From Bacteroides nordii WAL 11050 = JCM 12987 (GTDB taxonomy: Bacteria > Bacteroidota > Bacteroidia > Bacteroidales > Bacteroidaceae): DNA of 64,000 nt. The stretch is taken from contig BAJA01000006.1 of assembly GCA_000613465.1 (NCBI GenBank), positions 62,001 to 126,000 on the forward strand. The letters run 5' to 3'. The number at the start of each line of letters is the position of its first letter. Position 1 is the first letter of the stretch. Both the position numbers and the translations under genes were made by a program. Below, piece after piece: positions 1 to 64,000 of this stretch. Under the pieces are notes generated by a model, which made no database searches, was not told where the DNA came from, and worked only from the letters and a program-made list of their open reading frames with translations.

Positions 1-196
1 CCAGGAATTGAAATTACGCAAAGCAAAACAACTGCTGGTGGGGACCTCCCAATCAGTTAAAGAAATTTCTTTTATGCTCGATTACAAATCTACTGAGCAT
101 TTTTTCTCATTATTCAAAAAACGTACAGGTTTTACTCCGTTGGAATATCGCTCTTTTGGACGCGAAACGGATGTTTCAGAAGAAGAAATCGATTAA
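1..196 (+). CDS. AraC-type HTH regulator, 3' end only
   Basis: This is the last ~65 residues of a protein that begins before the window; the frame is open from base 2 and stops at 194-196. The visible part is the second helix-turn-helix of an AraC/XylS DNA-binding domain (motifs VKEISFMLDYKSTEHFFSLF and TGFTPLEYR). In Bacteroides such a domain just upstream of a susC gene is often the C-terminus of a hybrid two-component sensor or a stand-alone AraC regulator controlling the adjacent locus. Which of the two it is cannot be decided from this fragment. Its role as regulator of the following susC operon is inferred from position. Confidence 0.85.
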   Translation, partial: QELKLRKAKQLLVGTSQSVKEISFMLDYKSTEHFFSLFKKRTGFTPLEYRSFGRETDVSEEEID

Positions 197-200
197 ATCA

Positions 201-246
201 AAAAGGACAGTTGAAAATCAGAATGATTATTAACTGTCTCTTTTTC
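201..246 (+). terminator. Rho-independent terminator after the AraC gene
   Basis: GACAGTT (206-212) pairs with AACTGTC (232-238), flanked by an A run on the left and followed by a T-rich run. It lies just after the regulator stop codon. Confidence 0.7.
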
Positions 247-345
247 TGCTGTTTTATGGCTTAAAAAGCGCATATTTTCTTAAGGAAAATCAAAAATGAA
301 AGTGTTTCTGTCAAAAGTTGCATATCTGTAGATTATAAGACCCCT

Positions 346-353
346 TATATTTG
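346..353 (+). promoter_or_regulatory. Putative -7 box of the susC operon
   Basis: TATATTTG fits the Bacteroidota -7 consensus TAnnTTTG and lies about 85 bases before the susC start. The best TTG for a -33 element (318-320) is 25 bases upstream, longer than the usual 19-21, so the promoter may depend on the activator. Confidence 0.5.
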
Positions 354-436
354 CAGACACAAAATCTGTGTTCGATAACGGAGCATGCTTTGTTAAACTT
401 GAATTTATTTATTATCAAATTATATATTAATAATCT

Positions 437-3400
437 ATGAGAATCTTACGCAAAAACCTCTGCTTATTGATGCTTCTGTTAATAAGCTGCCCTCTAAGCA
501 TTTTTGCTCAGAACAAGACAATTACCGGTACGGTTCGCGATGCGATGGACGTGGTGATTGGTGCTTCTGTAACTGTGAAAGGCAACAACTCTGTCGGTAC
601 GATTACCGATATTGATGGTAATTTTAAACTCTCGGTACCCGCTTCTGCCAAGGAGTTGGTTGTTTCATTTGTAGGCTATGACAATCAGACTGTATTAATC
701 GGCAGTAAAACTCACTTTGATATTACATTAAAAGAATCCAGTGTGATGCTGGACGAAGTAGTGGCTATCGGTTATGCGAAAGTAAAACGTAGAGATCTTA
801 CAGGAGCTACCTCTTCTGTTTCGGCAGGGGAATTGGCAGCTGTACCTGTAATGACTGCAGCGCAAGCCTTGCAAGGTAAAGCAGCCGGTGTGAATATCGT
901 GACTGCCGGTGGTGCACCGGGTGCAAAAGTGGAAGTGACGGTGCGTGGTGGTACCTCTATTACGCAAAGTACCAAACCTCTTTATATTGTAGATGGATTT
1001 GAGATGGAAGATGCACTAACAAACATTGACATTAATGATATTGAGAATATCGATATCTTGAAAGATGCTTCTTCTACGGCTATTTATGGGGCGCGGGGTT
1101 CAAACGGTATTATTCTGATTACTACAAAATCGGGGAAGAAAGGCAAAACACAGGTGACTTATAATACTTATTTCTCGTTTGACAAACTTTCCAAGAAACT
1201 GGATATGATGTCTAATGCTGAGCAGTTTACAAAATATCAGTATGAGTTGGCAGCACTTCAGGGTGGATTGGCTAACTACAGTAATGTTTTCGATAATAGT
1301 TTAGGTGTGGATGCTCCTGATTTTTACACCGGTGCTTATGGTCGTATTGCTGATCGCTATGCCGGAGTTTCTACTCTCGACTGGCAGGATGAGGTTTTTG
1401 GTGGCTCTGCCCTGACTCAGTCTCATAATGTAAATGTGACTGCCGGTACAGAGAAAACTCAAGTAATGTTGAGTTACAACTTCAACGGACAGGATGGTTT
1501 GCTGGCTAATCATGGTATGAAGAAAAGCGCTTTTCGTGCTAAAGTCAATTCAGAACTTTATAAAGGTGTACGTGTGGATGTGAACACGATGTTTTCTAAC
1601 AATTCAGTTGATGGTGGCGGTGCTTACTCGGGTATGAAGAATGTATTGCTTCAACCCATTATTGGTGGTACGCTTTTTACTCAGGATGAATTGCTACATA
1701 CACAGACTTATCCGGACTTTTCTGCCTTGGATTCCAGCTTCGATACAGCCAATCCGCTTGTACAAAACGAGGCTTCCACTTCTAACAAACGTTCTCGTAT
1801 TTATACGGTCAATGCAGGTCTTGAAATTGATATTCTGAAATACTTTACCTGGCGTACAGCCGGTAGTTATACCTGGACAAATTCCAAGTCTACTTCTTTT
1901 GCTGATGAAAACTCTACTTCCTATCTGATGGATCAGAATACGGGTATGAATGGTAGCATTGAAAACAAAGAATCTTATAAATGGCAAATCACCAATACGC
2001 TGAATTATAATCAGACATTTGCCAAAAAACATAAGGTAAATGTATTGTTGGGACATGAAGTCACTTATTCTGAATCTGAAGGAAATAAAATGGAACTTAC
2101 TAAGTTCCCTTATCCTAATATCTTTGGGTTGGATAAGATTGATAATGCTACCGTAAAATCAAAATCGGTAAGCCATTCGCGTAATGGGATTGTTTCTGCT
2201 TTCGCACGTGTAAATTACTCCTTTGATGAGCGTTATTTGTTGACTGGTACGGTTCGTGGTGACGGTTCTTCCAGATTTGCAAAAGGTAACAAATGGGGTA
2301 TTTTTCCTTCGGTATCCGGTGCATGGCGTATTTCGGAAGAAGGCTTCTGGAAAGATAATAAAGTGGCAGATGTTGTCAATAGCTTTAAGTTGCGTGTAGG
2401 TTACGGTACAACGGGTAACTGTAACATTAGCGATTACATGTATGTCACTTCTTTTAAAGAGTCTGATTATCCGATGAATAATACGGTAGGCTCTCCTGTT
2501 TATATTGTAGATGAAACTTTAGGAAATAAGAAATTGAAATGGGAGACTATGCGTTCTACTAATATTGGTTTGGACTTATCTTTCTTCAATAGTCGCTTGA
2601 ATATTACTGCTGAATGGTATAACAACCAAGTAGACAACCTGTTGTTGAAGAGTGTGATTCCTTCTTCAACCGGTTATAAGAATCAATTCCAAAACATTGG
2701 TAAGATACGTAACCGCGGTTGGGAAGTTTCAATCAATACGGTGAATATACAGACCAAAGATTTCCGTTGGACCAGTGATTTGAACCTGGCTTTCAACCGC
2801 TCGAAGGTTCTTTCTTTGGAGAACGGGATCGAGAGCAAGACTTTCTCTGTCGGCAGTAACCGTTCGGGTATGGTGAACTATTATGCAAAAGTAGGTGAAA
2901 GTTTAGGCGATATGTATGGCTATATTTATGAAGGTGTGTATACAACGGATGATTTTGTTCAGGGTACAGACGGTAAATTGGCGCTGAAAGATGGTGTTGT
3001 CAGACCTGAAAAGGGAACACCGCAACCGGGTGATATTAAGTTTGCTGCGAATGGTGTGGATAAAGACGGTAACCCTCAGTTCACTAAAAAAGAGACTAAG
3101 ATTGGTAATGGTACTCCTGACTGTATTGGAGGATTCAATAATACCTTTAGTTATCACGGATTTGATTTGAGCGTTTTCATGAAATTCTCTATTGGTAATG
3201 ATGTTTACAATGCCACCAAACACAGTATGAGTCCTTATGCTGCTTTCCAGAATGTACCTACTGAATTTGGCGATCACTACTATCGCATGATCGATCCGCA
3301 GACCGGCAAACAGGCTACTACTTTGGAGCGTTATAAAGAACTGAATCCGAATGAGGCTTCTGCCACATGGAATCTGAGTAAAACAAATTCCGGTTATATC

Positions 3401-3678
3401 ACTTATCCTTCTTCATACTATGTGGAAGATGGTTCTTACCTGCGTATTGCACAAGTGACACTGGCTATACATTGCCCAAAGTATGGCTGAAGAAGTTTAT
3501 GATTTCTAATGCACGTCTTTATTTCACAGCCAATAATTTGGCAACGATTACCGGTTACTCCGGTTATGACCCTGAGGTTTCTGCTGGCAATGACCAGGTT
3601 GTTTGTACGCCGGGATATGACAGTTCTACTTATCCGCGTTCAAGAAGTTACGTCATTGGTCTTAACTTAACATTCTAA
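437..3678 (+). CDS. SusC/RagA family TonB-dependent outer membrane transporter (one frameshift)
   Basis: Imports oligosaccharides across the outer membrane together with the SusD protein encoded next. The order is a signal peptide ending near FAQ (residue 25), a carboxypeptidase-regulatory-like domain (TGTVRDAMDVVIGASV), a plug domain (VDGFEMEDALTNIDINDIE, ASSTAIYGARGSNG) and a long beta-barrel. The frame breaks at 3463-3464, where CTGGCTATAC would read GYTLPKVWLKK if one G were restored. The restored protein is about 1080 residues, normal for the family, and ends in an aromatic residue (GLNLTF) as outer-membrane barrels do. The break is probably a sequencing error; if real, the last barrel strands would be lost. 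Confidence 0.93.
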
Positions 3679-3689
3679 ACTTAAGCATT

Positions 3690-5771
3690 ATGAAAAAGAG
3701 ATTATTCAATACAAAAAAGAAATTAGTCATTTTGTCTGTAATGGCACTTTCCATGGGAATGACGTCATGTGCAGACTGGCTCGAAATGCCTTCTTATACA
3801 TCAGCCGATTCTGAAACAGTATTTAAAAATGAGGAAGCTGCCGAATTATTCGTGACAGGTTGTTATCGGGGGATTATTCCTACCGAAATGGTCTATCAGT
3901 TGATGGCAGGTGAAACTGTAACCCACTCCAGTGAGGACGGTACGACTAACAACGGAAAATACAATATTTGTAACTGGTTTTATGATTCAACCTCTCCTTA
4001 TACCGTAACTACGCTTTACAATGAAGAGTACGGTGCTATTGAGGCAACTAATATTGCCATCAAGAATCTGAATATGATGCCGGAGACTACCAAGCGTAAC
4101 TCTTTGTTGGGTGAAGCGCTTGCACTGCGTGCTTTTGCCTATCTTAATCTGATTAGCATTTATGGTGATGTTCCTGCAAACTGGCAACCTCTGGAAGATA
4201 TGGATCCGGATGATGAATCGACTTTCTATCCTAAACGTACGTCTCGTGATGTCATTTATGACCGTATCGTTTCAGACTTGCAGACTGCTGCAAATTATAT
4301 GCCCTGGTTCGAAGAAAGTGGTTTTGCTACTACCGAACGTTTAACCAAACAGAGCACTTTGGCACTGTTGGCACGTGTGGCTCTTTATGCCGGAGGTTAT
4401 TCATTGCGTTGGAATCTTGAAACGAATGATCCGGCTACATTGAAAGTTTCCCGTCGTAGTGATGAAGCTCGTGTACGTGAACTTTATCAGATAGCCGACA
4501 AAGCTTGTAGCGATATCATAGAGCATGGACAGAACTCACTGGTTCAGGCAGAAGGTGGAATGAGTGGTTTTCAGAATTTATGGTATAATTATTGTCAGCG
4601 TAAATTCACCAGTTTGAATAAAGAGATTCTTTGGAGTTTGGCACAGTATGGAGCAACGACGAACTCAAAGTTTGGTTTGTATGCACATCCGGGTACCAGA
4701 GGGGGTACGTATGGTTCCCGTAAGGCGATGCAATTCATTTTGCCTACTTACTATTTGTCTTTTGAAGAAGGTGATGCACGCCGGGATGTGACTTGTACTT
4801 CTTACAGTATTTATTTTCTGGAAGGTGGTGCAAGTAATGATACCTGGGTGGACGTAGGTACTACTTATTCATGTATCATGTCGGGTAAATTCCGTATCCC
4901 CTGGTGTGTGGCACCCGAATCTGATGCAAACAAACGTAATGTAAATATTCCTATCATACGTTACTCTGATGTATTGCTGATGTATGCTGAAGCTCAGAAC
5001 TACTTGAATGGTGCTCCGACTCAGCCAGCTAAGGATGCTTTAAAAGAGATTCGTGATCGTGCCGGTGTAGGGTCGTTACCAATACCTACTGATCCGCAGG
5101 AATTTGAGGATGCTTTGGCTCAGGAACGTAAATGGGAATTTGGCGGAGAACTTTCACTACGTACAGATTTGATCCGTATGGGACGTATTGCCAAAGAATT
5201 GGCAGCAACAAAACAAGCGATGAAAGACCTTTCTGATCGTAAGAACAAATATGCAGATGTGCCGGTATATCGTTTGTATAAGTTCCATAAAGATGCACAG
5301 ACTTATGGCGATACTTTCCTGGCAATTGATTATATTGAATTGACCGATGATAACGAAATTGCAGTAGCAAAAGCTGTGCCTACCAATAAAGCTGAATATG
5401 ATGCATTCCAGACTAAACTGGCTGAAATTGTTCGTGCACACGGCATTGCAGTAAATGCAGGCGATAAATGGTACCCGGTTAATATGTTTGAAGCCTATAC
5501 CAGCACGTTCAATGGTAATGCTCGTAAGGCTGTAGGCTTTGGCAAAGGCTTCAATGCACTGCAAATTGGTAAGATCATTTATCAGAAACCTACAGGCTCT
5601 GCAGAAAACGGTGGTAAATATCCCGACTGGATTGAAGCTGCTGACGGTAGTGACGGTCTTTACTATGGCTATAAGGAAAATTGCTCTGAATTGTTGCCTT
5701 TTGCAGCTAAGTCTGCCGGTCATCCACTGGTTGACAATCCGAATTTGACACAACATCCCGGATATAAATAA
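3690..5771 (+). CDS. SusD/RagB family starch-binding-like surface lipoprotein
   Basis: Surface glycan-binding lipoprotein that caps the SusC channel. It begins 11 bases after susC, so the pair is co-transcribed. The N-terminus is a lipoprotein signal with lipobox SMGMTSC (Cys27). The N-terminal TPR-like part contains the family signature region LLGEALALRAFAYLNLISIYGDVP, and the C-terminal part contains IPIIRYSDVLLMYAEAQN and the ERKWEFGGE region. At 693 residues it is at the long end for SusD proteins. The ligand cannot be told from sequence; the downstream glycosidases and FucO suggest a glycan containing a 6-deoxyhexose. Confidence 0.94.
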   Translation: MKKRLFNTKKKLVILSVMALSMGMTSCADWLEMPSYTSADSETVFKNEEAAELFVTGCYRGIIPTEMVYQLMAGETVTHSSEDGTTNNGKYNICNWFYDSTSPYTVTTLYNEEYGAIEATNIAIKNLNMMPETTKRNSLLGEALALRAFAYLNLISIYGDVPANWQPLEDMDPDDESTFYPKRTSRDVIYDRIVSDLQTAANYMPWFEESGFATTERLTKQSTLALLARVALYAGGYSLRWNLETNDPATLKVSRRSDEARVRELYQIADKACSDIIEHGQNSLVQAEGGMSGFQNLWYNYCQRKFTSLNKEILWSLAQYGATTNSKFGLYAHPGTRGGTYGSRKAMQFILPTYYLSFEEGDARRDVTCTSYSIYFLEGGASNDTWVDVGTTYSCIMSGKFRIPWCVAPESDANKRNVNIPIIRYSDVLLMYAEAQNYLNGAPTQPAKDALKEIRDRAGVGSLPIPTDPQEFEDALAQERKWEFGGELSLRTDLIRMGRIAKELAATKQAMKDLSDRKNKYADVPVYRLYKFHKDAQTYGDTFLAIDYIELTDDNEIAVAKAVPTNKAEYDAFQTKLAEIVRAHGIAVNAGDKWYPVNMFEAYTSTFNGNARKAVGFGKGFNALQIGKIIYQKPTGSAENGGKYPDWIEAADGSDGLYYGYKENCSELLPFAAKSAGHPLVDNPNLTQHPGYK

Positions 5772-5810
5772 TCAATTCTTTCTTTTGTGATTTAAGTTCA
5801 CAATAAATCA

Positions 5811-5854
5811 GATCCTCTGTCGCTAATCTATTTCGGTGGCAGAGGATTTTTTTC
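5811..5854 (+). terminator. Rho-independent terminator after susD
   Basis: ATCCTCTG (5812-5819) pairs with CAGAGGAT (5840-5847) and is followed by a run of T. It would separate or attenuate transcription between susCD and the glycosidase genes. Confidence 0.75.
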
Positions 5855-5951
5855 TCCGATAGATTCTTTATAGGTGTCTTTGGGTGGTCAGTAAAGCAAA
5901 TCTCTTAGTCTTTCTGCCAATCTGTACAGAGAAAAATCCTATAGAAACCTT

Positions 5952-5959
5952 TATCTTTG
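5952..5959 (+). promoter_or_regulatory. Putative -7 box for the glycosidase operon
   Basis: TATCTTTG matches TAnnTTTG and lies 43 bases before the start of the next gene, downstream of the susD terminator. No clear -33 element is seen. Confidence 0.45.
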
Positions 5960-6002
5960 TACTCATCAACATCCTGAATTTTTATCAACTATATTAAATA
6001 CC

Positions 6003-8113
6003 ATGAAAAAACTGTTTTATTCTTTGCTTGCATTGACATTGGTAAGCTGCGGTTCGAAGAAGCAAACGCCCATTGACCGTGAGGCACTTGTTAATCGCAA
6101 TTCTCCTCAGGTAACAGCTTTTGATTCTCTTGCATCCCTGTCAGTTGGAAACGGTGAATTTGCATATACTGTAGATGCTACCGGTTTGCAGACATATCCG
6201 GAGCTCTATACAAAAGGTGTACCTTTAGGTACACAAAGCCAATGGGGGTGGCATGAGTTTACCAATCCGGAAGCTTATAAACATGAAGAAACCCTGAAAG
6301 ATTATGATTTTGGCCGTGGCCGCATGGAACCTTATTCCGTACAGTTCAATGAAGCAGGACGTCAGAAAGAAGCAGCCAACTGGTTTCGTGTGAATCCACA
6401 TCGTCTTCATTTAGGATGGTAGGTTTTGATTTTGGACGCGACTCTTCCTCACTTTCGCAGATTACAGATGTGAAACAGACACTTGATCTCTGGAAAGGAG
6501 CTGTCAATAGTAACTTCAAGTTAAATGGGACTCCCGTTGAAGTACAAACGGTTTGTCACCCCGAAGCAGATATGCTGGCAGCCGTTGTTCGTTCTGCTGC
6601 ACATCCGGCTGTGAACTTCCGTTTTCCGTATCCGACAGGCGGACATTGTGATGATGCCTGTAAGTGGGATGCTAATGATAGACATTCTACCACTATTGTT
6701 AGTCAAGATGGGCAACAGGTTGTGCTGAAGCGCACGCTGGATGCTACCACTTATTATGTTACGATTCGCTGGGAAGGTAAAGCTTTCTTTGGCGAAAAGG
6801 ATAAAAATTACTTTGTGCTTACTCCCGAAGAAGATACATTGGCTTTTACTTGTGCTTTCACACCGGAAGGAGCCTCTACGGAGACTGCAACTGCAGTACA
6901 AACCGAACAAAAGGCTGCTGAATATTGGACTGCTTTCTGGAAAAATGGTGCGGCAGTTGACTTTTCTGCCTGTACGGATACCCGTGCCAAGGAATTGGAA
7001 CGCCGTGTGGTATTGAGTCAATATCTTCTTGCTATCCAATGTGCCGGAACAACCCCTCCACAAGAGACTGGGCTGACTTACAACTCTTGGTTTGGCAAGT
7101 TTCATCTCGAAATGATTTGGTGGCATCAGGCTCAGTTTGCATTGTGGAACCGTGCAGAATTGCTTGATCGTACATTGGGTTGGTATGAAACAGTAGAACC
7201 TGTTGCCCGTGAAATAGCTCGTAGACAAGGTTTCGATGGAGTACGCTGGATGAAGATGACCGATCCGAGTGGGACAGAAGCACCGTCTAAGGTGGGTAGT
7301 TTCCTGATTTGGCAACAACCGCACTTTATTTATCTGGCCGAATTATTGTATCGTAATCATCCGTCGGATGAAGTGATAAATAAGTACAATCGACTCGTAC
7401 AGGAGACTGCTCAGTTTATGTATTCCTTTGCTACATATGATGAATTGGAAGGCCGTTTTGTATTGAAAGGAGCCATTCCGGCACAAGAAACGCTTCGGGC
7501 TGCCGAAACTGTAAATCCTCCTTTTGAGTTATCATATTGGCATTTTGCCATGGAGACAGCGCAGAAATGGCGTGAACGTGCCGGCGAAAAACGTAATTTA
7601 GAGTGGGATGAAATGATTGATAAACTTTCTCCATTGGCTTATAATGAAGATAAGTTGTATTTGGCTGCCGAAACAGCAACTGATACTTACAAAGATATTC
7701 GTTTTACTTCCGACCACATGGCGGTACTGGGTGCTGTGGGTGTTTTGCCGATGAATAAGCTGATTCGCGACGACTATATGAAAAATACTCTGCACTGGAT
7801 ATGGGACAACTGGAACTGGGGTAAGACCTGGGGATGGGACTATCCTATGACGGCTATGAATGCAGCCCGTTTGGGTGAACCGGAAAAAGCAGTAGGTGCT
7901 TTACTGATGGATAAACGTACCAATACGTATTTGGTAAATGGACACAATTATCAGGATGGTCGTTTGCGGGTTTATCTGCCGGGAAATGGTGGCTTGTTGA
8001 CCGCAGTGGCTATGATGTGTGCCGGTTGGGATGGTTGCCAGACAGAGAATCCGGGCTTCCCGAAGGACGGAACGTGGAATGTACGTTGGGAAGGACTGAA
8101 GCCGATGCCGTAG
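6003..8113 (+). CDS. Exported six-hairpin glycosidase-like protein (one frameshift)
   Basis: Predicted lipoprotein (signal ending LTLVSCGSKK) of about 703 residues once one base is restored at 6414-6416, where the frame ends in a stop and resumes as VGFDFGRD. The Trp-rich C-terminal two thirds (FHLEMIWWHQAQFALWNR, SFLIWQQPHFIYLAELLYR, WDNWNWGKTWGWDYPMTAMN) have the spaced helical pattern of (alpha/alpha)6-barrel glycosidases such as the GH15/65/95-like groups. I cannot assign a CAZy family or identify catalytic residues with confidence. It lies in the susCD locus upstream of another glycosidase-like gene, so a role in depolymerising the imported glycan is inferred. Confidence 0.75.
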
Positions 8114-8115
8114 AA

Positions 8116-8245
8116 ATAGTGATGAGTGATTAGTGATAAGTGATTAGTGCCGTGCGGGATGACAGCGCAGCCTACTAACCACTTATCACTAACCACTAAT
8201 CACTATTCATTCATCACTTATCACTACTCACTAATCACTATTTTC
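8116..8245. repeat. Imperfect inverted repeat of AGTGATTAGTG-type units
   Basis: The left arm at 8116-8150 is built from repeats of GTGATTAGTGATAAGTGA. The right arm, about 8172-8240, contains two successive complementary copies (CACTTATCACTAACCACTAATC and a variant). The stretch fills the whole gap between two same-direction genes and can fold into a long hairpin. Such low-complexity palindromes are common between Bacteroides genes; a terminator or mRNA-stability role is possible. Confidence 0.7.
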
Positions 8246-11200
8246 ATGCTTCGATACTTATCTTTTATACTGTTGGTCTTTTTCGGTTTGTCGTCTGGTT
8301 GTGTTATGGCACAGGGGGCGGTGAAACGAATAGGCGACTTTATTGAATCAACTTCTTATAATGATCATAAGCGTGGGGCTGCCCGTAGCCTGCAGTATCG
8401 TCCCGAAGGGGACGATTTTGTTTGTGTGAACGGTAAGAATCGTTATACCCGCGCACTTTATGGTAGCTCTTCTGCTTTTCGCTTGGAAACAAGTGACCGT
8501 CCTGTGTTTGCTACCTATGATAAGCGAAATAGTAAAAACATCCGTTTCAGACTTTCTATACCTGCTGATTACTCAGTGATGCTGGATTCTGTGGCTTATT
8601 GTGAGGCACGTTACACACCTGGACGCCGGACATATCATCTTACAGATCCGAATTGGGGGAAAGGAGAACTTCGTATTTCTGCCTTGGCTTTGCCGGAGGC
8701 TGATGGAGCTATCTGGAAGATAGAACCTTCGGGGTTTTCTTCCGGTGCTGTGCTTACTGCCATTATTTCTGAAATAAAAGCACGGCGATTGAATCGTAAT
8801 GGGGACATGGGAGCCGATCCGGCAGATAGCTTTGAGGCACCTGCCGATCCTCAACAGATGCAATGTCATGATATCCGTTTGAAAAATGGTACGAGTTATT
8901 TATTATTTGAAGACTTTTCTCTGCAACTACTGGATAAGAAAGAGGGCCATTGCTTGTATGATGCCGCCGAACAGGCACGTGCTACGCTGGCTTCCCGTGT
9001 TCATGTGGAAACACCTGATGTCTATCTTAATACATTGGGAGGAGCGCTTGCTGTAGCTGCCGATGGTATCTGATGGTGAAGTATGGCTACACGGTGCCGT
9101 GGGATGGCGTATGCCACTTAGTGGCTGGCGTGCTGCTTATACCGGAGACGCGCTTGGCTGGCATGATCGTGCCCGGACGCACTTCGATGCGTATGCTGCC
9201 AGTCAGGTAACTGAAGTCCCGAATACGATCCCTCATCCGGCTCAGGATTCTGTACTGAATCTGGCACGGTCTGAAAAGCGTTGGGGAACCCCTCAATATA
9301 GTAATGGATATATTTGCCGTAATCCCCGCAAGAACGATCAGATGCATCACTATGACATGAATCTTTGCTATATTGATGAACTCCTCTGGCACTTTAACTG
9401 GACAGGGGATGTTGCATATGCCCGTCAGATGTGGCCGGTACTTGTTCGTCATCTGGCGTGGGAAAAACTGAATTACGATCCCGATAATGACGGGCTTTAT
9501 GATGCATATGCCTGTATTTGGGCCAGCGATGCGCTGTATTATAATAGTGGTGCTGTCACTCATTCATCAGCCTACAATTACAGGGCTAATAAACTGGCTG
9601 CCCTTATTGCAGAGAAGATAGGAGAGAATCCTGCACCTTACCGTGCCGAAGCAGAGAAAATACTGAAAGCCCTCAATGACCGCCTCTGGTTATCTGATAA
9701 AGGTCATTGGGCCGAATATCAGGATTTCATGGGACATCGCCGTTTGCATGAATCTGCGGGGGTATGGACCATCTATCATGCACTCGACAGTGAGGTGGCG
9801 GATCCTTTTCAGGCCTATCAGGCGACACGTTATGTAGATACGGAAATCCCTCATATACCGGTTCGTGGCGAAGGATTGAACGACGAAGGATATGCAACGG
9901 TTTCGACCACGAATTGGTTGCCTTATTCATGGAGTATTAACAATGTGGCTTTTGCTGAGGTAATGCATACAGCATTGGCTTATTTTCAGGCGGGTCGTGC
10001 CGAAGCGGGATATAAACTGATGAAGAGTTCCGTACTTGATGGTATGTATCTGGGAGATAGCCCCGGCAATTTCGGACAGATAAGCTTTTATGATGCTGCA
10101 CGTGGAGAGTGTTACCGCGATTTCGGTGATCCGATTGGAGTTGCTTCCCGCTTGCTGGTTCAAGGTTTGTTTGGCATCTTGCCCGATGCAATGAACGGGC
10201 GGATTTTGATTCGTCCCGGTTTTCCTATGGATTGGGAGAAGGCAGCTCTCTCTACTCCGGATATTACCTACAGTTTCCGACGTAAGGGGATGAAGGATAC
10301 TTATAAGATTGAACAACATTTTACAACCCCGTTGGCGATCACTTTACAGGTAAATGCCCTTCGGGAAAATATAGAATCGGTGAAGGTGAACGGACAATCT
10401 GTTAAATGGGAATTTATAGAATCAGCTTCCGGGCATCCGGTGATAGCTGTGATGACTCCTGTCATTGTTCGGAATGCAGTCATTGAGATTGTTTGGGGAG
10501 GAGATGCGCTTTGTTCTGTTTTCGAAGGTGGGTCAGAACTGCTTCCCAACCAGGACTTGTCTTTACCTGCCTTGAAAGGAGTTGTTTTGAATAAACTATA
10601 TGATCCGCAGGGAGTGTTTACAACTTCTTCAATTGATAAGAGCGTATTGAAAGGAAAAGTATCCGGTCAGTCGGGATATCATACATTCTTTGTACATGTA
10701 CAACAAGGGCAAATGCAATGGTGGCAACCTGTCGATGTGAATATAAAGCAAGAGGATGTATCGGTTATGCCTTCATTTACCCGGGTGAAGACCGCTGTTT
10801 GTGAACCGGTTAACATGGAGATGGTATTCAATGCATCGGTTACGGATATATATCGGAATGAATATCTTTCTCCGCGTTCTCCTTATACAACCTTACAGCT
10901 TCCCAAACAGGGAATAGGTGAATGGTGCCATCCTACACTGACTGCTGATATTGATGACTCAGGGATGCGGGCTCAGGTTCGTAGCGGATTGTTATCTACC
11001 AGTTTGGGTGTTCCTTTTCGTACCCCTGCCGAAGGAAAGAATATCGCCTTTACCTCTTTATGGGACAATTATCCTGATAGTCTGACTATACCGCTCACCG
11101 GGAAAGCATCCCATGCCTATCTGCTGTTGGCAGGAAGTACCAATCATATGCAGTGCACATTGCCAATGGGGTTATTCGTGTACATTATGCAGATGGTACT

Positions 11201-11509
11201 TCAGAAACATTGGAGCTTATAAATCCGGACAACTGGTGTCCTATCGAGCAGGACTTCTATGTAGACGGGATTGCTTTTTGTCTTCAAACGCCTCGTCCGT
11301 ATCGTTTACATTTCAAATCGGGACTGGTTAGTAATAACCTTGAAAAGGACTTGAATATTACAGGGGTTTACGGCCGGCCTATCGATGGAGGTGCCGGAGT
11401 ACTACTTGATATGTTGCTCGATCCGGCTAAAGAGCTAAAGAGCCTGACGCTGGAGACGCTATCAAACGATGTTGTCATCGGAATAATGGGAATCACCTTA
11501 CAAAAATAA
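8246..11509 (+). CDS. DUF4450-type exported glycosidase-like protein (two frameshifts)
   Basis: Reconstructed protein of about 1087 residues. The start at 8246 gives a clean signal peptide (MLRYLSFILLVFF...VMAQ); earlier in-frame starts lie inside the intergenic repeat. The N-terminal ~270 residues resemble DUF4450. The middle part is an (alpha/alpha)6-barrel glycosidase-like region (HYDMNLCYIDELLWHFNWTG, NDGLYDAYACIWASDALYY, STTNWLPYSWSINN, GDPIGVASRLLVQGLFGI), and the C-terminus is beta-rich. The frame changes at 9068-9073 (as if GGG became G, giving ...ADGIWDGEVW) and at 11152-11154 (one G missing, giving HMQVHIANGV). It probably acts in the periplasm or on the surface on the glycan handled by SusCD; the reaction is unknown. 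Confidence 0.78.
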
Positions 11510-11513
11510 AATT

Positions 11514-12668
11514 ATGAACCGTATTGTATTAAATGAAACATCCTATTTCGGAGCCGGCTGCCGTAGTGTAATTGCTGTAGAGGCTGCCCGTCGTGGATTC
11601 AGGAAAGCTTTCTTTGTCACAGACAAAGATCTTATTAAATTTGGGGTGGCTGCTGAGGTTATCAAAGTGTTTGAAGTTAATAACATTCCTTATGAACTCT
11701 ACAGTGACGTTAAAGCAAACCCGACTATTGCCAATGTACAGAATGGTGTGAAGGCTTATAAGGCTTCCGGAGCCGACTTTATTGTAGCTCTGGGTGGTGG
11801 CTCTTCTATAGATACTGCTAAAGGTATTGGTATTGTGGTGAATAATCCGGAGTTTGCCGATGTGAAATCTCTGGAAGGTGTTGCCGACACAAAACACAAG
11901 GCTGTGCCTACCTTTGCATTGCCTACCACTGCCGGAACGGCTGCTGAGGTAACCATCAATTATGTGATTATCGATGAAGAAGCCAAAAAGAAGATGGTAT
12001 GTGTGGATCCTAACGACATTCCCGCTGTTGCTATTGTTGACCCGGAATTGATGTACTCTATGCCGAAGGGGTTGACAGCTGCTACCGGAATGGATGCATT
12101 GACTCATGCTATTGAAAGCTTTATTACTCCGGGAGCCTGGGCAATGAGTGATATGTTCGAGCTGAAAGCTATTGAAATGATTGCTCAGAATCTGAAAGCT
12201 GCCGTAGATAACGGAAAAGATACTGCCGCCCGCGAAGCTATGTCGCAGGCACAATATATTGCCGGTATGGGATTTTCTAATGTAGGTCTGGGCATTGTTC
12301 ACTCTATGGCTCATCCGTTAGGCGCTTTTTATGACACTCCGCATGGTGTAGCCAATGCTTTGCTTTTGCCTTATGTAATGGAATATAACGCTGAATCTCC
12401 GGCTGCATCAAAATATATCCGGATTGCAGAAGCGATGGGGGTAGATACGGAAGGTATGACCGAAGCGGAGGGCGTAAAAGCTGCTATTGAAGCTGTAAAA
12501 GCCCTTTCTCTTAGTATTAATATTCCTCAGAAATTGCATGAAATCAATGTGAAAGAAGAAGATATCCCGGCTTTAGCCGTAGCGGCTTTTAATGATGTAT
12601 GTACGGGGGGGAATCCACGTCCTACTTCTGTAGAAGATATTGAAGCACTCTATCGCAAAGCATTTTAA
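11514..12668 (+). CDS. fucO: Iron-dependent alcohol dehydrogenase, lactaldehyde reductase type
   Basis: Probably reduces L-lactaldehyde, the aldolase product of L-fucose or L-rhamnose breakdown, to 1,2-propanediol with NADH. The 384-residue length equals that of FucO. Visible are the dinucleotide-binding ALGGGSSIDTAKG, the metal-site stretch ATGMDALTHAIESF and the HSMAHPLGAFYDTPHGVANALLLP block with the metal-binding histidines. It follows the DUF4450-type gene by 4 bases, so it is probably in the same operon, tying this locus to a 6-deoxyhexose-containing glycan. A broader group III alcohol dehydrogenase activity cannot be excluded. Confidence 0.88.
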   Translation: MNRIVLNETSYFGAGCRSVIAVEAARRGFRKAFFVTDKDLIKFGVAAEVIKVFEVNNIPYELYSDVKANPTIANVQNGVKAYKASGADFIVALGGGSSIDTAKGIGIVVNNPEFADVKSLEGVADTKHKAVPTFALPTTAGTAAEVTINYVIIDEEAKKKMVCVDPNDIPAVAIVDPELMYSMPKGLTAATGMDALTHAIESFITPGAWAMSDMFELKAIEMIAQNLKAAVDNGKDTAAREAMSQAQYIAGMGFSNVGLGIVHSMAHPLGAFYDTPHGVANALLLPYVMEYNAESPAASKYIRIAEAMGVDTEGMTEAEGVKAAIEAVKALSLSINIPQKLHEINVKEEDIPALAVAAFNDVCTGGNPRPTSVEDIEALYRKAF

Positions 12669-12691
12669 AGTTGATTGTTAGTTTAGTACGG

Positions 12692-12733
12692 ACATCCGGA
12701 TATGCACATATGCATGTTCGGATGTTTTGTTTT
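12692..12733 (+). terminator. Terminator of the fucO operon
   Basis: ACATCCG (12692-12698) pairs with CGGATGT (12719-12725), with further ATGCA/TGCAT pairing inside. It is followed by TTTTGTTTT. Confidence 0.75.
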
Positions 12734-12798
12734 GTGAAGCGAAGCTAACTACTTTTGATAGCCATCCCAATGTACTTCTGATAATTTTTCCTAAAACA

Positions 12799-12827
12799 GA
12801 TAAGCCACTCATAAAGAGTGGCTTATC
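12799..12827 (-). terminator. Terminator downstream of tRNA-Pro
   Basis: A perfect 12-bp stem, GATAAGCCACTC (12799-12810) with GAGTGGCTTATC (12816-12827) and a 5-base loop, lies 10 bases beyond the 3' end of the tRNA. Confidence 0.75.
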
Positions 12828-12837
12828 TACTAATTAG

Positions 12838-12910
12838 TCGGAATGAGGCGACTCGAACGCCCGACCCCTACGTCCCGAACGTAGTGCGCTACCAACTGCG
12901 CTACATTCCG
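12838..12910 (-). tRNA. tRNA-Pro (anticodon CGG)
   Basis: A 73-base cloverleaf on the minus strand: acceptor CGGAATG/CATTCCG, D-arm GCGC-AGTTGGTA-GCGC, anticodon stem CTACG/CGTAG around loop TTCGGGA (anticodon CGG), T-arm with TTCGAGT, discriminator A. CCA is not encoded. Ten bases upstream of its 5' end lies a copy of the tRNA-Phe 3' end, which suggests it was once the second gene of a Phe-Pro tandem. Confidence 0.95.
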
Positions 12911-12917
12911 CTACTTT

Positions 12918-12932
12918 AAGTGGTGCCACCAG
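12918..12932. repeat. Left attachment-site copy (attL-type)
   Basis: AAGTGGTGCCACCAG is identical to the tRNA-Phe 3' end at 24891-24905. Identity stops abruptly on both sides, as expected for an integrase core site. Confidence 0.8.
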
Positions 12933-12993
12933 TAACCGAAAATCGGTTTATATAGCACTATTTCTCAATAAGTTATATCTTTATTACGATGTT

Positions 12994-13009
12994 AGTCCCT
13001 TGAATAAGG
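12994..13009 (+). repeat. Left subterminal direct repeat, candidate integrase arm site
   Basis: AGTCCCTTGAATAAGG recurs in the same orientation at 24771-24786. It sits 61 bases inside the left core; the partner sits about 104 bases inside the right core. Paired subterminal repeats of this kind serve as arm-type sites for tyrosine integrases or excisionases. Confidence 0.55.
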
Positions 13010-13067
13010 TTTTCACAACTTTGCACCGTTCAACACAAGTTTGTGTCTTAGGTTCGATTTCTGCGTG

Positions 13068-13097
13068 CAAAGGTAGATATTTATTTGGAATTATCAA
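13068..13097 (-). promoter_or_regulatory. Outward-facing promoter toward tRNA-Pro
   Basis: On the minus strand TTG (13095-13097) is followed by exactly 19 bases and TACCTTTG (13068-13075), a good fit to TTTG-N19-TAnnTTTG. The tRNA-Phe promoter (24984-25013) has the same TTG-N19 layout. The transcript would start near 13060, leave the element and run into tRNA-Pro. It may replace the promoter lost when tRNA-Pro was separated from tRNA-Phe. Confidence 0.6.
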
Positions 13098-13470
13098 TAT
13101 TTCCAAGAACTTTTTTTTTGTATTTACTACTAAGAGTCTGTTTGAATTTTGTTCAGCATTCTTTTAGGAGTTGTTTTGAGGATTTTTCTCTGTATCATTA
13201 AGAAGAATTGCAGGCTATGTGACGGAAGGTTTTCAATATCCATGAAGTATATAGAAAGAACTTTAGTCGAAATGTCAGGTATCAATTTTCCCAATAGATT
13301 GAATCGTAAAGGAGTATTTTTGTCGAGCAATATGTATAACTACATAAACCCCACTGGTTTCGAAACGTGCAGCTACATTACAAATAGGGTAAATTTCAAT
13401 AATGGATTGTTTTGATGAAAAAAACTCTTCAATATTAGACTTACTGACATAGGGCTGTCATAGAAGACGC
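13098..13470. other. AT-rich gap with a possible insertion-sequence remnant
   Basis: No convincing gene is seen. A short minus-strand frame at 13130-13330 (66 codons) ends in NKIQTDS. Its last codons overlap AGAGTCTGTTTGAATTTTG, which resembles the terminal repeat of IS5-like elements. This could be the tail of a decayed transposase. No matching second end was found. Confidence 0.25.
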
Positions 13471-13478
13471 TATCTTTG
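13471..13478 (+). promoter_or_regulatory. Putative -7 box of the S51 peptidase/WYL operon
   Basis: TATCTTTG matches TAnnTTTG exactly and lies 33 bases before the peptidase start. Confidence 0.55.
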
Positions 13479-13511
13479 TATCAAAAAGTATTCAACTTAA
13501 TATTATAGAAT

Positions 13512-14138
13512 ATGAAAAGATTATTTTTATGCTCATCATTTGCTGATGTTGCTAATCTATTTGTCGATTGTGCCAAAGAAGATTTGCAAGGGAAAATTAT
13601 AGCTTTTATACCAACTGCAAGCCTTACAGAACCAATACGATTCTATGTAAAAAAGGGGAAAAAGGCTTTAGAAGAAGCAGGAATGATTGTTGAAGAAGTC
13701 GAGATTACCCAACTGCCCAAAGAGGAAATATCTTCTATATTGCATAAATGCGATTATATCTACATAACAGGTGGAAATACATTTTCCCTTTTGCAAGAGT
13801 TAAAAAGAAAAGGTGTTGATAAAATTATATCTAAACAAGTGAAATTGGGTAAACTGTATATTGGGGAATCTGCCGGAGCAATAATAGCCTCTCCCGATGC
13901 AGAATATATGAGAAGTGTGAATTTTGATCCAATAGAAAAGGCTCCTGAATTGAAAGACTGTACTTCTTTAGATTTGGTCGATTTTTATACGATTCCCCAT
14001 TATGGAAATTTTCCATTCAAGAAAAAAGGTGAAAAGATAGTTCAACTATATAATGAGAAGTTGCAGCTTATTCCTATAAGTAATAAACAAGCTGTTATTA
14101 TTGAAGATTCAAATATTCAAATTAAAGATGCAAAATGA
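13512..14138 (+). CDS. Peptidase S51 (dipeptidase E-like) protein
   Basis: A 208-residue cytoplasmic protein of the peptidase E/cyanophycinase fold. The nucleophile elbow GESAGA places the catalytic serine at residue 120. YITGGNTFSLL (84-94) and TIPHYGNFP (catalytic His region) are the other family blocks. Characterised members cleave Asp-X dipeptides or related substrates; this one may have another substrate. Its stop overlaps the start of the WYL regulator by 4 bases, so the two are translationally coupled. The pair is AT-rich compared with the mobilization genes and looks like cargo of the mobile element. Confidence 0.8.
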   Translation: MKRLFLCSSFADVANLFVDCAKEDLQGKIIAFIPTASLTEPIRFYVKKGKKALEEAGMIVEEVEITQLPKEEISSILHKCDYIYITGGNTFSLLQELKRKGVDKIISKQVKLGKLYIGESAGAIIASPDAEYMRSVNFDPIEKAPELKDCTSLDLVDFYTIPHYGNFPFKKKGEKIVQLYNEKLQLIPISNKQAVIIEDSNIQIKDAK

Positions 14139-15067
14139 ATAGAATAGACCGTATTTCTGCTATATTGATTCAGTTACAATCGCACTCGTTAGTGAAAGCA
14201 CAGCAAATTTCAGAACGTTTTAATATAAGCATTCGTACTGTATATCGAGATATAAGAACATTGGAAGAGGCAGGCATTCCTATCATAGGAAATCCCGGTA
14301 TTGGTTATTCACTTGCAGAAGGATTCAAATTATCTCCTCTAATGTTTACTCAAAAAGAGGCTTTGTCCTTTTTGATTGCAGAGAAATTAGTACATGAACT
14401 AACTGATTCAAATAGCAACGAACATTATAAGTCTGGAATAGAAAAGATTAGGTCTGTCATGCGTTTTGCAGACAAAAATATGTTAGAAACAATGGAAAAG
14501 TGCATGTCTGTATTGGATACTTATAAATCATCTACCTATAAACCTGATATTCTTTTACTTATTTTACAAAGTATATACCAAAAAAGAATTATTGAAATAT
14601 CTTATTTGGGAAGTAATGCGTTAAGTGTTTCAGAACGAAAGATTGAAGCTGTTGGAATTTTCTTTTCGAGAACTAACTGGTATCTAATAGGCTTTTATCT
14701 TCCCAAAGAAATCTATCTTACATTTCGGATAGATAGAATTCAAAAAATGCACATTCTTAATGAATTACAATCACGGGAACATCCTCCTTTGGAAAAATTC
14801 ATACGCGAGTTTTATGATAAAGAAAAATTACATGAAATCGTTATAAGAATAGAAAAGAATAAAACCTCCATAATGAATGATGATAAATATTATTACGGAT
14901 TAACATCTGAGAAAGAGATAGGGGATATGTTTGAGCTTCATTTTCTAACATTTTCAATCAGTAAGTTTGCACATTGGTATCTGTCTTTTGCAGATAGTGC
15001 AACTATAATAAGACCAGATTCTTTAAAATATGAAGTTAAAAATATTATCAATAACATTTCTATTTGA
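14135..15067 (+). CDS. YafY-type HTH/WYL-domain transcriptional regulator
   Basis: A 310-residue protein with an N-terminal HTH_11 winged helix (RISAILIQLQ, KAQQISERFNISIRTVYRDI, LEEAGIPIIGNPGIGYSL) and a C-terminal WYL-like ligand-sensing domain (ERKIEAVGIFFSRTNWYLIGF, LTFRIDRIQKM). Such regulators are often autorepressors or respond to nucleic acid or small ligands, and they are frequent neighbours of phage-defence genes. It overlaps the S51 peptidase by ATGA and probably controls it and itself. The ligand is unknown. Confidence 0.82.
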   Translation: MNRIDRISAILIQLQSHSLVKAQQISERFNISIRTVYRDIRTLEEAGIPIIGNPGIGYSLAEGFKLSPLMFTQKEALSFLIAEKLVHELTDSNSNEHYKSGIEKIRSVMRFADKNMLETMEKCMSVLDTYKSSTYKPDILLLILQSIYQKRIIEISYLGSNALSVSERKIEAVGIFFSRTNWYLIGFYLPKEIYLTFRIDRIQKMHILNELQSREHPPLEKFIREFYDKEKLHEIVIRIEKNKTSIMNDDKYYYGLTSEKEIGDMFELHFLTFSISKFAHWYLSFADSATIIRPDSLKYEVKNIINNISI

Positions 15068-15098
15068 TTGCTGTCAAATAGTATTTTTAATCGACTAA

Positions 15099-15711
15099 AT
15101 GAAAAAAATATTCGACCAAAGATTTTTCCGCTTATTGTCGGAATGCTCACAACGTAAAGTGTCTGCATCTGAATTTGCAGAAGCTATCGAAGAATTGGCG
15201 ACCCATGTAGCCGATTTCAGTATTACAGAACAAGATTATAGCATTTTACTCCGCTATTTCTCTTTTGGTTTGTATCGTCTTAAATCATACCGTGTATGGT
15301 TTGAGCAGGAAAAAAATATCCTATTTGTATCTAATTGATGAAGCGATAGGGCTATTGAATACCGAAATACGCCTAATCGAATGGCGTATCAAGTACCCGG
15401 AACAGTTGCAGCAACGCACCAACAAACAAGCCCTTTCCCCTCTCTATCTCGCTGACAGAACCACTCTTATCAATATCATGGAAATAGTTAGCGGGTTGTT
15501 CCTTTCCCAAAAGATTGTGTATCAAAATGGCAAGCCTGTTTATTTAGTGGACTTGACGAAAGCCTTTGAATGGCTTTTCAATATCAAGATAGGTGACTGT
15601 TACCAAAAGCATGAGGACGTGATAAAACGAAAGCCGGGCAAGCTGACAGAGTTTCTTAATGGACTGGCAGAGCTTATTCGCAAGGAACATGAAAAGAAAG
15701 GGTACAGATAA
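15099..15711 (+). CDS. RteC-like regulatory protein (one frameshift)
   Basis: The reconstructed ~204-residue protein resembles RteC of Bacteroides conjugative transposons, a DNA-binding activator of excision genes. The C-terminal part shows the family pattern (LYLIDEAIGLLNTEIRLIEW, ADRTTLINIMEIVSGLF, FEWLFNIKIGDCYQKHEDV, RKPGKLTEFLNGL). The frame breaks in the A run at 15310-15316; one more A joins the halves as FEQEKKISYLYLIDEA. No RteA or RteB is present in the window, so it may act alone or respond to a helper element. It is followed by a strong hairpin. Confidence 0.72.
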
Positions 15712-15730
15712 CCAGCTGTTTATGACTTAT

Positions 15731-15760
15731 TTATAGGGGATTCCATTAGTCCCCCTATAA
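15731..15760 (+). terminator. Hairpin after the RteC-like gene
   Basis: TTATAGGGG (15731-15739) pairs perfectly with CCCCTATAA (15752-15760) and is followed by TTTCTTTG. Probably a terminator, possibly also an operator for the next HTH gene. Confidence 0.65.
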
Positions 15761-15841
15761 TTTCTTTGCACCTGTTTTCTGAACTTTGCTTCATCAATCG
15801 ATTGACAGACCATAATGTATAATCAGAAAAATGAAGCAATC

Positions 15842-16174
15842 ATGTATATAGAGAATGACGATTTCAGCGTATGGATGCAGAAGCTGTACGCCAAACTGGA
15901 AGAACTCTGCAAGGATGTACGGGTACTGCGCAATGCCGACAGGGTGCTGCCCGAAGATGACAACCTGCTGGATAATCAGGATTTGTGCCTGTTGTTCAAA
16001 GTAAGTATCAAGACCCTGCAACGCTACCGGGCTATCGGTGCGCTGCCGTACTTCACAATCAGCGGAAAAGTGTACTACAAGGCTTCCGATGTCCGGGAGT
16101 TCATTAAGGAGCGGTTCAGCGTCACCACGCTACGCCAGTTCGAGAAAGAACACTGCACGAAGAAAAAGAAGTGA
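15842..16174 (+). CDS. Small HTH protein (excisionase-like fold)
   Basis: About 110 residues, with a helix-turn-helix of the MerR/excisionase type (LLDNQDLCLLFKVSIKTLQR, GALPYFTISGKVYYKASDV). I chose the start at 15842 because the resulting N-terminus (MYIENDDFSVW) aligns with the paralogue at 21537; an earlier ATG at 15815 is also possible. It is similar to the two tandem HTH proteins at 21537-22110. Proteins of this kind in Bacteroides mobile elements regulate excision or mobilization. It lies alone between two hairpins. Confidence 0.75.
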   Translation: MYIENDDFSVWMQKLYAKLEELCKDVRVLRNADRVLPEDDNLLDNQDLCLLFKVSIKTLQRYRAIGALPYFTISGKVYYKASDVREFIKERFSVTTLRQFEKEHCTKKKK

Positions 16175-16178
16175 ATTA

Positions 16179-16210
16179 AAAAGCCGGGGCGGTTCTGCTC
16201 CGGCTTTGCT
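16179..16210. terminator. Bidirectional terminator
   Basis: AAAGCCGG (about 16180-16187) pairs with CCGGCTTT (16200-16207), with T runs outward on both strands. It separates the HTH gene from the convergent mobilization operon. Confidence 0.7.
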
Positions 16211-16216
16211 TTTGTT

Positions 16217-16941
16217 TTATGGCTTGCCTAATTTGTCGGCTTTCTCCCTTAGCTGCTCGGCTTGTTCGTTCAACAGCCTTGCCCGTTCCAACGTTTCCGC
16301 CTGTTTCCTGCTGCGGTATTCAAAGCCTTTCACCGAATCGGTCAGGCTTCGGATGAAAGCGTTGTCCCGTTCCCTGTTGAACTTCGTTTCCAGCAAATCA
16401 AGCTGCTGCCGTCTGCCTTTCCTTTCATCAGGATATAGCGGTATTTTATATCATTGTCCTGTAACCACTGCATTTTTTGTATAAAACGTACATTCAACAC
16501 AAGCGACACAAGACAAATGATTATCCCTGCTGAAAGAAGAAAGAACTTGGGTTTCAGGCAGGGAGTTACCCGGTATATCAGTTTTTCATGCCATGAAACG
16601 GGCGTTGTTTCCCCGGTCGGTGTATCATCAGCCGGGAACAACACCTTTAACCGCTCCTTGAAATATCGGTGCGAGGTCACGATAAGCCCCTTTATATCTT
16701 CAAGGTCTTGTTTTTGATTCTCGGACTGCCCTTTTCCGATACTGCCGATTTGGTTTAGAATCTCCTGCACCATGTTTTCAGTAATGCCGGATTTACTTTG
16801 CATTTCCGAAATGCGCTGTTCGATAACGTCCAGCCTGTTAATCGTTTCCTCCCGGCTGGCTGGCATTACCTGCTTCTCCTGCCGTTCTTTCAGTTCCGTA
16901 ACCATGGAGAGAAGCCCCTCCAAAATTAAATTATCTTCCAT
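16217..16941 (-). CDS. Coiled-coil membrane protein of the mobilization operon (one frameshift)
   Basis: The reconstructed ~241-residue protein has an N-terminal coiled-coil region (EERQ-rich, about residues 10-80), one membrane segment (FFLLSAGIIICLVSLVLNV) and a charged coiled-coil C-terminus (RKQAETLERARLLNEQAEQL). The frame breaks at 16431-16432, where one more C on the coding strand gives YRYIPDERKGRR. It starts 4 bases after the relaxase stop, so it belongs to the mob operon. A role in presenting the relaxosome at the membrane is only a guess; I do not recognise the family. Confidence 0.6.
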
Positions 16942-16945
16942 GTCC

Positions 16946-17869
16946 CTATAATTTTAAGTGTCGTTTCTTTTTTCTCTTTTTCCTTTCACCGGGATTGTCG
17001 GGTGTTTCATCAGCCGGAGAGGACGGGGCGGAGAATAGACCGCCCAAGCCTGCCAGTAACGGACTGTCTGCTTTAAACGGTGTCCGTGTCGGTTCTTGAA
17101 CAGGGACGGAAACCGTCTGTCGGTTGCTTCCGGCAGTGTTCAGTTCCGCATCCCCGAAACATTTATCCAGCTTGGAGAAACTGAAACTGCGGTCTATCTC
17201 CGAACCCTTGAACGTGTATTCACCTTTGGAAAAAGATATGCCCTGCACTTCGCCAGTCTGTCCCCTGTACTTGAAATGAATCCCGATACCCTTTTCTGCC
17301 AGTCGGGTTTGTAACTGCTGCCAGTTCCTTGATTTCCCGATTTCATCCTTTACGGCATTGTAAATCTCGTATTTGGATTTGTCCGGTTCTCTCAAACGGT
17401 GCTGCTTTACATGCTCCTTGCCTTTAGCGAAGTAAAGCCCGTGTTTGGCTTTCAGCTTCTTGCATACCTGCTCGTTGCGGTACATGTCGTTCCTGTCCGA
17501 AATGGTCTTGCCGTTGTTGTCTATACGGTTGAACACGATATGCACGTGCGGATGTTCCCGGTCTTGGTGGCGCACGATGATGTACTGCGTATCGGTGATT
17601 CTCATTTCACGCATATACTCCTGCGCAAGCTGTATCATTTTCCCGTCTGTCAGCTTGGGTGCGTCCACTGGGGAATAGCTTAGCGCAATATGTCCGACAG
17701 GCTTTTTCAGGTCGGGGTTCATCCCGGCTTGCAGTATGAAACTGCGTATGATGTCCCGGTTGCTTTCGGCTAACACTCCCTCCGCATGAAGTAAGGTAGC
17801 CTGTTCCTTGCCGAGTACATAGTTCACGCAGCCTTTAAATCCGCTTCCCTTTTTTATTTTTCCAATCAT
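16946..17869 (-). CDS. MobA/MobP-type relaxase
   Basis: Nicks the element at oriT and pilots the strand during mobilization. The 307-residue protein has the N-terminal relaxase domain with a likely catalytic Tyr in GCVNYVLG (residue 17) and the metal-binding histidine triad in HQDREHPHVH (101-110), followed by IVFNRID. The C-terminus is short and basic (ERKKRKKKRHLKL), so there is no fused primase or helicase. Its start overlaps the MobC-like gene by 35 bases. The family is the relaxase/mobilization nuclease domain found in Bacteroides NBU and Tn4555-type elements. Confidence 0.92.
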   Translation of the reverse strand: MIGKIKKGSGFKGCVNYVLGKEQATLLHAEGVLAESNRDIIRSFILQAGMNPDLKKPVGHIALSYSPVDAPKLTDGKMIQLAQEYMREMRITDTQYIIVRHQDREHPHVHIVFNRIDNNGKTISDRNDMYRNEQVCKKLKAKHGLYFAKGKEHVKQHRLREPDKSKYEIYNAVKDEIGKSRNWQQLQTRLAEKGIGIHFKYRGQTGEVQGISFSKGEYTFKGSEIDRSFSFSKLDKCFGDAELNTAGSNRQTVSVPVQEPTRTPFKADSPLLAGLGGLFSAPSSPADETPDNPGERKKRKKKRHLKL

Positions 17870-18218
17870 CCGACAGTTGGTTTATGATTTCAACAATCCT
17901 GTTTTTGAGTTTCACCAGTTCCACCGCTACCAGTGCGAACCCTCCGGCATTCGCCCGGTGCGCCAGCTGGTTGATGTTGTTGGCTTCCCCTGCCAGCTTG
18001 CGGATAGTGTCCGCATCCTGCCTGTTCAGTCGGGGCGTCACCTCTGCCGAAACGACAGCCTGCCGGACGTACTCGCTGACACGCAGCCCGGCTTCGGTGG
18101 CTCGCTTCCTGATTGCGTAGAACTGTAACTCGGTCAGTTTCGTGCTGACTACCCGGTTCTGCTTGTCTATCCGGCTTTTTGCCGGGCGACCTCCCGGTTT
18201 GTTCCTTATCCCTGTCAT
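17835..18218 (-). CDS. MobC-like relaxosome accessory protein
   Basis: A 127-residue basic protein with a ribbon-helix-helix-like N-terminus (VVSTKLTELQFYAIRKRATEAG) and the MobC signature (GEANNINQLAHRANAGG). MobC proteins bind oriT and help the relaxase open the strands. It is the first gene of the mob operon, reading away from the hairpin region at 18273-18324, and overlaps the relaxase gene. Assignment rests on the motif, length and context. Confidence 0.88.
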   Translation of the reverse strand: MTGIRNKPGGRPAKSRIDKQNRVVSTKLTELQFYAIRKRATEAGLRVSEYVRQAVVSAEVTPRLNRQDADTIRKLAGEANNINQLAHRANAGGFALVAVELVKLKNRIVEIINQLSDDWKNKKGKRI

Positions 18219-18272
18219 ACGTTTTTGCTTTTAGGTGGTATCTTAAAAATTGCGACCAATGGGAGAAATTTT

Positions 18273-18324
18273 CTTTGCGTTTAGCAAAGCAAGGTGTTTC
18301 GGTAGACCGAAACATAACCTTGCT
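18273..18324. other. Candidate origin of transfer (oriT)
   Basis: AGCAAGGT-GTTTCGGT (18288-18303) pairs perfectly with ACCGAAAC (18306-18313) and ACCTTGCT (18317-18324), interrupted only by a 3-base bulge ATA. An adjacent small hairpin CTTTGC/GCAAAG lies at 18273-18289. The structure sits about 50 bases upstream of mobC, the usual oriT position. The nick site cannot be placed. Confidence 0.6.
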
Positions 18325-18373
18325 CTCCCTAATCACACAGCCTGCCGTCTGTTCATGCCGCCAGTCTTGCAGG

Positions 18374-19355
18374 TCACATCCTTAGCCCTCTCTTTCTTTT
18401 TTCACCCGGATTTTGTCTGTTATCCTGCTCCGGCTGGGGCTTGTCGGTAACTGTCAAGTCTTGGGATTGTTTCACTTTAAGGCTACGCAAATAGTCGTTC
18501 AGGTCATTGTGACCGCTGTACAGGTGTGATACGTCACGTACACGCCATTTTGTATTCCTGCCTTATGGCTTCAACCGCTTTCCTCCCGGCTTCGTCATTG
18601 TCAAGCATACAATGTATATGCCCGTAATCAGCCAACGGATATAAGGCTTTATCCGTGTTGGCGGTGGAGTTTAGAATAACGTAGTCCTGCCAGTCGGTGC
18701 AGGGTATATCCGGACTTTTCTGTTGCCGGATAGTGAGGAATGAGAGGAAATCCAAAAAGCCCTCGAACACGAAACAGGTATCTCTCGGCTCTCCCTGCTG
18801 CCGTATATGGGTGATGTCTTTCGATGTGCTGCCCTTGAAACGGGGATTGCGAAGCTCGTAACCTCCTGAATCATTCCTAAACGCCAGCGCAAAATAAGGC
18901 TTGCCACCGATGCGGTAATACATTTCCTGCACGTAAGGGGATGCCGTTCCGGGAGAAATCCCCCTTTCCTGCAAATAGCGTATGAGTGCCGGATTCTGTA
19001 ACGGCTGTATTCTGTGTATCTCTATCGGGCTGGCTGCTTGCCTTTTCGTCTCCCTTTCGGGCAGTTCTTTCCCGTGAAAGGAAAAAGAGGCGGTGTCGCC
19101 CTGTTCCAGTCGGCAGATAGCACCGTAGGCGTTGCACTGGTGTTGCTTCATTACAAGGTCGATGAGCGTCCCGCCCTCACCAGTTCCGTAGTCACACCAT
19201 AGATTGGCGTTATAATCCACCTTGAAACTTGGCGTGTTGTCCTCCCGTAAGGGGCTGCGGTACATCCCGTAGCTTCCCTTTTCCTTGGCTGGCTGGATTC
19301 CCAAAGAGTTCAGGTAATCTTTGATACTGATATTGTTGGCTTCCTTGTAGGTCAT
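18374..19355 (-). CDS. Toprim-domain DNA primase (one frameshift)
   Basis: Probably primes replication of the element's single strand. The start at 19355 (MTYKEANNISIKDYLNSLGI) is preferred over an upstream ATG. The N-terminus resembles a CHC2-like primase zinc-binding fold but lacks the full Cys/His set (SYGMYRSPLREDNTPSFKV, LWCDYGTGEGGTLIDL). The Toprim part shows FVFEGFLDFLS and MLDNDEAGRKA. The frame changes in a run of four T at 18548-18551 (plus strand), as if one base were extra, after which RVRDVSHLYSGHNDLNDYL continues in a family-like manner to a stop at 18374. The open frame as read ends at 18534. Confidence 0.78.
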
Positions 19356-19679
19356 AATTTTTATTTTTTGATATTCATTGATAAATTGCAGTAGCACAGT
19401 AAGAAGTCAGTAAGAAGAAAAGTCACCATGTTTCTGCGCATAATTCTTTTTTTTTCAGTGGATTATCTCTTATGCAGTAAGATAAGTAAGTTATTTCTTC
19501 AAAAGGAAATAGAAATACAGCCTTATATTCCTGCTTGCTCTTTTCTTGTTTTTCTTTTTTCCGGTTTTCCAAAAAGTTTTGGATTTTATCTTACTGCTTA
19601 TTGTGTATTGTATAATAGGCTGATTTTTAACAGTTTGAGTGATTATGTGATACTTTTGCAGTAATTACTGCACGGCTAC
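19356..19679. other. AT-rich gap with short repeats and a 16-bp palindrome
   Basis: No supported gene. AGTAAGAAG is directly repeated at 19398-19406 and 19409-19417 with a further partial copy near 19475. A perfect palindrome TGCAGTAATTACTGCA lies at 19657-19672, just beyond the helicase stop. Position between primase and helicase genes makes a replication origin or operator possible. Confidence 0.4.
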
Positions 19680-20894
19680 CTATCCGTAATCGTCATTTGT
19701 ATAGGATGCAGGAATAGGCTTTATTCTGTACCCATATACCGAATAATTCTGTTTGTTGATACGTTTCTGCACTCGTTTGAACCCGGCTTTGCGCAACGCT
19801 TCCCCCAGCCGTTTTTCAGATAGCTGCATGGCGCATATATCCCGTAAACGTGTCAGTATTTGTGCCGTTGTCATAAAGAACAAGGGTTCTTCCTCCTCTG
19901 TCGGCTTCTCAAAATATTGTGTCAGCATTTCAAACTCGACCGTCTGCACCTCAAATCCTGCATTTGCTAAATGCAATTCTCTAATCTCCATATCATTGAA
20001 CCAGTAGCGCACGCCCTGACGGTACAGGTACATGATTTCGGAATAGACGTTATCCATGTGAATACTTTCTGCCGTGGGCTTGTCTATGTGCAGTACCTCG
20101 AACGGCAAAAAACGCCTGCTGCCTGTCGGGTCGGTCAGGAACTCGTTGCCGTTCACCGAAGCCATGAAGCTGGCGAGGTGGGGGTATTCCTCTATGTAAA
20201 CATCATACGGTCTGCGGTATTTCACTGCCGGGGTGGTGATAAGGTTCTTCAAGGCGTTCTCGTTCTGCTTGTTGAGTTCCTTTAGCTGGTCGTCAATGTT
20301 GATGAACAGGTATTCGGCTATCAGTGTCAGGATGTCTTTGCCCTGCGGGTCTATCTTTCCGGTGAACAGGTAGTTCTTAAGCGGTGTCGGGCAAAGGTTG
20401 TCCAGCCACCACGATTTGAACTGTCCCTGCTTGTCCCCGGTTAGCACTAGACAGGTATGATTCTGACACCCCGTGTCGTTCATTGCGTTGGCTACCACAC
20501 CGATAAGCCATTTCGTGAAATATTCCTCCCATTTGCCGGGATTGGCTACCTGTACCGTGTTCAGAAGCCTGCCGATATGCCCATGTTCGGCAGGATTGAG
20601 AAGCGGCAGGGCGTTAAAGTATTCCCGTATGGGATGTACCTTTCTTGCGAAGTCGCTTTCCAGTATGGTACGGATGTTCTCGGCAGAGGTGACAATACCA
20701 GCGGTTGCGTCCAGCCTGCGCCTGAACGAGTTCAGGACAAATTTCGTAACGGGCTGGTACAAGTCCGAAGAACCCGCAGCCCGGTATTCCGTCCGGCTCT
20801 TTACGGTGTTGAACCGGAAATCGTACAGGACGTTCAACAGGCTTTCGATGCGCTCGTTCTTCGACTGCCAGCTCGATATGCCGTGTTTCATCAC
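19680..20894 (-). CDS. VirE-type (virulence-associated E) helicase-like protein
   Basis: A 404-residue P-loop ATPase-like protein of the VirE/primase-C-terminal group found in phages and Bacteroides mobile elements. Visible are the Walker A-like LTGDKQGQFKSWWL, the acidic stretch IADYLFINIDDQLKE-type region read as YLFINIDDQL, and TDPTGSRRFLPFEV with its conserved arginines. The Walker A is slightly unusual (GQFKS rather than GxGKS). It overlaps the upstream HTH gene by ATGA, and the primase lies downstream, so the three form a replication operon. It probably unwinds DNA during replication of the excised element. Confidence 0.8.
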   Translation of the reverse strand: MMKHGISSWQSKNERIESLLNVLYDFRFNTVKSRTEYRAAGSSDLYQPVTKFVLNSFRRRLDATAGIVTSAENIRTILESDFARKVHPIREYFNALPLLNPAEHGHIGRLLNTVQVANPGKWEEYFTKWLIGVVANAMNDTGCQNHTCLVLTGDKQGQFKSWWLDNLCPTPLKNYLFTGKIDPQGKDILTLIAEYLFINIDDQLKELNKQNENALKNLITTPAVKYRRPYDVYIEEYPHLASFMASVNGNEFLTDPTGSRRFLPFEVLHIDKPTAESIHMDNVYSEIMYLYRQGVRYWFNDMEIRELHLANAGFEVQTVEFEMLTQYFEKPTEEEEPLFFMTTAQILTRLRDICAMQLSEKRLGEALRKAGFKRVQKRINKQNYSVYGYRIKPIPASYTNDDYG

Positions 20895-21199
20895 CTCTTT
20901 TCTTTTTCATCGAGAAGTCTGTTAGAAGCCGGGACATACTGCTGCTGCATCCACTTTTTGAGTTCCTCCATGTCGAAACGCAGGGTACGCCCACGCTTGA
21001 CGCAGGGTATCAGTCCCTTGCTGGCTAAATGATACAGGTAATTGACCGAATACCCGGTTATGCCGCTGGCAACGGATATTTTGACTAACACAGGCTCTTT
21101 TCCGTCCTGCCGTTCTTCGGGCTGTGCGCCCATGACCGGGGCAATCATCTTTTCGATGTTCTCCAGCCGTTTGAAAATTTCTTCGAAAGGATTATTCAT
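20891..21199 (-). CDS. Small HTH_17 (excisionase-like) DNA-binding protein
   Basis: A 102-residue protein with a short N-terminal helix (FEEIFKRLENIEKMI) and a HTH_17 domain (SVASGITGYSVNYLYHLASK, LIPCVKRGRTLRFDMEEL). This is the commonest small regulator directly upstream of helicase/primase genes in Bacteroides mobile elements, where it can act as excisionase or operon regulator. It heads the replication operon and overlaps the helicase gene by 4 bases. Confidence 0.82.
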   Translation of the reverse strand: MNNPFEEIFKRLENIEKMIAPVMGAQPEERQDGKEPVLVKISVASGITGYSVNYLYHLASKGLIPCVKRGRTLRFDMEELKKWMQQQYVPASNRLLDEKEKR

Positions 21200-21536
21200 A
21201 GGTGCTTGTTTTTTGAATTAGCACCACAAATAAAATAAGAAAAATCGGTAAAAAACAAAGCGTCAGCCGTTTGGAATCGCTTTGCTGCGCTCTGCACCAA
21301 ATTAATGTCGGTAAATAGAAAACGGCTTTGTGTTCATTACCTTACTTATTTAGTAAGTGGGGGAAACCGGGGTTTCTGTTCTCTTATTGTTTCTTTCCTG
21401 CTCGTTTGGGTTGGTGGTGGACATTTTTGGACACGCAAGGTCATTTGCGGACAGAAAGAAACAACCTGTCATTCAGTCTTATATATTTGCACCAGTGAAG
21501 AAAAACGGAGTATTGATAATAATAAATATATCGGTT
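21200..21536. promoter_or_regulatory. Divergent control region between HTH genes
   Basis: A gap of 337 bases between oppositely transcribed HTH genes. A rightward -7 box TATATTTG (21482-21489) lies 48 bases before the gene at 21537. No clear leftward promoter or coding frame is seen. Confidence 0.45.
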
Positions 21537-21824
21537 ATGGAAATAGTGACGATTGAAAAGAGAACCTTTGAACTTTGGAAACAGAGGTTTGAAAATTTTG
21601 TGGGGCGTGTGGATGCGCTCTGTGTGCCTTTACGCAGGAAGCGTGACAAGTGGCTGGATAACTGCGAGACCTGCCGTTTGCTGAATGTTTCAGCCCGGAC
21701 GATGCAGACCTACCGTGATACGGGGAAACTGCCTTATTCGCAGATTAACAATAAGATTTACTATAAGGCTTCGGACGTGGAAACATTTCTGCTTAGCCAA
21801 GTAAGGGACAATTCTAAAAAGTAG
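21537..21824 (+). CDS. Small HTH protein, tandem copy 1
   Basis: A 95-residue protein starting at 21537 (MEIVTIEKRTFELW); longer upstream readings would run through the promoter. The HTH domain (WLDNCETCRLLNVSARTMQT, GKLPYSQINNKIYYKASDV) is closely similar to the protein at 15842. It is followed after 4 bases by a second HTH gene. Tandem HTH pairs of this sort are typical near the integrase of Bacteroides conjugative and mobilizable elements, where they control excision. The exact role here is inferred. Confidence 0.8.
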   Translation: MEIVTIEKRTFELWKQRFENFVGRVDALCVPLRRKRDKWLDNCETCRLLNVSARTMQTYRDTGKLPYSQINNKIYYKASDVETFLLSQVRDNSKK

Positions 21825-21828
21825 GCGT

Positions 21829-22110
21829 ATGGATTTGATAACGAAAGATTCCGAAACCACGCTGGTACTGTTTTCCTCCCTTGACAGGGTGCTGGAACAC
21901 GTGGAGTACGTGGTAATGAACTATCGCCCGGTATTGAACGGTGAACACTACTTGACAGGCGAGGAAGTGTGCGAGCGGCTTTGCATCAGCAAACGGACGT
22001 TGCAGGATTACAGGGACACGGGACTGCTGGGATATGTGCAGCTTCCGGGAAAAATCATCTACCGGGAAAGCGAGATTTTAGACCTGCTGGAAAGGTATTA
22101 CAGAAAATGA
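21829..22110 (+). CDS. Small HTH protein, tandem copy 2
   Basis: A 93-residue protein with HTH block YLTGEEVCERLCISKRTLQD followed by GLLGYVQLPGKIIYRESEIL. It is a divergent paralogue of the gene just before it and of the one at 15842. The 4-base gap indicates an operon. It ends before a convergent terminator shared with the protease gene. Confidence 0.8.
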   Translation: MDLITKDSETTLVLFSSLDRVLEHVEYVVMNYRPVLNGEHYLTGEEVCERLCISKRTLQDYRDTGLLGYVQLPGKIIYRESEILDLLERYYRK

Positions 22111-22170
22111 AATCTTGAAAACGTGAAATCTTGTTTTCTGTATTTATTGATTTATTGTTTGATTAATTAA

Positions 22171-22212
22171 AAGCCAGCAATCATGGTTTCTTGAAAACTG
22201 TGTTGCTGGCTT
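22171..22212. terminator. Bidirectional terminator
   Basis: AAGCCAGCAA (22171-22180) pairs perfectly with TTGCTGGCTT (22203-22212), between the convergent HTH and protease genes. Confidence 0.7.
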
Positions 22213-22248
22213 CTTCATGTTTATGCGGATAGTCTTTTCAATATCTTG

Positions 22249-23169
22249 TTAATTTTGAATTTTTATGAATGCTTTCCCATTTTGATTCTCTATAATTTTC
22301 ATTGCAGGTGTTGATGAAAATGTATGAGTTGTAGCATGAAACACAGACAGAACTAAATCTTGTAATTGAGAGTCTTTTTCAAGATATTCTATTTTTAACC
22401 CTTTTGATTCTGCTTTTTCACGGGATATATGGCGACCATGACTTTTAAAGTTATCGTGATTAGCCAAAAAAGATGCTATATTCTCTATAATAGGAGCTTT
22501 GACATCTGGAGCTTCTGTTTTGAACATGAATCTATTAAGCCAATCTCTAATTAAGTTTTCAGACATTTTGATATAATTTTCACATTGTGTAATGACAGAA
22601 GGACCATATTGATTAAGTAATATAGCCCATGCTTGTTTATTGGGTTCGTTTACTTCTTGTAATGCTTTATAGAATTGGTCAATTATTGCTTTTGCAGGAT
22701 TACTTGTGGGACCGTTAGGACTATTAATAATCAACTGTGGGTCTACGGGACCTATATTAGAATGTTTTCCCATGACAATACTAGCTCCTGAACATGCAAT
22801 CATTGTGGCAGCAGACATTGCTATTTGGGGAATAATAACTCTTACTTCAGGAAATTGAGCATGCAAATATTCGACAATACCTTCTGCTGCTTCGGGAGAA
22901 CCTCCCGGACTGTGTATAATTAAATCTACAGGCTTTTTTTCAAGTCCGTATGAAACTTCCATCATTCCTTGCACATCTTCCTCTGTTACCGAAAGTAATT
23001 CGGGAGCTCCACCTTTTTGGGTAAAAGCAGTTGCGTACAAAATAATATTTCTGTTTGTATATTTAGATAGTTCAGAAAGGTATTTGCGTCGAATAAAATC
23101 AAAAGGAGCAGAATTCCCTTGGGCACTTTCGACTTTTAATTCTGTTAATATTTCACTCCATGTTGGCAT
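22249..23169 (-). CDS. SDH-type serine protease (ClpP/crotonase fold)
   Basis: A 306-residue protein of the serine dehydrogenase proteinase family (ClpP-like fold, related to SppA). The blocks are LIIHSPGGSPEAAEGIVEYL (84-103), the nucleophile region PQIAMSAATMIACSG (Ser119) and MGKHSNIGPVDPQ. Unlike SppA it has no signal or strong membrane anchor, so it is probably cytoplasmic. Its start overlaps the end of the small upstream gene by 25 bases. It lies between the integrase and the HTH pair, a usual cargo position, and is AT-rich compared with the mob genes. The substrate is unknown. Confidence 0.8.
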   Translation of the reverse strand: MPTWSEILTELKVESAQGNSAPFDFIRRKYLSELSKYTNRNIILYATAFTQKGGAPELLSVTEEDVQGMMEVSYGLEKKPVDLIIHSPGGSPEAAEGIVEYLHAQFPEVRVIIPQIAMSAATMIACSGASIVMGKHSNIGPVDPQLIINSPNGPTSNPAKAIIDQFYKALQEVNEPNKQAWAILLNQYGPSVITQCENYIKMSENLIRDWLNRFMFKTEAPDVKAPIIENIASFLANHDNFKSHGRHISREKAESKGLKIEYLEKDSQLQDLVLSVFHATTHTFSSTPAMKIIENQNGKAFIKIQN

Positions 23170-23345
23170 AATTGATTCGGTTTAGATTTAATGTTATATT
23201 CAATTGAAGAATTTGCAGAAACAGTGTCACTGACGGTTTTATAACGAGTTCCACTAGTTATTTCCCATTTTTGTTTTTCTTGCTCTTGCAATATTTGATA
23301 TATCGCAGGATTATTTACTTTTAAGTTTTCTATGATTCTGTTCAT
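23145..23345 (-). CDS. 66-residue protein coupled to the SDH protease
   Basis: A small hydrophilic protein starting MNRIIENLKVNNPAIYQIL. It has no recognisable family. The start at 23345 is chosen over the longer frame, which would begin almost at the integrase stop. It overlaps the protease start by 25 bases, so the two are probably translated together and may interact; it could be a substrate, adaptor or regulator of the protease. This is inference from context only. Confidence 0.5.
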   Translation of the reverse strand: MNRIIENLKVNNPAIYQILQEQEKQKWEITSGTRYKTVSDTVSANSSIEYNIKSKPNQLCQHGVKY

Positions 23346-23400
23346 GGCTGTTATAACGATTACTTTAAATGCAAATATAGGCCTTTTTCCTTTTAAAAGT

Positions 23401-24651
23401 TTACAATTCAGCATTAAAGTTGCTGAAAAATGATATTTTTCTCTCTACGTATTGCATATCCCTTAGTATCGTTTGGTCTAATACCTTTGCGTAGTGCTGC
23501 GTCATTCGGGTGGATGAATGCCCCAGCATTTTAGCCACGTTCGGCAGTGACACGTTGTTAGCCAGCGCAATAACCGAAGCGAAACTGTGCCGGGCTGTGT
23601 GCGTGGTCAGGTTCTTTTTAATACCGCAAAGGTCGGCAATCTCTTTCAGGTAGCTGTTCATCTTCTGATTGCAGGGAACGGGCAACAAAGTTCCTTTATC
23701 CATGCAGTAGGGGTTATCCTTATACTTTTCAAGTATCTGTTTGGGAATGCTCAAAAGCGGGATGTTACAGAGGTTGTTTGTCTTTTCACGGGGTTTCACT
23801 ATCCACAGGTTGCCGTTGCTGTCCTCTGAAACGTGTTCGGGGCGTAAGTTATACACGTCTATGAATGCCAGCCCGGTATATACGCAGAAGATAAAAACAT
23901 CCCGTACCAGTTCCAGCCGTTCAATCCTGAACTCTTTCTGCCATATCCGGTTTATCTCGGCTTGGCTTAGGAACTGTTTGTTTACCTCCACCTCGTGAAA
24001 CTTGATTCCTGCAAACGGGTTCTTTGTCAGCCACTCGTTGGCAATGGCAAGGTTTATCACTTTCTTAAAACATTTCATGTACCGGATAACGGTATTCTGT
24101 GCGCAATGCTTCTCCGTCTTTAGGTATAAATCGAATTTGCGTACCAGTTCCCCGTTTACCTCACGCAGTAACATATCATCTACCTTGTAATCCCGTTTAA
24201 CCAGTTCCATGAGGTATTTAAGGCAATTGTCGTAACGTCTTACGGTGATGTCGGCATAGTCTGTCCCGATTAGCTTCCGGCAGTTGTCATTATGTTCCTT
24301 GAATACATTATACAATGTCTTGAAAGTTTCGTCCTTTCCCTGATAGCGGTTCACTATGGCACGTGCGGAGATAATCTTTCCCTCCAGTTCCAAGTCTTGG
24401 TAAATCTGATAGAATTTCACACGCAGGGCGTCAATGTAATGGTTAAGTTCTACGGAGTTTCGGTCTTTGCCTGTCGATTTCTCTTTTTCCTGCGACCAAA
24501 GTGGGACTTTTACACTCCGCTTTAGTTGAAGTTCCACGTATAGGCGGTCATAAGTGACACGCACACGCACGGGTGCTTCCCCGTTTTTTAACAGTTTGCT
24601 ACGCTTGATGAAGAACAACACGCTGAATCTTTTTCTTTCCATACGGCTCAA
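23401..24651 (-). CDS. int: Tyrosine recombinase / integrase
   Basis: Catalyses integration and excision of the element. The 416-residue protein has the Bacteroides layout: N-terminal arm-binding domain (RFSVLFFIKRSKLLKNGEAP), SAM-like core-binding domain (about 110-210) and catalytic domain with HTAR (351-354), LGH (His378) and the nucleophile Tyr387 (MTQHYAKV). The usual first catalytic Arg is replaced by Ala in VYTGLAFIDVYNL, a change shared by many Bacteroides integrases. The gene reads away from the right end, with its start about 240 bases from the core site in tRNA-Phe, and has the direct-repeat arm candidate in between. Confidence 0.93.
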   Translation of the reverse strand: MSRMERKRFSVLFFIKRSKLLKNGEAPVRVRVTYDRLYVELQLKRSVKVPLWSQEKEKSTGKDRNSVELNHYIDALRVKFYQIYQDLELEGKIISARAIVNRYQGKDETFKTLYNVFKEHNDNCRKLIGTDYADITVRRYDNCLKYLMELVKRDYKVDDMLLREVNGELVRKFDLYLKTEKHCAQNTVIRYMKCFKKVINLAIANEWLTKNPFAGIKFHEVEVNKQFLSQAEINRIWQKEFRIERLELVRDVFIFCVYTGLAFIDVYNLRPEHVSEDSNGNLWIVKPREKTNNLCNIPLLSIPKQILEKYKDNPYCMDKGTLLPVPCNQKMNSYLKEIADLCGIKKNLTTHTARHSFASVIALANNVSLPNVAKMLGHSSTRMTQHYAKVLDQTILRDMQYVERKISFFSNFNAEL

Positions 24652-24770
24652 TTTTTAATGATACAAAGTTAGGAAATCGAACCGAGAACCCTGTTATGTA
24701 AAATAGTGCAACGTGCTGTAAAAGAATGAAGTAAATACCTCGCAGTGGAACATTTCGGGCTTTTAAAAAC

Positions 24771-24786
24771 AGTCCCTTGAATAAGG
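24771..24786 (+). repeat. Right subterminal direct repeat, candidate integrase arm site
   Basis: AGTCCCTTGAATAAGG is identical to 12994-13009 and lies between the integrase start and the right core site. Confidence 0.55.
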
Positions 24787-24836
24787 ACGTATGGTTTGCT
24801 TCAATCTCACTAATTTTGCCTATTCTTGGAAAAGAA

Positions 24837-24869
24837 AAATCCCTGAACTTCTTTGAAATTCAGGGATTT
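24837..24869 (-). terminator. Terminator immediately downstream of tRNA-Phe
   Basis: AAATCCCTGAA (24837-24847) pairs with TTCAGGGATTT (24859-24869). On the minus strand it is followed by TTTTTCTTTTCC. It lies within the element, so it would stop tRNA-Phe transcription before the integrase. Confidence 0.7.
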
Positions 24870-24890
24870 ACATCGTTTTGCCTTCTTAAA

Positions 24891-24905
24891 AAGTGGTGCC
24901 ACCAG
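24891..24905. repeat. Right attachment-site copy within the tRNA-Phe 3' end
   Basis: AAGTGGTGCCACCAG covers the acceptor strand and part of the T-arm of tRNA-Phe and matches 12918-12932 exactly. Confidence 0.8.
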
Positions 24906-24966
24906 GAATCGAACCGGGGACACAAGGATTTTCAGTCCTTTGCTCTACCAACTGAGCTATGGCACC
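24894..24966 (-). tRNA. tRNA-Phe (anticodon GAA)
   Basis: A 73-base cloverleaf on the minus strand: acceptor GGTGCCA/TGGCACC, D-arm GCTC-AGTTGGTA-GAGC, anticodon loop CTGAAAA (anticodon GAA), T-arm with TTCGATT, discriminator A, no encoded CCA. The gene is intact; its 3' end doubles as the right attachment site. Confidence 0.96.
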
Positions 24967-24983
24967 TTTCTTGTTTGCGGGTG

Positions 24984-25013
24984 CAAAGATAGGTATATTT
25001 TTCAATACTGCAA
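24984..25013 (-). promoter_or_regulatory. tRNA-Phe promoter
   Basis: On the minus strand TTG (25011-25013), 19 bases, then TATCTTTG (24984-24991): a near-ideal Bacteroidota promoter 17 bases before the tRNA. It presumably once served tRNA-Phe and tRNA-Pro together. Confidence 0.75.
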
Positions 25014-25171
25014 TAACTTCAAGAAAAAAATGCAGGTTTTTTACATTTCTGACTATTTTGTTTTAGGGTACTGCAAATAAATATCCTGCAAAATAAAAAA
25101 GGATTGAGATATTTTATATTTTTACGCTCAAATAAGACAAGATTATAATAAACAGACATTGCAAACATAAC

Positions 25172-26410
25172 ATGCTAATACCTTATATTACTGCCGGATT
25201 ATTTTTAGTTTATAGTATCTTTATTACAGTCAAATATCAGCAAGGACAGAAAAAAGCCTGTCGGAGAGAGAAAGAAAACAGTAGAGAACGGCAGAAAGAA
25301 GATTTGATTTTCCGGAATGTGAACACTTATCTTTTACTGATAGGTAAGGATTTTGTTGTACAGAAGACAAACTATTACTCACTGAATGGTATCGAAGAAG
25401 ATAAAAGTATAAAGCGGGTGGGAGATTTGCTTCACTGTAAGAATGCAGTAGAATCGGGAGAATGTGGCACCCATGCATGTTGTAAGGTTTGTGGAGTGCG
25501 GGTTGCCATTGGCAGAGCTTTTTATAAAAGGGAGAATTTTGATCGCTTTGAGGCATCTATGCAGATAGTGAGTCAGAACAATAAACAGATTACTCCATGT
25601 GACGTACATGCATCAGGAAATTATTTGAATATAAATGATGAAGAACTGATGTTATTGACTGTTTATGACATCAGTGAACTTAGGAATACACAGCGGTTGT
25701 TACAACTCGAACAGGAGAATTCGCGTTCATGTGATAAGTTAAAGAATGCATTTATTGCCAACATGAGCCATGAGATCCGTACGCCGATGAATGCTATTGT
25801 AGGTTTTTCCAGTTTGCTGGCTACGGCATCAAGTGAGGAAGAAAAGAATATGTATACTGATATCATTAATCAGAATAGTGACCGTTTGTTGCAGTTGATT
25901 TCCGATATTCTTGATCTTTCTCAGATTGAAGCCGGGAGTTTTGATTTTCATTATTCGAAATTTAATGCCAATGATCTGTTAAGAGAATTATATGCTTTAT
26001 TTAATATCCGGCTGGTAGAGAAGCCCGAAGTGACATTGGTGTGTGAGGCTGATCTGACAGAACTGACCATATATTCAGAGCGGCAGCGTATTATGCAGGT
26101 ATTTATGAATCTGTTGACGAATGCAATGAAGTTTACCCAGAATGGAGAGATTTGTTTTGGTTGTCGGGTGAGGGATGGAAAAGAACTGTATTGCTACGTA
26201 CGGGATTCCGGAATTGGAATATCTTCTGAAGAACAGAGTAAGATATTCAGCCGTTTTACCAAACTGGATCGGGAGGTCCCGGGAACCGGATTGGGATTGA
26301 CGCTTTCACAAACTGTAGTAGAGAAATTAGGAGGTAAAATAGGAGTCCGGTCACAACAGGGTGAAGGATCTACTTTCTGGTTTGTTTTGCCACTAACTTC
26401 AGAATCTTGA
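25172..26410 (+). CDS. Orphan sensor histidine kinase with Cys-rich PAS-like domain
   Basis: A 412-residue membrane kinase: one N-terminal transmembrane segment (about 4-20), a PAS-like domain (about 45-170) with cysteines at 89, 98, 103, 104 and 107 in HCKNAVESGECGTHACCKVC, then HisKA with SHEIRTPMNAIVGF (His200) and HATPase with NLLTNAMKF, DSGIGIS and GTGLGLTL. The Cys cluster suggests binding of a metal, heme or Fe-S centre, or redox sensing. No receiver domain or adjacent response regulator is seen, so its partner is elsewhere. Confidence 0.88.
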   Translation: MLIPYITAGLFLVYSIFITVKYQQGQKKACRREKENSRERQKEDLIFRNVNTYLLLIGKDFVVQKTNYYSLNGIEEDKSIKRVGDLLHCKNAVESGECGTHACCKVCGVRVAIGRAFYKRENFDRFEASMQIVSQNNKQITPCDVHASGNYLNINDEELMLLTVYDISELRNTQRLLQLEQENSRSCDKLKNAFIANMSHEIRTPMNAIVGFSSLLATASSEEEKNMYTDIINQNSDRLLQLISDILDLSQIEAGSFDFHYSKFNANDLLRELYALFNIRLVEKPEVTLVCEADLTELTIYSERQRIMQVFMNLLTNAMKFTQNGEICFGCRVRDGKELYCYVRDSGIGISSEEQSKIFSRFTKLDREVPGTGLGLTLSQTVVEKLGGKIGVRSQQGEGSTFWFVLPLTSES

Positions 26411-26510
26411 ATCTGATAACGCTTGCTTCTCCTCCACTTTCTGAGGATACAGGCGTTAGGCTAAGTTTTTCGTATAACAGAAGATAGATTTTCTGCCTAT
26501 ATATAAGGAA

Positions 26511-26552
26511 ATGAGGGATATACCGGAAAATAAATCCCGGTATATCCCTCAT
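26511..26552. terminator. Bidirectional terminator
   Basis: ATGAGGGATATACCGG (26511-26526) pairs perfectly with CCGGTATATCCCTCAT (26537-26552) and is followed by TTTTGT, between the convergent kinase and gadC genes. Confidence 0.85.
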
Positions 26553-26571
26553 TTTTGTATAAATAATCTTT

Positions 26572-28164
26572 TTAAGTTTTGGGAGTACTATTGTCATTTG
26601 CAACAGTACCGGATGTCGGTGTTACTGTACCGGATGCCGGAGCAGGTTTAGCTGTTGCGGTAGTTGCAGTGGCGGCGGTTGTTGCCGTAGCTGTTGCTAC
26701 TTCCGGTTTAGCCTGTTCTTCCCAGTGGAAAGGTTCGAAGCTGGTATTCGGGTCAACCCATGACGGTTTCTTTGAAGCGTAGATAATGAACGGAGCTATA
26801 ACTACGATGATTGCACCTACAATAAGAACGGTGAACCATACGGTATTGCTACCTGTAGAGATCTGGCTGGGTGGGATAAAGCTCAATATAAATGCAAGCA
26901 ATGAGCCACAGAAACCGAGGCCGCCCACAAACCACATCAAGCCATTTCCTTTCTTACCGATACGGAACGGACGGTTGGCTTTCTTCATATTGTAACGCAG
27001 ATAGATAGCGCCAGAGAACATAAGCAAATACATGACCAGATAGAGTATCACTGTCAGCTGAGATAGAATTTGATAGAAGCTTTGTACAGAAGGCATAACA
27101 ACGAAGAGAAGACTCAGTACTGTAACAGCGATACCTTGTACGAACAGGATGTTTTTCTGTACACCCATCTTATTGGTTTTCTGGAAGAAAGGAGGCATAT
27201 AGCCAGCCTTACCTACGGCAAAGATACCTTTTGACGGACCGGCAACCCAAGTCAGTACACCTGCAAGTACACCGAATGCCAATGCAATAGCGATGATCGG
27301 TGACAACCAGGAAGCATGGATATATCTGAAGTAATTATCGAAACCTACCAGCAAGCTTTGTGTCAGGCTGATATCTTTGGCCGGGATGATAACACCCAGT
27401 GCAAAAGTACCTAATACGAAAATCAGTACTGTAATCAATGCACCGATAAATACGGCTTTCGGATAATTTTTAGAAGGGTTTTCCACATCTTTTACGTGGA
27501 TACCGCCCATTTCCATACCGGCATAAAAGAGGAAGATACTTGCTGCGAGCACTACGTTATCAAATTTAGTAAAGTCGGGGAAGAAACTACTATGGAAATC
27601 GAGGTTGGATACTCCTCCGGTTGCCAGATAAACAATACCTAAAATAATCAATAGGGCTGCCGGGATGATGGTTCCAACCATACCGCCGACTTTGGCGACT
27701 TTTCCTACCCATCCCATACCTTTGAGAGAGATGAAAGTAGCAAGCCAGTAGATGATAAGCACAACGGCCAGTGTGTAATACTTGTTGCTTGCCAGTGACA
27801 TGTCGTGGGTATCGTTCATTCCGATAAAAGCGATGGAAACGGCACCGAATGTCAAAACGGTAGGATACCAGATTGTACTTTCAATCCATTGTACCCAAAT
27901 GGCCAGGAAACCGAATTTCTTGCCGTAGGCCTCGCCTACCCACCGGAATACACCACCTTGTTTGTCCTGAAACATAGCAGCCAGTTCGGCTGCAACGAGT
28001 GAAGTCGGGATCAAGAAAACAATGGCTGCGAAAAGATAGTAAAAGGCCGAGCTCATACCATATACGGCCTCGGCAGGAAGTCCACGCAGGGAGACGACTG
28101 CCGTTACATTCATAATAGCCAGGGTAAATACCCCCAGTTTTGCTACTTGTTTAATATTTGCCAT
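26572..28164 (-). CDS. gadC: Glutamate:GABA antiporter (APC superfamily)
   Basis: Inner membrane antiporter that brings in glutamate and exports GABA. The 530-residue protein has about 12 membrane segments, begins MANIKQVAKLGVFTLAIMNV and contains the GadC-like AAELAAMFQDKQGGVFRWV. The cytoplasmic end (PSWVDPNTSFEPFHWEEQ) is followed by a low-complexity Ala/Thr tail of about 60 residues. It lies near glutaminase and glutamate decarboxylase, which supports the assignment. Specificity for glutamate versus other amino acids is inferred from context. Confidence 0.88.
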   Translation of the reverse strand: MANIKQVAKLGVFTLAIMNVTAVVSLRGLPAEAVYGMSSAFYYLFAAIVFLIPTSLVAAELAAMFQDKQGGVFRWVGEAYGKKFGFLAIWVQWIESTIWYPTVLTFGAVSIAFIGMNDTHDMSLASNKYYTLAVVLIIYWLATFISLKGMGWVGKVAKVGGMVGTIIPAALLIILGIVYLATGGVSNLDFHSSFFPDFTKFDNVVLAASIFLFYAGMEMGGIHVKDVENPSKNYPKAVFIGALITVLIFVLGTFALGVIIPAKDISLTQSLLVGFDNYFRYIHASWLSPIIAIALAFGVLAGVLTWVAGPSKGIFAVGKAGYMPPFFQKTNKMGVQKNILFVQGIAVTVLSLLFVVMPSVQSFYQILSQLTVILYLVMYLLMFSGAIYLRYNMKKANRPFRIGKKGNGLMWFVGGLGFCGSLLAFILSFIPPSQISTGSNTVWFTVLIVGAIIVVIAPFIIYASKKPSWVDPNTSFEPFHWEEQAKPEVATATATTAATATTATAKPAPASGTVTPTSGTVANDNSTPKT

Positions 28165-28356
28165 AAGTTAAGGTTTTATAAGTGAAAAATATTTTTAAGT
28201 CTGTTTTATAACAACATTCGGGGAGAGATGTTTTCGGGGGAGACTGTCAAACTTGGTTAATTAACATACACCGGCCGGTAAACAAAGCTTGTACTTGTGT
28301 TGTTCCCTATACTTGTATAATAAAGATGTATAATCACCTAAATAAATAGCATTTAT

Positions 28357-29130
28357 ATGAAAACTGCTCTTTCCGATTTTGCGCTGCGAAGAAGGGGAAT
28401 ATATGGTATTTTGCATGTCATCATACTGTTATTATCTCTTTTTCTGGTCATCAGTATCTCTGTGGATACATTCAAGGGTATCCCTTTTTATACCCAATCA
28501 CTGTATATGAAGGTACAGTTGTGGATATGTATTTTGTTTCTGTTCGATTTCATCCTCGAACTCTTTCTCGCCAAAGATAAATTGCGCTATTTTAGTACCC
28601 ATTTCCTCTTTTTACTGGTAGCTATTCCTTATCAGAATATCATCGCCTATATGGGATGGACCTTCTCGCCTGAGATTACTTATATGCTTCGTTTTATTCC
28701 TTTGGTACGTGGCGGATATGCAATGGCAATTGTGGTGGGATGGCTGACTTACAATAAAGCCTCCAGCCTTTTTGTCTCCTATCTGACGATGTTGCTGGCT
28801 ACGGTTTATTTTGCCAGCCTGGCTTTTTTTGTGATGGAGCATAAAGTAAACCCATTGGTAACGGGTTATGGTGATGCACTCTGGTGGGCATTTATGGATG
28901 TAACTACTGTTGGTTCCAATATTATAGCGGTAACGGCTACCGGACGGGTACTCTCCGTTTTACTGGCGGCATTGGGCATGATGATGTTTCCTATATTCAC
29001 TGTATATGTCACCAGCCTCATTCAGAAAAAAAATAAGGAAAAGGATGAGTATTATCAACAGATAGAAGAGAATGGAAAGGTAGTAGCTGCACCGGAACCC
29101 GTTGAATCTGATAATACAGCTAAATCCTGA
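28357..29130 (+). CDS. Ion-transport (voltage-gated-like) channel protein
   Basis: A 257-residue membrane protein with about six segments and a re-entrant pore. The pore helix and filter read WAFMDVTTVGSNIIAV, where K+ channels have TVGYG; the filter here is TVGSN, so ion selectivity may differ. The C-terminus is charged and cytoplasmic (QKKNKEKDEYYQQIEENGK). It is divergent from gadC across a 192-base gap and convergent with glsA. Location within the gad locus suggests that it offsets charge or pH changes during acid stress; this is inference. Confidence 0.78.
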   Translation: MKTALSDFALRRRGIYGILHVIILLLSLFLVISISVDTFKGIPFYTQSLYMKVQLWICILFLFDFILELFLAKDKLRYFSTHFLFLLVAIPYQNIIAYMGWTFSPEITYMLRFIPLVRGGYAMAIVVGWLTYNKASSLFVSYLTMLLATVYFASLAFFVMEHKVNPLVTGYGDALWWAFMDVTTVGSNIIAVTATGRVLSVLLAALGMMMFPIFTVYVTSLIQKKNKEKDEYYQQIEENGKVVAAPEPVESDNTAKS

Positions 29131-29152
29131 AGATTATTTCCCTCAAAGAAAA

Positions 29153-29182
29153 GGGGCTACTACCTATACAGGCAGTAACCCC
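29153..29182. terminator. Terminator between channel and glutaminase genes
   Basis: GGGGCTACTACC (29153-29164) pairs with GGCAGTAACCCC (29171-29182) with one mismatch. A T-rich run follows on the minus strand, suiting the glsA transcript. Confidence 0.7.
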
Positions 29183-29202
29183 TACAAAAAAGGACAGAAC
29201 TT

Positions 29203-30165
29203 TTATTCAACTACAGTAACTTGCTCGCCGTTGAACACATTCAACCCCAGCTTATTCATTATATATTTGATAGCTAATTGTGCCTTTACAGAGTTGCCCG
29301 AACCATCAAGAGGGGGAGCAAATGCGGAAATACCCATGACGCCTGGGAATACACCCATGACGCCACCACCTACACCGGTCTTTGCAGGAATACCGGAAGT
29401 ATACATCCAGTCGCCCGTATGTTCGTAGAAACCTACGGAAGCAATCATAGAGGTAATCTTCGGAGTCAGACTGGCATCGAGTACTTGTTTTTTAGTCACA
29501 GGATTCACACCGCTGTTGGCCACAGTAGCGGCTGCGACAGACAGCATTTCTGCTGTAACTCCCAGTGAACACTGGCGTGTATACAGGTCGAGTGACATTT
29601 CGGGATCATCATAGATGCGATTGTAATTCTTCAATAACCATGCAATAGAGCGGTTATTGAAATTCGTTGCAGATTCGGACTTGTATAACTCGTCAATTAA
29701 TTGAGGAGCCGAACCACAAAGGTCCGTTATATTCTCCACAATCGCATTCCATTTCTGAGTAGTATCACCTATCGGTTGTACCATGGAGCAGGCGGAGATT
29801 GCTCCGGCGTTTACCAATGGGGTAGAAGGATGATCGTTTTCCAGAAGGATGGCGATGATAGAGTTGAATGGTAGTCCGGTTGCATCAGCGCCAATCATGT
29901 CCAACACTTTCTGAGCTCCATATTGACGAAGAATCAGAATGGCAGTGTGAACTTTGGATACTGATTCGATACCGAAACGGTAATTGTAATCACCGACGGT
30001 AATCTTTTGGCCATTCAGCAGGCAGATGCTAATACCGAACAGGTTCTTGTCGATATTGGCCAGATAAGGTATATAATCGGCATTCTTTCCGTCTGTATTT
30101 CCTTTCACCTGCTCGTAGGCTTGCTGTACCACTTCTTTTATTTGGGATATAGAAATCTTATTCAT
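29203..30165 (-). CDS. glsA: Glutaminase
   Basis: Hydrolyses glutamine to glutamate and ammonia; the ammonia also consumes protons. The start at 30165 (MNKISISQIKEVV) gives 320 residues, normal for the beta-lactamase-fold glutaminase family; an upstream start would read through an intergenic repeat. Blocks include FGIESVSKVHTAILILRQYG with the catalytic Ser-x-x-Lys, PFNSIIAILLEND, PLVNAGAISACSM and SGIPAKTGVGGGVMGVFPG. It lies downstream of gadB on the same strand and would feed it glutamate. Confidence 0.93.
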   Translation of the reverse strand: MNKISISQIKEVVQQAYEQVKGNTDGKNADYIPYLANIDKNLFGISICLLNGQKITVGDYNYRFGIESVSKVHTAILILRQYGAQKVLDMIGADATGLPFNSIIAILLENDHPSTPLVNAGAISACSMVQPIGDTTQKWNAIVENITDLCGSAPQLIDELYKSESATNFNNRSIAWLLKNYNRIYDDPEMSLDLYTRQCSLGVTAEMLSVAAATVANSGVNPVTKKQVLDASLTPKITSMIASVGFYEHTGDWMYTSGIPAKTGVGGGVMGVFPGVMGISAFAPPLDGSGNSVKAQLAIKYIMNKLGLNVFNGEQVTVVE

Positions 30166-30183
30166 ATAATAAAAAGCTTTATG

Positions 30184-30341
30184 ATTTACGATTAGACAAT
30201 TTGAAGAATTTACGATTAGACGATGTAATAATTGACGATTAGACGATTGACAATGTACGATTGAAGAATCTCCGGAAATCACAATGAGAGTAATTTCAAT
30301 TGTCTAATCGTAAATTATTCAAATCGTCTAATCGTAAATGT
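30184..30341. repeat. Inverted repeat of TTTACGATTAGACGATT-type units
   Basis: Several copies of ACGATTAGACGATT-like units at 30184-30265 face complementary copies (GTCTAATCGTAAAT) at 30301-30341. The array lies between gadB and glsA. The same unit appears at 55575-55618 and 56880-57006, so this is a dispersed intergenic family. Confidence 0.7.
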
Positions 30342-30343
30342 CT

Positions 30344-31780
30344 TTATTTTCCTTGTGGTTTACCGGTATGGTTGAATACCTTTGTTGCTACCGGCAGGTT
30401 CTTTTCCTGAGCAATACGGGTAGTAGTAGGATATTCCAGTTTTTCCAGTTCGGTAATTGCATTTTTGATATCGCCCAACAACATATCGGCCATGTCTCGG
30501 CTGAATCCCTGACGGACAACGATACGCATAACGACGTAATTCTCTAACTTAGTAGGCAATGTGTATGCCGGAACCATCCAGCCGCTCTGAGCCAGCTTGT
30601 CCTGCAAATCATACAGTGTCCACTTTGCATCCTTTGCGTATTCCGGTTTCATGTACCAGATGAACAGTGGGTTCACTACATCTTCTGAGTAGTTCACGAA
30701 AGGCATCATCTTGGCTATTTCGCTATGGAGGTATTTCGCAATGGTCAGCGAGTTGTATTGTACTTCTTTGTATCCCTGGAATCCCAGACGGATAAACTGA
30801 TAGTACTGTCCTAAAATCTGAGCAGCAGGACGGGAGAAGTTCAAACCTACCTGTGTGATGTTTGCACCTAAGTAGTTTACACTGAAAGACATTTCTTCGG
30901 GGAGATATTCTTTGCCTTTCCAGCAAACCCAACCAAGCCCCGGATAAACCAGACCGAATTTATGACCGGAAGTACTGATAGAAAGTACCCATTTCAAACG
31001 GAAGTCCCATTTTACTTCAGGATACAGGAATGGAAGGATAAAACCACCACTGGCGGCATCTACGTGGATAGGAATGTCATATCCGGTCTTGGCATTGTAA
31101 GCATCGAGTGCTTTGTCAAGAGCTTCTACGTCGTCATTCAGTCCTGTCCATGTAACGCCTTGGATAGGGACAATACAGATGGTGTTCTCGTCGCACATTT
31201 TCAGTGCTTCTTCCGGATCGAGAGTTGTTTTTTCCAGTGTCAAAGGTACTTCACGCATTTCAATCTGCCACAGCTGAGCGAATTTTTCCCATACTACCTG
31301 GAATCCGGTTGAGATAACGAAGTTTGGTTTGTCTACCGGTTTACCTTGTGCCTGACGTTTTTTACGCCAGCGCAACCATGCGGCAACGCCACCAAGCATA
31401 CAAGCTTCGGAAGAACCGATAGCTAACGCACCTGTTTTCCAGTCCTCTTTTTCAGGAGTATTCCACAAGTTAGCCATGATGTTGATACATTTTCCGTTCA
31501 TGACAGCGATACGCGGATATTCTGTTTCGTCAATATAGTTGATGTTGATTGCTTCGTTCATCAGCTTAGTGGCATACTCATCCATATAAGTGGTGACGAA
31601 AGTAGCCAGGTTCAACCGGGGCTGAGTCTGTGCAAATGTCTCATCTTTCACCATCTGATAGGCAATCTCAGGAGTTGTAGGGCCGTCGGGAATTTTCTCT
31701 ACGGGAGAGGGTTGCAACATTCTGTTTGAACCAAATACATCGGTCTTGGCATCACCTTTTCTGAAATTTAAATCTTCCAT
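30344..31780 (-). CDS. gadB: Glutamate decarboxylase
   Basis: PLP-dependent enzyme converting glutamate to GABA and CO2 while consuming a cytoplasmic proton. The 478-residue protein matches the family length. Visible are the N-terminal FVTTYMDEYATKLMNEAININYID, GSSEACMLGGVAAWLRWRKK, HVDAASGGFILPFLYP with the cofactor-pairing Asp, and SISTSGHKFGLVYPGLGW with the PLP lysine. It is followed on the same strand by glsA, with gadC and a channel nearby: a complete glutamine/glutamate acid-resistance set. Confidence 0.96.
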   Translation of the reverse strand: MEDLNFRKGDAKTDVFGSNRMLQPSPVEKIPDGPTTPEIAYQMVKDETFAQTQPRLNLATFVTTYMDEYATKLMNEAININYIDETEYPRIAVMNGKCINIMANLWNTPEKEDWKTGALAIGSSEACMLGGVAAWLRWRKKRQAQGKPVDKPNFVISTGFQVVWEKFAQLWQIEMREVPLTLEKTTLDPEEALKMCDENTICIVPIQGVTWTGLNDDVEALDKALDAYNAKTGYDIPIHVDAASGGFILPFLYPEVKWDFRLKWVLSISTSGHKFGLVYPGLGWVCWKGKEYLPEEMSFSVNYLGANITQVGLNFSRPAAQILGQYYQFIRLGFQGYKEVQYNSLTIAKYLHSEIAKMMPFVNYSEDVVNPLFIWYMKPEYAKDAKWTLYDLQDKLAQSGWMVPAYTLPTKLENYVVMRIVVRQGFSRDMADMLLGDIKNAITELEKLEYPTTTRIAQEKNLPVATKVFNHTGKPQGK

Positions 31781-31902
31781 TTTGCTATTATTTTTTAGTT
31801 AGGTTTAGGCGATGGGGAGTTTCCCCGTCGAATTTTCCACAACAACAGCATGGGATTTTTAAAGTTTAGCCATTTTACATTATTTTGCGTTTATTGTGCT
31901 TC

Positions 31903-32146
31903 GTGCTTCCCGCACGGGGAGGTTTCGGCAGGCGATGCTCTAACTGTATAAAGAATGAATAATGAGGTAGATTCACCACAGAGGACACTGAGAACACGGA
32001 GTTTTAAATCTCTGATGAAACACAGATTAACGTCAATTATCGCAGATTAAAATCCGGTTATTCTTTCTCTTATTTTTGTTTTCCTTTGTAGCAATCTGCG
32101 TTTCAATTAACCATCGCCTGCCGAAACCTCCCCGTGTGGGAAGCAC
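31903..32146. repeat. REP-like long inverted repeat
   Basis: A 35-base arm at 31903-31937 is complementary to 32112-32146 with one mismatch. Each arm has a GC-rich palindromic core (CTTCCCGCACGGGGAG). Partial further copies lie at about 32154-32177 and 34020-34052. Between the arms is part of another repeat family (CACCACAGAG... from 31973). The gap between gadB and the MFS gene holds no coding frame that I support. Confidence 0.75.
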
Positions 32147-32238
32147 CGCTTGGCGAATCTTCCCGTGCGGGAAGCACTGAACTTTCTGGGGGGATGCGTT
32201 GTTGTTGTCAAATCTAAACCCCAAATATTAAAGAGAAT

Positions 32239-33480
32239 ATGAGAATACAAACAGGACGGGGCACCATTCCCCTTATCACCCTTATCGGCATTTGGTCTAT
32301 ATCTGCTCTGAATGCTTTACCAGGCTTGGCCGTTAGCCCGATCCTTGGAAAATTGTCTGTCATCTTTCCTCATTCCACGGAACTTGATATTCAGATGCTT
32401 TCATCTTTGCCTTCTCTGCTGATCATTCCTTTTATTATTCTGGCGGGAAAACTGACAGAACGAGTAAATTTTATTCGTTTGCTACAAGTGGGGCTTGCTA
32501 TTTTTGCCCTGAGTGGTATTCTTTACCTGCTTGCCAGTGAGATGTGGCAACTTATTGCCATCAGTGCCATGCTTGGGGTAGGTTCGGGAATGATTATCCC
32601 CCTTAGCACCGGACTTATTTCTAAATATTTCACAGGTCCTTATCGGGTGAAGCAGTTCGGATTTAGTTCTGCTATTACGAATTTTACGTTAGTGATAGCT
32701 ACAGCTGTCACCGGTTATCTGGCAGAGGTGAACTGGCATTTGCCATTCGTGGTTTACCTGCTTCCATTGGCTTCGTTGGTGCTGTCCGTTTATCTCAAGC
32801 GTAGTATGATTAGTGAGGAAGGGACTGCTTCAATAACTAATATGGAAGAGAAAGAGGCTGATACGCCGGTTGATCCCGAAGTAGCAAAATATAAGCGGGG
32901 TATAAATGTGAAATATCTTTTGCAGGTGATGCTGTTTTATGGGCTTGTTACTTATTTGGTGCTTATTGTTACTTTTAATCTTCCTTTCCTGATGGAAGAA
33001 TATCATTTTTCAAGTGGTAATTCCGGTATTATGATTTCGCTGTTCTTTTTGGCTATTATGGCTCCGGGTTTCTTTTTGAATCAGATAGTGGGACTTTTTC
33101 GTGAGAAGACGAAGTTTTACAGTTTATTGTGCATCGCCGTTGGATTGGCACTTATCTGGTTGTCGCCCAAAGAGTGGGTGATAGCTCCGGGATGTATTCT
33201 TGTAGGGTTAGGATATGGGGTGATACAACCTGTTATATATGATAAAACCACTCATACTGCTATTCCGAAGAAAGCAACGCTGGCACTGGCTTTTGTGATG
33301 ATGATGAATTATCTGGCAATTTTGCTTTGTCCGTTTATTATAGATTTCTTTCAGTCAACAGTATTCCATATTAAATCTCAGCAGTTTGCGTTTGTATTTA
33401 ATCTTGTTATAACGATTGTAGCACTAATATGGGCCTATCGTAAGCGGAATACGTTCCTGTTTGATGATGGTTTGAAATAG
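32239..33480 (+). CDS. MFS transporter
   Basis: A 413-residue major facilitator superfamily protein with 12 predicted membrane segments split by a central hydrophilic loop (about 190-220, EEKEADTPVDPEVAKYKRG). The first-half loop KLTERVNFIRLLQVG and the motif GVGSGMIIPLSTGLISKYF fit drug-efflux-type MFS proteins. The substrate is not predictable. It stands alone between repeat-rich gaps. Confidence 0.85.
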   Translation: MRIQTGRGTIPLITLIGIWSISALNALPGLAVSPILGKLSVIFPHSTELDIQMLSSLPSLLIIPFIILAGKLTERVNFIRLLQVGLAIFALSGILYLLASEMWQLIAISAMLGVGSGMIIPLSTGLISKYFTGPYRVKQFGFSSAITNFTLVIATAVTGYLAEVNWHLPFVVYLLPLASLVLSVYLKRSMISEEGTASITNMEEKEADTPVDPEVAKYKRGINVKYLLQVMLFYGLVTYLVLIVTFNLPFLMEEYHFSSGNSGIMISLFFLAIMAPGFFLNQIVGLFREKTKFYSLLCIAVGLALIWLSPKEWVIAPGCILVGLGYGVIQPVIYDKTTHTAIPKKATLALAFVMMMNYLAILLCPFIIDFFQSTVFHIKSQQFAFVFNLVITIVALIWAYRKRNTFLFDDGLK

Positions 33481-33496
33481 CTAAAACCGTATGGTA

Positions 33497-33678
33497 TTTC
33501 ACCACAGAGTACACAGAGGCACAGAGTTTTAAATCTTTATTGAAACGCAGGTGAACGCAAATTCCCGCAAAGGGAAATAACGATAAAATAAAGAACTACA
33601 GTTTTTTTAATCTGCGTTCATCCGCGTCTCATCAGAGAAAATAATATCTCTGTGTCCTCCGCGTCCTTTGTGGTGAAC
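33497..33678. repeat. Composite palindromic intergenic repeat, copy A
   Basis: The outer arms are TTTCACCACAGAGTACACAGAG and CTCTGTGTCCTCCGCGTCC followed by TTTGTGGTGAAC. The inner arms are GAAACGCAGGTGAACGCAAA and TCTGCGTTCATCCGCGTCTC. The same architecture recurs at 39184-39363 and, in part, at 31973-32110 and 43172-43271. It can fold into a long imperfect hairpin. Confidence 0.75.
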
Positions 33679-33813
33679 TGATTCGTAACGAAGATTATGG
33701 GCATATCTTTTCGGTAGCGAGACTGCCCCTAAACGGTATCTTTACCTTTGCCCGGTGTTGTACTTTGTTTTTCTCAGAAAGGAGCGTTCCTTTTCCCGGT
33801 GTACGGTCTTGTT

Positions 33814-33894
33814 CCACATGCACATGTCGTGCTGTCCCACATGCACATGTCGTACTGTCCCACATGCACATGTCGTACTGCTTTACATGTACAT
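33814..33894. repeat. 23-bp tandem repeat array
   Basis: CCACATGCACATGTCGTRCTGTC repeats at 33814, 33837 and 33860, with a degenerate fourth unit at 33883. Each unit contains the palindrome ACATGT. It lies about 180-260 bases before the EamA gene in a gap without coding frames. Confidence 0.8.
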
Positions 33895-34072
33895 CTAAAA
33901 CAACGTTACATACCGAGGCTTCCTACGTTACTCTACGAGATAGAGCTTTATCGATACCGGAGAAAGAGATAGATAGTAATGCCAAGCAACATTTAACGTA
34001 AAACGATATAATAACTAACATCGCTTGCCGAGCCTCCCTGTGCGGGAAGCACAAGCACCTAAAACAATAAGT

Positions 34073-35004
34073 ATGAAGAATAAGAAACTGGAAGCCAATC
34101 TGTACATGGCTATATCAAAAGTATTCAGTGGGTTAAATATGAATGCCCTTAAATATCTACTTCCTTTGTGGATGAGCCCGCTTACCGGAGCAACAATCCG
34201 CTGTACCTTTGCTGCGGTCGCTTTCTGGATTATAGGCTGGTTTGCTCCACCCGAAGAAAAGACCTCCCGTAAGGATAAATGGTTATTATTCTTATTGGGA
34301 GCATTAGGGCTCTATGGCTTTATGTTTCTTTATCTGATTGGTCTTAGTAAAACGACTCCTGTGTCAAGTTCCATTTTCACGAGTCTTCAGCCTATCTGGG
34401 TGTTTCTCATTATGATTTTCTTTTATCATGAGAAGGCAACCGGGTCGAAAATAGTAGGCATATCCATAGCTCTTGTCGGTGCATTGGTTTGTATCCTCAC
34501 ACAACGGAGTGATGATCTTGCTTCGGATGCTTTTATCGGTAATATGTTGTGTCTGTTCAGTTCTGTGGTTTATGCCATTTATCTGGTGATGAGTAAGCGC
34601 ATTCTTTCTGCTGTGGGTCCTATTACAATGTTGAAGTATACTTTTAGCGGTTCGGCAGTATCCGGCTTATTGTATCAATGATTACAGGGTTCGATGCTCC
34701 TGTATTTTCGTTACCTTTCCATTGGTTACCGTTTGCCGTATTGATGTTTGTACTAATATTCCCTACCACAATCAGTTACATGCTGTTACCTATCGGTTTG
34801 AAATATCTGAAAACAACGGTGGTTGCCATTTATGGTTATTTGATATTGATTGTGGCTACTGTTGCTTCTTTGATTCTGGGACAAGATCGTTTTAGCTGGA
34901 CTCAGACCTTTGCGATTCTCTTTATCTGTGTTGGAGTTTATCTGGTAGAGGTGGCTGAAAGTAAAGATAAAAGTACCCCTATGGCTACGCCGGCACATAA
35001 GTAG
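34073..35004 (+). CDS. EamA/DMT family transporter (one frameshift)
   Basis: The reconstructed ~310-residue inner-membrane protein has about ten segments in two EamA repeats (KYLLPLWMSPLTGATIRCTFAA and SKTTPVSSSIFTSLQPIWVF in the first, TISYMLLPIGLKYLKTTVVA in the second). The start at 34073 is preferred because earlier codons read through a REP-like repeat. The frame breaks at 34671-34672; one G restored gives SGLLVSMITGFDAP. Members export amino acids, nucleotides or metabolites; the substrate is unknown. Confidence 0.85.
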
Positions 35005-35026
35005 TAACAGGGGGATAATCAGTATA

Positions 35027-35074
35027 GGCGTAGTCTGCATGCAGCAGATATATGACCTGCATGCAGACTACGCC
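35027..35074 (+). terminator. Terminator of the EamA gene
   Basis: A perfect 18-bp stem pairs 35027-35044 with 35057-35074 (GGCGTAGTCTGCATGCAG and its complement), followed by TTTATTGT. Confidence 0.8.
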
Positions 35075-35109
35075 TTTATTGTATGGGATCATGTCTTTAT
35101 TATATAGAG

Positions 35110-35138
35110 ACATTGCCTCTGCCACGTAGAGGCAATGT
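35110..35138 (-). terminator. Terminator of the MATE gene
   Basis: ACATTGCCTCT (35110-35120) pairs perfectly with AGAGGCAATGT (35128-35138), just beyond the MATE stop codon on the minus strand. Confidence 0.7.
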
Positions 35139-35162
35139 TCTTAGATACTTGCTTTGAAAGAC

Positions 35163-36470
35163 TTATCGTTTCCAGCTTCCTTTTTTCAAATAATTCAAAG
35201 CCAATCCTAATAGTAATAGTACATACAATTGTTCCGCCGTCCAGTAAATTACTAATGGTAACTCACAGGAAGCTAATCCATACAGATATCCGAGATAAAT
35301 GGTAATTGTTATCATTTGGAAAACAAAGGCCGTTTTTGTCTTTCCGGTTCCAATGATTGCATTGCAAAATGTATAGGCTGGCGTAGCAAGAAAATAGGTA
35401 GATAGCATCAGCAGGAATGGTGGGATGGCTGTTTCAACTACCTCTTTACTGTTTGTATAAATCCCTAAAATCTGATTGTACATCAGTATTGCTACCAGTA
35501 TAAACGGAGTTCCTACCGCATAACTCAGTTTTACCGTTTTCCAGCATACCGCCATTACACTTTCCGTTTGTCCTGCTCCGATCAGATTGCTGACCAGTGA
35601 GATCCCGGTTGTGGCGAATGAGTTGACAATAACGAACAGGATTACTGAGACACTTCTTACTATATTTCCTGCTGCGAGTTGCCTCTCTCCTAAATGCTCG
35701 ATGGCTATGAAAAACAGAAACCACGGAGCAATACAGAAGAACGACCGGATCATTGTCCAGCTTGAAAGCTGAAACAACTGTCTGAGTAACGGGAAATTGA
35801 ACGAACATCTCCAGCCATATTTCTTTTTATCCACCTTAAAGTGTGTATATACCACCAGATAGATCAGTGTTACCGCTTCTGCTACCGATGAGGCTATAGC
35901 AGCTCCTGCTATTCCAAGACGCGGGAATCCACCTATGCCGAAGATGAGCAGATAGTTGAGCAGTGTATTCGTTGATACTAACAGAATGGAGTTAATCGTT
36001 AACACTCTTGTTTTTGTAATCCCTACATAGAATGCCCTGTATGCTAATATGGGAAATACGGATAAAAAACTATAATCCCGCCAGCTAATGTATTGGATAA
36101 CGGTCAGATAAATCTGATCTGATGAAATCACTGTTCGTAGCAGTACCGGGGAAAAGAGTTTGGAGAATGTGAATGTCAGTATCGACAGCGTGGTCAGAAA
36201 GAACATTCCCTGCCGGAATGTTTCCCCTGTTTTTTGGAGATTCCCTTCTCCGTTTCTTCGTGCAATCATCACTTGCAGTCCCAGGCTGAAGCCGAAGCCG
36301 AGCATATAGATTGCGATGTAATACATTCCTGCCAGTGCCGAGGCACCCAATTCGACTTCGCCCACATGGCCCAGGAAAATAGTGTCGGTAAGATTGATGA
36401 GTTGTTCCATCAGTAAGCTCATCATCACAGGAAAGTTGATGAGCCAAATTTGTTTATAAGTAAAATTCAT
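35163..36470 (-). CDS. MATE family efflux transporter
   Basis: A 435-residue inner-membrane protein with 12 segments in two MATE repeats, beginning NFTYKQIWLINFPVMMSLLMEQLINLTDTIF-like (read near residues 2-32) with GHVGEVELGASALAG. The second half shows GISLVSNLIGAGQTESVMA. MATE proteins expel cationic drugs or organic compounds using Na+ or H+ gradients. No linked regulator of its own is obvious; the AraC gene at 37119 is about 650 bases upstream on the same strand, beyond the VOC gene. Confidence 0.92.
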   Translation of the reverse strand: MNFTYKQIWLINFPVMMSLLMEQLINLTDTIFLGHVGEVELGASALAGMYYIAIYMLGFGFSLGLQVMIARRNGEGNLQKTGETFRQGMFFLTTLSILTFTFSKLFSPVLLRTVISSDQIYLTVIQYISWRDYSFLSVFPILAYRAFYVGITKTRVLTINSILLVSTNTLLNYLLIFGIGGFPRLGIAGAAIASSVAEAVTLIYLVVYTHFKVDKKKYGWRCSFNFPLLRQLFQLSSWTMIRSFFCIAPWFLFFIAIEHLGERQLAAGNIVRSVSVILFVIVNSFATTGISLVSNLIGAGQTESVMAVCWKTVKLSYAVGTPFILVAILMYNQILGIYTNSKEVVETAIPPFLLMLSTYFLATPAYTFCNAIIGTGKTKTAFVFQMITITIYLGYLYGLASCELPLVIYWTAEQLYVLLLLGLALNYLKKGSWKR

Positions 36471-36644
36471 GATTTAATTGCAAATAACACGTTAGGAGGA
36501 TGACTGAAAAGTCATCCCCACGGAATGAATAAAATAACTCTCTATTATTTCATCCGAAGCGTAGCTATCTGCAAATTTGCCATTTCATGAGTTAAACAAA
36601 CTGATATTTCTTAAATGGATGATATGGCAAAGATAGTAAAAAAC

Positions 36645-37016
36645 TTATTTTCCGGCATACAATCCGATGCGATTTCCTTCACAATCGGCAAAAACGGCGA
36701 ACCAACCTCGTCCTTCGGCCTCGATCTTTGTCTTTGGGATGATTATTTTCCCACCGTTACGTGTGATTGCTGTTGTCATAAGCTCTATATTTTCACAATT
36801 GAAGTGAATCAGAACCCCGTGTTCCGAGGGATTGAATCCTTCTGCATAAGAGATCGCTCCCACACTCTGCTCTTCACCTTCTTCAACAAAGAATGCCATC
36901 TTTTCTGTTTCACACTCTGCTACCGGCATCTTGATGCCAAAGATTGTCTCGTAGAACTTTACCGCCCGGTTGAAGTCGCTTGCCGGAATCTCAAAAAATG
37001 AAATCAACTTACTCAT
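36645..37016 (-). CDS. VOC family (glyoxalase/bleomycin-resistance fold) protein
   Basis: A 123-residue protein with the vicinal-oxygen-chelate repeat pattern: ISFFEIPASDFNRAVKFYETIFG at the N-terminus and GRGWFAVFADCEGNRIGLYAGK at the C-terminus. The usual metal positions are only partly kept, as in many uncharacterised family members. It lies downstream of the AraC-type regulator on the same strand, which may control it. The reaction is unknown. Confidence 0.85.
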   Translation of the reverse strand: MSKLISFFEIPASDFNRAVKFYETIFGIKMPVAECETEKMAFFVEEGEEQSVGAISYAEGFNPSEHGVLIHFNCENIELMTTAITRNGGKIIIPKTKIEAEGRGWFAVFADCEGNRIGLYAGK

Positions 37017-37118
37017 AGTTTTCTGTTTTTTAATGATTAATTAATTTGCTTTGCAAAGACACTGCAAAAGTAGGAACGGCAGTCGGCGTATGATAGGAAA
37101 AAAAGGACATTCTATCTT

Positions 37119-37921
37119 TTAGAGTGTGGAGAAGTAATCGGAGTAAGGTGCACAAAGTGCCAGATACTCTCCCGGCGTATAGCCGGAAAAAGCTTTAAAT
37201 TCTTTAATAAGATGGGATTGGTCATAATATCCGCATTCATAGGCCAGTTGGGCAAAATTGATGTCCGGCTGTGTTTGCAATGTGTACAAAGCCCGTTGTA
37301 AACGGACAATACGGATAAACTCTTTAGGTGTAGTGCCTACATATTCATGGAAGACTCTGTTAAACTGCTTATCGCTGAGACAGGCTGTTTGGGCCAGCCT
37401 GTGAATGGCAGGTTGGGCACACTGGTTTATTTCTTGTATGGTAGCCTCTATTCTCTTTATGTTATATTCAGCGGAAGAATAGAAGTGTTGGAGCAGAAAG
37501 TGCTCTATTTGTTCTATACATTGGGTATCATCCGGTGTCTCTGCGACTCGTTTAGCCAGGTCTGCCAATGCGATGTCTCCGATATCTTCTATTGAAACAT
37601 TCATCCATATGTTTCTCTGACAGGTAACCGGAAAAAGAGTTTCGGTGCATAAGGCTGAAATACAACAGTGATCATATCAATATTTCCGGTAGAGGCCACA
37701 TCGACGTAAGTATTAGATTGTCCGCAGATGAAAGCCTGTGGCTGTAGTTGTCGGGTGGTAGGCGAAAACAATTGTTTACCCCGATGGAAAGTTAAATGAA
37801 CGCACCCGACAGGAATAGTTCGTTCCGTGACGGGTGCGGAGATATCAATCCGTAATATCCAGTAATACTTGATAAACGGAGTTAGTGCGGCACAAGGCTT
37901 AATAAGGCTGAATGTTTCCAT
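37119..37921 (-). CDS. AraC family transcriptional regulator (one frameshift)
   Basis: Reconstructed protein of about 267 residues. The N-terminal part (METFSLIKPCAALTPFIKYYW, RTIPVGCVHLTFHRG) is a DUF6597-like sensor region. The C-terminal part has two HTHs (IHRLAQTACLSDKQFNRVFHE and INFAQLAYECGYYDQSHLIKEF) and the AraC end motif GYTPGEYL. The frame breaks at 37604-37606; one restored base joins the halves as RETYGMNVSIED. It is upstream of the VOC gene on the same strand. Confidence 0.88.
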
Positions 37922-38026
37922 ACTGTGAACAAAGATATTTTATAAATGCAGAACGTGCAAAAATACTTCTTTGCTTTTTCTTCTGATTGTAAAAAAGAGA
38001 CATTCAATCCTTTTGAGAAAATAAGC

Positions 38027-39027
38027 CTACTTGATATTAGGGTTCAGGCTGTGCCAATCTTTTATTGCCGGGATAATCCCCATTTCAATGACCTCATCAC
38101 GAAGTTTGCACAGATGTTTATAACTGTTTTCCAGTTCTTGCTGTTCGGTAGGGGTACCCTGTACTTCTTTATAGCTAACGCCATCTTTCGTGATAGACGT
38201 TTCCATTGCCATCATGATGTGGTTGAATTTTCCGTCGGATACATACGTTCCGGCTGGCCAACGGAAAGGTTGTCCTCCCATAGCTGCGGCGATCATTTCA
38301 ATAGAAAGATAGGCCGGACTTTGGAACGAAGAACGTCCGCGCAGGTCGATGATGTGCTTACCACCCTGAATAACGCGTTGCTTGATAGCTTCCCATTCTG
38401 TTTGGGGCAGGTGGGTGGTACCAATCCAGTTGGTCAATGTATCACCATCTACGGTAGTAGTGGATGCAAATACTGCCATTTGTTCGCCATGACCACCGTA
38501 TGTACGGCAGTTCTGTATTTTGGAAGCGGGTATTTTGAAGAACTTTACCAATTCGTTTTGCAGACGGGTGCTATCCAATGCTGCAAGTGTAGATACCTGT
38601 GAGGGTTTCAGACCGGAATAAAGCAACGTGATCAATCCTGTAATATCTGCCGGATTGAACACTACTACCACATGTTTCACATTAGGGCAGTATTGGCGGA
38701 TATCTTTACCAAATTGGGCGGCAATCTCTGCATTTCCCTTTAAAAGATCTTCACGTGTCATACCAGTTTTACGGGCAGCACCACCGGATGAAACGATATA
38801 AGCTGCTCCCGTCAGTGCCTCCTTGATATCAGAAGTATAGGTGAGGTTGACATTTTCAAATCCACAGTGATATAACTCTTCGGCCACACCTTCCAGTGCG
38901 GGTGCATACGGGTCATACAGGCAGATGTTAGGAGTAAGTTTCATCATCATGCAGTCTGAGCCATATTTGAGCCAATCATTCCGGCGGCTCCTACAATCGT
39001 TAATTTCTCGTTGGTTAAGAATTCCAT
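38027..39027 (-). CDS. mdh: Malate dehydrogenase (one frameshift)
   Basis: Interconverts malate and oxaloacetate, a step of the reductive branch to fumarate and succinate in Bacteroides fermentation. The reconstructed protein has about 333 residues: MEFLTNEKLTIVGAAGMIGSN carries the NAD-binding GAAGMIG, followed by AAYIVSSGGAARKTGMTREDLL, VVFNPADITGLITL, the active-site region NCRTYGGHGEQMAVF and GGKHIIDLRGRSSFQS. The frame breaks at about 38950, where one more A gives QTAMMMKLTPN. A break in such a central gene supports sequencing error. Confidence 0.92.
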
Positions 39028-39075
39028 AATCTCATATTTTTTATAAATGAATAGGCGGTTTTTATGTTGACGCTA

Positions 39076-39083
39076 CAAAGATA
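39076..39083 (-). promoter_or_regulatory. Putative -7 box of mdh
   Basis: TATCTTTG on the minus strand matches TAnnTTTG, 48 bases before the mdh start. No clear -33 element is seen. Confidence 0.5.
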
Positions 39084-39183
39084 ACGACTTAATCGCCAGA
39101 ATGTTCATTGAAAAAAGTTCTGGCTGATAATGAAAAGTTATAGGGTAACCGTACTAATTTTGCTCAATATCGTTTAGAAATGA

Positions 39184-39363
39184 ACTCACCACAGAGTAGC
39201 ACAGAGTACTATTTATCTGATAAAACGCGGATTAACACAGGATAAACGCAGGTTTAAAGACTGTAGTTCTTTATCATACATTTGTTTCCCTTTGCGAAAA
39301 TCTGCGATCATCTGCGTTTCAATAAAGATTTAAACTCTGTGGAACTCCGTGTTCTGTGGTGAA
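39184..39363. repeat. Composite palindromic intergenic repeat, copy B
   Basis: The outer arms are CTCACCACAGAGTAGCACAGAG and CTCTGTGGAACTCCGTG followed by TTCTGTGGTGAA. The inner arms are AAAACGCGGATTAACACAGG and TCTGCGATCATCTGCGTTTC. Same design as 33497-33678. Confidence 0.75.
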
Positions 39364-39454
39364 ATACATTCAAAACCGTACAATAATGAGCAAAAATTTA
39401 GCGCGATTACCCTGGAAAAGTTATATCGGAGGGAAAGATGTCGGCTAAATGAAC

Positions 39455-39462
39455 TATCTTTG
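39455..39462 (+). promoter_or_regulatory. Putative -7 box for the CvfB-like gene
   Basis: TATCTTTG matches TAnnTTTG. A long palindromic repeat separates it from the gene start at 39596, so the leader would be about 125 bases. Confidence 0.45.
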
Positions 39463-39472
39463 CAGAAAATTG

Positions 39473-39593
39473 TAGTAGGGATTTAGTAGTGAGTGGTTAA
39501 GTAGCAGGTGGTAGATTGTGCTGTTAGCTATTATTGGTTACTAAATCATTTCAACTACTTGACTACTTACTACTAAATTCTAACTACTAAATA
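39473..39593. repeat. Inverted repeat of TAGTAG/CTACTA-type units
   Basis: GTAGTAGGGATTTAGTAGTG near 39473-39492 and following units face TACTTACTACTAAATTC and CTAACTACTAAATA at 39561-39593. It forms a long imperfect hairpin directly before the start codon at 39596. Confidence 0.6.
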
Positions 39594-39595
39594 TT

Positions 39596-40429
39596 ATGCG
39601 CATTGAATTAGGAAAATTCAACCAGCTTGAGGTTGTAAAAGAGGTCGATTTCGGAATGTATCTTGACGGAGGCGAGGAAGGTGAAATTTTGCTGCCTACT
39701 CGTTATGTTCCCGAAAATTGTCAAATAGGAGATGTACTGAATGTATTTCTCTATCTCGATAATGAAGAAAGGCTGATTGCTACTACATTGACTCCACTGG
39801 TGCAGGTGGGGGAGTTTGCTTGTTTGGAAGTGGCATGGATTAATCAGTTTGGCGCATTCCTCAACTGGGGATTGATGAAAGACTTGTTTGTGCCTTTCAG
39901 TGAACAGAAGATGAAAATGCAGGTAGGCAATAAATACATTATCCATGCTCATCTCGATGATGAAAGTTATCGCATTGTGGCTTCTGCAAAGGTAGATCGT
40001 TATCTTTCCAAAGAGAAAGCAGCGTATCAGTCGGGAGAAGAAGTTAATATTCTTATCTGGCAAAAAACGGATCTTGGATTTAAGGCCATTATTGAGAATA
40101 AGTTTGGTGGTTTGCTTTATGACAGTGAAATATTTCAGCCTTTGAAAACAGGAATGGAACTGAAGGCTTATGTGAAACAGGTTCGCGAGGACGGGAAAAT
40201 AGATCTGATACTTCAGAAACCAGGCTTCGAGAAAGTAGGTGATTTCTCACAAGCATTATTCCAATATATAAAGGATAAAGGAGGTCGGATTTCATTGACG
40301 GATAAAAGCCCTGCAGAGGACATCTACGAAGCCTTTGAAGTGAGTAAGAAAACTTTTAAAAAAGCTGTTGGCGATTTATATAAGAAACGTCTGATCGTTC
40401 TGGAGGAAGATGGAATCCGATTGGCATAA
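39596..40429 (+). CDS. CvfB-like S1 RNA-binding protein
   Basis: A 277-residue cytoplasmic protein of the CvfB/YitL group: tandem S1-like OB domains (FNQLEVVKEVDFGMYLDGGE, WINQFGAFLNWGLMKDLFVPF, KTDLGFKAIIENKFGGLLYDSE) and a C-terminal winged helix (SPAEDIYEAFEVSKKTFKKA). Length and order match the family. Such proteins are implicated in post-transcriptional control; the target here is unknown. The leader folds into a long hairpin that could affect translation. Confidence 0.87.
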   Translation: MRIELGKFNQLEVVKEVDFGMYLDGGEEGEILLPTRYVPENCQIGDVLNVFLYLDNEERLIATTLTPLVQVGEFACLEVAWINQFGAFLNWGLMKDLFVPFSEQKMKMQVGNKYIIHAHLDDESYRIVASAKVDRYLSKEKAAYQSGEEVNILIWQKTDLGFKAIIENKFGGLLYDSEIFQPLKTGMELKAYVKQVREDGKIDLILQKPGFEKVGDFSQALFQYIKDKGGRISLTDKSPAEDIYEAFEVSKKTFKKAVGDLYKKRLIVLEEDGIRLA

Positions 40430-40476
40430 TCCTAACCATGATAGGGGAATCCCTATACACGAATATAGATAATCAT

Positions 40477-40506
40477 TAGGGTGGGGAGTTTCCTCACCCT
40501 ATTTTT
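40477..40506 (+). terminator. Terminator after the CvfB-like gene
   Basis: TAGGGTG (40477-40483) pairs with CACCCTA (40495-40501) and is followed by TTTTTG. Confidence 0.75.
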
Positions 40507-40552
40507 GTGGTATAAGAAAACACAAAAGTTGAATTACTTAAATGTATAGGGT

Positions 40553-40858
40553 ATGAAAAAGATACATGTTTTATTGATGTTATTGCTTTTAGTGATAAGT
40601 GCAGGTTGCGGTTCTATGAACAAGATCATGAAGGTACAGGAAGGAATGAGCCGACAGGAGATCTCAAAGATTTTTGGCACACCGGATTACCGTCGTTTTG
40701 ATAGAGGAATGGAAGAATGGGAGTATCACAGCCTGTCTGTTATTGGGGGAGAAACTAAAATTACCGTGATTACGTTTGATGAAGGAAGGGTATCAGGCAT
40801 GAATACATTTGTCCGGGAAGTGTACACACATCCGGCGCCGGTACCACATATACATTAA
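40553..40858 (+). CDS. Small lipoprotein with SmpA/BamE-like fold, copy 1
   Basis: A 101-residue lipoprotein (signal ending LLLVISAGC). The mature part has the BamE/SmpA-like pattern VQEGMSRQEISKIFGTPDYRRF followed by a two-strand EEWEYHSLSV / TKITVITFDEGRVSGM. It is a tandem paralogue of the next gene, 45 bases downstream. BamE itself assists outer membrane protein assembly, but many small proteins share this fold, so the role is open. First of four exported proteins in one probable operon. Confidence 0.78.
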   Translation: MKKIHVLLMLLLLVISAGCGSMNKIMKVQEGMSRQEISKIFGTPDYRRFDRGMEEWEYHSLSVIGGETKITVITFDEGRVSGMNTFVREVYTHPAPVPHIH

Positions 40859-40903
40859 AAGATATGTTTTCATGAGAAAAGTTTCACTTAAACCATACAG
40901 ATT

Positions 40904-41233
40904 ATGAAAAAGATACATACTTTTGGCATCTTGTTGATAATGATATTGCTTGGCAGCTGCATCTCTTCTCAAGCAGGCTTTACAAACGAACAGTTACTGA
41001 GTATTCGTAAAGGGATGACGCTGGAACAGGTAACAGATGTACTCGGTTCACCTTCTTACAGGACTTTTAATGACAAAGGGGAGGAGTGGGAGTTTCGGGT
41101 CTTCGTGTTTTCCGGTTGGTCTGTAGTTAAGGTATATTTTGTAGACGGGAAGGTGACGGAAATGAAATCCTACCTGGAGAAAGAGAGTGATTGCCATACC
41201 CGGATAGATAAAAATAAAATAGAAAAGATATGA
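40904..41233 (+). CDS. Small lipoprotein with SmpA/BamE-like fold, copy 2
   Basis: A 109-residue lipoprotein (signal MKKIHTFGILLIMILLGSC). It has the same pattern as its neighbour: IRKGMTLEQVTDVLGSPSYRTF, then EEWEFRVFVF and VVKVYFVDGKVTEM. The two share the MKKIH start and overall length, so they arose by tandem duplication. Its stop overlaps the next gene by 4 bases. Function is unknown. Confidence 0.78.
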   Translation: MKKIHTFGILLIMILLGSCISSQAGFTNEQLLSIRKGMTLEQVTDVLGSPSYRTFNDKGEEWEFRVFVFSGWSVVKVYFVDGKVTEMKSYLEKESDCHTRIDKNKIEKI

Positions 41234-41901
41234 TACGTAAATTGATACTTGGTTTTTGTTTTCTGCTGGCAGTGGTTTCAGTAAAAGCTTTTTCTCTGAA
41301 TGGTATTTCTATTGAAAGTCCTCGGGAACAAGTGGTTGTGTTTATTGATGGACGGCAGGTATGTAAACCTACATTCAGTTGCTTTGTTGCCAACCTGGAC
41401 GGAGGCAGTTACCGTGTACAGGTGTATGCTGCCCGTCGCGGAGAACAGTTTAATAGAGAAAACTTATTGCTGGATGAACGTGTTTATTGTTCAAGCATGA
41501 GAGTGAAAGAGATTGTTATTGAAGGTACAAATCATCCGGGGCACAGGCCTGACCGACCTGGACATAGACCGGACGATTTTAATCCATGGGAACCGGTAAT
41601 GAGCGATGATTCCTTTGAACAGTTTATAAATTCATTGAGAAATCAACCTTTTGAATCCGACCGCAATGCTTTATTCGACAATGCTTTAATGAGTTCTTAT
41701 TTTACTACCGATCAGTGTATCCGCTTGTTGGAATTTTGCAGGTTTGATAGCGAAAGGAAACCATTTCTTATAAAGATATATCCGAAAATTGCTGATAAGG
41801 CAAACTTCTTCCGGGCACTGGACAAACTGACATTTAGTTCGGATAAGAAAGAAGTAAATGACTTTATAAAAAGATATCACCAAAATAATAATATAAAATA
41901 A
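41230..41901 (+). CDS. Exported DUF4476-domain protein
   Basis: A 223-residue protein with signal peptide (MIRKLILGFCFLLAVVSVKA). The N-terminal beta-rich part (VVVFIDGRQVCKP, YRVQVYAARRGEQ) resembles a PEGA-like fold. A short Pro/His/Arg/Asp linker (HPGHRPDRPGHRPDD) leads to a C-terminal DUF4476 helical repeat (FEQFINSLRNQPFESDRNAL, YFTTDQCIRLLEFCRFDSER). It overlaps the lipoprotein gene before it and is 10 bases from the next gene. Role unknown. Confidence 0.75.
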   Translation: MIRKLILGFCFLLAVVSVKAFSLNGISIESPREQVVVFIDGRQVCKPTFSCFVANLDGGSYRVQVYAARRGEQFNRENLLLDERVYCSSMRVKEIVIEGTNHPGHRPDRPGHRPDDFNPWEPVMSDDSFEQFINSLRNQPFESDRNALFDNALMSSYFTTDQCIRLLEFCRFDSERKPFLIKIYPKIADKANFFRALDKLTFSSDKKEVNDFIKRYHQNNNIK

Positions 41902-41911
41902 TATACCGATT

Positions 41912-43021
41912 ATGAAACGATTGATTATACTATTATTTGCCATCGGGATAACTGCCATGAACAGTATGAGTATGGCGGCTATGAGTAATAGCAGGGTACG
42001 CAAAGAGACGCGCTTCCTGACTGATAAGATGGCGTATGAACTAAACCTGAATACGCAACAGTATAATGATGTTTATGAAATCAATTTTGATTTTATCTAT
42101 TCCATTCGCTATTTGATGGACGATGTAATACGCGGATACGAATGGGCACTGGATGATTATTACAATTATCTGGATGTGCGTAATGACGATTTGCGTTGGG
42201 TGTTGAGTGACTCACAGTATCGAAGGTTTTTGGGGCGCGATTATTTTTATCGTCCGATATATGCTAATACAGGTGGGTGGAACTTCCGTGTGTATATCAC
42301 ATATACGAACCATAACCACTTCTACTTCCCGAAACCACCTCATTATCGTAGTTATTCCGGAGGACATTACCGGACACATTTTCATAATGTAAGTTATTAT
42401 CGTGGGCGCTATAACCATAGTTATTATCGTGGAAACTATAGTGTGAGAAATGGTCGGGTGTACCATACTAATCGTCGTTCGGACTTCGGATCGGTGAATA
42501 TTCGTCCGAATACAAGTACAAGGCCTTCTTCCAGACCCGGAACCCGTCCAAGTACTGGCACAACTACCCGTCCGAGCACTGGTACGACTACCCGTCCGAG
42601 CACCGGTACAACTACCCGTCCAAGTACTGGTACAACTCGTCCAAGTACTACTCCGGGGACGTCAACCCGTCCGGGAAATTCTGAAACGAAGCCAAGTTCT
42701 ACCTCTCGGCCTACTACGCGGCCAAGTAGTAGTTCTTCATCTTCAAATCGTGAAAGTACATCAGGTAGTAGAAGAGACAATAATACTTCAGGCAGCAGTA
42801 GCAGGGTAAATAGCAGTACAAGCCACAGTAGTACAAACTCCGGAAACAGTAGTCGCAGAAGTAGTTCTTCAACTAACCGGGAAACTACTTCCCCAAGTAG
42901 TAGTCGTAGTAGTTCGGTTTCCAGTGGACAGTCCGGACGCAGTTCTTCTTCCAGATCATCTTCAAGTAGCAGAAGTTCTTCTTCCAGCTCTTCTGAACGG
43001 GGAAGTAGTTCAAGAAGATAA
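41912..43021 (+). CDS. Exported Ser/Arg/Thr-rich low-complexity protein
   Basis: A 369-residue exported protein. After the signal peptide (to about residue 23) comes a helical segment (ETRFLTDKMAYELNLNTQQY), an aromatic His/Tyr/Arg/Gly-rich region (about 125-185), four copies of RPSTGTTT or variants (about 205-245) and a Ser/Arg tail of about 110 residues. DNA for the RPSTGTTT copies is a 24-bp tandem repeat at roughly 42546-42640, prone to length change. The basic, disordered tail could bind polysaccharide or nucleic acid. It is the last gene of the four-gene group and is followed by a terminator. Confidence 0.75.
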   Translation: MKRLIILLFAIGITAMNSMSMAAMSNSRVRKETRFLTDKMAYELNLNTQQYNDVYEINFDFIYSIRYLMDDVIRGYEWALDDYYNYLDVRNDDLRWVLSDSQYRRFLGRDYFYRPIYANTGGWNFRVYITYTNHNHFYFPKPPHYRSYSGGHYRTHFHNVSYYRGRYNHSYYRGNYSVRNGRVYHTNRRSDFGSVNIRPNTSTRPSSRPGTRPSTGTTTRPSTGTTTRPSTGTTTRPSTGTTRPSTTPGTSTRPGNSETKPSSTSRPTTRPSSSSSSSNRESTSGSRRDNNTSGSSSRVNSSTSHSSTNSGNSSRRSSSSTNRETTSPSSSRSSSVSSGQSGRSSSSRSSSSSRSSSSSSSERGSSSRR

Positions 43022-43045
43022 ATTATTGGGAAGTTCTTATCAATC

Positions 43046-43088
43046 AACTCCTCTTTTCCTATGTAATAATGGAAAGAGGAGTTTTTTC
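43046..43088 (+). terminator. Terminator of the four-gene exported-protein operon
   Basis: AACTCCTCTTTCC-like arm at 43046-43059 pairs with GGAAAGAGGAGTT (43071-43083), followed by TTTTCTT. Confidence 0.8.
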
Positions 43089-43171
43089 TTGTTAGGGCTT
43101 GATTTTCTGGCTGCAAAGTTAACTATAAACTATTATTCGTAAGTACCGTATCCTAATTAAATGATTGTATC

Positions 43172-43271
43172 ATTGAAACGCAGATTATCGCAAATTTACG
43201 CAAAGAATATCGTCTCTTAAGTGCAGCAAGCCATCTAATCTGCGAAAATCTGCGATCATTTGCGTTTCAAT
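43172..43271. repeat. Composite palindromic intergenic repeat, inner arms only
   Basis: ATTGAAACGCAGATTATCGC near 43173 faces TCTGCGATCATTTGCGTTTCAA near 43249-43270. The CACCACAGAG outer arms are absent. Belongs to the family at 33497 and 39184. Confidence 0.65.
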
Positions 43272-43350
43272 AAAACACTGGCATAGTATGAATTAAATTT
43301 GAAGTACCACTTATAATAATATCCACTAAATATCGTTATTCTATAAAGTT

Positions 43351-43735
43351 ATGGAACGTTTAAAGACATTTACAGATAAACGGGGGAGTCTGACCCTTCT
43401 TGAGGTAGGACAGGATATACCTTTTCCTGTTGAACGTGTGTTTTGGATACATAATGTACCCGAAGGACAAGAACGTGGGCAACATGCCAATACGGAGTTG
43501 TCCGAATATCTTGTGGCTGTCAGCGGTAGCTTTGATATCTGGACAGAAGATATAACGGGACGTAAACACTATCATTTGTCTTCTCCTTCCGAAGCTTATT
43601 AATTCCGCCGGGAATGTGGAAGGTCATGAGTAATTTTTCACCGGATGCTGTTGTTCTTGTTCTGGCTTCTCATCCTACTGCCTTGATAATTATATTAATT
43701 CATACGACGAATTCCTGGAATATATAAAGAAATGA
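43351..43735 (+). CDS. dTDP-3,4-keto-6-deoxyhexose isomerase, FdtA/QdtA family (two frameshifts)
   Basis: Cupin enzyme that moves the keto group of dTDP-4-keto-6-deoxyglucose from C4 to C3. The N-terminal part reads DKRGSLTLLEVGQDIPFPV, ERVFWIHNVPEGQERGQHAN (metal or substrate His) and LVAVSGSFDI. The frame breaks at 43599-43600 (one T missing, giving SPSEAYLIPPGMWKVMSNFS) and at about 43676 (one T missing, giving ASHPYCLDNYINSYDEF). The restored ~127-residue length is near the family norm. The stop overlaps the next gene by ATGA. Whether the product is the fucose- or quinovose-configured keto sugar cannot be told. Confidence 0.85.
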
Positions 43736-44712
43736 CACTTGCTATCCGAGACTTACAGTTGAGCGTTGTCCGTTATACGTCGGATCAAAAGATAGTTTGG
43801 GATAGTTTTGTGGCTGCCTCCAGAAATGGTACGTTCTTGTTTATGCGTGATTATATGGATTATCATGCAGATCGTTTCACCGATTATTCTCTGATGTTTT
43901 ATAAAGGAGGGCGATTGCTCGCTTTATTACCGGGAAATATAGAGGATGATACTTACTGTACGCATGGCGGATTGACCTATGGCGGGTTTGTTCTTGCTTA
44001 TCAGGCAAGTGCGAGTGTGGTGTTGGAGGCATTTTATCTTTTGTGCCGTTATCTGAAAGAAACCTTCGGAGTAAAGCGGATTGTTTATCGTACTATTCCT
44101 TTTATATATCATAAATATCCTGCTGGAGAGGATTTGTATGCCCTGTTTCGCTTGAATGCCCGGCTGACAGAGCGGAAGATCTCTTCGGTTGTAATGCCTG
44201 CTGGAGGCTGTCCTTTCAGTACACTTCGGCGTCGAAAACTGAAGCTTGCCCATACGAGTGGATTAAGCATTTACCAGGATGACGCTTTTAATGCTTTCTG
44301 GCCTGTTCTGGAGCAGAATCTGCAACAACGTCATGATCGATTACCGGTACATTCGTTAGAGGAGATTGTACGTCTTAATCGTTTGTTCCCGGAAGAAATA
44401 AAACTTTATCGGGTACTCGATAAAGACGAAACGGTAGGAGGATGTGTGATGTATATCTCTGGTGAAGTAGCTCATGTCCAGTATATTGCTTCTACTGATA
44501 GAGGGCGGGATATGGGAGCACTTGATCTTTTGTTTGACTGCTTGATAAACCAAATTTATACAGAGAAACGTTATTTTGATTTTGGAGTTTCTGTAGAAGA
44601 TGGAGGACGTTATCTGAATGAGGGATTAATATTCCAGAAAGAAGGATTTGGTGGGCGTGCAGTTATGTATGATACATATGAACTTTGTTTAGACTCTGGG
44701 GATGATGATTAA
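43732..44712 (+). CDS. GNAT/FemAB-like acyltransferase
   Basis: A 326-residue protein of the FemAB-like GNAT group ([54 protein letters not shown]). Placed between the ketoisomerase and the aminotransferase and overlapping both, it is the likely N-acyltransferase for the 3-amino sugar. It is unlike the left-handed beta-helix acetyltransferases FdtC and QdtC that do this elsewhere, so the acyl group could differ. The acceptor is inferred from context. Confidence 0.72.
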
Positions 44713-45805
44713 ATATTTCGATTTACAGCGTATTAGCAACTCTTTCGAGCCGGAGATGTCGGATGTTATGCTTCGTGTGCTTCGTTCCGGCTGGTATTTA
44801 CAGGGAGAAGAAAACCATCTTTTTGAAAAAGCTTTTGCTGATTATTGTGGTACAACCTGTTGTGTAGGTGTGGGTAACGGATTGGATGCATTGACTCTTA
44901 TCTTTATGGCTTACTGCGAGTTGGGAGAAATGCAGCCCGGTGATGAGGTGATTGTTCCTGCCAATACTTACATTGCCTCTATATTGGGGGTGATCCGTGC
45001 CGGAATGAGACCGGTTTTTTGTGAACCTTCTTTGTTGTCATGCAATATAGCTTCCGAAAAAATAGAATCCCTGATTACCTCCCGAACCAAAGCTATACTT
45101 CCTGTACATCTATACGGAAGATGTGCTGATATGCAGCCTATTAAAGATATAGCAAGACGTCATAATCTCAAAGTTGTGGAGGATGCGGCACAAGCTCATG
45201 GTGCCATTTATAACGGGAAACGTACCGGTAGCCTTGGAGATGCAGCCGGATTCAGTTTCTATCCGGCAAAGAACCTGGGTGCATTGGGAGATGGTGGTGC
45301 AGTGACTACCAATGATGAGTCGCTTGCTGCGATGGTTCGTTCTATCGCCAATTATGGCTCTTCTGCAAAGTATGTCCACCTTTATAAAGGTATAAACAGT
45401 CGCCTGGATGAACTTCAGGCCGCCGTATTGCGTCTGAAACTGTCGCGTCTCGATGCTGACAATGAACGTCGTCGCCTGATTGCCTCTCAATACATGACGC
45501 ATATTCAGAATACGCAATTAACCTTGCCACGGGTCGATGACTGGCAGCAGCATGTATTTCATATTTTCCCTATCTTTTCATCTTGCCGTGACAGGTTGCA
45601 GACTTTCCTTGCGGAGGAAGGAATACAAACACAGATACATTATCCGATTCCTCCGCACAAACAAGAGGCCTTGACTGAATATGCTGCTCTTTCATTGCCG
45701 GTGACGGAGCAAATACATCGTGAAGAATTGAGCTTGCCCATGTCTCCCCTGATGACGGTTGAAGAAGTGGCCTATGTGATTGCGGCAATCAATAAGTTTG
45801 AATAA
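44702..45805 (+). CDS. DegT/DnrJ/EryC1/StrS aminotransferase (FdtB/QdtB-like)
   Basis: PLP-dependent sugar aminotransferase of 367 residues that probably aminates C3 of dTDP-3-keto-6-deoxyhexose. Conserved blocks: [53 protein letters not shown] with the cofactor Asp, and [18 protein letters not shown] with the PLP lysine at 190. It overlaps the acyltransferase by 11 bases. With QdtA-like and acyltransferase genes it makes an activated 3-acylamino-3,6-dideoxyhexose for a surface polysaccharide. Confidence 0.9.
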
Positions 45806-45825
45806 ATCTGTTCGTATTCTGGGGA

Positions 45826-46923
45826 TTAATGTGTTTTCCAGAAGTCTGCATACTGTTGTGCAACTTTTACATAGTCATGATGTTTTCTTACGTATTCAAT
45901 ACTTTGCGCTGATAGTATTGGAATCTGCTCTTTATGTTGCACGATGAATTCCAGTTTCCGGAAAATATCTTCTTCGGAGGGATATACATTAATAATAGGA
46001 CGTAGTTCTTTCTCGTTTATTATTTCATAATTTTCTTCTTCTCCGCCTCCTACTACGATAACCCCTTTTGTCATAGCTAACAAAGAGTTCATAGAAGGAG
46101 TATATGAATATAACTGATCTAATTGTACGTCAGCGTCATCCATTAACCGTTGATAGGTATCATAGGGAGCATCGATAGCTTCTGTAATATAGCATCGGTC
46201 CGGATATTTTTTTTGTACTTCCTTGAGAACGGGATACATAATATCTGTGCCTTTGATATCACTTCGTGCGGATTGAATACCGATAAAAAAGTTCACTTTT
46301 TCGGGTTCGGGCCGTACCCGGCTAACAATGTCAGAATAGTCAATCGGTAGTGGGATGAACGTTAATTTATCCGGGAAGTATGAAGTATAAGATACATAAT
46401 ACTCCCATAGGCAGGCTATGATGCCATTACAGGTTTGAGCTATTTCTTTGTTGGCACGTGCTGTTCCGCCATACAGGCATTCTTTTATTATTTTACGGTT
46501 GACAGGCGTGTCTCTGAATTTGTCCTGAGATTTGAAATCAGAATATTTGAATACATTCGTTTCCATACAAGTTTTTACGTAGTAATGGTCTGTACCAAAA
46601 GCACCTAAGAATATCTTCTTATTATGTTTCCGTAAAAAACGATAGATGGGTAGGCTCTTTTCCGGTTTCAGATGCAGAAAACAGGGATTGACGATTTGTA
46701 CGATATCATATCCCTTTAATTTAGGAAGCAATAATAAAACCTTTGCCAGATATTTGACTCCATCTATTTTACCGTCTGTTGGGCGCAACAGAGAGATATC
46801 CCGTTTATAATTTTTCCAGTGGTTGCCGTCTGAGACAACACACACTTCATGTCCTAATATGCGGAGTCCTTCTGCTAAGGTCCAATGGATATTGCTGAAT
46901 TCACCGAGAAGTAGTATTTTCAT
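45826..46923 (-). CDS. Family 1-like (GT-B) glycosyltransferase
   Basis: A 365-residue protein with start at 46923 (MKILLLGEFSNIHWTLAEGL), overlapping the GT2 gene by 4 bases; a longer frame would run inside that gene. GT-B features include the N-terminal Rossmann motif, ILGHEVCVVSDG and the donor-site region YSYTPSMNSLLAMTKGVIVVGGGEEE. The donor and acceptor are unknown. It is convergent with the amino-sugar cassette, and the group probably serves one surface glycan. Confidence 0.82.
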   Translation of the reverse strand: MKILLLGEFSNIHWTLAEGLRILGHEVCVVSDGNHWKNYKRDISLLRPTDGKIDGVKYLAKVLLLLPKLKGYDIVQIVNPCFLHLKPEKSLPIYRFLRKHNKKIFLGAFGTDHYYVKTCMETNVFKYSDFKSQDKFRDTPVNRKIIKECLYGGTARANKEIAQTCNGIIACLWEYYVSYTSYFPDKLTFIPLPIDYSDIVSRVRPEPEKVNFFIGIQSARSDIKGTDIMYPVLKEVQKKYPDRCYITEAIDAPYDTYQRLMDDADVQLDQLYSYTPSMNSLLAMTKGVIVVGGGEEENYEIINEKELRPIINVYPSEEDIFRKLEFIVQHKEQIPILSAQSIEYVRKHHDYVKVAQQYADFWKTH

Positions 46924-47804
46924 AGCAGTGCAAAAAGATTGAGGGGTATTCGGGCTATAGAGTATTTCCATGAGTATTTTTCATTTGGTAATGGAAGAAA
47001 CTGATGTTTCTTTAACTCTTTTAGAGCCGCAGGATATCCCAAAAGTGGATAATGGTTGTGTATTAATTGTAATATATAGTCAATCGTGAGGAAATGAATT
47101 CTCCTTTGTAGCGCCCGTTGTTGCTGTGGAGAAGCTTCTGCAGCTGTCTCTTTCAGATATTTTTTCAGATCTGTCAGTATTTGCCGGAAATTCTGTATCC
47201 GTTGAGTACGGTTGGTTACATCCTGTTTGTGCAAAATAGAATGGGGGCACTGATAATAGGCATATACTGTCAAGTTTGTTATGATAGTAGTTCCGGCATG
47301 GAAATAAGCTTTGGCCACGAATGCTTCATCTTCATGATAGGCATTTTCAGGGAATACGAGCCGATGTTTGAGAAGCCATTCTTTTAGAAAAAGATGTCTC
47401 CAGGCTGTACCCATGAAATTATGTTCATTCATAAATGCAGCTCCTGTCGGATAGGTTTTGGATGTGGCTTCTTCTTTACTTCTAACTGTTTCATTGGAGT
47501 GTGAGACTTGTTGAAAACCAAAGGATATCATATCCGGATGTTGTGTTAGCAGAACCATACATTGTGCCAGCATTCCCGGAAATAGATAGTCATCCGCATC
47601 TATAAATAACAGATATTCTCCCCGGGCTTTACCAATACCAATGTTACGTGCTCCACCCAATCCTTTGCCATTATCATCTTCAATGAGTATTTCGTAGTCC
47701 TCTGTTTCCATACCTTGATTGCGGATGGAAGCAATACAACGTTCCAGCATTTTTTTATCTGCCGTTCCATAAAAAGGGATGATTATACTTAGTAATGGCT
47801 TCAT
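46920..47804 (-). CDS. Family 2 glycosyltransferase
   Basis: A 294-residue GT-A enzyme: LLSIIIPFYGTADKKMLERC at the N-terminus, YEILIEDDNGKGLGGARNIG and the metal/nucleotide motif LLFIDADDYLFPG. It lies between the flippase and the GT-B gene with tight spacing, all on the minus strand. It transfers a sugar to a lipid-linked glycan in the usual pathway; which sugar is not known. Confidence 0.9.
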   Translation of the reverse strand: MKPLLSIIIPFYGTADKKMLERCIASIRNQGMETEDYEILIEDDNGKGLGGARNIGIGKARGEYLLFIDADDYLFPGMLAQCMVLLTQHPDMISFGFQQVSHSNETVRSKEEATSKTYPTGAAFMNEHNFMGTAWRHLFLKEWLLKHRLVFPENAYHEDEAFVAKAYFHAGTTIITNLTVYAYYQCPHSILHKQDVTNRTQRIQNFRQILTDLKKYLKETAAEASPQQQRALQRRIHFLTIDYILQLIHNHYPLLGYPAALKELKKHQFLPLPNEKYSWKYSIARIPLNLFALL

Positions 47805-47821
47805 TATGCAAAAATAGTGAT

Positions 47822-49249
47822 TTATTTAATATGCTGCCATAGTCTTTTTATGGCAATCCATAAGGAAAATGTGATTAATAACACACATATTGCATAACCA
47901 TACCAAGGATTGACAGGTACCAGATAGCGTACAGAAATAAAACTGGCTATAGCTAATGTACTGGTAAAGAGAAATAGGTATAATACTTCCCGGTTAAATA
48001 CAATCTTGAAGATTTTTCTGCAGGAAATTCCCACCACTGTCAGATAGCAGACATAACTGAATAAAAAAGCAATCCCTATTCCTTCAATTCCCCATACAGT
48101 ATATCCTATGATATTGGTTATTAGTATAGTGCTCCATGAAAATAATTCAGTACCAAGAAATAACCGGTGTGCTCCTTTAACGATAAGTATATATCCCATA
48201 CTGGTAGAAACCACTTTAAAGATCATACCTAAGATGGCCCATGACAGAAAAGGAATGACTGGTAGGAACGACTTGGTAAGTAGCAGGCGGACAATTAGTG
48301 GTGCTGTTGGCAGAAAGATTGTGATAACCGGACACAGTATCAGCAGTGATACTACGGTCTGCTGATTCATTATGGAACTGAGTTTCGTGTTTTGATTATG
48401 AACAGCTGCCAGTCGGGGGTAGTAGTCGGTACTCATTGCCACAAAGATAAGCCCGATGTATTTGTCTATCAGTCCGAACCCGGACTGGTAGATACCCACG
48501 TCCTCCAATCCACCGTGACTTCTAAGGTAGATATTGAATAGATAGCTGACCAATGTACTGGCAAAACCGCTGATGGTAAGCATGGCTCCGATTGTGATGA
48601 TACTTTTACCTTCCTGACGAACAGATAAAGGTGGCACTTTTTGTTTGTCGCGGAACAGCAGTGTAGCAAAGTAACCACAAATGGAAGAGAGTATAATAGC
48701 AACCACAACGCCATCCGTTTTCCATATATAATAAATAGGTAGTGAAATAAGAAGTCCTGCAGATGCACCCAGTAGATTGGCTTGTGCCAGAATACGGAGG
48801 CGTCGGAATCCTTGAAATATAGCAAGTTCTCCTTTGGTCAGCGTATCAAATAAGATGGTACAGGCGAGCCACATATATGCTCCTGTAAAGTCCCGGGTTC
48901 CGAAACTCCATTGTGATAGCCAGGGAGAAAGTGCAAGCACCACCACTGCACCGAGTAAGCCAGCATATAAGCTCATTTGCCGGATTAGAGTTGCTATTTG
49001 TGCAGCTTTACGGGGATCTTCGGCAGAGGAGAGGCTTTTGACACCTCCCTGATTGATACCTAACCCCGTTATACTTTGTACCATGCTTATGGCATTGTTG
49101 AACATTCCTAACAGACCTACACCGTCTACACCAAGAAGCAATGCCACCACTTTGGTACGTACCAAAGTAAGCAGAACCTGAAAAGCCTGTACGCCTCCGA
49201 AGAGGGCTGTAGCTTTTACGATGCTTCTATATTCTTTTTGTTGTTCCAT
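47822..49249 (-). CDS. Polysaccharide flippase (Wzx/MOP-like)
   Basis: A 475-residue membrane protein with 12-14 segments (KATALFGGVQAFQVLLTLVR, GLGINQGGVKSLSSAEDPRK, QSGFGLIDKYIGLIFVAMST). It belongs to the MOP superfamily branch of O-antigen/teichoic acid flippases and would move the completed lipid-linked repeat across the inner membrane. It is the first gene of the three-gene minus-strand operon. No polymerase is in the window. Confidence 0.9.
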   Translation of the reverse strand: MEQQKEYRSIVKATALFGGVQAFQVLLTLVRTKVVALLLGVDGVGLLGMFNNAISMVQSITGLGINQGGVKSLSSAEDPRKAAQIATLIRQMSLYAGLLGAVVVLALSPWLSQWSFGTRDFTGAYMWLACTILFDTLTKGELAIFQGFRRLRILAQANLLGASAGLLISLPIYYIWKTDGVVVAIILSSICGYFATLLFRDKQKVPPLSVRQEGKSIITIGAMLTISGFASTLVSYLFNIYLRSHGGLEDVGIYQSGFGLIDKYIGLIFVAMSTDYYPRLAAVHNQNTKLSSIMNQQTVVSLLILCPVITIFLPTAPLIVRLLLTKSFLPVIPFLSWAILGMIFKVVSTSMGYILIVKGAHRLFLGTELFSWSTILITNIIGYTVWGIEGIGIAFLFSYVCYLTVVGISCRKIFKIVFNREVLYLFLFTSTLAIASFISVRYLVPVNPWYGYAICVLLITFSLWIAIKRLWQHIK

Positions 49250-49511
49250 AAAACAATAGGCAAAGATAATTAAAAATAGTACACTGTCCGCATATAAGCG
49301 TACATGTGTTCATTTTCGTACACTAAGGATTTATTTTATACTGTTGGTTATCAGTATTTTATTGTTCTGGCACACCTCTTGCATTTAGATATACGAAGGC
49401 GGTTATCAAATAGAAAACGAAAAAAAACAGAAAGTGATGCAACCTTTGAATAAGTCAATACGTCTAATATATAAACAGGAAAAAAAATTAACTAATAAAA
49501 AATATACGATT
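49250..49511. other. AT-rich gap, no gene seen
   Basis: Divergent spacer between the flippase gene and the DUF3836-like gene. Nothing beyond AT-rich sequence that could hold both promoters. Confidence 0.5.
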
Positions 49512-50009
49512 ATGAAGACTACAGTATTTTTCAGAATGATTGTTTTAGTAGTAATGACAATTACAGGTGTCGTAAATGCAGAGTTAAAAGCACAGGATAC
49601 GAACTTTGTAACGAATGAAATTAAAGAGGGTGACTTAGTTACGTCGAAGGTTATCTATCGTATGGATGGTTCGCTTTATCGTCATATGAAATATGATTTT
49701 TCTTATGATGATCAGAGTAGAATGACTGCAAAAGAGGCATTTAAGTGATGGTAGTCATGACAAATGGACTCCGTATTTTAAAATTACTTATTTGTACGCC
49801 AACAATGAAATCACAATGGAATATGCACGTTGGAATGAGAGTCGCAGAGCTATATTGATTCAGTAGAGAAAACGGTTTATGAGTTGAATGAGCAAAATAT
49901 GCCGGTTGCCTATATGAACTATAAGTGGAGTAAATCAGAGAGCGACTGGACAATGAATGTGGTAAACAGAGTTGACGATAATTCAAATCTGATAGCATTT
50001 GCTTATTAA
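49512..50009 (+). CDS. Small exported DUF3836-like protein (two frameshifts)
   Basis: Reconstructed protein of about 165 residues with a signal peptide (MKTTVFFRMIVLVVMTITGV...NAELKAQ). The body is a run of short beta-strands (VTSKVIYRMDGSLYRHMKY, YFKITYLYANNEITMEYARW, MPVAYMNYKWSKSESDWTM). This is a Bacteroides-specific small-protein family of unknown role. The frame changes at 49745-49747 (as if GGG became G, giving EAFKWDGSHDK) and near 49850 (one T missing, giving RRAYIDSVEKT). It stands alone and is followed by a strong terminator. Confidence 0.7.
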
Positions 50010-50029
50010 AAATATTTGTAATAAAAATA

Positions 50030-50077
50030 AAAACGAAGCTCCGCGTTACTTTCTTGGTAACGTGGAGCTTCGTTTTT
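50030..50077. terminator. Bidirectional terminator
   Basis: AAAACGAAGCTCC-GCGTTAC pairs with GTAACGTGGAGCTTCGTTTT, a stem of about 19 bp with one G-T pair and a T run, between convergent genes. Confidence 0.85.
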
Positions 50078-50093
50078 CAGTGTATACTTTCTT

Positions 50094-51674
50094 TTATGGA
50101 AGTACAATTTTATCTGTAATGCAATAATTATTGCAGTAAACACGAATGATATAAAAACCACCCGTGAGTCCGCTGGTTGGTAGAATGAAATAATTACCTG
50201 CTACGGCAGGTGTATTTGTGAAAAGTATTTGTCCGTTGATGCTAAGTACTTCTACTTTGTCTATACGTTCGCTTTGCAGAGTGAGATATCCGTCATGTGG
50301 GTTGCCGGATATCTGAATTCTGTTTTTATATCCGTTCCCCGGAGTATAAATACCCGTAGCACGGTCCAGCATTAAAGTGGTAATGATAGGGTCATGGTCA
50401 GAACTGCGATAGGGATCCGGCGAATAGTTTACGGCATTTTTATAACCAAATTTACTTTGTTCATCTGCATTGATATGCCAGGGCGTTGCATCTACTACTT
50501 GCTTACTCATGCTGGCAGAGGCTATGGAGTGATCCAGATAACCGATAGCTCCATTGTAGACATAGCTATAATCCTGCGGAGAGAAATGTTCCAGTAAGTT
50601 CACTAAAGAAGCATTTGTAAGTATCCGTATCGGGTCTTCTCTGGAGTATGCATTCAAATCCCCCAGTATCAGTATATCCGGATCTTCGTAATAATTGGTT
50701 AGTGCATTCAGTTCGTTGACCAATGTGTGGGCTTCTGCTTTTCGTTGATTATTTGATTTCCCCTGTCCGTCATATTGATCGGCATCGGTGCCGCTACCAG
50801 ACGATTTCGACTTAAAATGATTCAATGAGATAATCAGTCTTTCCTGGTTCTCTTTCAGGTTGAAGGCCTGTGCCACATGACGGAGTTTGAGATATGAACC
50901 AATGGTGAGGACTTCTTTATAAGGTTCTACCTTATCCGTGTTGTAAACAAATACATTTTTAGTATACGTACTTTCTTTCGTATCCCCGTTGTCGGTATAA
51001 GCATACCGGTTTGTTCCGGCTATGTCATTCAATCCTTCCACAATGTCCTGCACGGCCGTTTTTCCTTCACCAACTTCGCAGAGTGCGTATATGTCTGCAT
51101 TTATTGCTTTGAGAGCTGCAAGTATTTTAGTACGTTGGCGTGTGAATTCATTCTGGCTGGCTGCACCGTAGTCCGGATTCCACAGAGACGAATTTGCAAT
51201 GTAGAAGTTCAGATTGAAACTGGCGATTTTCAGATTGTGTGGTACTGTTACTTCCCGGGGTTGAGTGGTACGTTCATTACCTGCGAAAGAAGGAGCTATT
51301 TTGGGGATAATTGTATAAGTGCCGTTACTGACAGATACCGTTCCTGTAAGGTTGGTGGTTTGTTGTCCGGTACGGTAAAAAGCTGTTTTATCTACTTTAA
51401 GGGATAGTATGCGCTTAGGGAAGTCTTTTTGCCATTGAGTATACATTTCTATCCCAGGTTCATGTTCTTCTGTGGCAGACTGTATGCGTTCGGCGGCTAA
51501 AACCAATATACCGTTAGAACTTAATTTTCGGGTATCGGTGATAATGAGCGGATTGGTAATGGTTACATCCTTTCCATTCAGGCTTGTATTAAAATCATCC
51601 GGGAAGATAACCTTTTGTTGACCAAGCAGAGCGACCGGCAGGAAAATCAGTAATAGGAATAACCTTTGCTTCAT
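50094..51674 (-). CDS. Exported endonuclease/exonuclease/phosphatase-family protein with sorting-like C-terminus
   Basis: A 526-residue exported protein. After the signal peptide (ending LLGQ) comes a beta-rich N-terminal region (about 20-145), then an EEP-type nuclease domain: KIASFNLNFYIANSSLWN, DIYALCEVGEG, LIISLNHFKSKSSG, ILILGDLNAYSREDP and YRSSDHDPIITTL with the catalytic His/Asp residues. The last ~75 residues (VLSINGQILFTNTPAVAGNY, LTGGFYIIRVYCNN) resemble a type 9 secretion-type A sorting domain. It probably cleaves extracellular nucleic acid or a phosphoester. It follows tolC on the same strand by 43 bases. Confidence 0.85.
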   Translation of the reverse strand: MKQRLFLLLIFLPVALLGQQKVIFPDDFNTSLNGKDVTITNPLIITDTRKLSSNGILVLAAERIQSATEEHEPGIEMYTQWQKDFPKRILSLKVDKTAFYRTGQQTTNLTGTVSVSNGTYTIIPKIAPSFAGNERTTQPREVTVPHNLKIASFNLNFYIANSSLWNPDYGAASQNEFTRQRTKILAALKAINADIYALCEVGEGKTAVQDIVEGLNDIAGTNRYAYTDNGDTKESTYTKNVFVYNTDKVEPYKEVLTIGSYLKLRHVAQAFNLKENQERLIISLNHFKSKSSGSGTDADQYDGQGKSNNQRKAEAHTLVNELNALTNYYEDPDILILGDLNAYSREDPIRILTNASLVNLLEHFSPQDYSYVYNGAIGYLDHSIASASMSKQVVDATPWHINADEQSKFGYKNAVNYSPDPYRSSDHDPIITTLMLDRATGIYTPGNGYKNRIQISGNPHDGYLTLQSERIDKVEVLSINGQILFTNTPAVAGNYFILPTSGLTGGFYIIRVYCNNYCITDKIVLP

Positions 51675-51717
51675 AGACAGTTTTTTGTTTATGAAGCAAA
51701 GATACTGATATTATTGG

Positions 51718-53031
51718 TTACTCAATAGCCTTTCCTTTGTAGAAGTCGAGAATCTTGGTACGGAACAGATAATCATATTTTGCCTGTATCTTGTCCGACA
51801 GCGATTTTGTCAGATTCTGTTTGGCTTCGTTGTATTCAACGAAAGTAGCTTTCCCGTTGTCGAACTTTTCGCTCATCAGGCGGAAAGACTCTTCGTTGGC
51901 AGCAACGGCCGCTGTACTACTGTTAAATTTACTTTCGGCAGCTACTGCGTTGTACCATGCTTGTTGAATCTCTTTATAAAGCACCTTTTTAGTGTTATCA
52001 AGTTTCAGGGCGAGGTTGGTTTGCTGTAGCCGGGCACTACGAACACGATTGCGGGTAGCCAAACGGTTAAACAGTGGTATACTCAAATTGAATCCGATGC
52101 CTTTATTCAGATTGTTTTTCAACTGAGATCCGAAACTGTGCTCGGCAGATCCGTTTAGTGTATAGAAATTCGTTCCCAAATTTGCTCCGAAAGAAAGTTG
52201 TGGGTAGTAGTTACTTTGCGCGATGCGTATGCTCTTTTCACTACCTTCCAAACGAAGTTGTGCAGCCCGGATACCCGGTTTATTACTCAATGCTTCTGTA
52301 TATATATCATCCGGTGGGGTCAGTGGGGTGAAGTCTACAAGAGTATCTGGTTGTGCGAGTGAAAATCCTTTGGGAGTAGACAGTTCCAGTAATTGGCTCA
52401 AATTTAGTAAAGCCAATTGGTAATTGTTTTCAGCTTGTACTAAACTCATTTCATCTTGTGCTACTCGTGCTTTAGCTTCAGCTACTTCAGCTGCCGACGC
52501 TTTTCCTACTTCTGCCAGGCGGGTGATACGTTTACATTGTTCTTTACTGAGTTCAACTTGGCTGGCTGCTACTTTATTGAGTTCCATATTAAATAAAACC
52601 TGTAGATAAGAAGATGTCACATTAATAGCAATATCCTCTTTTGCCTTATTCAGATCTTCAATAGCAGCTTTGAAATTCAGTTTGCTAAGGGCATACTGAT
52701 TGGGTAGTTGCAGTCCGGTAAATAGTGGGACATTGGTACTAAGACCGAATTGTGTACTACCACTGTTGATGTCACTATACGTATTGTCTACCGGTGAAGT
52801 CGAACGTCCCCAACTCCAGCTCTGACTTGCCGAGCCACTCAAATTCGGTAACCTTGCCCACTTTGCCGTATTTGCCTCTATAGCACTTTGCTCGGCAGCA
52901 TTAGCTGTTTGCTGAATTTCTATATTGTGCTCGATGGCATAGTCAATGCATTGGCGTAGCGTCCACCCCTCCTGAGCCTGACTGGTGGCACAGAGTGTGG
53001 TAAGAGAGAATATAATAAGTCCTTTTTTCAT
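51718..53031 (-). CDS. TolC family outer membrane efflux protein
   Basis: A 437-residue protein with signal peptide (MKKGLIIFSLTTLCATSQAQ) and the two TolC repeats of long helices and barrel strands (WTLRQCIDYAIEHNIEIQQT, ALSNKPGIRAAQLRLEGSEK, KFDNGKATFVEYNEAKQNL). It forms the outer membrane channel of the MacAB-type pump encoded upstream; 18 bases separate it from the adaptor gene. Confidence 0.93.
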   Translation of the reverse strand: MKKGLIIFSLTTLCATSQAQEGWTLRQCIDYAIEHNIEIQQTANAAEQSAIEANTAKWARLPNLSGSASQSWSWGRSTSPVDNTYSDINSGSTQFGLSTNVPLFTGLQLPNQYALSKLNFKAAIEDLNKAKEDIAINVTSSYLQVLFNMELNKVAASQVELSKEQCKRITRLAEVGKASAAEVAEAKARVAQDEMSLVQAENNYQLALLNLSQLLELSTPKGFSLAQPDTLVDFTPLTPPDDIYTEALSNKPGIRAAQLRLEGSEKSIRIAQSNYYPQLSFGANLGTNFYTLNGSAEHSFGSQLKNNLNKGIGFNLSIPLFNRLATRNRVRSARLQQTNLALKLDNTKKVLYKEIQQAWYNAVAAESKFNSSTAAVAANEESFRLMSEKFDNGKATFVEYNEAKQNLTKSLSDKIQAKYDYLFRTKILDFYKGKAIE

Positions 53032-53049
53032 AATTTCCTGTTATTGATT

Positions 53050-54153
53050 TTACTTCTTATCTTTCTTTTCCGCTCCACGGATTTTGTCTTTGGCTGTTAC
53101 GCCACTTTTAATTTCAATCTTGATACCATCACTCATACCGGCTATAACCGATTTGCGCTGGAATTTCTGTTCTGGTATGGAATCTGTCATTATATATACA
53201 AATGTAGAGTCACCACTGAATTCAATCACGCTTTCGGGCACCGCTAATGCCTGCTGGGCACGTTGAAGCACAATCTCTGCGTTGGCCGAGTAGCCCGAAC
53301 GGATTTGTACACTGTCCGGAACGGATACCGCTGCTTTTATCTCAAACTGATTGGCCCCGTTTTCTTCCACACCTTTGGGTGAAATGTATTCCAGTGTAGC
53401 GTCGAATGTCAGGTTCTGCAATGCACCGATAGTCAGTTTTACGGGCATACCTTCGTGGATACGGCCTACTTCCGTTTCGTCTATCTTGCCTTTGAAGATC
53501 AGGTCATTCATGTTGGCCACCGTAGCAATAGTCGTTCCGTCATTGAATGTATTACTCATGATAACCGAATTACCAGCCTTTACCGGAACGTCCAGGATCA
53601 GTCCGTCTATTGTAGAGCGAATCAGTGTGCTGGAGAGTGAAGCACTGTTTTTGGTGATACCCTCCTTGATGATTTCGAGAGCATCTTTGGCTGTCTGCAC
53701 TTCTACATGGCTTTGTTTCAGTGCTACTTCGCTTTTTTCAAAGTCTTCTCGGCTGATCAGCTTGTCTTTGAATAGTTTCTCAATACGGTCAAAGTCTGTT
53801 TGTGCCTGTTTCTCATTGATTTCTGCCAGACGCACACGACTTTCGGCAGAGTTTACCTGTCCCAGTTCCGGAATGACCTTTACTTTGGCAATCACTTCAC
53901 CTTTACGGATACTTTGTCCGGCTTCTTTATACACTTCGTCAATGATACCGGAGATCTGTGGTTTGATAAGAATTTCATCACGTGGCTCTACTTTTCCCGT
54001 AGCTACGGTTGTTTTTTGAAGGTCGGCCACCTCTGCTGTTACGGTTTCGTATACAACAACTTTGGGTTTTGATTTCATCCACAGGAATACAAATGTCCCT
54101 ATAATACCGGCTGCCAGAAGTACTAACAATGTGATTTTCAGAAACTTTTTCAT
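53050..54153 (-). CDS. MacA-like periplasmic adaptor (HlyD family)
   Basis: A 367-residue membrane-fusion protein. The start at 54153 (MKKFLKITLLVLLAAGIIG) is chosen over a Lys/Asn-rich upstream extension. It has a membrane anchor, a split lipoyl domain (KVEPRDEILIKPQISGIIDE and LILDVPVKAGNSVI), an alpha-hairpin (about 95-165) and beta-barrel segments (GKIDETEVGRIHEGMPVKL). It couples the ABC permeases to TolC. Confidence 0.92.
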   Translation of the reverse strand: MKKFLKITLLVLLAAGIIGTFVFLWMKSKPKVVVYETVTAEVADLQKTTVATGKVEPRDEILIKPQISGIIDEVYKEAGQSIRKGEVIAKVKVIPELGQVNSAESRVRLAEINEKQAQTDFDRIEKLFKDKLISREDFEKSEVALKQSHVEVQTAKDALEIIKEGITKNSASLSSTLIRSTIDGLILDVPVKAGNSVIMSNTFNDGTTIATVANMNDLIFKGKIDETEVGRIHEGMPVKLTIGALQNLTFDATLEYISPKGVEENGANQFEIKAAVSVPDSVQIRSGYSANAEIVLQRAQQALAVPESVIEFSGDSTFVYIMTDSIPEQKFQRKSVIAGMSDGIKIEIKSGVTAKDKIRGAEKKDKK

Positions 54154-54217
54154 TTTAGTTTTATTTTTGATTTTTATTTTATTCTTGTTTTTCACTTTTC
54201 TTTGGGGCGCGTATCTG

Positions 54218-55462
54218 TTATTCGTCCCTGATAGCTTCTATCGGTTTTATTGCCATTGCCCGGTAAGCAGGTGCCAGTCCTGCCAGCATGCCCAGCGTGA
54301 CAAGTAGCAGACAAGTACCTACGGCTAAGCCGAATGTCACCTGAAAGCCGAAAGACCTTCCGCTGTCACTGGTAATTGTAAGATCCATAACCTGAAGTAC
54401 CAGCACGGCAAATGAAATTCCCATCATTCCGGCTACGGTGGTCAGTACCATACTTTCGGAGAGAATCTGCTGGAGAATATCTTTGGGGCGTGCACCAATG
54501 GCACGGCGAATACCGATTTCGGTGGTTCGTTCGCGAACAGTCACCATCATAATATTCGATACCCCGATTGCTCCTGCCAGCAGTGTACCCAGTCCTACCA
54601 TCCAGATAAGAATGCGTATTCCTGTGAATAGGTTGTCCATCATTGAAAACATGGCTTCTGTGTTCAATACCATGATTGCTTGTTTGTCGTCCGGCGATAT
54701 AAAGTGTGCTTCTTTAATGATACGTTCTACTTCCGGTTGTATATCGGTCACTTTCAGTCCGGGTTTCACCGTGAAGCAGGCCAGTTCTATGTTACGTCCT
54801 AAGTTATAGGCCCGTTGCATGGTTGTGAAGGGTAGTATAACCGATTCTGACGACTGTCCCTGAATATTGATATTCCCTTCTGCTACCGACATGCCGATAA
54901 CGCGATAGTAAATTCCGTCTACACGTATGTATTTCCCCAGCGGGTCAGTTCCCGGGGTGAACAGGCTTTCGTATACGCGCTTTCCGATGACGCACACTTT
55001 ACGTGCTTCGCGGATATCCACATCGTTTATAAATCGTCCGAGTGCAATATCCTGTGCTTCGATATTTTCATATTCGGGGTGCAGACCTTTTACGATACAG
55101 TCGAACTTTTTGTCTTCGTGTACGGATTTAGCCCCCCAGCGGGCAATGGAAGGAGTGATAAGCTCGATACCTTCTACATTTTCGCGTATCCGTTCAATAT
55201 CATCGATGTTCATACTCCACCAACGTCCTTTACTAAATCCTTTGTAAGCCTCACCTGTACGTTGGGGCCAGGCAAATCCTGAGTTGGTAGCAAACCCCTC
55301 AAATTGTACCTGCATTGCATTTTGCATACCCTGTCCGCCGCCAATGAGTGCCACAAGCATGAAAATACCCCAAAATACACCGAATGCCGTAAGCAGGCTT
55401 CGGGTTTTGTTTCTTGTTATCGTGATGAGGATTTCCTCACACGTGTCCATGTCTATTCGCAT
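54218..55462 (-). CDS. MacB-like ABC transporter permease, second copy
   Basis: A 414-residue permease with one N-terminal membrane segment (SLLTAFGVFWGIFMLVALIG), a large periplasmic MacB domain (about 45-275) and three C-terminal segments; GVSNIMMVTVRERTTEIGIRRAIGA is the FtsX/MacB signature. It lacks the ATPase domain, supplied by a separate gene upstream. It may pair with the permease before it as a heterodimer. Confidence 0.92.
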   Translation of the reverse strand: MRIDMDTCEEILITITRNKTRSLLTAFGVFWGIFMLVALIGGGQGMQNAMQVQFEGFATNSGFAWPQRTGEAYKGFSKGRWWSMNIDDIERIRENVEGIELITPSIARWGAKSVHEDKKFDCIVKGLHPEYENIEAQDIALGRFINDVDIREARKVCVIGKRVYESLFTPGTDPLGKYIRVDGIYYRVIGMSVAEGNINIQGQSSESVILPFTTMQRAYNLGRNIELACFTVKPGLKVTDIQPEVERIIKEAHFISPDDKQAIMVLNTEAMFSMMDNLFTGIRILIWMVGLGTLLAGAIGVSNIMMVTVRERTTEIGIRRAIGARPKDILQQILSESMVLTTVAGMMGISFAVLVLQVMDLTITSDSGRSFGFQVTFGLAVGTCLLLVTLGMLAGLAPAYRAMAIKPIEAIRDE

Positions 55463-55616
55463 CTTTATTATTTACTAAGTGCTATATTATTTGGTATGAG
55501 CTAAACGACAAAAGAATATTCTGTTTCCCTCATGCCTCATTTGTTTATCTCGAATTTCTGTTAAGCTACGAAGGACCTTTAATCGTAAATTATAAATCGT
55601 CCAATCGAAAATATTA
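55463..55616. repeat. Gap with TCGTAAAT-type repeat units
   Basis: TTTAATCGTAAATTATAAATCGTCCAATCG at about 55577-55606 carries units of the family seen at 30184-30341 and 56880-57006. No gene is seen. Confidence 0.5.
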
Positions 55617-56876
55617 TTAATCCGCTCTCAGTGCCTCAATCGGGCTGATACTAACCGCTTTGCGTGCGGGGAAAAATCCTGCCAGTGTTCCTGCAACTAC
55701 CAGCGTCAGAGTTGCTTGTATGGCAATGCTCAGGTCCACTGTCGGGTTAGAGAATACTGTCTCCGACCACATACCGTTGTCCATTTGCTGGTTTCCGAAA
55801 GCACTGTCCATCCATTCCGTTACGGCAATACCCGCTACCATACCTATGTATCCGAAGAAAGTTGTTATAGCAATACTCTCTACGATGATAAGCCATAAGA
55901 TAGATCCCGGTTTGGCTCCTAAGGCCTTGCGGATACCGAATTCGTGGGTACGTTCCTTTACGGTAATCAGCATAATGTTTGATACTCCCACAATACCACT
56001 TAACAGCGTAAAGATCCCTATTACCCAGATGGCAATCCGGAGCATATTCATTGCGCCCATGTTTCGCAGATAATTAGTGAACCTGTTCCATATCCAGATA
56101 GCACTGTTGTCTGTGGGATCAAAGCGGTGATTGGCTCCGAGCACTTTACGGTATTGCGCTTCGAAGGCTTCGTTGTCTTCTATTGATTTCAGGTTTTTGG
56201 TGGTAAATACAATGTTGTTTAGTTTATCACCTTTGTTGTAAATAATCTGAAGGGTAGTAAAAGGGATATAGGCATCGCTTGAGCTATTGTCTCCCTGATC
56301 TTTGTATAGTCCTATCACCTGATAGACGATACCTCCGGTCTTTACATTTTGCCCGATGGGGTTTGTATGGGTTTTCCCGAAGAGTATATCGGCTGTCTTG
56401 ACGTTAAGAACAACAACTTTTCTGCGTTGTTGTATATCCATTTCGTTGATAAACCTTCCTTCGGACAGTTTCACGGTTTCTACTTCCGGAAAGTTGGGAA
56501 ATACGCCTGTAAGACTCAGGTTGACATACTCTTTGCCAAAGCTGAGATTGGCACTTCTCTGATACAGAGTTGCACCGACGCTGATAACGTTTTCCTGAAA
56601 TTGTTGTTTTGTCACATCCAGGTCTTTATTGTCCAACCGGATATTTCGTCCCTCTTTCAGTCCTTCGTATGATTTGGTTGTCCACCCCGGATATATTTTT
56701 ATGGAGTTCAGTGCTCTTTCCGAAGACGATTGCTCAAAGGCATGTATCAATCCGTTACCTGCTCCTAACAGTACGATAAGCATAAAAATCCCCCATGCCA
56801 CAGCAAATCCGGTGAGGAAGGTACGAAGTTTATTCCGCTTGATGGTACCGTATATTTCTTGCCAAATGTCAAACAT
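55617..56876 (-). CDS. MacB-like ABC transporter permease, first copy
   Basis: A 419-residue permease with the same layout as its downstream partner: N-terminal segment (FLTGFAVAWGIFMLIVLLGA), periplasmic MacB domain and GVSNIMLITVKERTHEFGIRKALGA before the last segments. The pair shares only moderate similarity, consistent with a heterodimer. It follows the ATPase gene on the minus strand. Confidence 0.92.
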   Translation of the reverse strand: MFDIWQEIYGTIKRNKLRTFLTGFAVAWGIFMLIVLLGAGNGLIHAFEQSSSERALNSIKIYPGWTTKSYEGLKEGRNIRLDNKDLDVTKQQFQENVISVGATLYQRSANLSFGKEYVNLSLTGVFPNFPEVETVKLSEGRFINEMDIQQRRKVVVLNVKTADILFGKTHTNPIGQNVKTGGIVYQVIGLYKDQGDNSSSDAYIPFTTLQIIYNKGDKLNNIVFTTKNLKSIEDNEAFEAQYRKVLGANHRFDPTDNSAIWIWNRFTNYLRNMGAMNMLRIAIWVIGIFTLLSGIVGVSNIMLITVKERTHEFGIRKALGAKPGSILWLIIVESIAITTFFGYIGMVAGIAVTEWMDSAFGNQQMDNGMWSETVFSNPTVDLSIAIQATLTLVVAGTLAGFFPARKAVSISPIEALRAD

Positions 56877-56879
56877 GAT

Positions 56880-57006
56880 TTTATTTACGATTTAACGATT
56901 TACAATTAGACGATTGAAATTACTTTTGTATTTACGACTGTCCCTTGGCTTTATGATTTACAAAGATTTTTCAATCGTAAATAGTCAATCACCCAATCGT
57001 AAATAT
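56880..57006. repeat. Inverted repeat of ACGATT/AATCGT units
   Basis: TTTACGATTTAACGATTTACAATTAGACGATTG (56881 onward) faces CAATCGTAAATAGTCAATCACCCAATCGTAAATA (to 57006). It lies between the ATPase and permease genes and could attenuate or stabilise the operon mRNA. Confidence 0.65.
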
Positions 57007-57008
57007 CT

Positions 57009-57723
57009 TTACTTCATTATTCCGTGCTGTCCGAAAGGCGATGCATCGTGGTCAAGATTCTCCTCGATCCGTTCGATGATTCCGTCTTTGATATGGATTA
57101 TTTTGTCGGTCTGGTTGGCCACACCGCTTTCGTGAGTTACTACCACGATGGTCATTCCTGTTTTGTGAAGGTCTTTCAGGATTTGCATCACTTCAACGGA
57201 AGTCTTACTGTCCAATGCTCCGGTGGCTCATCGGCAAGAATTATCTGTGGTTGGGTGATTAGTGCCCGTGCTATTGCCACACGTTGTTTTTGTCCACCAC
57301 TCATTTCGTTTGGCATGTGATGAGCCAGTCTTTCAGTCCCAGTTTGTCGAGATATTCCAGTGCTAAAGCGTTACGCTTTTTACGTCCCACTCCCTGATAA
57401 AATAACGGGAGGGCTACATTTTCCACTGCATTTTTAAAAGAGATCAGATTGAAAGATTGGAAAATAAACCCGATCATCCGGTTTCTGTATTCTGCAGCTT
57501 TCGTTTCGCTGAGGTTCTTTATCAATACATTGTTCAGGTAATATTCGCCGGTATCATAATTATCCAGAATACCCAGTATATTTAGTAAAGTGGATTTTCC
57601 TGAGCCCGATGCCCCCATGATGGATACAAATTCACCCCGTTTGATATCGAGGTTGATACCTTTGAGTACATGGAGAGGTGCTCCGTTGTAGTAGGTCTTG
57701 TTAATGTCTTTAAGGTATATCAC
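57009..57723 (-). CDS. MacB-type ABC transporter ATPase (two frameshifts)
   Basis: First gene of the efflux operon, about 238 residues when restored. Walker A is [10 protein letters not shown], the Q-loop region [12 protein letters not shown], the signature [15 protein letters not shown], Walker B IILADEPTGALD and the H-loop VVVTHES. One G is missing at about 57325 (giving [15 protein letters not shown]), and one base at about 57224 within ADEPTGALD. Both fall in invariant motifs whose flanks are intact, so sequencing error is far more likely than decay. It powers export through the two permeases, MacA-like adaptor and TolC. Confidence 0.92.
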
Positions 57724-57899
57724 AATTTCCTTTGTTTAGTTTTTATTTTCTTATAATTTCATCTATTAGACGCACGTAAGATACGAAAAGTTGCAAACAG
57801 AGTGAACTTTTTTTCAAAAACATTTTGCCGAATCAATCTTCTTTACGTAATTTGTGTGCAATAAATATTTAATAAGCTAACCCTTTTAAACGAACTATC

Positions 57900-58877
57900 A
57901 TGAATTCAAACATGGAAAAGCCCTATGTAGTGGGTATTGACATAGGCGGAACAAATTCTGTCTTTGGTATAGTAGATGCACGTGGAACTATTATAGCAAG
58001 TGGCTCGGTGAAAACTCAGGCCTATTCTACAGTAGAAGAGTATGTAGATGAAGTGTGCAAGAATCTTCTTCCGCTTATTATTTCACAGGGTGGAGTTGAA
58101 AAAATAAAAGGTATCGGTATCGGTGCTCCTAATGGAAATTATTATAGCGGAACAATTGAGTTTGCTCCAAACTTGCCGTGGAAAGGTATTATTCCTTTGG
58201 CCGCTATGTTTGAAGAGCGACTTGGTATTCCTACTGCATTGACCAATGATGCGAATGCTGCTGCTGTAGGCGAAATGACATATGGTGCTGCCCGTGGTAT
58301 GAAGGATTTTATCATGATCACGCTGGGAACTGGTGTCGGTAGCGGTATCGTAATCAACGGACAAATGGTTTATGGTCATGACGGTTTTGCCGGTGAACTG
58401 GGCCATGTGATTGTTCGTCGCGGTACAGGGCGCATGTGCGGTTGTGGTCGTAAAGGCTGTCTGGAGACTTACTGCTCGGCTACAGGTGTGGCTCGTACAG
58501 CACGTGAATTGTTGGCTGCCCGTACAGATGCAAGCCTTTTGCGTAATATTTCTGCTGAAAACATTACTTCTAAGGATGTATATGACGCAGCAGTGCAAGG
58601 TGATAAACTGGCACAGGAGATCTTTGAATTCACGGGTACTTTGCTTGGTGAAGCACTCGCAGATTTCATAGCGTTCTCCAGTCCGGAAGCGATTGTATTG
58701 TTCGGTGGTCTGGCAAAATCGGGTGATTACATTATGAAACCGATCCACAAAGCCATGGAAGATAACCTGCTTAATATCTATAAAGGAAAAACCAAATTGC
58801 TGGTTTCCGAACTGAAAGATTCTGATGCTGCTGTATTGGGTGCCAGTGCATTGGCTTGGGAACTGAAAGATATGTAA
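57900..58877 (+). CDS. ROK family glucokinase
   Basis: Phosphorylates glucose (or a related hexose) with ATP in the cytoplasm. The 325-residue protein has the N-terminal phosphate motif VGIDIGGTNSVFGI, the sugar-binding and catalytic LTNDANAAAVGE, LGTGVGSGIVING, and the zinc-binding GHVIVRRGTGRMCGCGRKGC with CLE. A start four codons later (57912) is also possible. The gene is monocistronic, with a strong terminator behind it. Specificity for glucose over N-acetylmannosamine or fructose is inferred from overall likeness. Confidence 0.9.
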   Translation: MNSNMEKPYVVGIDIGGTNSVFGIVDARGTIIASGSVKTQAYSTVEEYVDEVCKNLLPLIISQGGVEKIKGIGIGAPNGNYYSGTIEFAPNLPWKGIIPLAAMFEERLGIPTALTNDANAAAVGEMTYGAARGMKDFIMITLGTGVGSGIVINGQMVYGHDGFAGELGHVIVRRGTGRMCGCGRKGCLETYCSATGVARTARELLAARTDASLLRNISAENITSKDVYDAAVQGDKLAQEIFEFTGTLLGEALADFIAFSSPEAIVLFGGLAKSGDYIMKPIHKAMEDNLLNIYKGKTKLLVSELKDSDAAVLGASALAWELKDM

Positions 58878-58911
58878 TAAGCGTGTCCCATTAATTATTT
58901 ATAAAGGTAAT

Positions 58912-58947
58912 GAAGCCCCGGATGAACCAATGTTCATTCGGGGCTTC
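58912..58947 (+). terminator. Terminator of the ROK kinase gene
   Basis: GAAGCCCCGGATGAAC (58912-58927) pairs with GTTCATTCGGGGCTTC (58932-58947), a 16-bp stem with one G-T pair and a 4-base loop. Confidence 0.8.
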
Positions 58948-59204
58948 TGGTTTCTGTGTATGGATTTATTTGGAGAACTCCTATGGTATATAGAATAAAC
59001 CGAGAGATAATTAGGTTTTGTTCCCCTCCATTATTTTTTAGGAAATCAGAAAGGAGCAGACATCATAATGATTTATTAGGTCAATATATGGTTGTTGAAA
59101 AAGTAATAACAAGACTTTTATAAAAGGAAACAAAAGATAAAATGTGAGTCTTTGCTTTTAATGTAATTGACTGGTTGCTAATGAATAAAGCTTTCGAATT
59201 TAAA

Positions 59205-59297
59205 GGCAGACAAAAGTGTACATTATAGTGAGTGTTAATTGTACACTTTTGTCCTGCTAATTTGTACACTCTTGTTCTGCTTAATTGTACACTTTGG
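59205..59297. repeat. 23-bp spaced TGTACAC repeat array
   Basis: GTACAC-containing units start at 59241, 59264 and 59287, exactly 23 bases apart, each within TTGTACACTTTTGTCCTGC or a variant. An inverted copy GGCAGACAAAAGTGTACA lies at 59205-59222. The surrounding 58948-59459 gap is AT-rich with no gene seen. Confidence 0.8.
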
Positions 59298-59459
59298 TAA
59301 CGTGAATTTTAAACGTTAAAAAAACGAGTTAATAATGTTAACGAAATGCGAGTTAGATATAATGGTGGTTTATTTATGAATAATTACAAATACTACTGAT
59401 ACGGGAAGCGTATCAATATAACACAGTCTATTGGATATTGATATCTATCGTTTAGCCAT

Positions 59460-59508
59460 TAAAAAAAGAAGTAGAAAATGTACAGTGTTAATATACATTC
59501 TCTACTTC
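59460..59508 (-). terminator. Terminator of the LamG-domain gene
   Basis: GAAGTAGA (59468-59475) pairs with TCTACTTC (59501-59508), with further AATGTA/TACATT pairing inside. A T run follows on the minus strand. Confidence 0.75.
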
Positions 59509-59541
59509 AATGAACTCCGGGATATCCCGGTTTAAACCTAT

Positions 59542-61838
59542 TTACCTCTTTATTACCTTAAATGCTTTTGTTATATTGGATGCTTCTACTTTAACAATGT
59601 AGCATCCGCTATTCAGACCAGCGAGATTCTTTTGTTTTTCGCTAACGTTCATAACAGCATTCCCTGCCAGATCATAAATGACTGCCGTTGCATTGTCTCC
59701 GATATTCAATATCTGGCTTGCTGCGTCATAGTAAGCAGTGAGGTCGGCATTGGTAGATGTGATTCCTACCAGTTTGCTGAATGTAGCTTCAATGCTGACA
59801 TCCCCTTTCGCCTCGAATGAATACTCCATATAGTTGCCATAATCATCTACTTCATTATTCAGGTCGACAGCCTCTTCATTGTTTTTCAGACCAATCACTT
59901 TCTCGCCTTTGTTGGGAGTGAGAGTGATAGTGATATAGTCTCCTTCATTGATTTTATCTCCATCAGCAATTTCTGCCTGAGTATCATAATTTTTGGCAAC
60001 TACTGAACCTGAGTTCGGAGTAACATTCACCAAATTGAATGTATACTGCGTGCTCTTGAATGATACTTTGATATCAATAGAACTTGTAGCAGTAATCTTT
60101 AGTGTATTATTTTTCAAATCACTCAACCGGTTTTCGTCGTTGATAGTGAAAGAAGCAATCTTCACACTTTCGTTAGGAGCCACTTCGATTGTCAGTTCGG
60201 TACCTGCTTCTATTTCCTCACCGCTACTGATAGCGTTTTCTCCTGCTTTTACAGTGACTGTACCCAGATCTGGGGTTGCATTGGCATAAGTAACAGTGTA
60301 GGCTGCATCTACTATGCGCATCTCGAAGTCATAAAATCCACCGTCTACATATGCACCACATGCATCATCTCCACCCTGAGTATCGCCGTCGGTGAAGAGT
60401 ACACGCATCAATGTCTTCTTTGCCGAAAAATTTTCCGGTATGGTGAAACTTGCAACAACATTGTCCAAATTATTATTACTGTTGCTTGTATCTCCGTATT
60501 TGATAACCATTTCGTCGGCACTGAATTGACCGTCACCATTCAAGTCAACGAAAATACGTTCAACTCCCCAACGGCCGTTTTGTGCCTGCACAGTTACTTC
60601 AATCGTTTGTCCGGCCCTGACTGCCATAGAGCGGTCTACGATTTTGTTATAGTTATCATAATTTCCGGTACCTGTGTCTGTGTAATTCAGATTGGCGACA
60701 GCTCCGGTAGTAGTTGCCGATGTAATGTGTCCCACTTCTCGCCCTTTTGAGAAAGTAGGAGTACAATATTCAACCTCAGCTTCGGTGAATTCAATAGTAA
60801 CGTTTGTTGTTACTGATACAGTAAACTCTGTGCCTTCGATAGCCACACCGTTCACCAGGATAGAACTTACCTGATAACCTGCATCGGGAGTTGCTACAAT
60901 GCTCAGTACAGTGCCATTCTCAAATTTATCGCCGGAAGTAATGGCCGCTCCGTCTTTCCGGATCTCGAAAGAACCGCCGGTAGCAGGTTGCTCCAGAGTT
61001 ACGGCGAAAGCACGTCCGTCTACCAAAGTAGGAGATGTGGGAGTACTGGTAGTATATGGGAATTCTCCCTCTCCTTGCCATTTTGTTGTACCGGATATTT
61101 TATTGTATACTGCGTTGATATTCGCTTTCTCTCCCTCTATCTGATTGGCAAATGCTCCGGTAGTGCCGTCTGCTTCCTCATTCAGATTGTAGAGTGCGGT
61201 GATGCTGTTTACGGTAGAGGCATCAATCATGGCCTGGGCGGCTTCTTCTTGTGTCAGTGCTTTATTATAGAACTGAAATTCATCACAGAAACCATCGTAC
61301 AAGCTTCCGCTACATAGAAGATACATGGGTCATCTGCGAAAATTTCCAGTTTACTATCTCCTAACTCAATGGTACTTCCAAGTATTTCTCCATTTTTGTA
61401 AGCTGTGATACTGTTGTTATCATAATCATAAGCCACGGCGAGGCAGAACCACTCACCAATGTTCGCTTTTTCGGTTAACGAATAGTTTGTTTTATTACCT
61501 TTTACGTAGAAGTCTCCGTCTTTGTTGACCATGAGTACCAAACTTCCATTCTGGTTGAAGTGTCCTTGGGCACCATGTCCCATGATATAAGACATTCCTC
61601 CTGCAGGTAGTGCTCTGAGATTGACCCATGCTGCTATCGTAAAAGATTTACCTATGCGCTCATCGGTGACACCACGTTCGCCAAGCAAGTTATCGAGAAC
61701 TTCAAGACGATATGCAGTTAATTTATTGCTCTGCCATACAGCAGCCGGGATATCTATTGCTTTATTCTCACTTGCATTTACGCTGATAAATGAAGTTAGT
61801 AAGAGAACTAATAATGTGAAAAGAGTATTTTTATTCAT
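59542..61838 (-). CDS. Exported LamG/GEVED/InlB-repeat protein with sorting-like C-terminus (one frameshift)
   Basis: Reconstructed protein of about 765 residues. In order: signal peptide (to SVNA), LamG-like jelly-roll domain (about 45-215; FTIAAWVNLRALP, GEWFCLAVAYDYDNNSITAY), an InlB-B-like repeat (GGSFEIRKDGAAITSGDKF), a GEVED domain (IFVDLNGDGQFSADEMVIKYG), two further InlB-like repeats (LGTVTVKAGENAISSGEEI, SGSVVAKNYDTQAEIADGD) and a type 9-type A sorting-like C-terminus (VIYDLAGNAVMNVSEKQK, FKVIKR). One base is missing at about 61309. A surface adhesin or glycan-binding role is likely but not shown. Confidence 0.82.
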
Positions 61839-62063
61839 AGTAATAATATGTATTTGATTTTTTTATTCTGTTGAATGGCTTGCGAAACGACCGGCTGGTG
61901 TATTTCGCATTGAGACGGAAAGATTTGCCGGACCCCGGATGGAGGATTGAATACGATTGTTTTTCATCATACTTTTAAATTTATAGATTATACAAATCAG
62001 AGACGTTTTCGTCCCCTATACCTTTAAAGCAGATGAACCGGAAGTTCCCCTAGTGGAAAGTGC
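61839..62063. other. Gap with no gene seen
   Basis: Promoter-bearing spacer upstream of the LamG-domain gene. No supported coding frame or RNA gene is seen. Confidence 0.5.
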
Positions 62064-62133
62064 AAAAAAAAGCAAGGACATCACATTTTGCAGAAGTGTG
62101 GGGGATTCTTTTCTGCAAATAGTGTGTCCTTGC
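62064..62133 (-). terminator. Terminator of the lipoprotein gene
   Basis: Nested stems GCAAGGACA (62072-62080)/TGTCCTTGC (62125-62133) and TTTGCAGAA/TTCTGCAAA are followed on the minus strand by a run of T. Confidence 0.8.
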
Positions 62134-62149
62134 GTCTGTAATTAAAGTA

Positions 62150-63199
62150 TTATTCGCTTAACTGTAGTTTGTTATGACCGGTCACAGTAATATCCAGCCC
62201 CTTTATGGTTAACTGCATTGTAAATGAAATGCCGTCTTTTTTACGACCAAACCAGTTGGCATCATCGAGTTTAAGCCGGTAAATCAGCGTTTCCGGATCC
62301 CAGTTTGCCTTAGATAATTTACCATCATCATAATAATAAGACTGATCGGGTGTGTCTACTATAGCATATGTATCCCGCGTTTCGTCAAAATCAGAAATGT
62401 AGAATTGTATGTAGTAATTTCCGTCTTCTGCCTTCACAATCGGATCGGAGTTTACAAATGCATACTGGAAGAGATCAAATTCGCATATCTTCTGGCGGAA
62501 ACCGTAATCCCAGCGTTTGATGTACATTTCATATTCTCCTGTCGGGTATTTCTCATACGAGAATTTGATAGGTAGATATTCTTCTGCATCATCGGCTTTA
62601 TACGTAGAGGCTATACTTTCTGTGATCTCACCCGTGACTTTGTTGACAAACTCCAGTGAATCAACAGAACCGTAAGTGGCAATATCGAGCCAGCCATCTG
62701 CTGCTACTCTAATGACACCTGCTGCTTTCTGAGACAGGTCTACTGTGATATCTTTGAGTACGCAGAATTTAAACCGATCCAGTTTCTGGTAAGTATCACC
62801 ACGTACCAACAGCAGGTCGTATTCTCCTACTGTCCAGTTATCTTTGAATCCGAGCCCCACCATAATGGTGTCTGAACGGTAGGTACGTTGGTAATATCCT
62901 AATTCGTCTCCAATAATTCCTGCGTATTTATATCCCCAGTCCAGGTACAAATCTTCGTTATTTTCGGCTTTGCGTACAATGAATTCGTCACTTTGCTGTA
63001 CACCGTCTACTTTGATAAACAGCAAGGCTCCGGATTCCTGAATAGGAACCTCATAACTACCTTTGTAGTTTTCCGTAGGGTTAAATTCTATCAGACTACC
63101 GTTGGTGGACGGCCCTGAAAGGCTGTTGTCGTCGTCACTACAACCCCATAACAACGGGAGTGCCAAGTAGAACAGTAATCTTAATGTAAGATGTTTCAT
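62150..63199 (-). CDS. Lipoprotein of unknown function
   Basis: A 349-residue protein. The start at 63199 (MKHLTLRLLFYLALPLLWGC) gives a clean lipobox with acidic residues after the Cys (CSDDDNS), a pattern linked to surface export in Bacteroides. The body is beta-rich (LLFIKVDGVQQSDEFIVRK, GEYDLLLVRGDTYQKLDRF, FSYEKYPTGEYEMYIKRWD) with internal repeats suggesting several Ig-like or DUF-type modules. No family is recognised. It lies between two LamG-type exported proteins on the same strand and may be co-expressed with them. Confidence 0.72.
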   Translation of the reverse strand: MKHLTLRLLFYLALPLLWGCSDDDNSLSGPSTNGSLIEFNPTENYKGSYEVPIQESGALLFIKVDGVQQSDEFIVRKAENNEDLYLDWGYKYAGIIGDELGYYQRTYRSDTIMVGLGFKDNWTVGEYDLLLVRGDTYQKLDRFKFCVLKDITVDLSQKAAGVIRVAADGWLDIATYGSVDSLEFVNKVTGEITESIASTYKADDAEEYLPIKFSYEKYPTGEYEMYIKRWDYGFRQKICEFDLFQYAFVNSDPIVKAEDGNYYIQFYISDFDETRDTYAIVDTPDQSYYYDDGKLSKANWDPETLIYRLKLDDANWFGRKKDGISFTMQLTIKGLDITVTGHNKLQLSE

Positions 63200-63281
63200 A
63201 TTCGTTATTTTCAGATTCAAAAAATGAAAGGAGAGGGTGTGTGATAAAATTTGACACACCCTTTCTGTTACATCGGTGGTA

Positions 63282-64000
63282 TTATTCTTTTATTACTTTG
63301 AATGAGCGGACACATTTACCGTCTCTTGAAATTATCACATAGTACACACCCTTCGGAGCATCGAAACTCAATTTGCAAACTTCGTTGTTATCAGCATGAT
63401 ATTGTTTGGCTGTAATCAGTTTACCTTGAGTGTCACATACTCTTACATCATACTTACCTTCCTGTGAGAACAGGATATTGGCGTATTCCATGAACGGATT
63501 CGGATAAATGCTCAGATCTTCTACTATCTGGTTCTCGATACCTACACCCCCTTTTACTACGATATAGTCGTTGATCGTTTTAGTTGTAGTTCCCCAAGAG
63601 TTGGTCAGAGTCAGGCTAACCGGGTATTTCCCCTCTTTGGTATAAGAAGCTGTAGCGGATGTATTGCTATCTTGAGTGAAAGATGCACCTTCTAAAATCC
63701 ATTTGGCCGATTCAAAAGTAACTTTTCTTACACCAGTGATTGACGGAACACCCAATGCGGTAGATAACTGATTCTGAGGGGTATCTGTTGTCTTATCATT
63801 GGCAGTTGAACTGATTGTCATATAAGCACCTTTAACCAATGTGGAGTTCTTTCCTTTGTTGGGGAAATAAGTATTGCCGTCATCATCGGTCTGAGTCTCT
63901 TCGAAAGTGAAGTAGCCTTGCAAACCGGTCGGAGCAATTCTGTATCCTTTCATTGATTGTTGCACTTCAGCATCGGTAAGAGCTTTGTCCCATATCTGCA
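63282..64000 (-). CDS. Exported LamG-type protein with sorting-like C-terminus, 5' end missing
   Basis: The C-terminal ~239 residues of a protein that continues past the right edge; the frame is open to base 63998. The visible start (QIWDKALTDAEVQQSMKGY) is the usual end of a LamG/concanavalin-like domain. A PKD-like domain follows (VTFESAKWILEGASFTQDS, YPVSLTLTNSWGTTTKTI), then a type 9-type A sorting-like C-terminus (IYPNPFMEYANILFSQEGKY, KGVYYVIISRDGK, FKVIKE). It lies 82 bases upstream of the lipoprotein gene, so the two probably share an operon. Confidence 0.82.
   Translation of the reverse strand, partial: QIWDKALTDAEVQQSMKGYRIAPTGLQGYFTFEETQTDDDGNTYFPNKGKNSTLVKGAYMTISSTANDKTTDTPQNQLSTALGVPSITGVRKVTFESAKWILEGASFTQDSNTSATASYTKEGKYPVSLTLTNSWGTTTKTINDYIVVKGGVGIENQIVEDLSIYPNPFMEYANILFSQEGKYDVRVCDTQGKLITAKQYHADNNEVCKLSFDAPKGVYYVIISRDGKCVRSFKVIKE

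Follow-up and report, generated by a model that had tools for sequence, protein, structure and literature searches.

The element and the divided tRNA operon

Analysis of a 64,000-nucleotide stretch of the Bacteroides nordii WAL 11050 = JCM 12987 genome (contig BAJA01000006.1, positions 62,001 to 126,000; hereafter the window) revealed genes for tRNA-Phe and tRNA-Pro(CGG) on the minus strand, with the genes of a mobile element lying between them (Table 1). ARAGORN finds 58 tRNA genes in this genome, around 59 tRNA-family matches, and the proline tRNAs among them are a single Pro-cgg, a single Pro-tgg and a single Pro-ggg. Elsewhere in the genus the two genes are frequently neighbours. The pattern of a tRNA-Phe 3′ end followed by tRNA-Pro is matched in 67 of 158 Bacteroides genomes, and in 60 of the 158 the tandem is intact, as judged by the junction pattern together with part of the tRNA-Phe body. 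The spacer between the two genes is 10–17 nt in all 17 empty loci read, and in each of these a full promoter, TTG-N19/20-TATCTTTG, stands immediately upstream of tRNA-Phe. Where the junction is intact behind one promoter before tRNA-Phe, the two genes form an operon with tRNA-Pro in second place, and the 17 loci, with the genes in tandem behind a shared upstream promoter, bear out the proposal of an earlier, sequence-only reading that the insertion splits tRNA-Pro from the tRNA-Phe promoter. In other Bacteroides lineages tRNA-Pro lies apart from tRNA-Phe or opposite to it, and most such loci read have their own promoter-like motif within ∼100 nt of tRNA-Pro.

The ends of the element were defined by comparison with empty sites. 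The flanks of the window insertion, the left ending at 12932 and the right starting at 24891, align to one locus each in four cases (G081, G147:C29, G104 and G014), where they overlap by exactly 15 bp; because G081 and G147:C29 are 99.6% identical, these represent three independent cases at most. The overlapping segment is AAGTGGTGCCACCAG, the 3′ end of tRNA-Phe, found at both 12918–12932 and 24891–24905, so that the element lies between two copies of this core and spans ∼12.0 kb. The crossover core had earlier been taken to be AGTCCCTTGAATAAGG (starts at 12994 and 24771). The overlap in the four empty sites, and the 10–17 nt spacers in the 17 empty loci read, rule this out, and we retain the sequence as an inner arm repeat; it contains a near-palindromic GTCC...GGAC.

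Ten chosen open reading frames were scanned, and a tyrosine integrase, a relaxase, a MobC/NikA-like protein and primase-like genes were among the matches. A direct repeat of the tRNA 3′ end with matching empty sites (a 15-bp core and four such sites), and an integrase near one end of the element adjoining the target tRNA-Phe, are the arrangement expected of a tRNA-targeting integrative mobilizable element (IME).

Table 1. Coordinates of features at the tRNA-Phe/tRNA-Pro locus
Feature	Position in window	Strand	Basis or remark
tRNA-Pro(CGG)	12837–12910	−	ARAGORN; stranded behind the element
att core, left copy (15 bp, tRNA-Phe 3′ end)	12918–12932		Direct repeat; 15-bp flank overlap in empty sites
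Left attachment arm (leader of presumed outward transcript)	12933–13062	−	Conserved arm block
Arm repeat AGTCCCTTGAATAAGG, left copy	12994–13009		76 bp inside the true left end
Outward promoter, TTG-N19-TACCTTTG	13068–13097	−	Motif and profile; expected start near 13060
A-tract upstream of promoter (UP-like)	13111–13119	−	Resembles host tRNA promoters by eye
Relaxase (MobA/VirD2 family)	16946–17869	−	PF03432, E 7.4e-36
MobC/NikA-like mobilization protein	17835–18218	−	PF21983, PF05713
Tyrosine integrase	23401–24651	−	Arm-DNA-bind_5, SAM_5 and catalytic domain (PF17293 + PF13102 + PF00589)
Arm repeat, right copy	24771–24786		Together with adjacent sequence, also a weak terminator-like hairpin (minus strand)
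Intrinsic terminator borne by the element, directly after tRNA-Phe	24837–24869	−	Terminator scan
att core, right copy (15 bp)	24891–24905		Direct repeat; 15-bp flank overlap in empty sites
tRNA-Phe	24893–24966	−	ARAGORN; first gene of the ancestral Phe-Pro tandem
tRNA-Phe promoter, ancestrally also that of tRNA-Pro	24984–25013	−	Motif and profile; same position in 17/17 empty loci read

Several further features of the element were recorded. The cargo by the left end (13512–15067) comprises a peptidase S51 homologue and, after it, a WYL-domain regulator. A piece at 13128–13224, immediately on the inner side of the outward promoter, resembles short repeats elsewhere in the genome (C54, C104 and C112; 72–86% identity), two of which share a GGCTATGTGACG segment, and this piece is possibly a small non-autonomous insertion. 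The complement of a tRNA T-arm, AATCGAACC, occurs in the left arm at 13051–13059 and, in the opposite orientation, just before the integrase gene at 24675–24683; it is also found within the spacer of most family-2 outward promoters (see below) and is a possible integrase-binding motif. At two loci in other genomes, L038 (G009:C7) and L044 (G032:C14), one element's left arm runs straight into the right arm of a second element, whose integrase is 55–59% identical to that of the window, in apparent tandem arrays.

Signals at the two ends

A terminator had been claimed to lie right behind tRNA-Phe, and the scan found a strong one at exactly 24837–24869. Among 14 right-arm stretches scanned, three of which stand behind the core of a neighbouring element instead of tRNA-Phe, 13 have a terminator within ∼70 nt after the core, and in the exception, G081, the hairpin is followed by a short T-run. 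Five of the 14 right arms (G057, G144, G120, G082 and G116:C49) gave no match to the window's integrase, so some of these may be remnants or carry another integrase; where the integrase is matched, the terminator is present in eight of nine, G081 again being the exception. By eye, a hairpin with a T-run also follows tRNA-Phe in G044 and G147:C53. In G144 (L102 and L048), nearly the same terminator stands after an intact tRNA-Phe and after the far copy of the core, as if the element had taken up or duplicated a host terminator.

At the opposite end of the element, a minus-strand promoter with the geometry of the tRNA-Phe promoter had been proposed; TTG-N19-TACCTTTG is located exactly at 13068–13097, N19 being the spacing in both promoters, and its −7 box is ∼158–165 nt from the 5′ end of tRNA-Pro. 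The site carries TAnnTTTG at −7 and TTG near −33, as do promoters of the Bacteroides primary sigma factor, whose consensus is given in PMC7366714 as TAnnTTTG at −7 with TTG or TTTG near −33. The −7 box at 13075 is the sole TAnnTTTG on the minus strand between 12911 and 14100 (1.19 kb), and no terminator-like site was found between the outward promoter and tRNA-Pro. The 10–17 nt spacers of the 17 empty loci read and the recurrence of the left arm at other loci rule out that 13068–13097 is native host promoter DNA.

The bare motif TTG-N19-TAnnTTTG is matched three times in the window, where 1.22 matches would be expected, and nine of 100 shuffles contain at least three. Since it is too common to be strong evidence, a profile was built from the genome's own tRNA promoters. 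TTG-N17-22-TAnnTTTG occurs in the 320 nt upstream of 48 of the 58 tRNA genes, tRNA-Pro(CGG) included, and the profile was made from the distinct host tRNA promoters minus that of tRNA-Pro(CGG), with 37 sequences for the −33 block and 35 for the −7 block. Across the window, read on both strands, its highest scores are 46.8 bits for the tRNA-Phe promoter, which was in the training set, 32.9 bits for the outward site, which was outside it, and 11.9 bits for the third-ranking site; among 848 segments of 150 nt, only those with the tRNA-Phe promoter and the outward site exceed 11.9. For leave-one-out tests and the later scoring of arms, the profile was derived from 35 host tRNA promoters, and these themselves score 16.5–50.0. 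Resemblance by chance, which the short motif alone could not exclude, is ruled out by these profile scores. Plain similarity searches give a concordant picture: among 19 look-alike loci read, which are part of all similarity matches in the genus and include two from the same genome as the window, 15 have a tRNA gene at most 300 nt downstream according to ARAGORN, two others run out close to a contig edge in an apparent tRNA-Asp start, and two are without a tRNA. We conclude that the outward site is, by its sequence, a promoter of the host tRNA class.

Occupied junctions and arms at other sites

A junction was counted as occupied where the Phe-Pro junction pattern is present, the Phe body is out of place and the match is clear of contig edges. 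This identified six genomes, of which G000 and G009 (B. acidifaciens DSM 15896) have the window-like left arm (family 1) and G091 (B. congonensis), G059, G082 and G116 (B. rodentium JCM 16496) have a different one (family 2). The window's left arm as query gave no family-2 arm match at E 0.001, and the integrases of two family-2 elements are ∼46% identical to that of the window. In G091, ∼81 kb separate tRNA-Pro from its tRNA-Phe partner, whose flank matches that of the window. Two further occupants, G147:C53 and G044, have a decayed-looking core. In G044, tRNA-Phe lies on the same strand ∼36 kb from tRNA-Pro, accompanied by a right arm of family 1 and an integrase that is interrupted, apparently as the result of a composite insertion; the G147 bin also holds an empty junction (G147:C29) and may therefore be mixed. 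The eight occupied junctions thus found comprise small, large and composite insertions.

In all eight, TTG-N19/20-TAnnTTTG points outward, with the −7 box starting 154–182 nt upstream of tRNA-Pro; the check proposed in the earlier reading, whether other elements at this site keep the promoter, comes out positive. Profile scores are 32.8, 32.8, 20.3, 20.3, 19.4 and 23.3 for the first six and 19.9 and 13.7 for the two further ones; the promoters of the window and G009 are one lineage. tRNA-Pro is intact, with no mismatches in the six occupants compared.

The occupied count is a minimum (at least eight). Among genomes lacking the junction, 33 tRNA-Pro loci were read, three of them reaching contig ends, and only G044 was taken as occupied; this reading covered a 99-genome sample, 59 further genomes of the genus lying outside it. 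The junction pattern without an intact Phe body in G071 and in second contigs of G038 and G141 (G141:C82) was left out of the count, the G071 and G038 matches falling within 24 bases of a contig end. Across the wider family the occupied-site pattern was found in two of 399 genomes, G000 and G009, and a search of genome contigs returned four matches, all of these already known; the same search of viral contigs gave none. Two other tRNA junctions were searched with one pattern each, Tyr-Gly(tcc) with 0/158 and Gly-Leu(taa) with 1/158, numbers that are uninformative on generality; the single Gly-Leu(taa) match contains N bases and was taken for an assembly gap, not an insertion.

Both arm families are also found where tRNA-Pro does not follow in the locus, and these copies serve as a control that limits the claim. 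Family-1 scoring used 13 of 14 arms, G018 being left out because its core has diverged; family-2 scoring used 11 of 14 loci, leaving out G147, which has no core match and was scored later, and G111 and G110, which have no core match and which, in the part inspected, resemble coding DNA. The 18 arms not followed by tRNA-Pro score between −2.0 and 25.5; five of them reach at least 19.4, and eight reach at least 13.7, the score of the weakest occupant. Scores are higher at the Phe-Pro site (one-sided Mann–Whitney p 0.004 for six against 18 arms and p 0.006 for all eight against 18), these p values being too small because the arms are related by descent and not independent. A collapsed version of the test (p 0.007) was set aside because it removed high-scoring copies from the comparison group. 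In family 2, arms with and without a following tRNA-Pro can share an identical promoter string (G091 and G021; G116 and G047). In family 1 the exact TAnnTTTG is present in 11 of 14 arms (G144, G106 and G018 differ) and the −33 region varies. Alignment of 13 family-1 arms shows every defined base of TAnnTTTG to be either invariant or conserved to 90% or more, while the first n changes from arm to arm and conservation is lost in the columns farther upstream.

Since the −7 box, and often the complete promoter, persists in copies without tRNA-Pro, the signal is not confined to the rescue site, and since the same arms occur at both kinds of site, the promoter is a property of the element arm and not a local adaptation of one insertion. 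An arm-borne promoter is expected if an element that can insert into either of the tRNA-Phe genes maintains a permanent rescue signal, and is also expected if the promoter has another job.

One such reading treats the promoter likeness as incidental: the arm would be conserved as DNA bound by the integrase or excisionase, and tRNA-Pro(CGG) would be poorly expressed but tolerated because the TGG isoacceptor covers CCG. The left arm is indeed conserved along its length (mean column identity 88% over 13 aligned family-1 left arms), the integrase has an arm-binding domain and a TGG isoacceptor is present. We nevertheless regard this reading as highly unlikely, for the outward site far outscores the next non-tRNA site (32.9 against 11.9), the promoter is found in two arm families between which no similarity was detected apart from the core, both the −33 region and the A-tract lie outside the conserved arm block and are present in the window and G009, and tRNA-Pro is unchanged in the six occupants compared. 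Barely credible, in our judgement, is a role in which a short regulatory RNA is produced from the attachment arm, or in which transcription across attL adjusts excision, with tRNA-Pro a mere passenger where it happens to lie downstream. At several other tRNA-Phe sites, judged by eye, the transcript would indeed run into a hairpin and T-run shortly past the core, but no target is known and the single arm dyad inspected, CTTTGCAC...GTGCAAAG, is without compensating changes in the 13-row alignment by eye; this RNA hairpin was dropped as a candidate.

Proposed function of the outward promoter

The division of the operon, the two signals and their positions, and their recurrence in other occupants can be read directly from the compared sequences, and they suggest the following mechanism. 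The ∼12-kb mobilizable element sits in the tRNA-Phe 3′ end and thereby splits the tRNA-Phe/tRNA-Pro operon. The terminator at its right end, beside tRNA-Phe, would end the Phe transcript, and the outward promoter at its left end, of the host tRNA class and ∼160 nt upstream of tRNA-Pro, would restart transcription. The outward transcript would run as a ∼150-nt leader through the attachment arm into tRNA-Pro, whose 5′ end would be trimmed in the usual way. With a terminator at one end and a promoter at the other, the split operon would become two working transcription units. We consider it probable that the element in this manner terminates the Phe transcript and re-powers tRNA-Pro from its own tRNA-class promoter. 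If this is true, the insertion would be nearly harmless to the host.

The observation that an outward promoter faces tRNA-Pro is thus confirmed, and its interpretation as a rescue promoter is supported by the comparative evidence within a clear limit. Beyond this we infer that transcription starts at the promoter, that tRNA-Pro relies on this start and that the promoter is maintained because it eases the cost of insertion; it appears to be placed to work as a rescue promoter, and selection may have acted for rescue. As it is a standing part of the arm, present also at sites with nothing to rescue, that it evolved to avoid a fitness cost can be put forward only conditionally. The cost itself may be modest: tRNA-Pro(TGG) might cover CCG codons, so that rescue may be helpful rather than vital, and with both tRNA-Pro(TGG) and tRNA-Pro(GGG) present, loss of the CGG tRNA might be costly rather than lethal.

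Integration at tRNA 3′ ends is familiar in Bacteroides from the NBU elements. The restoration usually described for such integration is that of the target tRNA itself, and the rebuilt target is the usual explanation for the harmless settling of elements in tRNA genes. By comparison, the next tRNA of the operon would here be given a promoter as well, and the explanation would then cover the whole operon, with the element restoring transcription in addition to sequence. The general layout is that of genomic islands and ICEs at tRNA 3′ ends as described in PMC2704930, with the integrase beside the target tRNA, a 15–20 bp direct repeat of the tRNA 3′ end and the target tRNA left whole; the present element additionally has a relaxase.

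The same source describes an alternative role for an outward promoter. ICEclc also lies in a tRNA 3′ end, and has a strong outward promoter at the end opposite the integrase, which is put before intB13 on circularization and drives it (PMC2704930). By analogy, the promoter at 13068–13097 might serve the element, reading across attP into the integrase in the circle and favouring reintegration, with tRNA-Pro transcription a by-product. The shared layout, the matching direction in which the integrase reads and the retention of the −7 box at sites without tRNA-Pro would all suit this role. In the circle, however, the path from promoter to integrase would not be clear as it is in ICEclc, since the right-arm terminator would stand between the core and the integrase, and on this account we rate an integrase-driving role lower; moreover, a TAACTTTG stands immediately upstream of the integrase gene in the window, although it lacks TTG at −33. 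We consider this role unlikely, and the case warns against assuming that an outward promoter at the end of an element is there to serve the integrase.

The closest precedent for a rescue promoter is the HK022 prophage between torS and torT of E. coli, where, according to PMC6814406, experiments showed that an outward prophage promoter replaces the torS promoter. In both systems a host gene loses contact with its native promoter through the insertion, and near the element junction lies an outward promoter sequence in the position to take over. HK022, as described there, is a phage that acts on a protein gene and re-regulates a respiratory pathway, whereas here integrating elements split a tRNA operon, bring a tRNA-class promoter as the substitute and provide a terminator at their opposite end; the takeover was shown by experiment for HK022 and is proposed from sequence comparison for Bacteroides. 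We found no prior report of promoter replacement for a split tRNA operon in the open-licence literature, most subscription journals lying outside that search.

More tentatively, and at somewhat less than even odds, we suggest that a terminator arm and a tRNA-class promoter arm form a built-in module of Bacteroides tRNA-Phe-targeting elements, recurring in two or more arm families that share no similarity detected outside the core. Such a module would make insertion into a polycistronic tRNA operon neutral for host translation and open an otherwise closed site, and in some lineages (G044 and G147:C53) the promoter would outlive the core and become the regular promoter of the host tRNA. The locus offers a natural experiment, with the same site empty or occupied, two arm families, and sites with and without a downstream tRNA.

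In G147:C53 (L179, ∼11988–12012) and G044 (L214, ∼3940–3972), the core by tRNA-Pro looks decayed and the outward promoter remains; a decayed core with a kept promoter possibly reflects domestication of an element promoter by the host tRNA.
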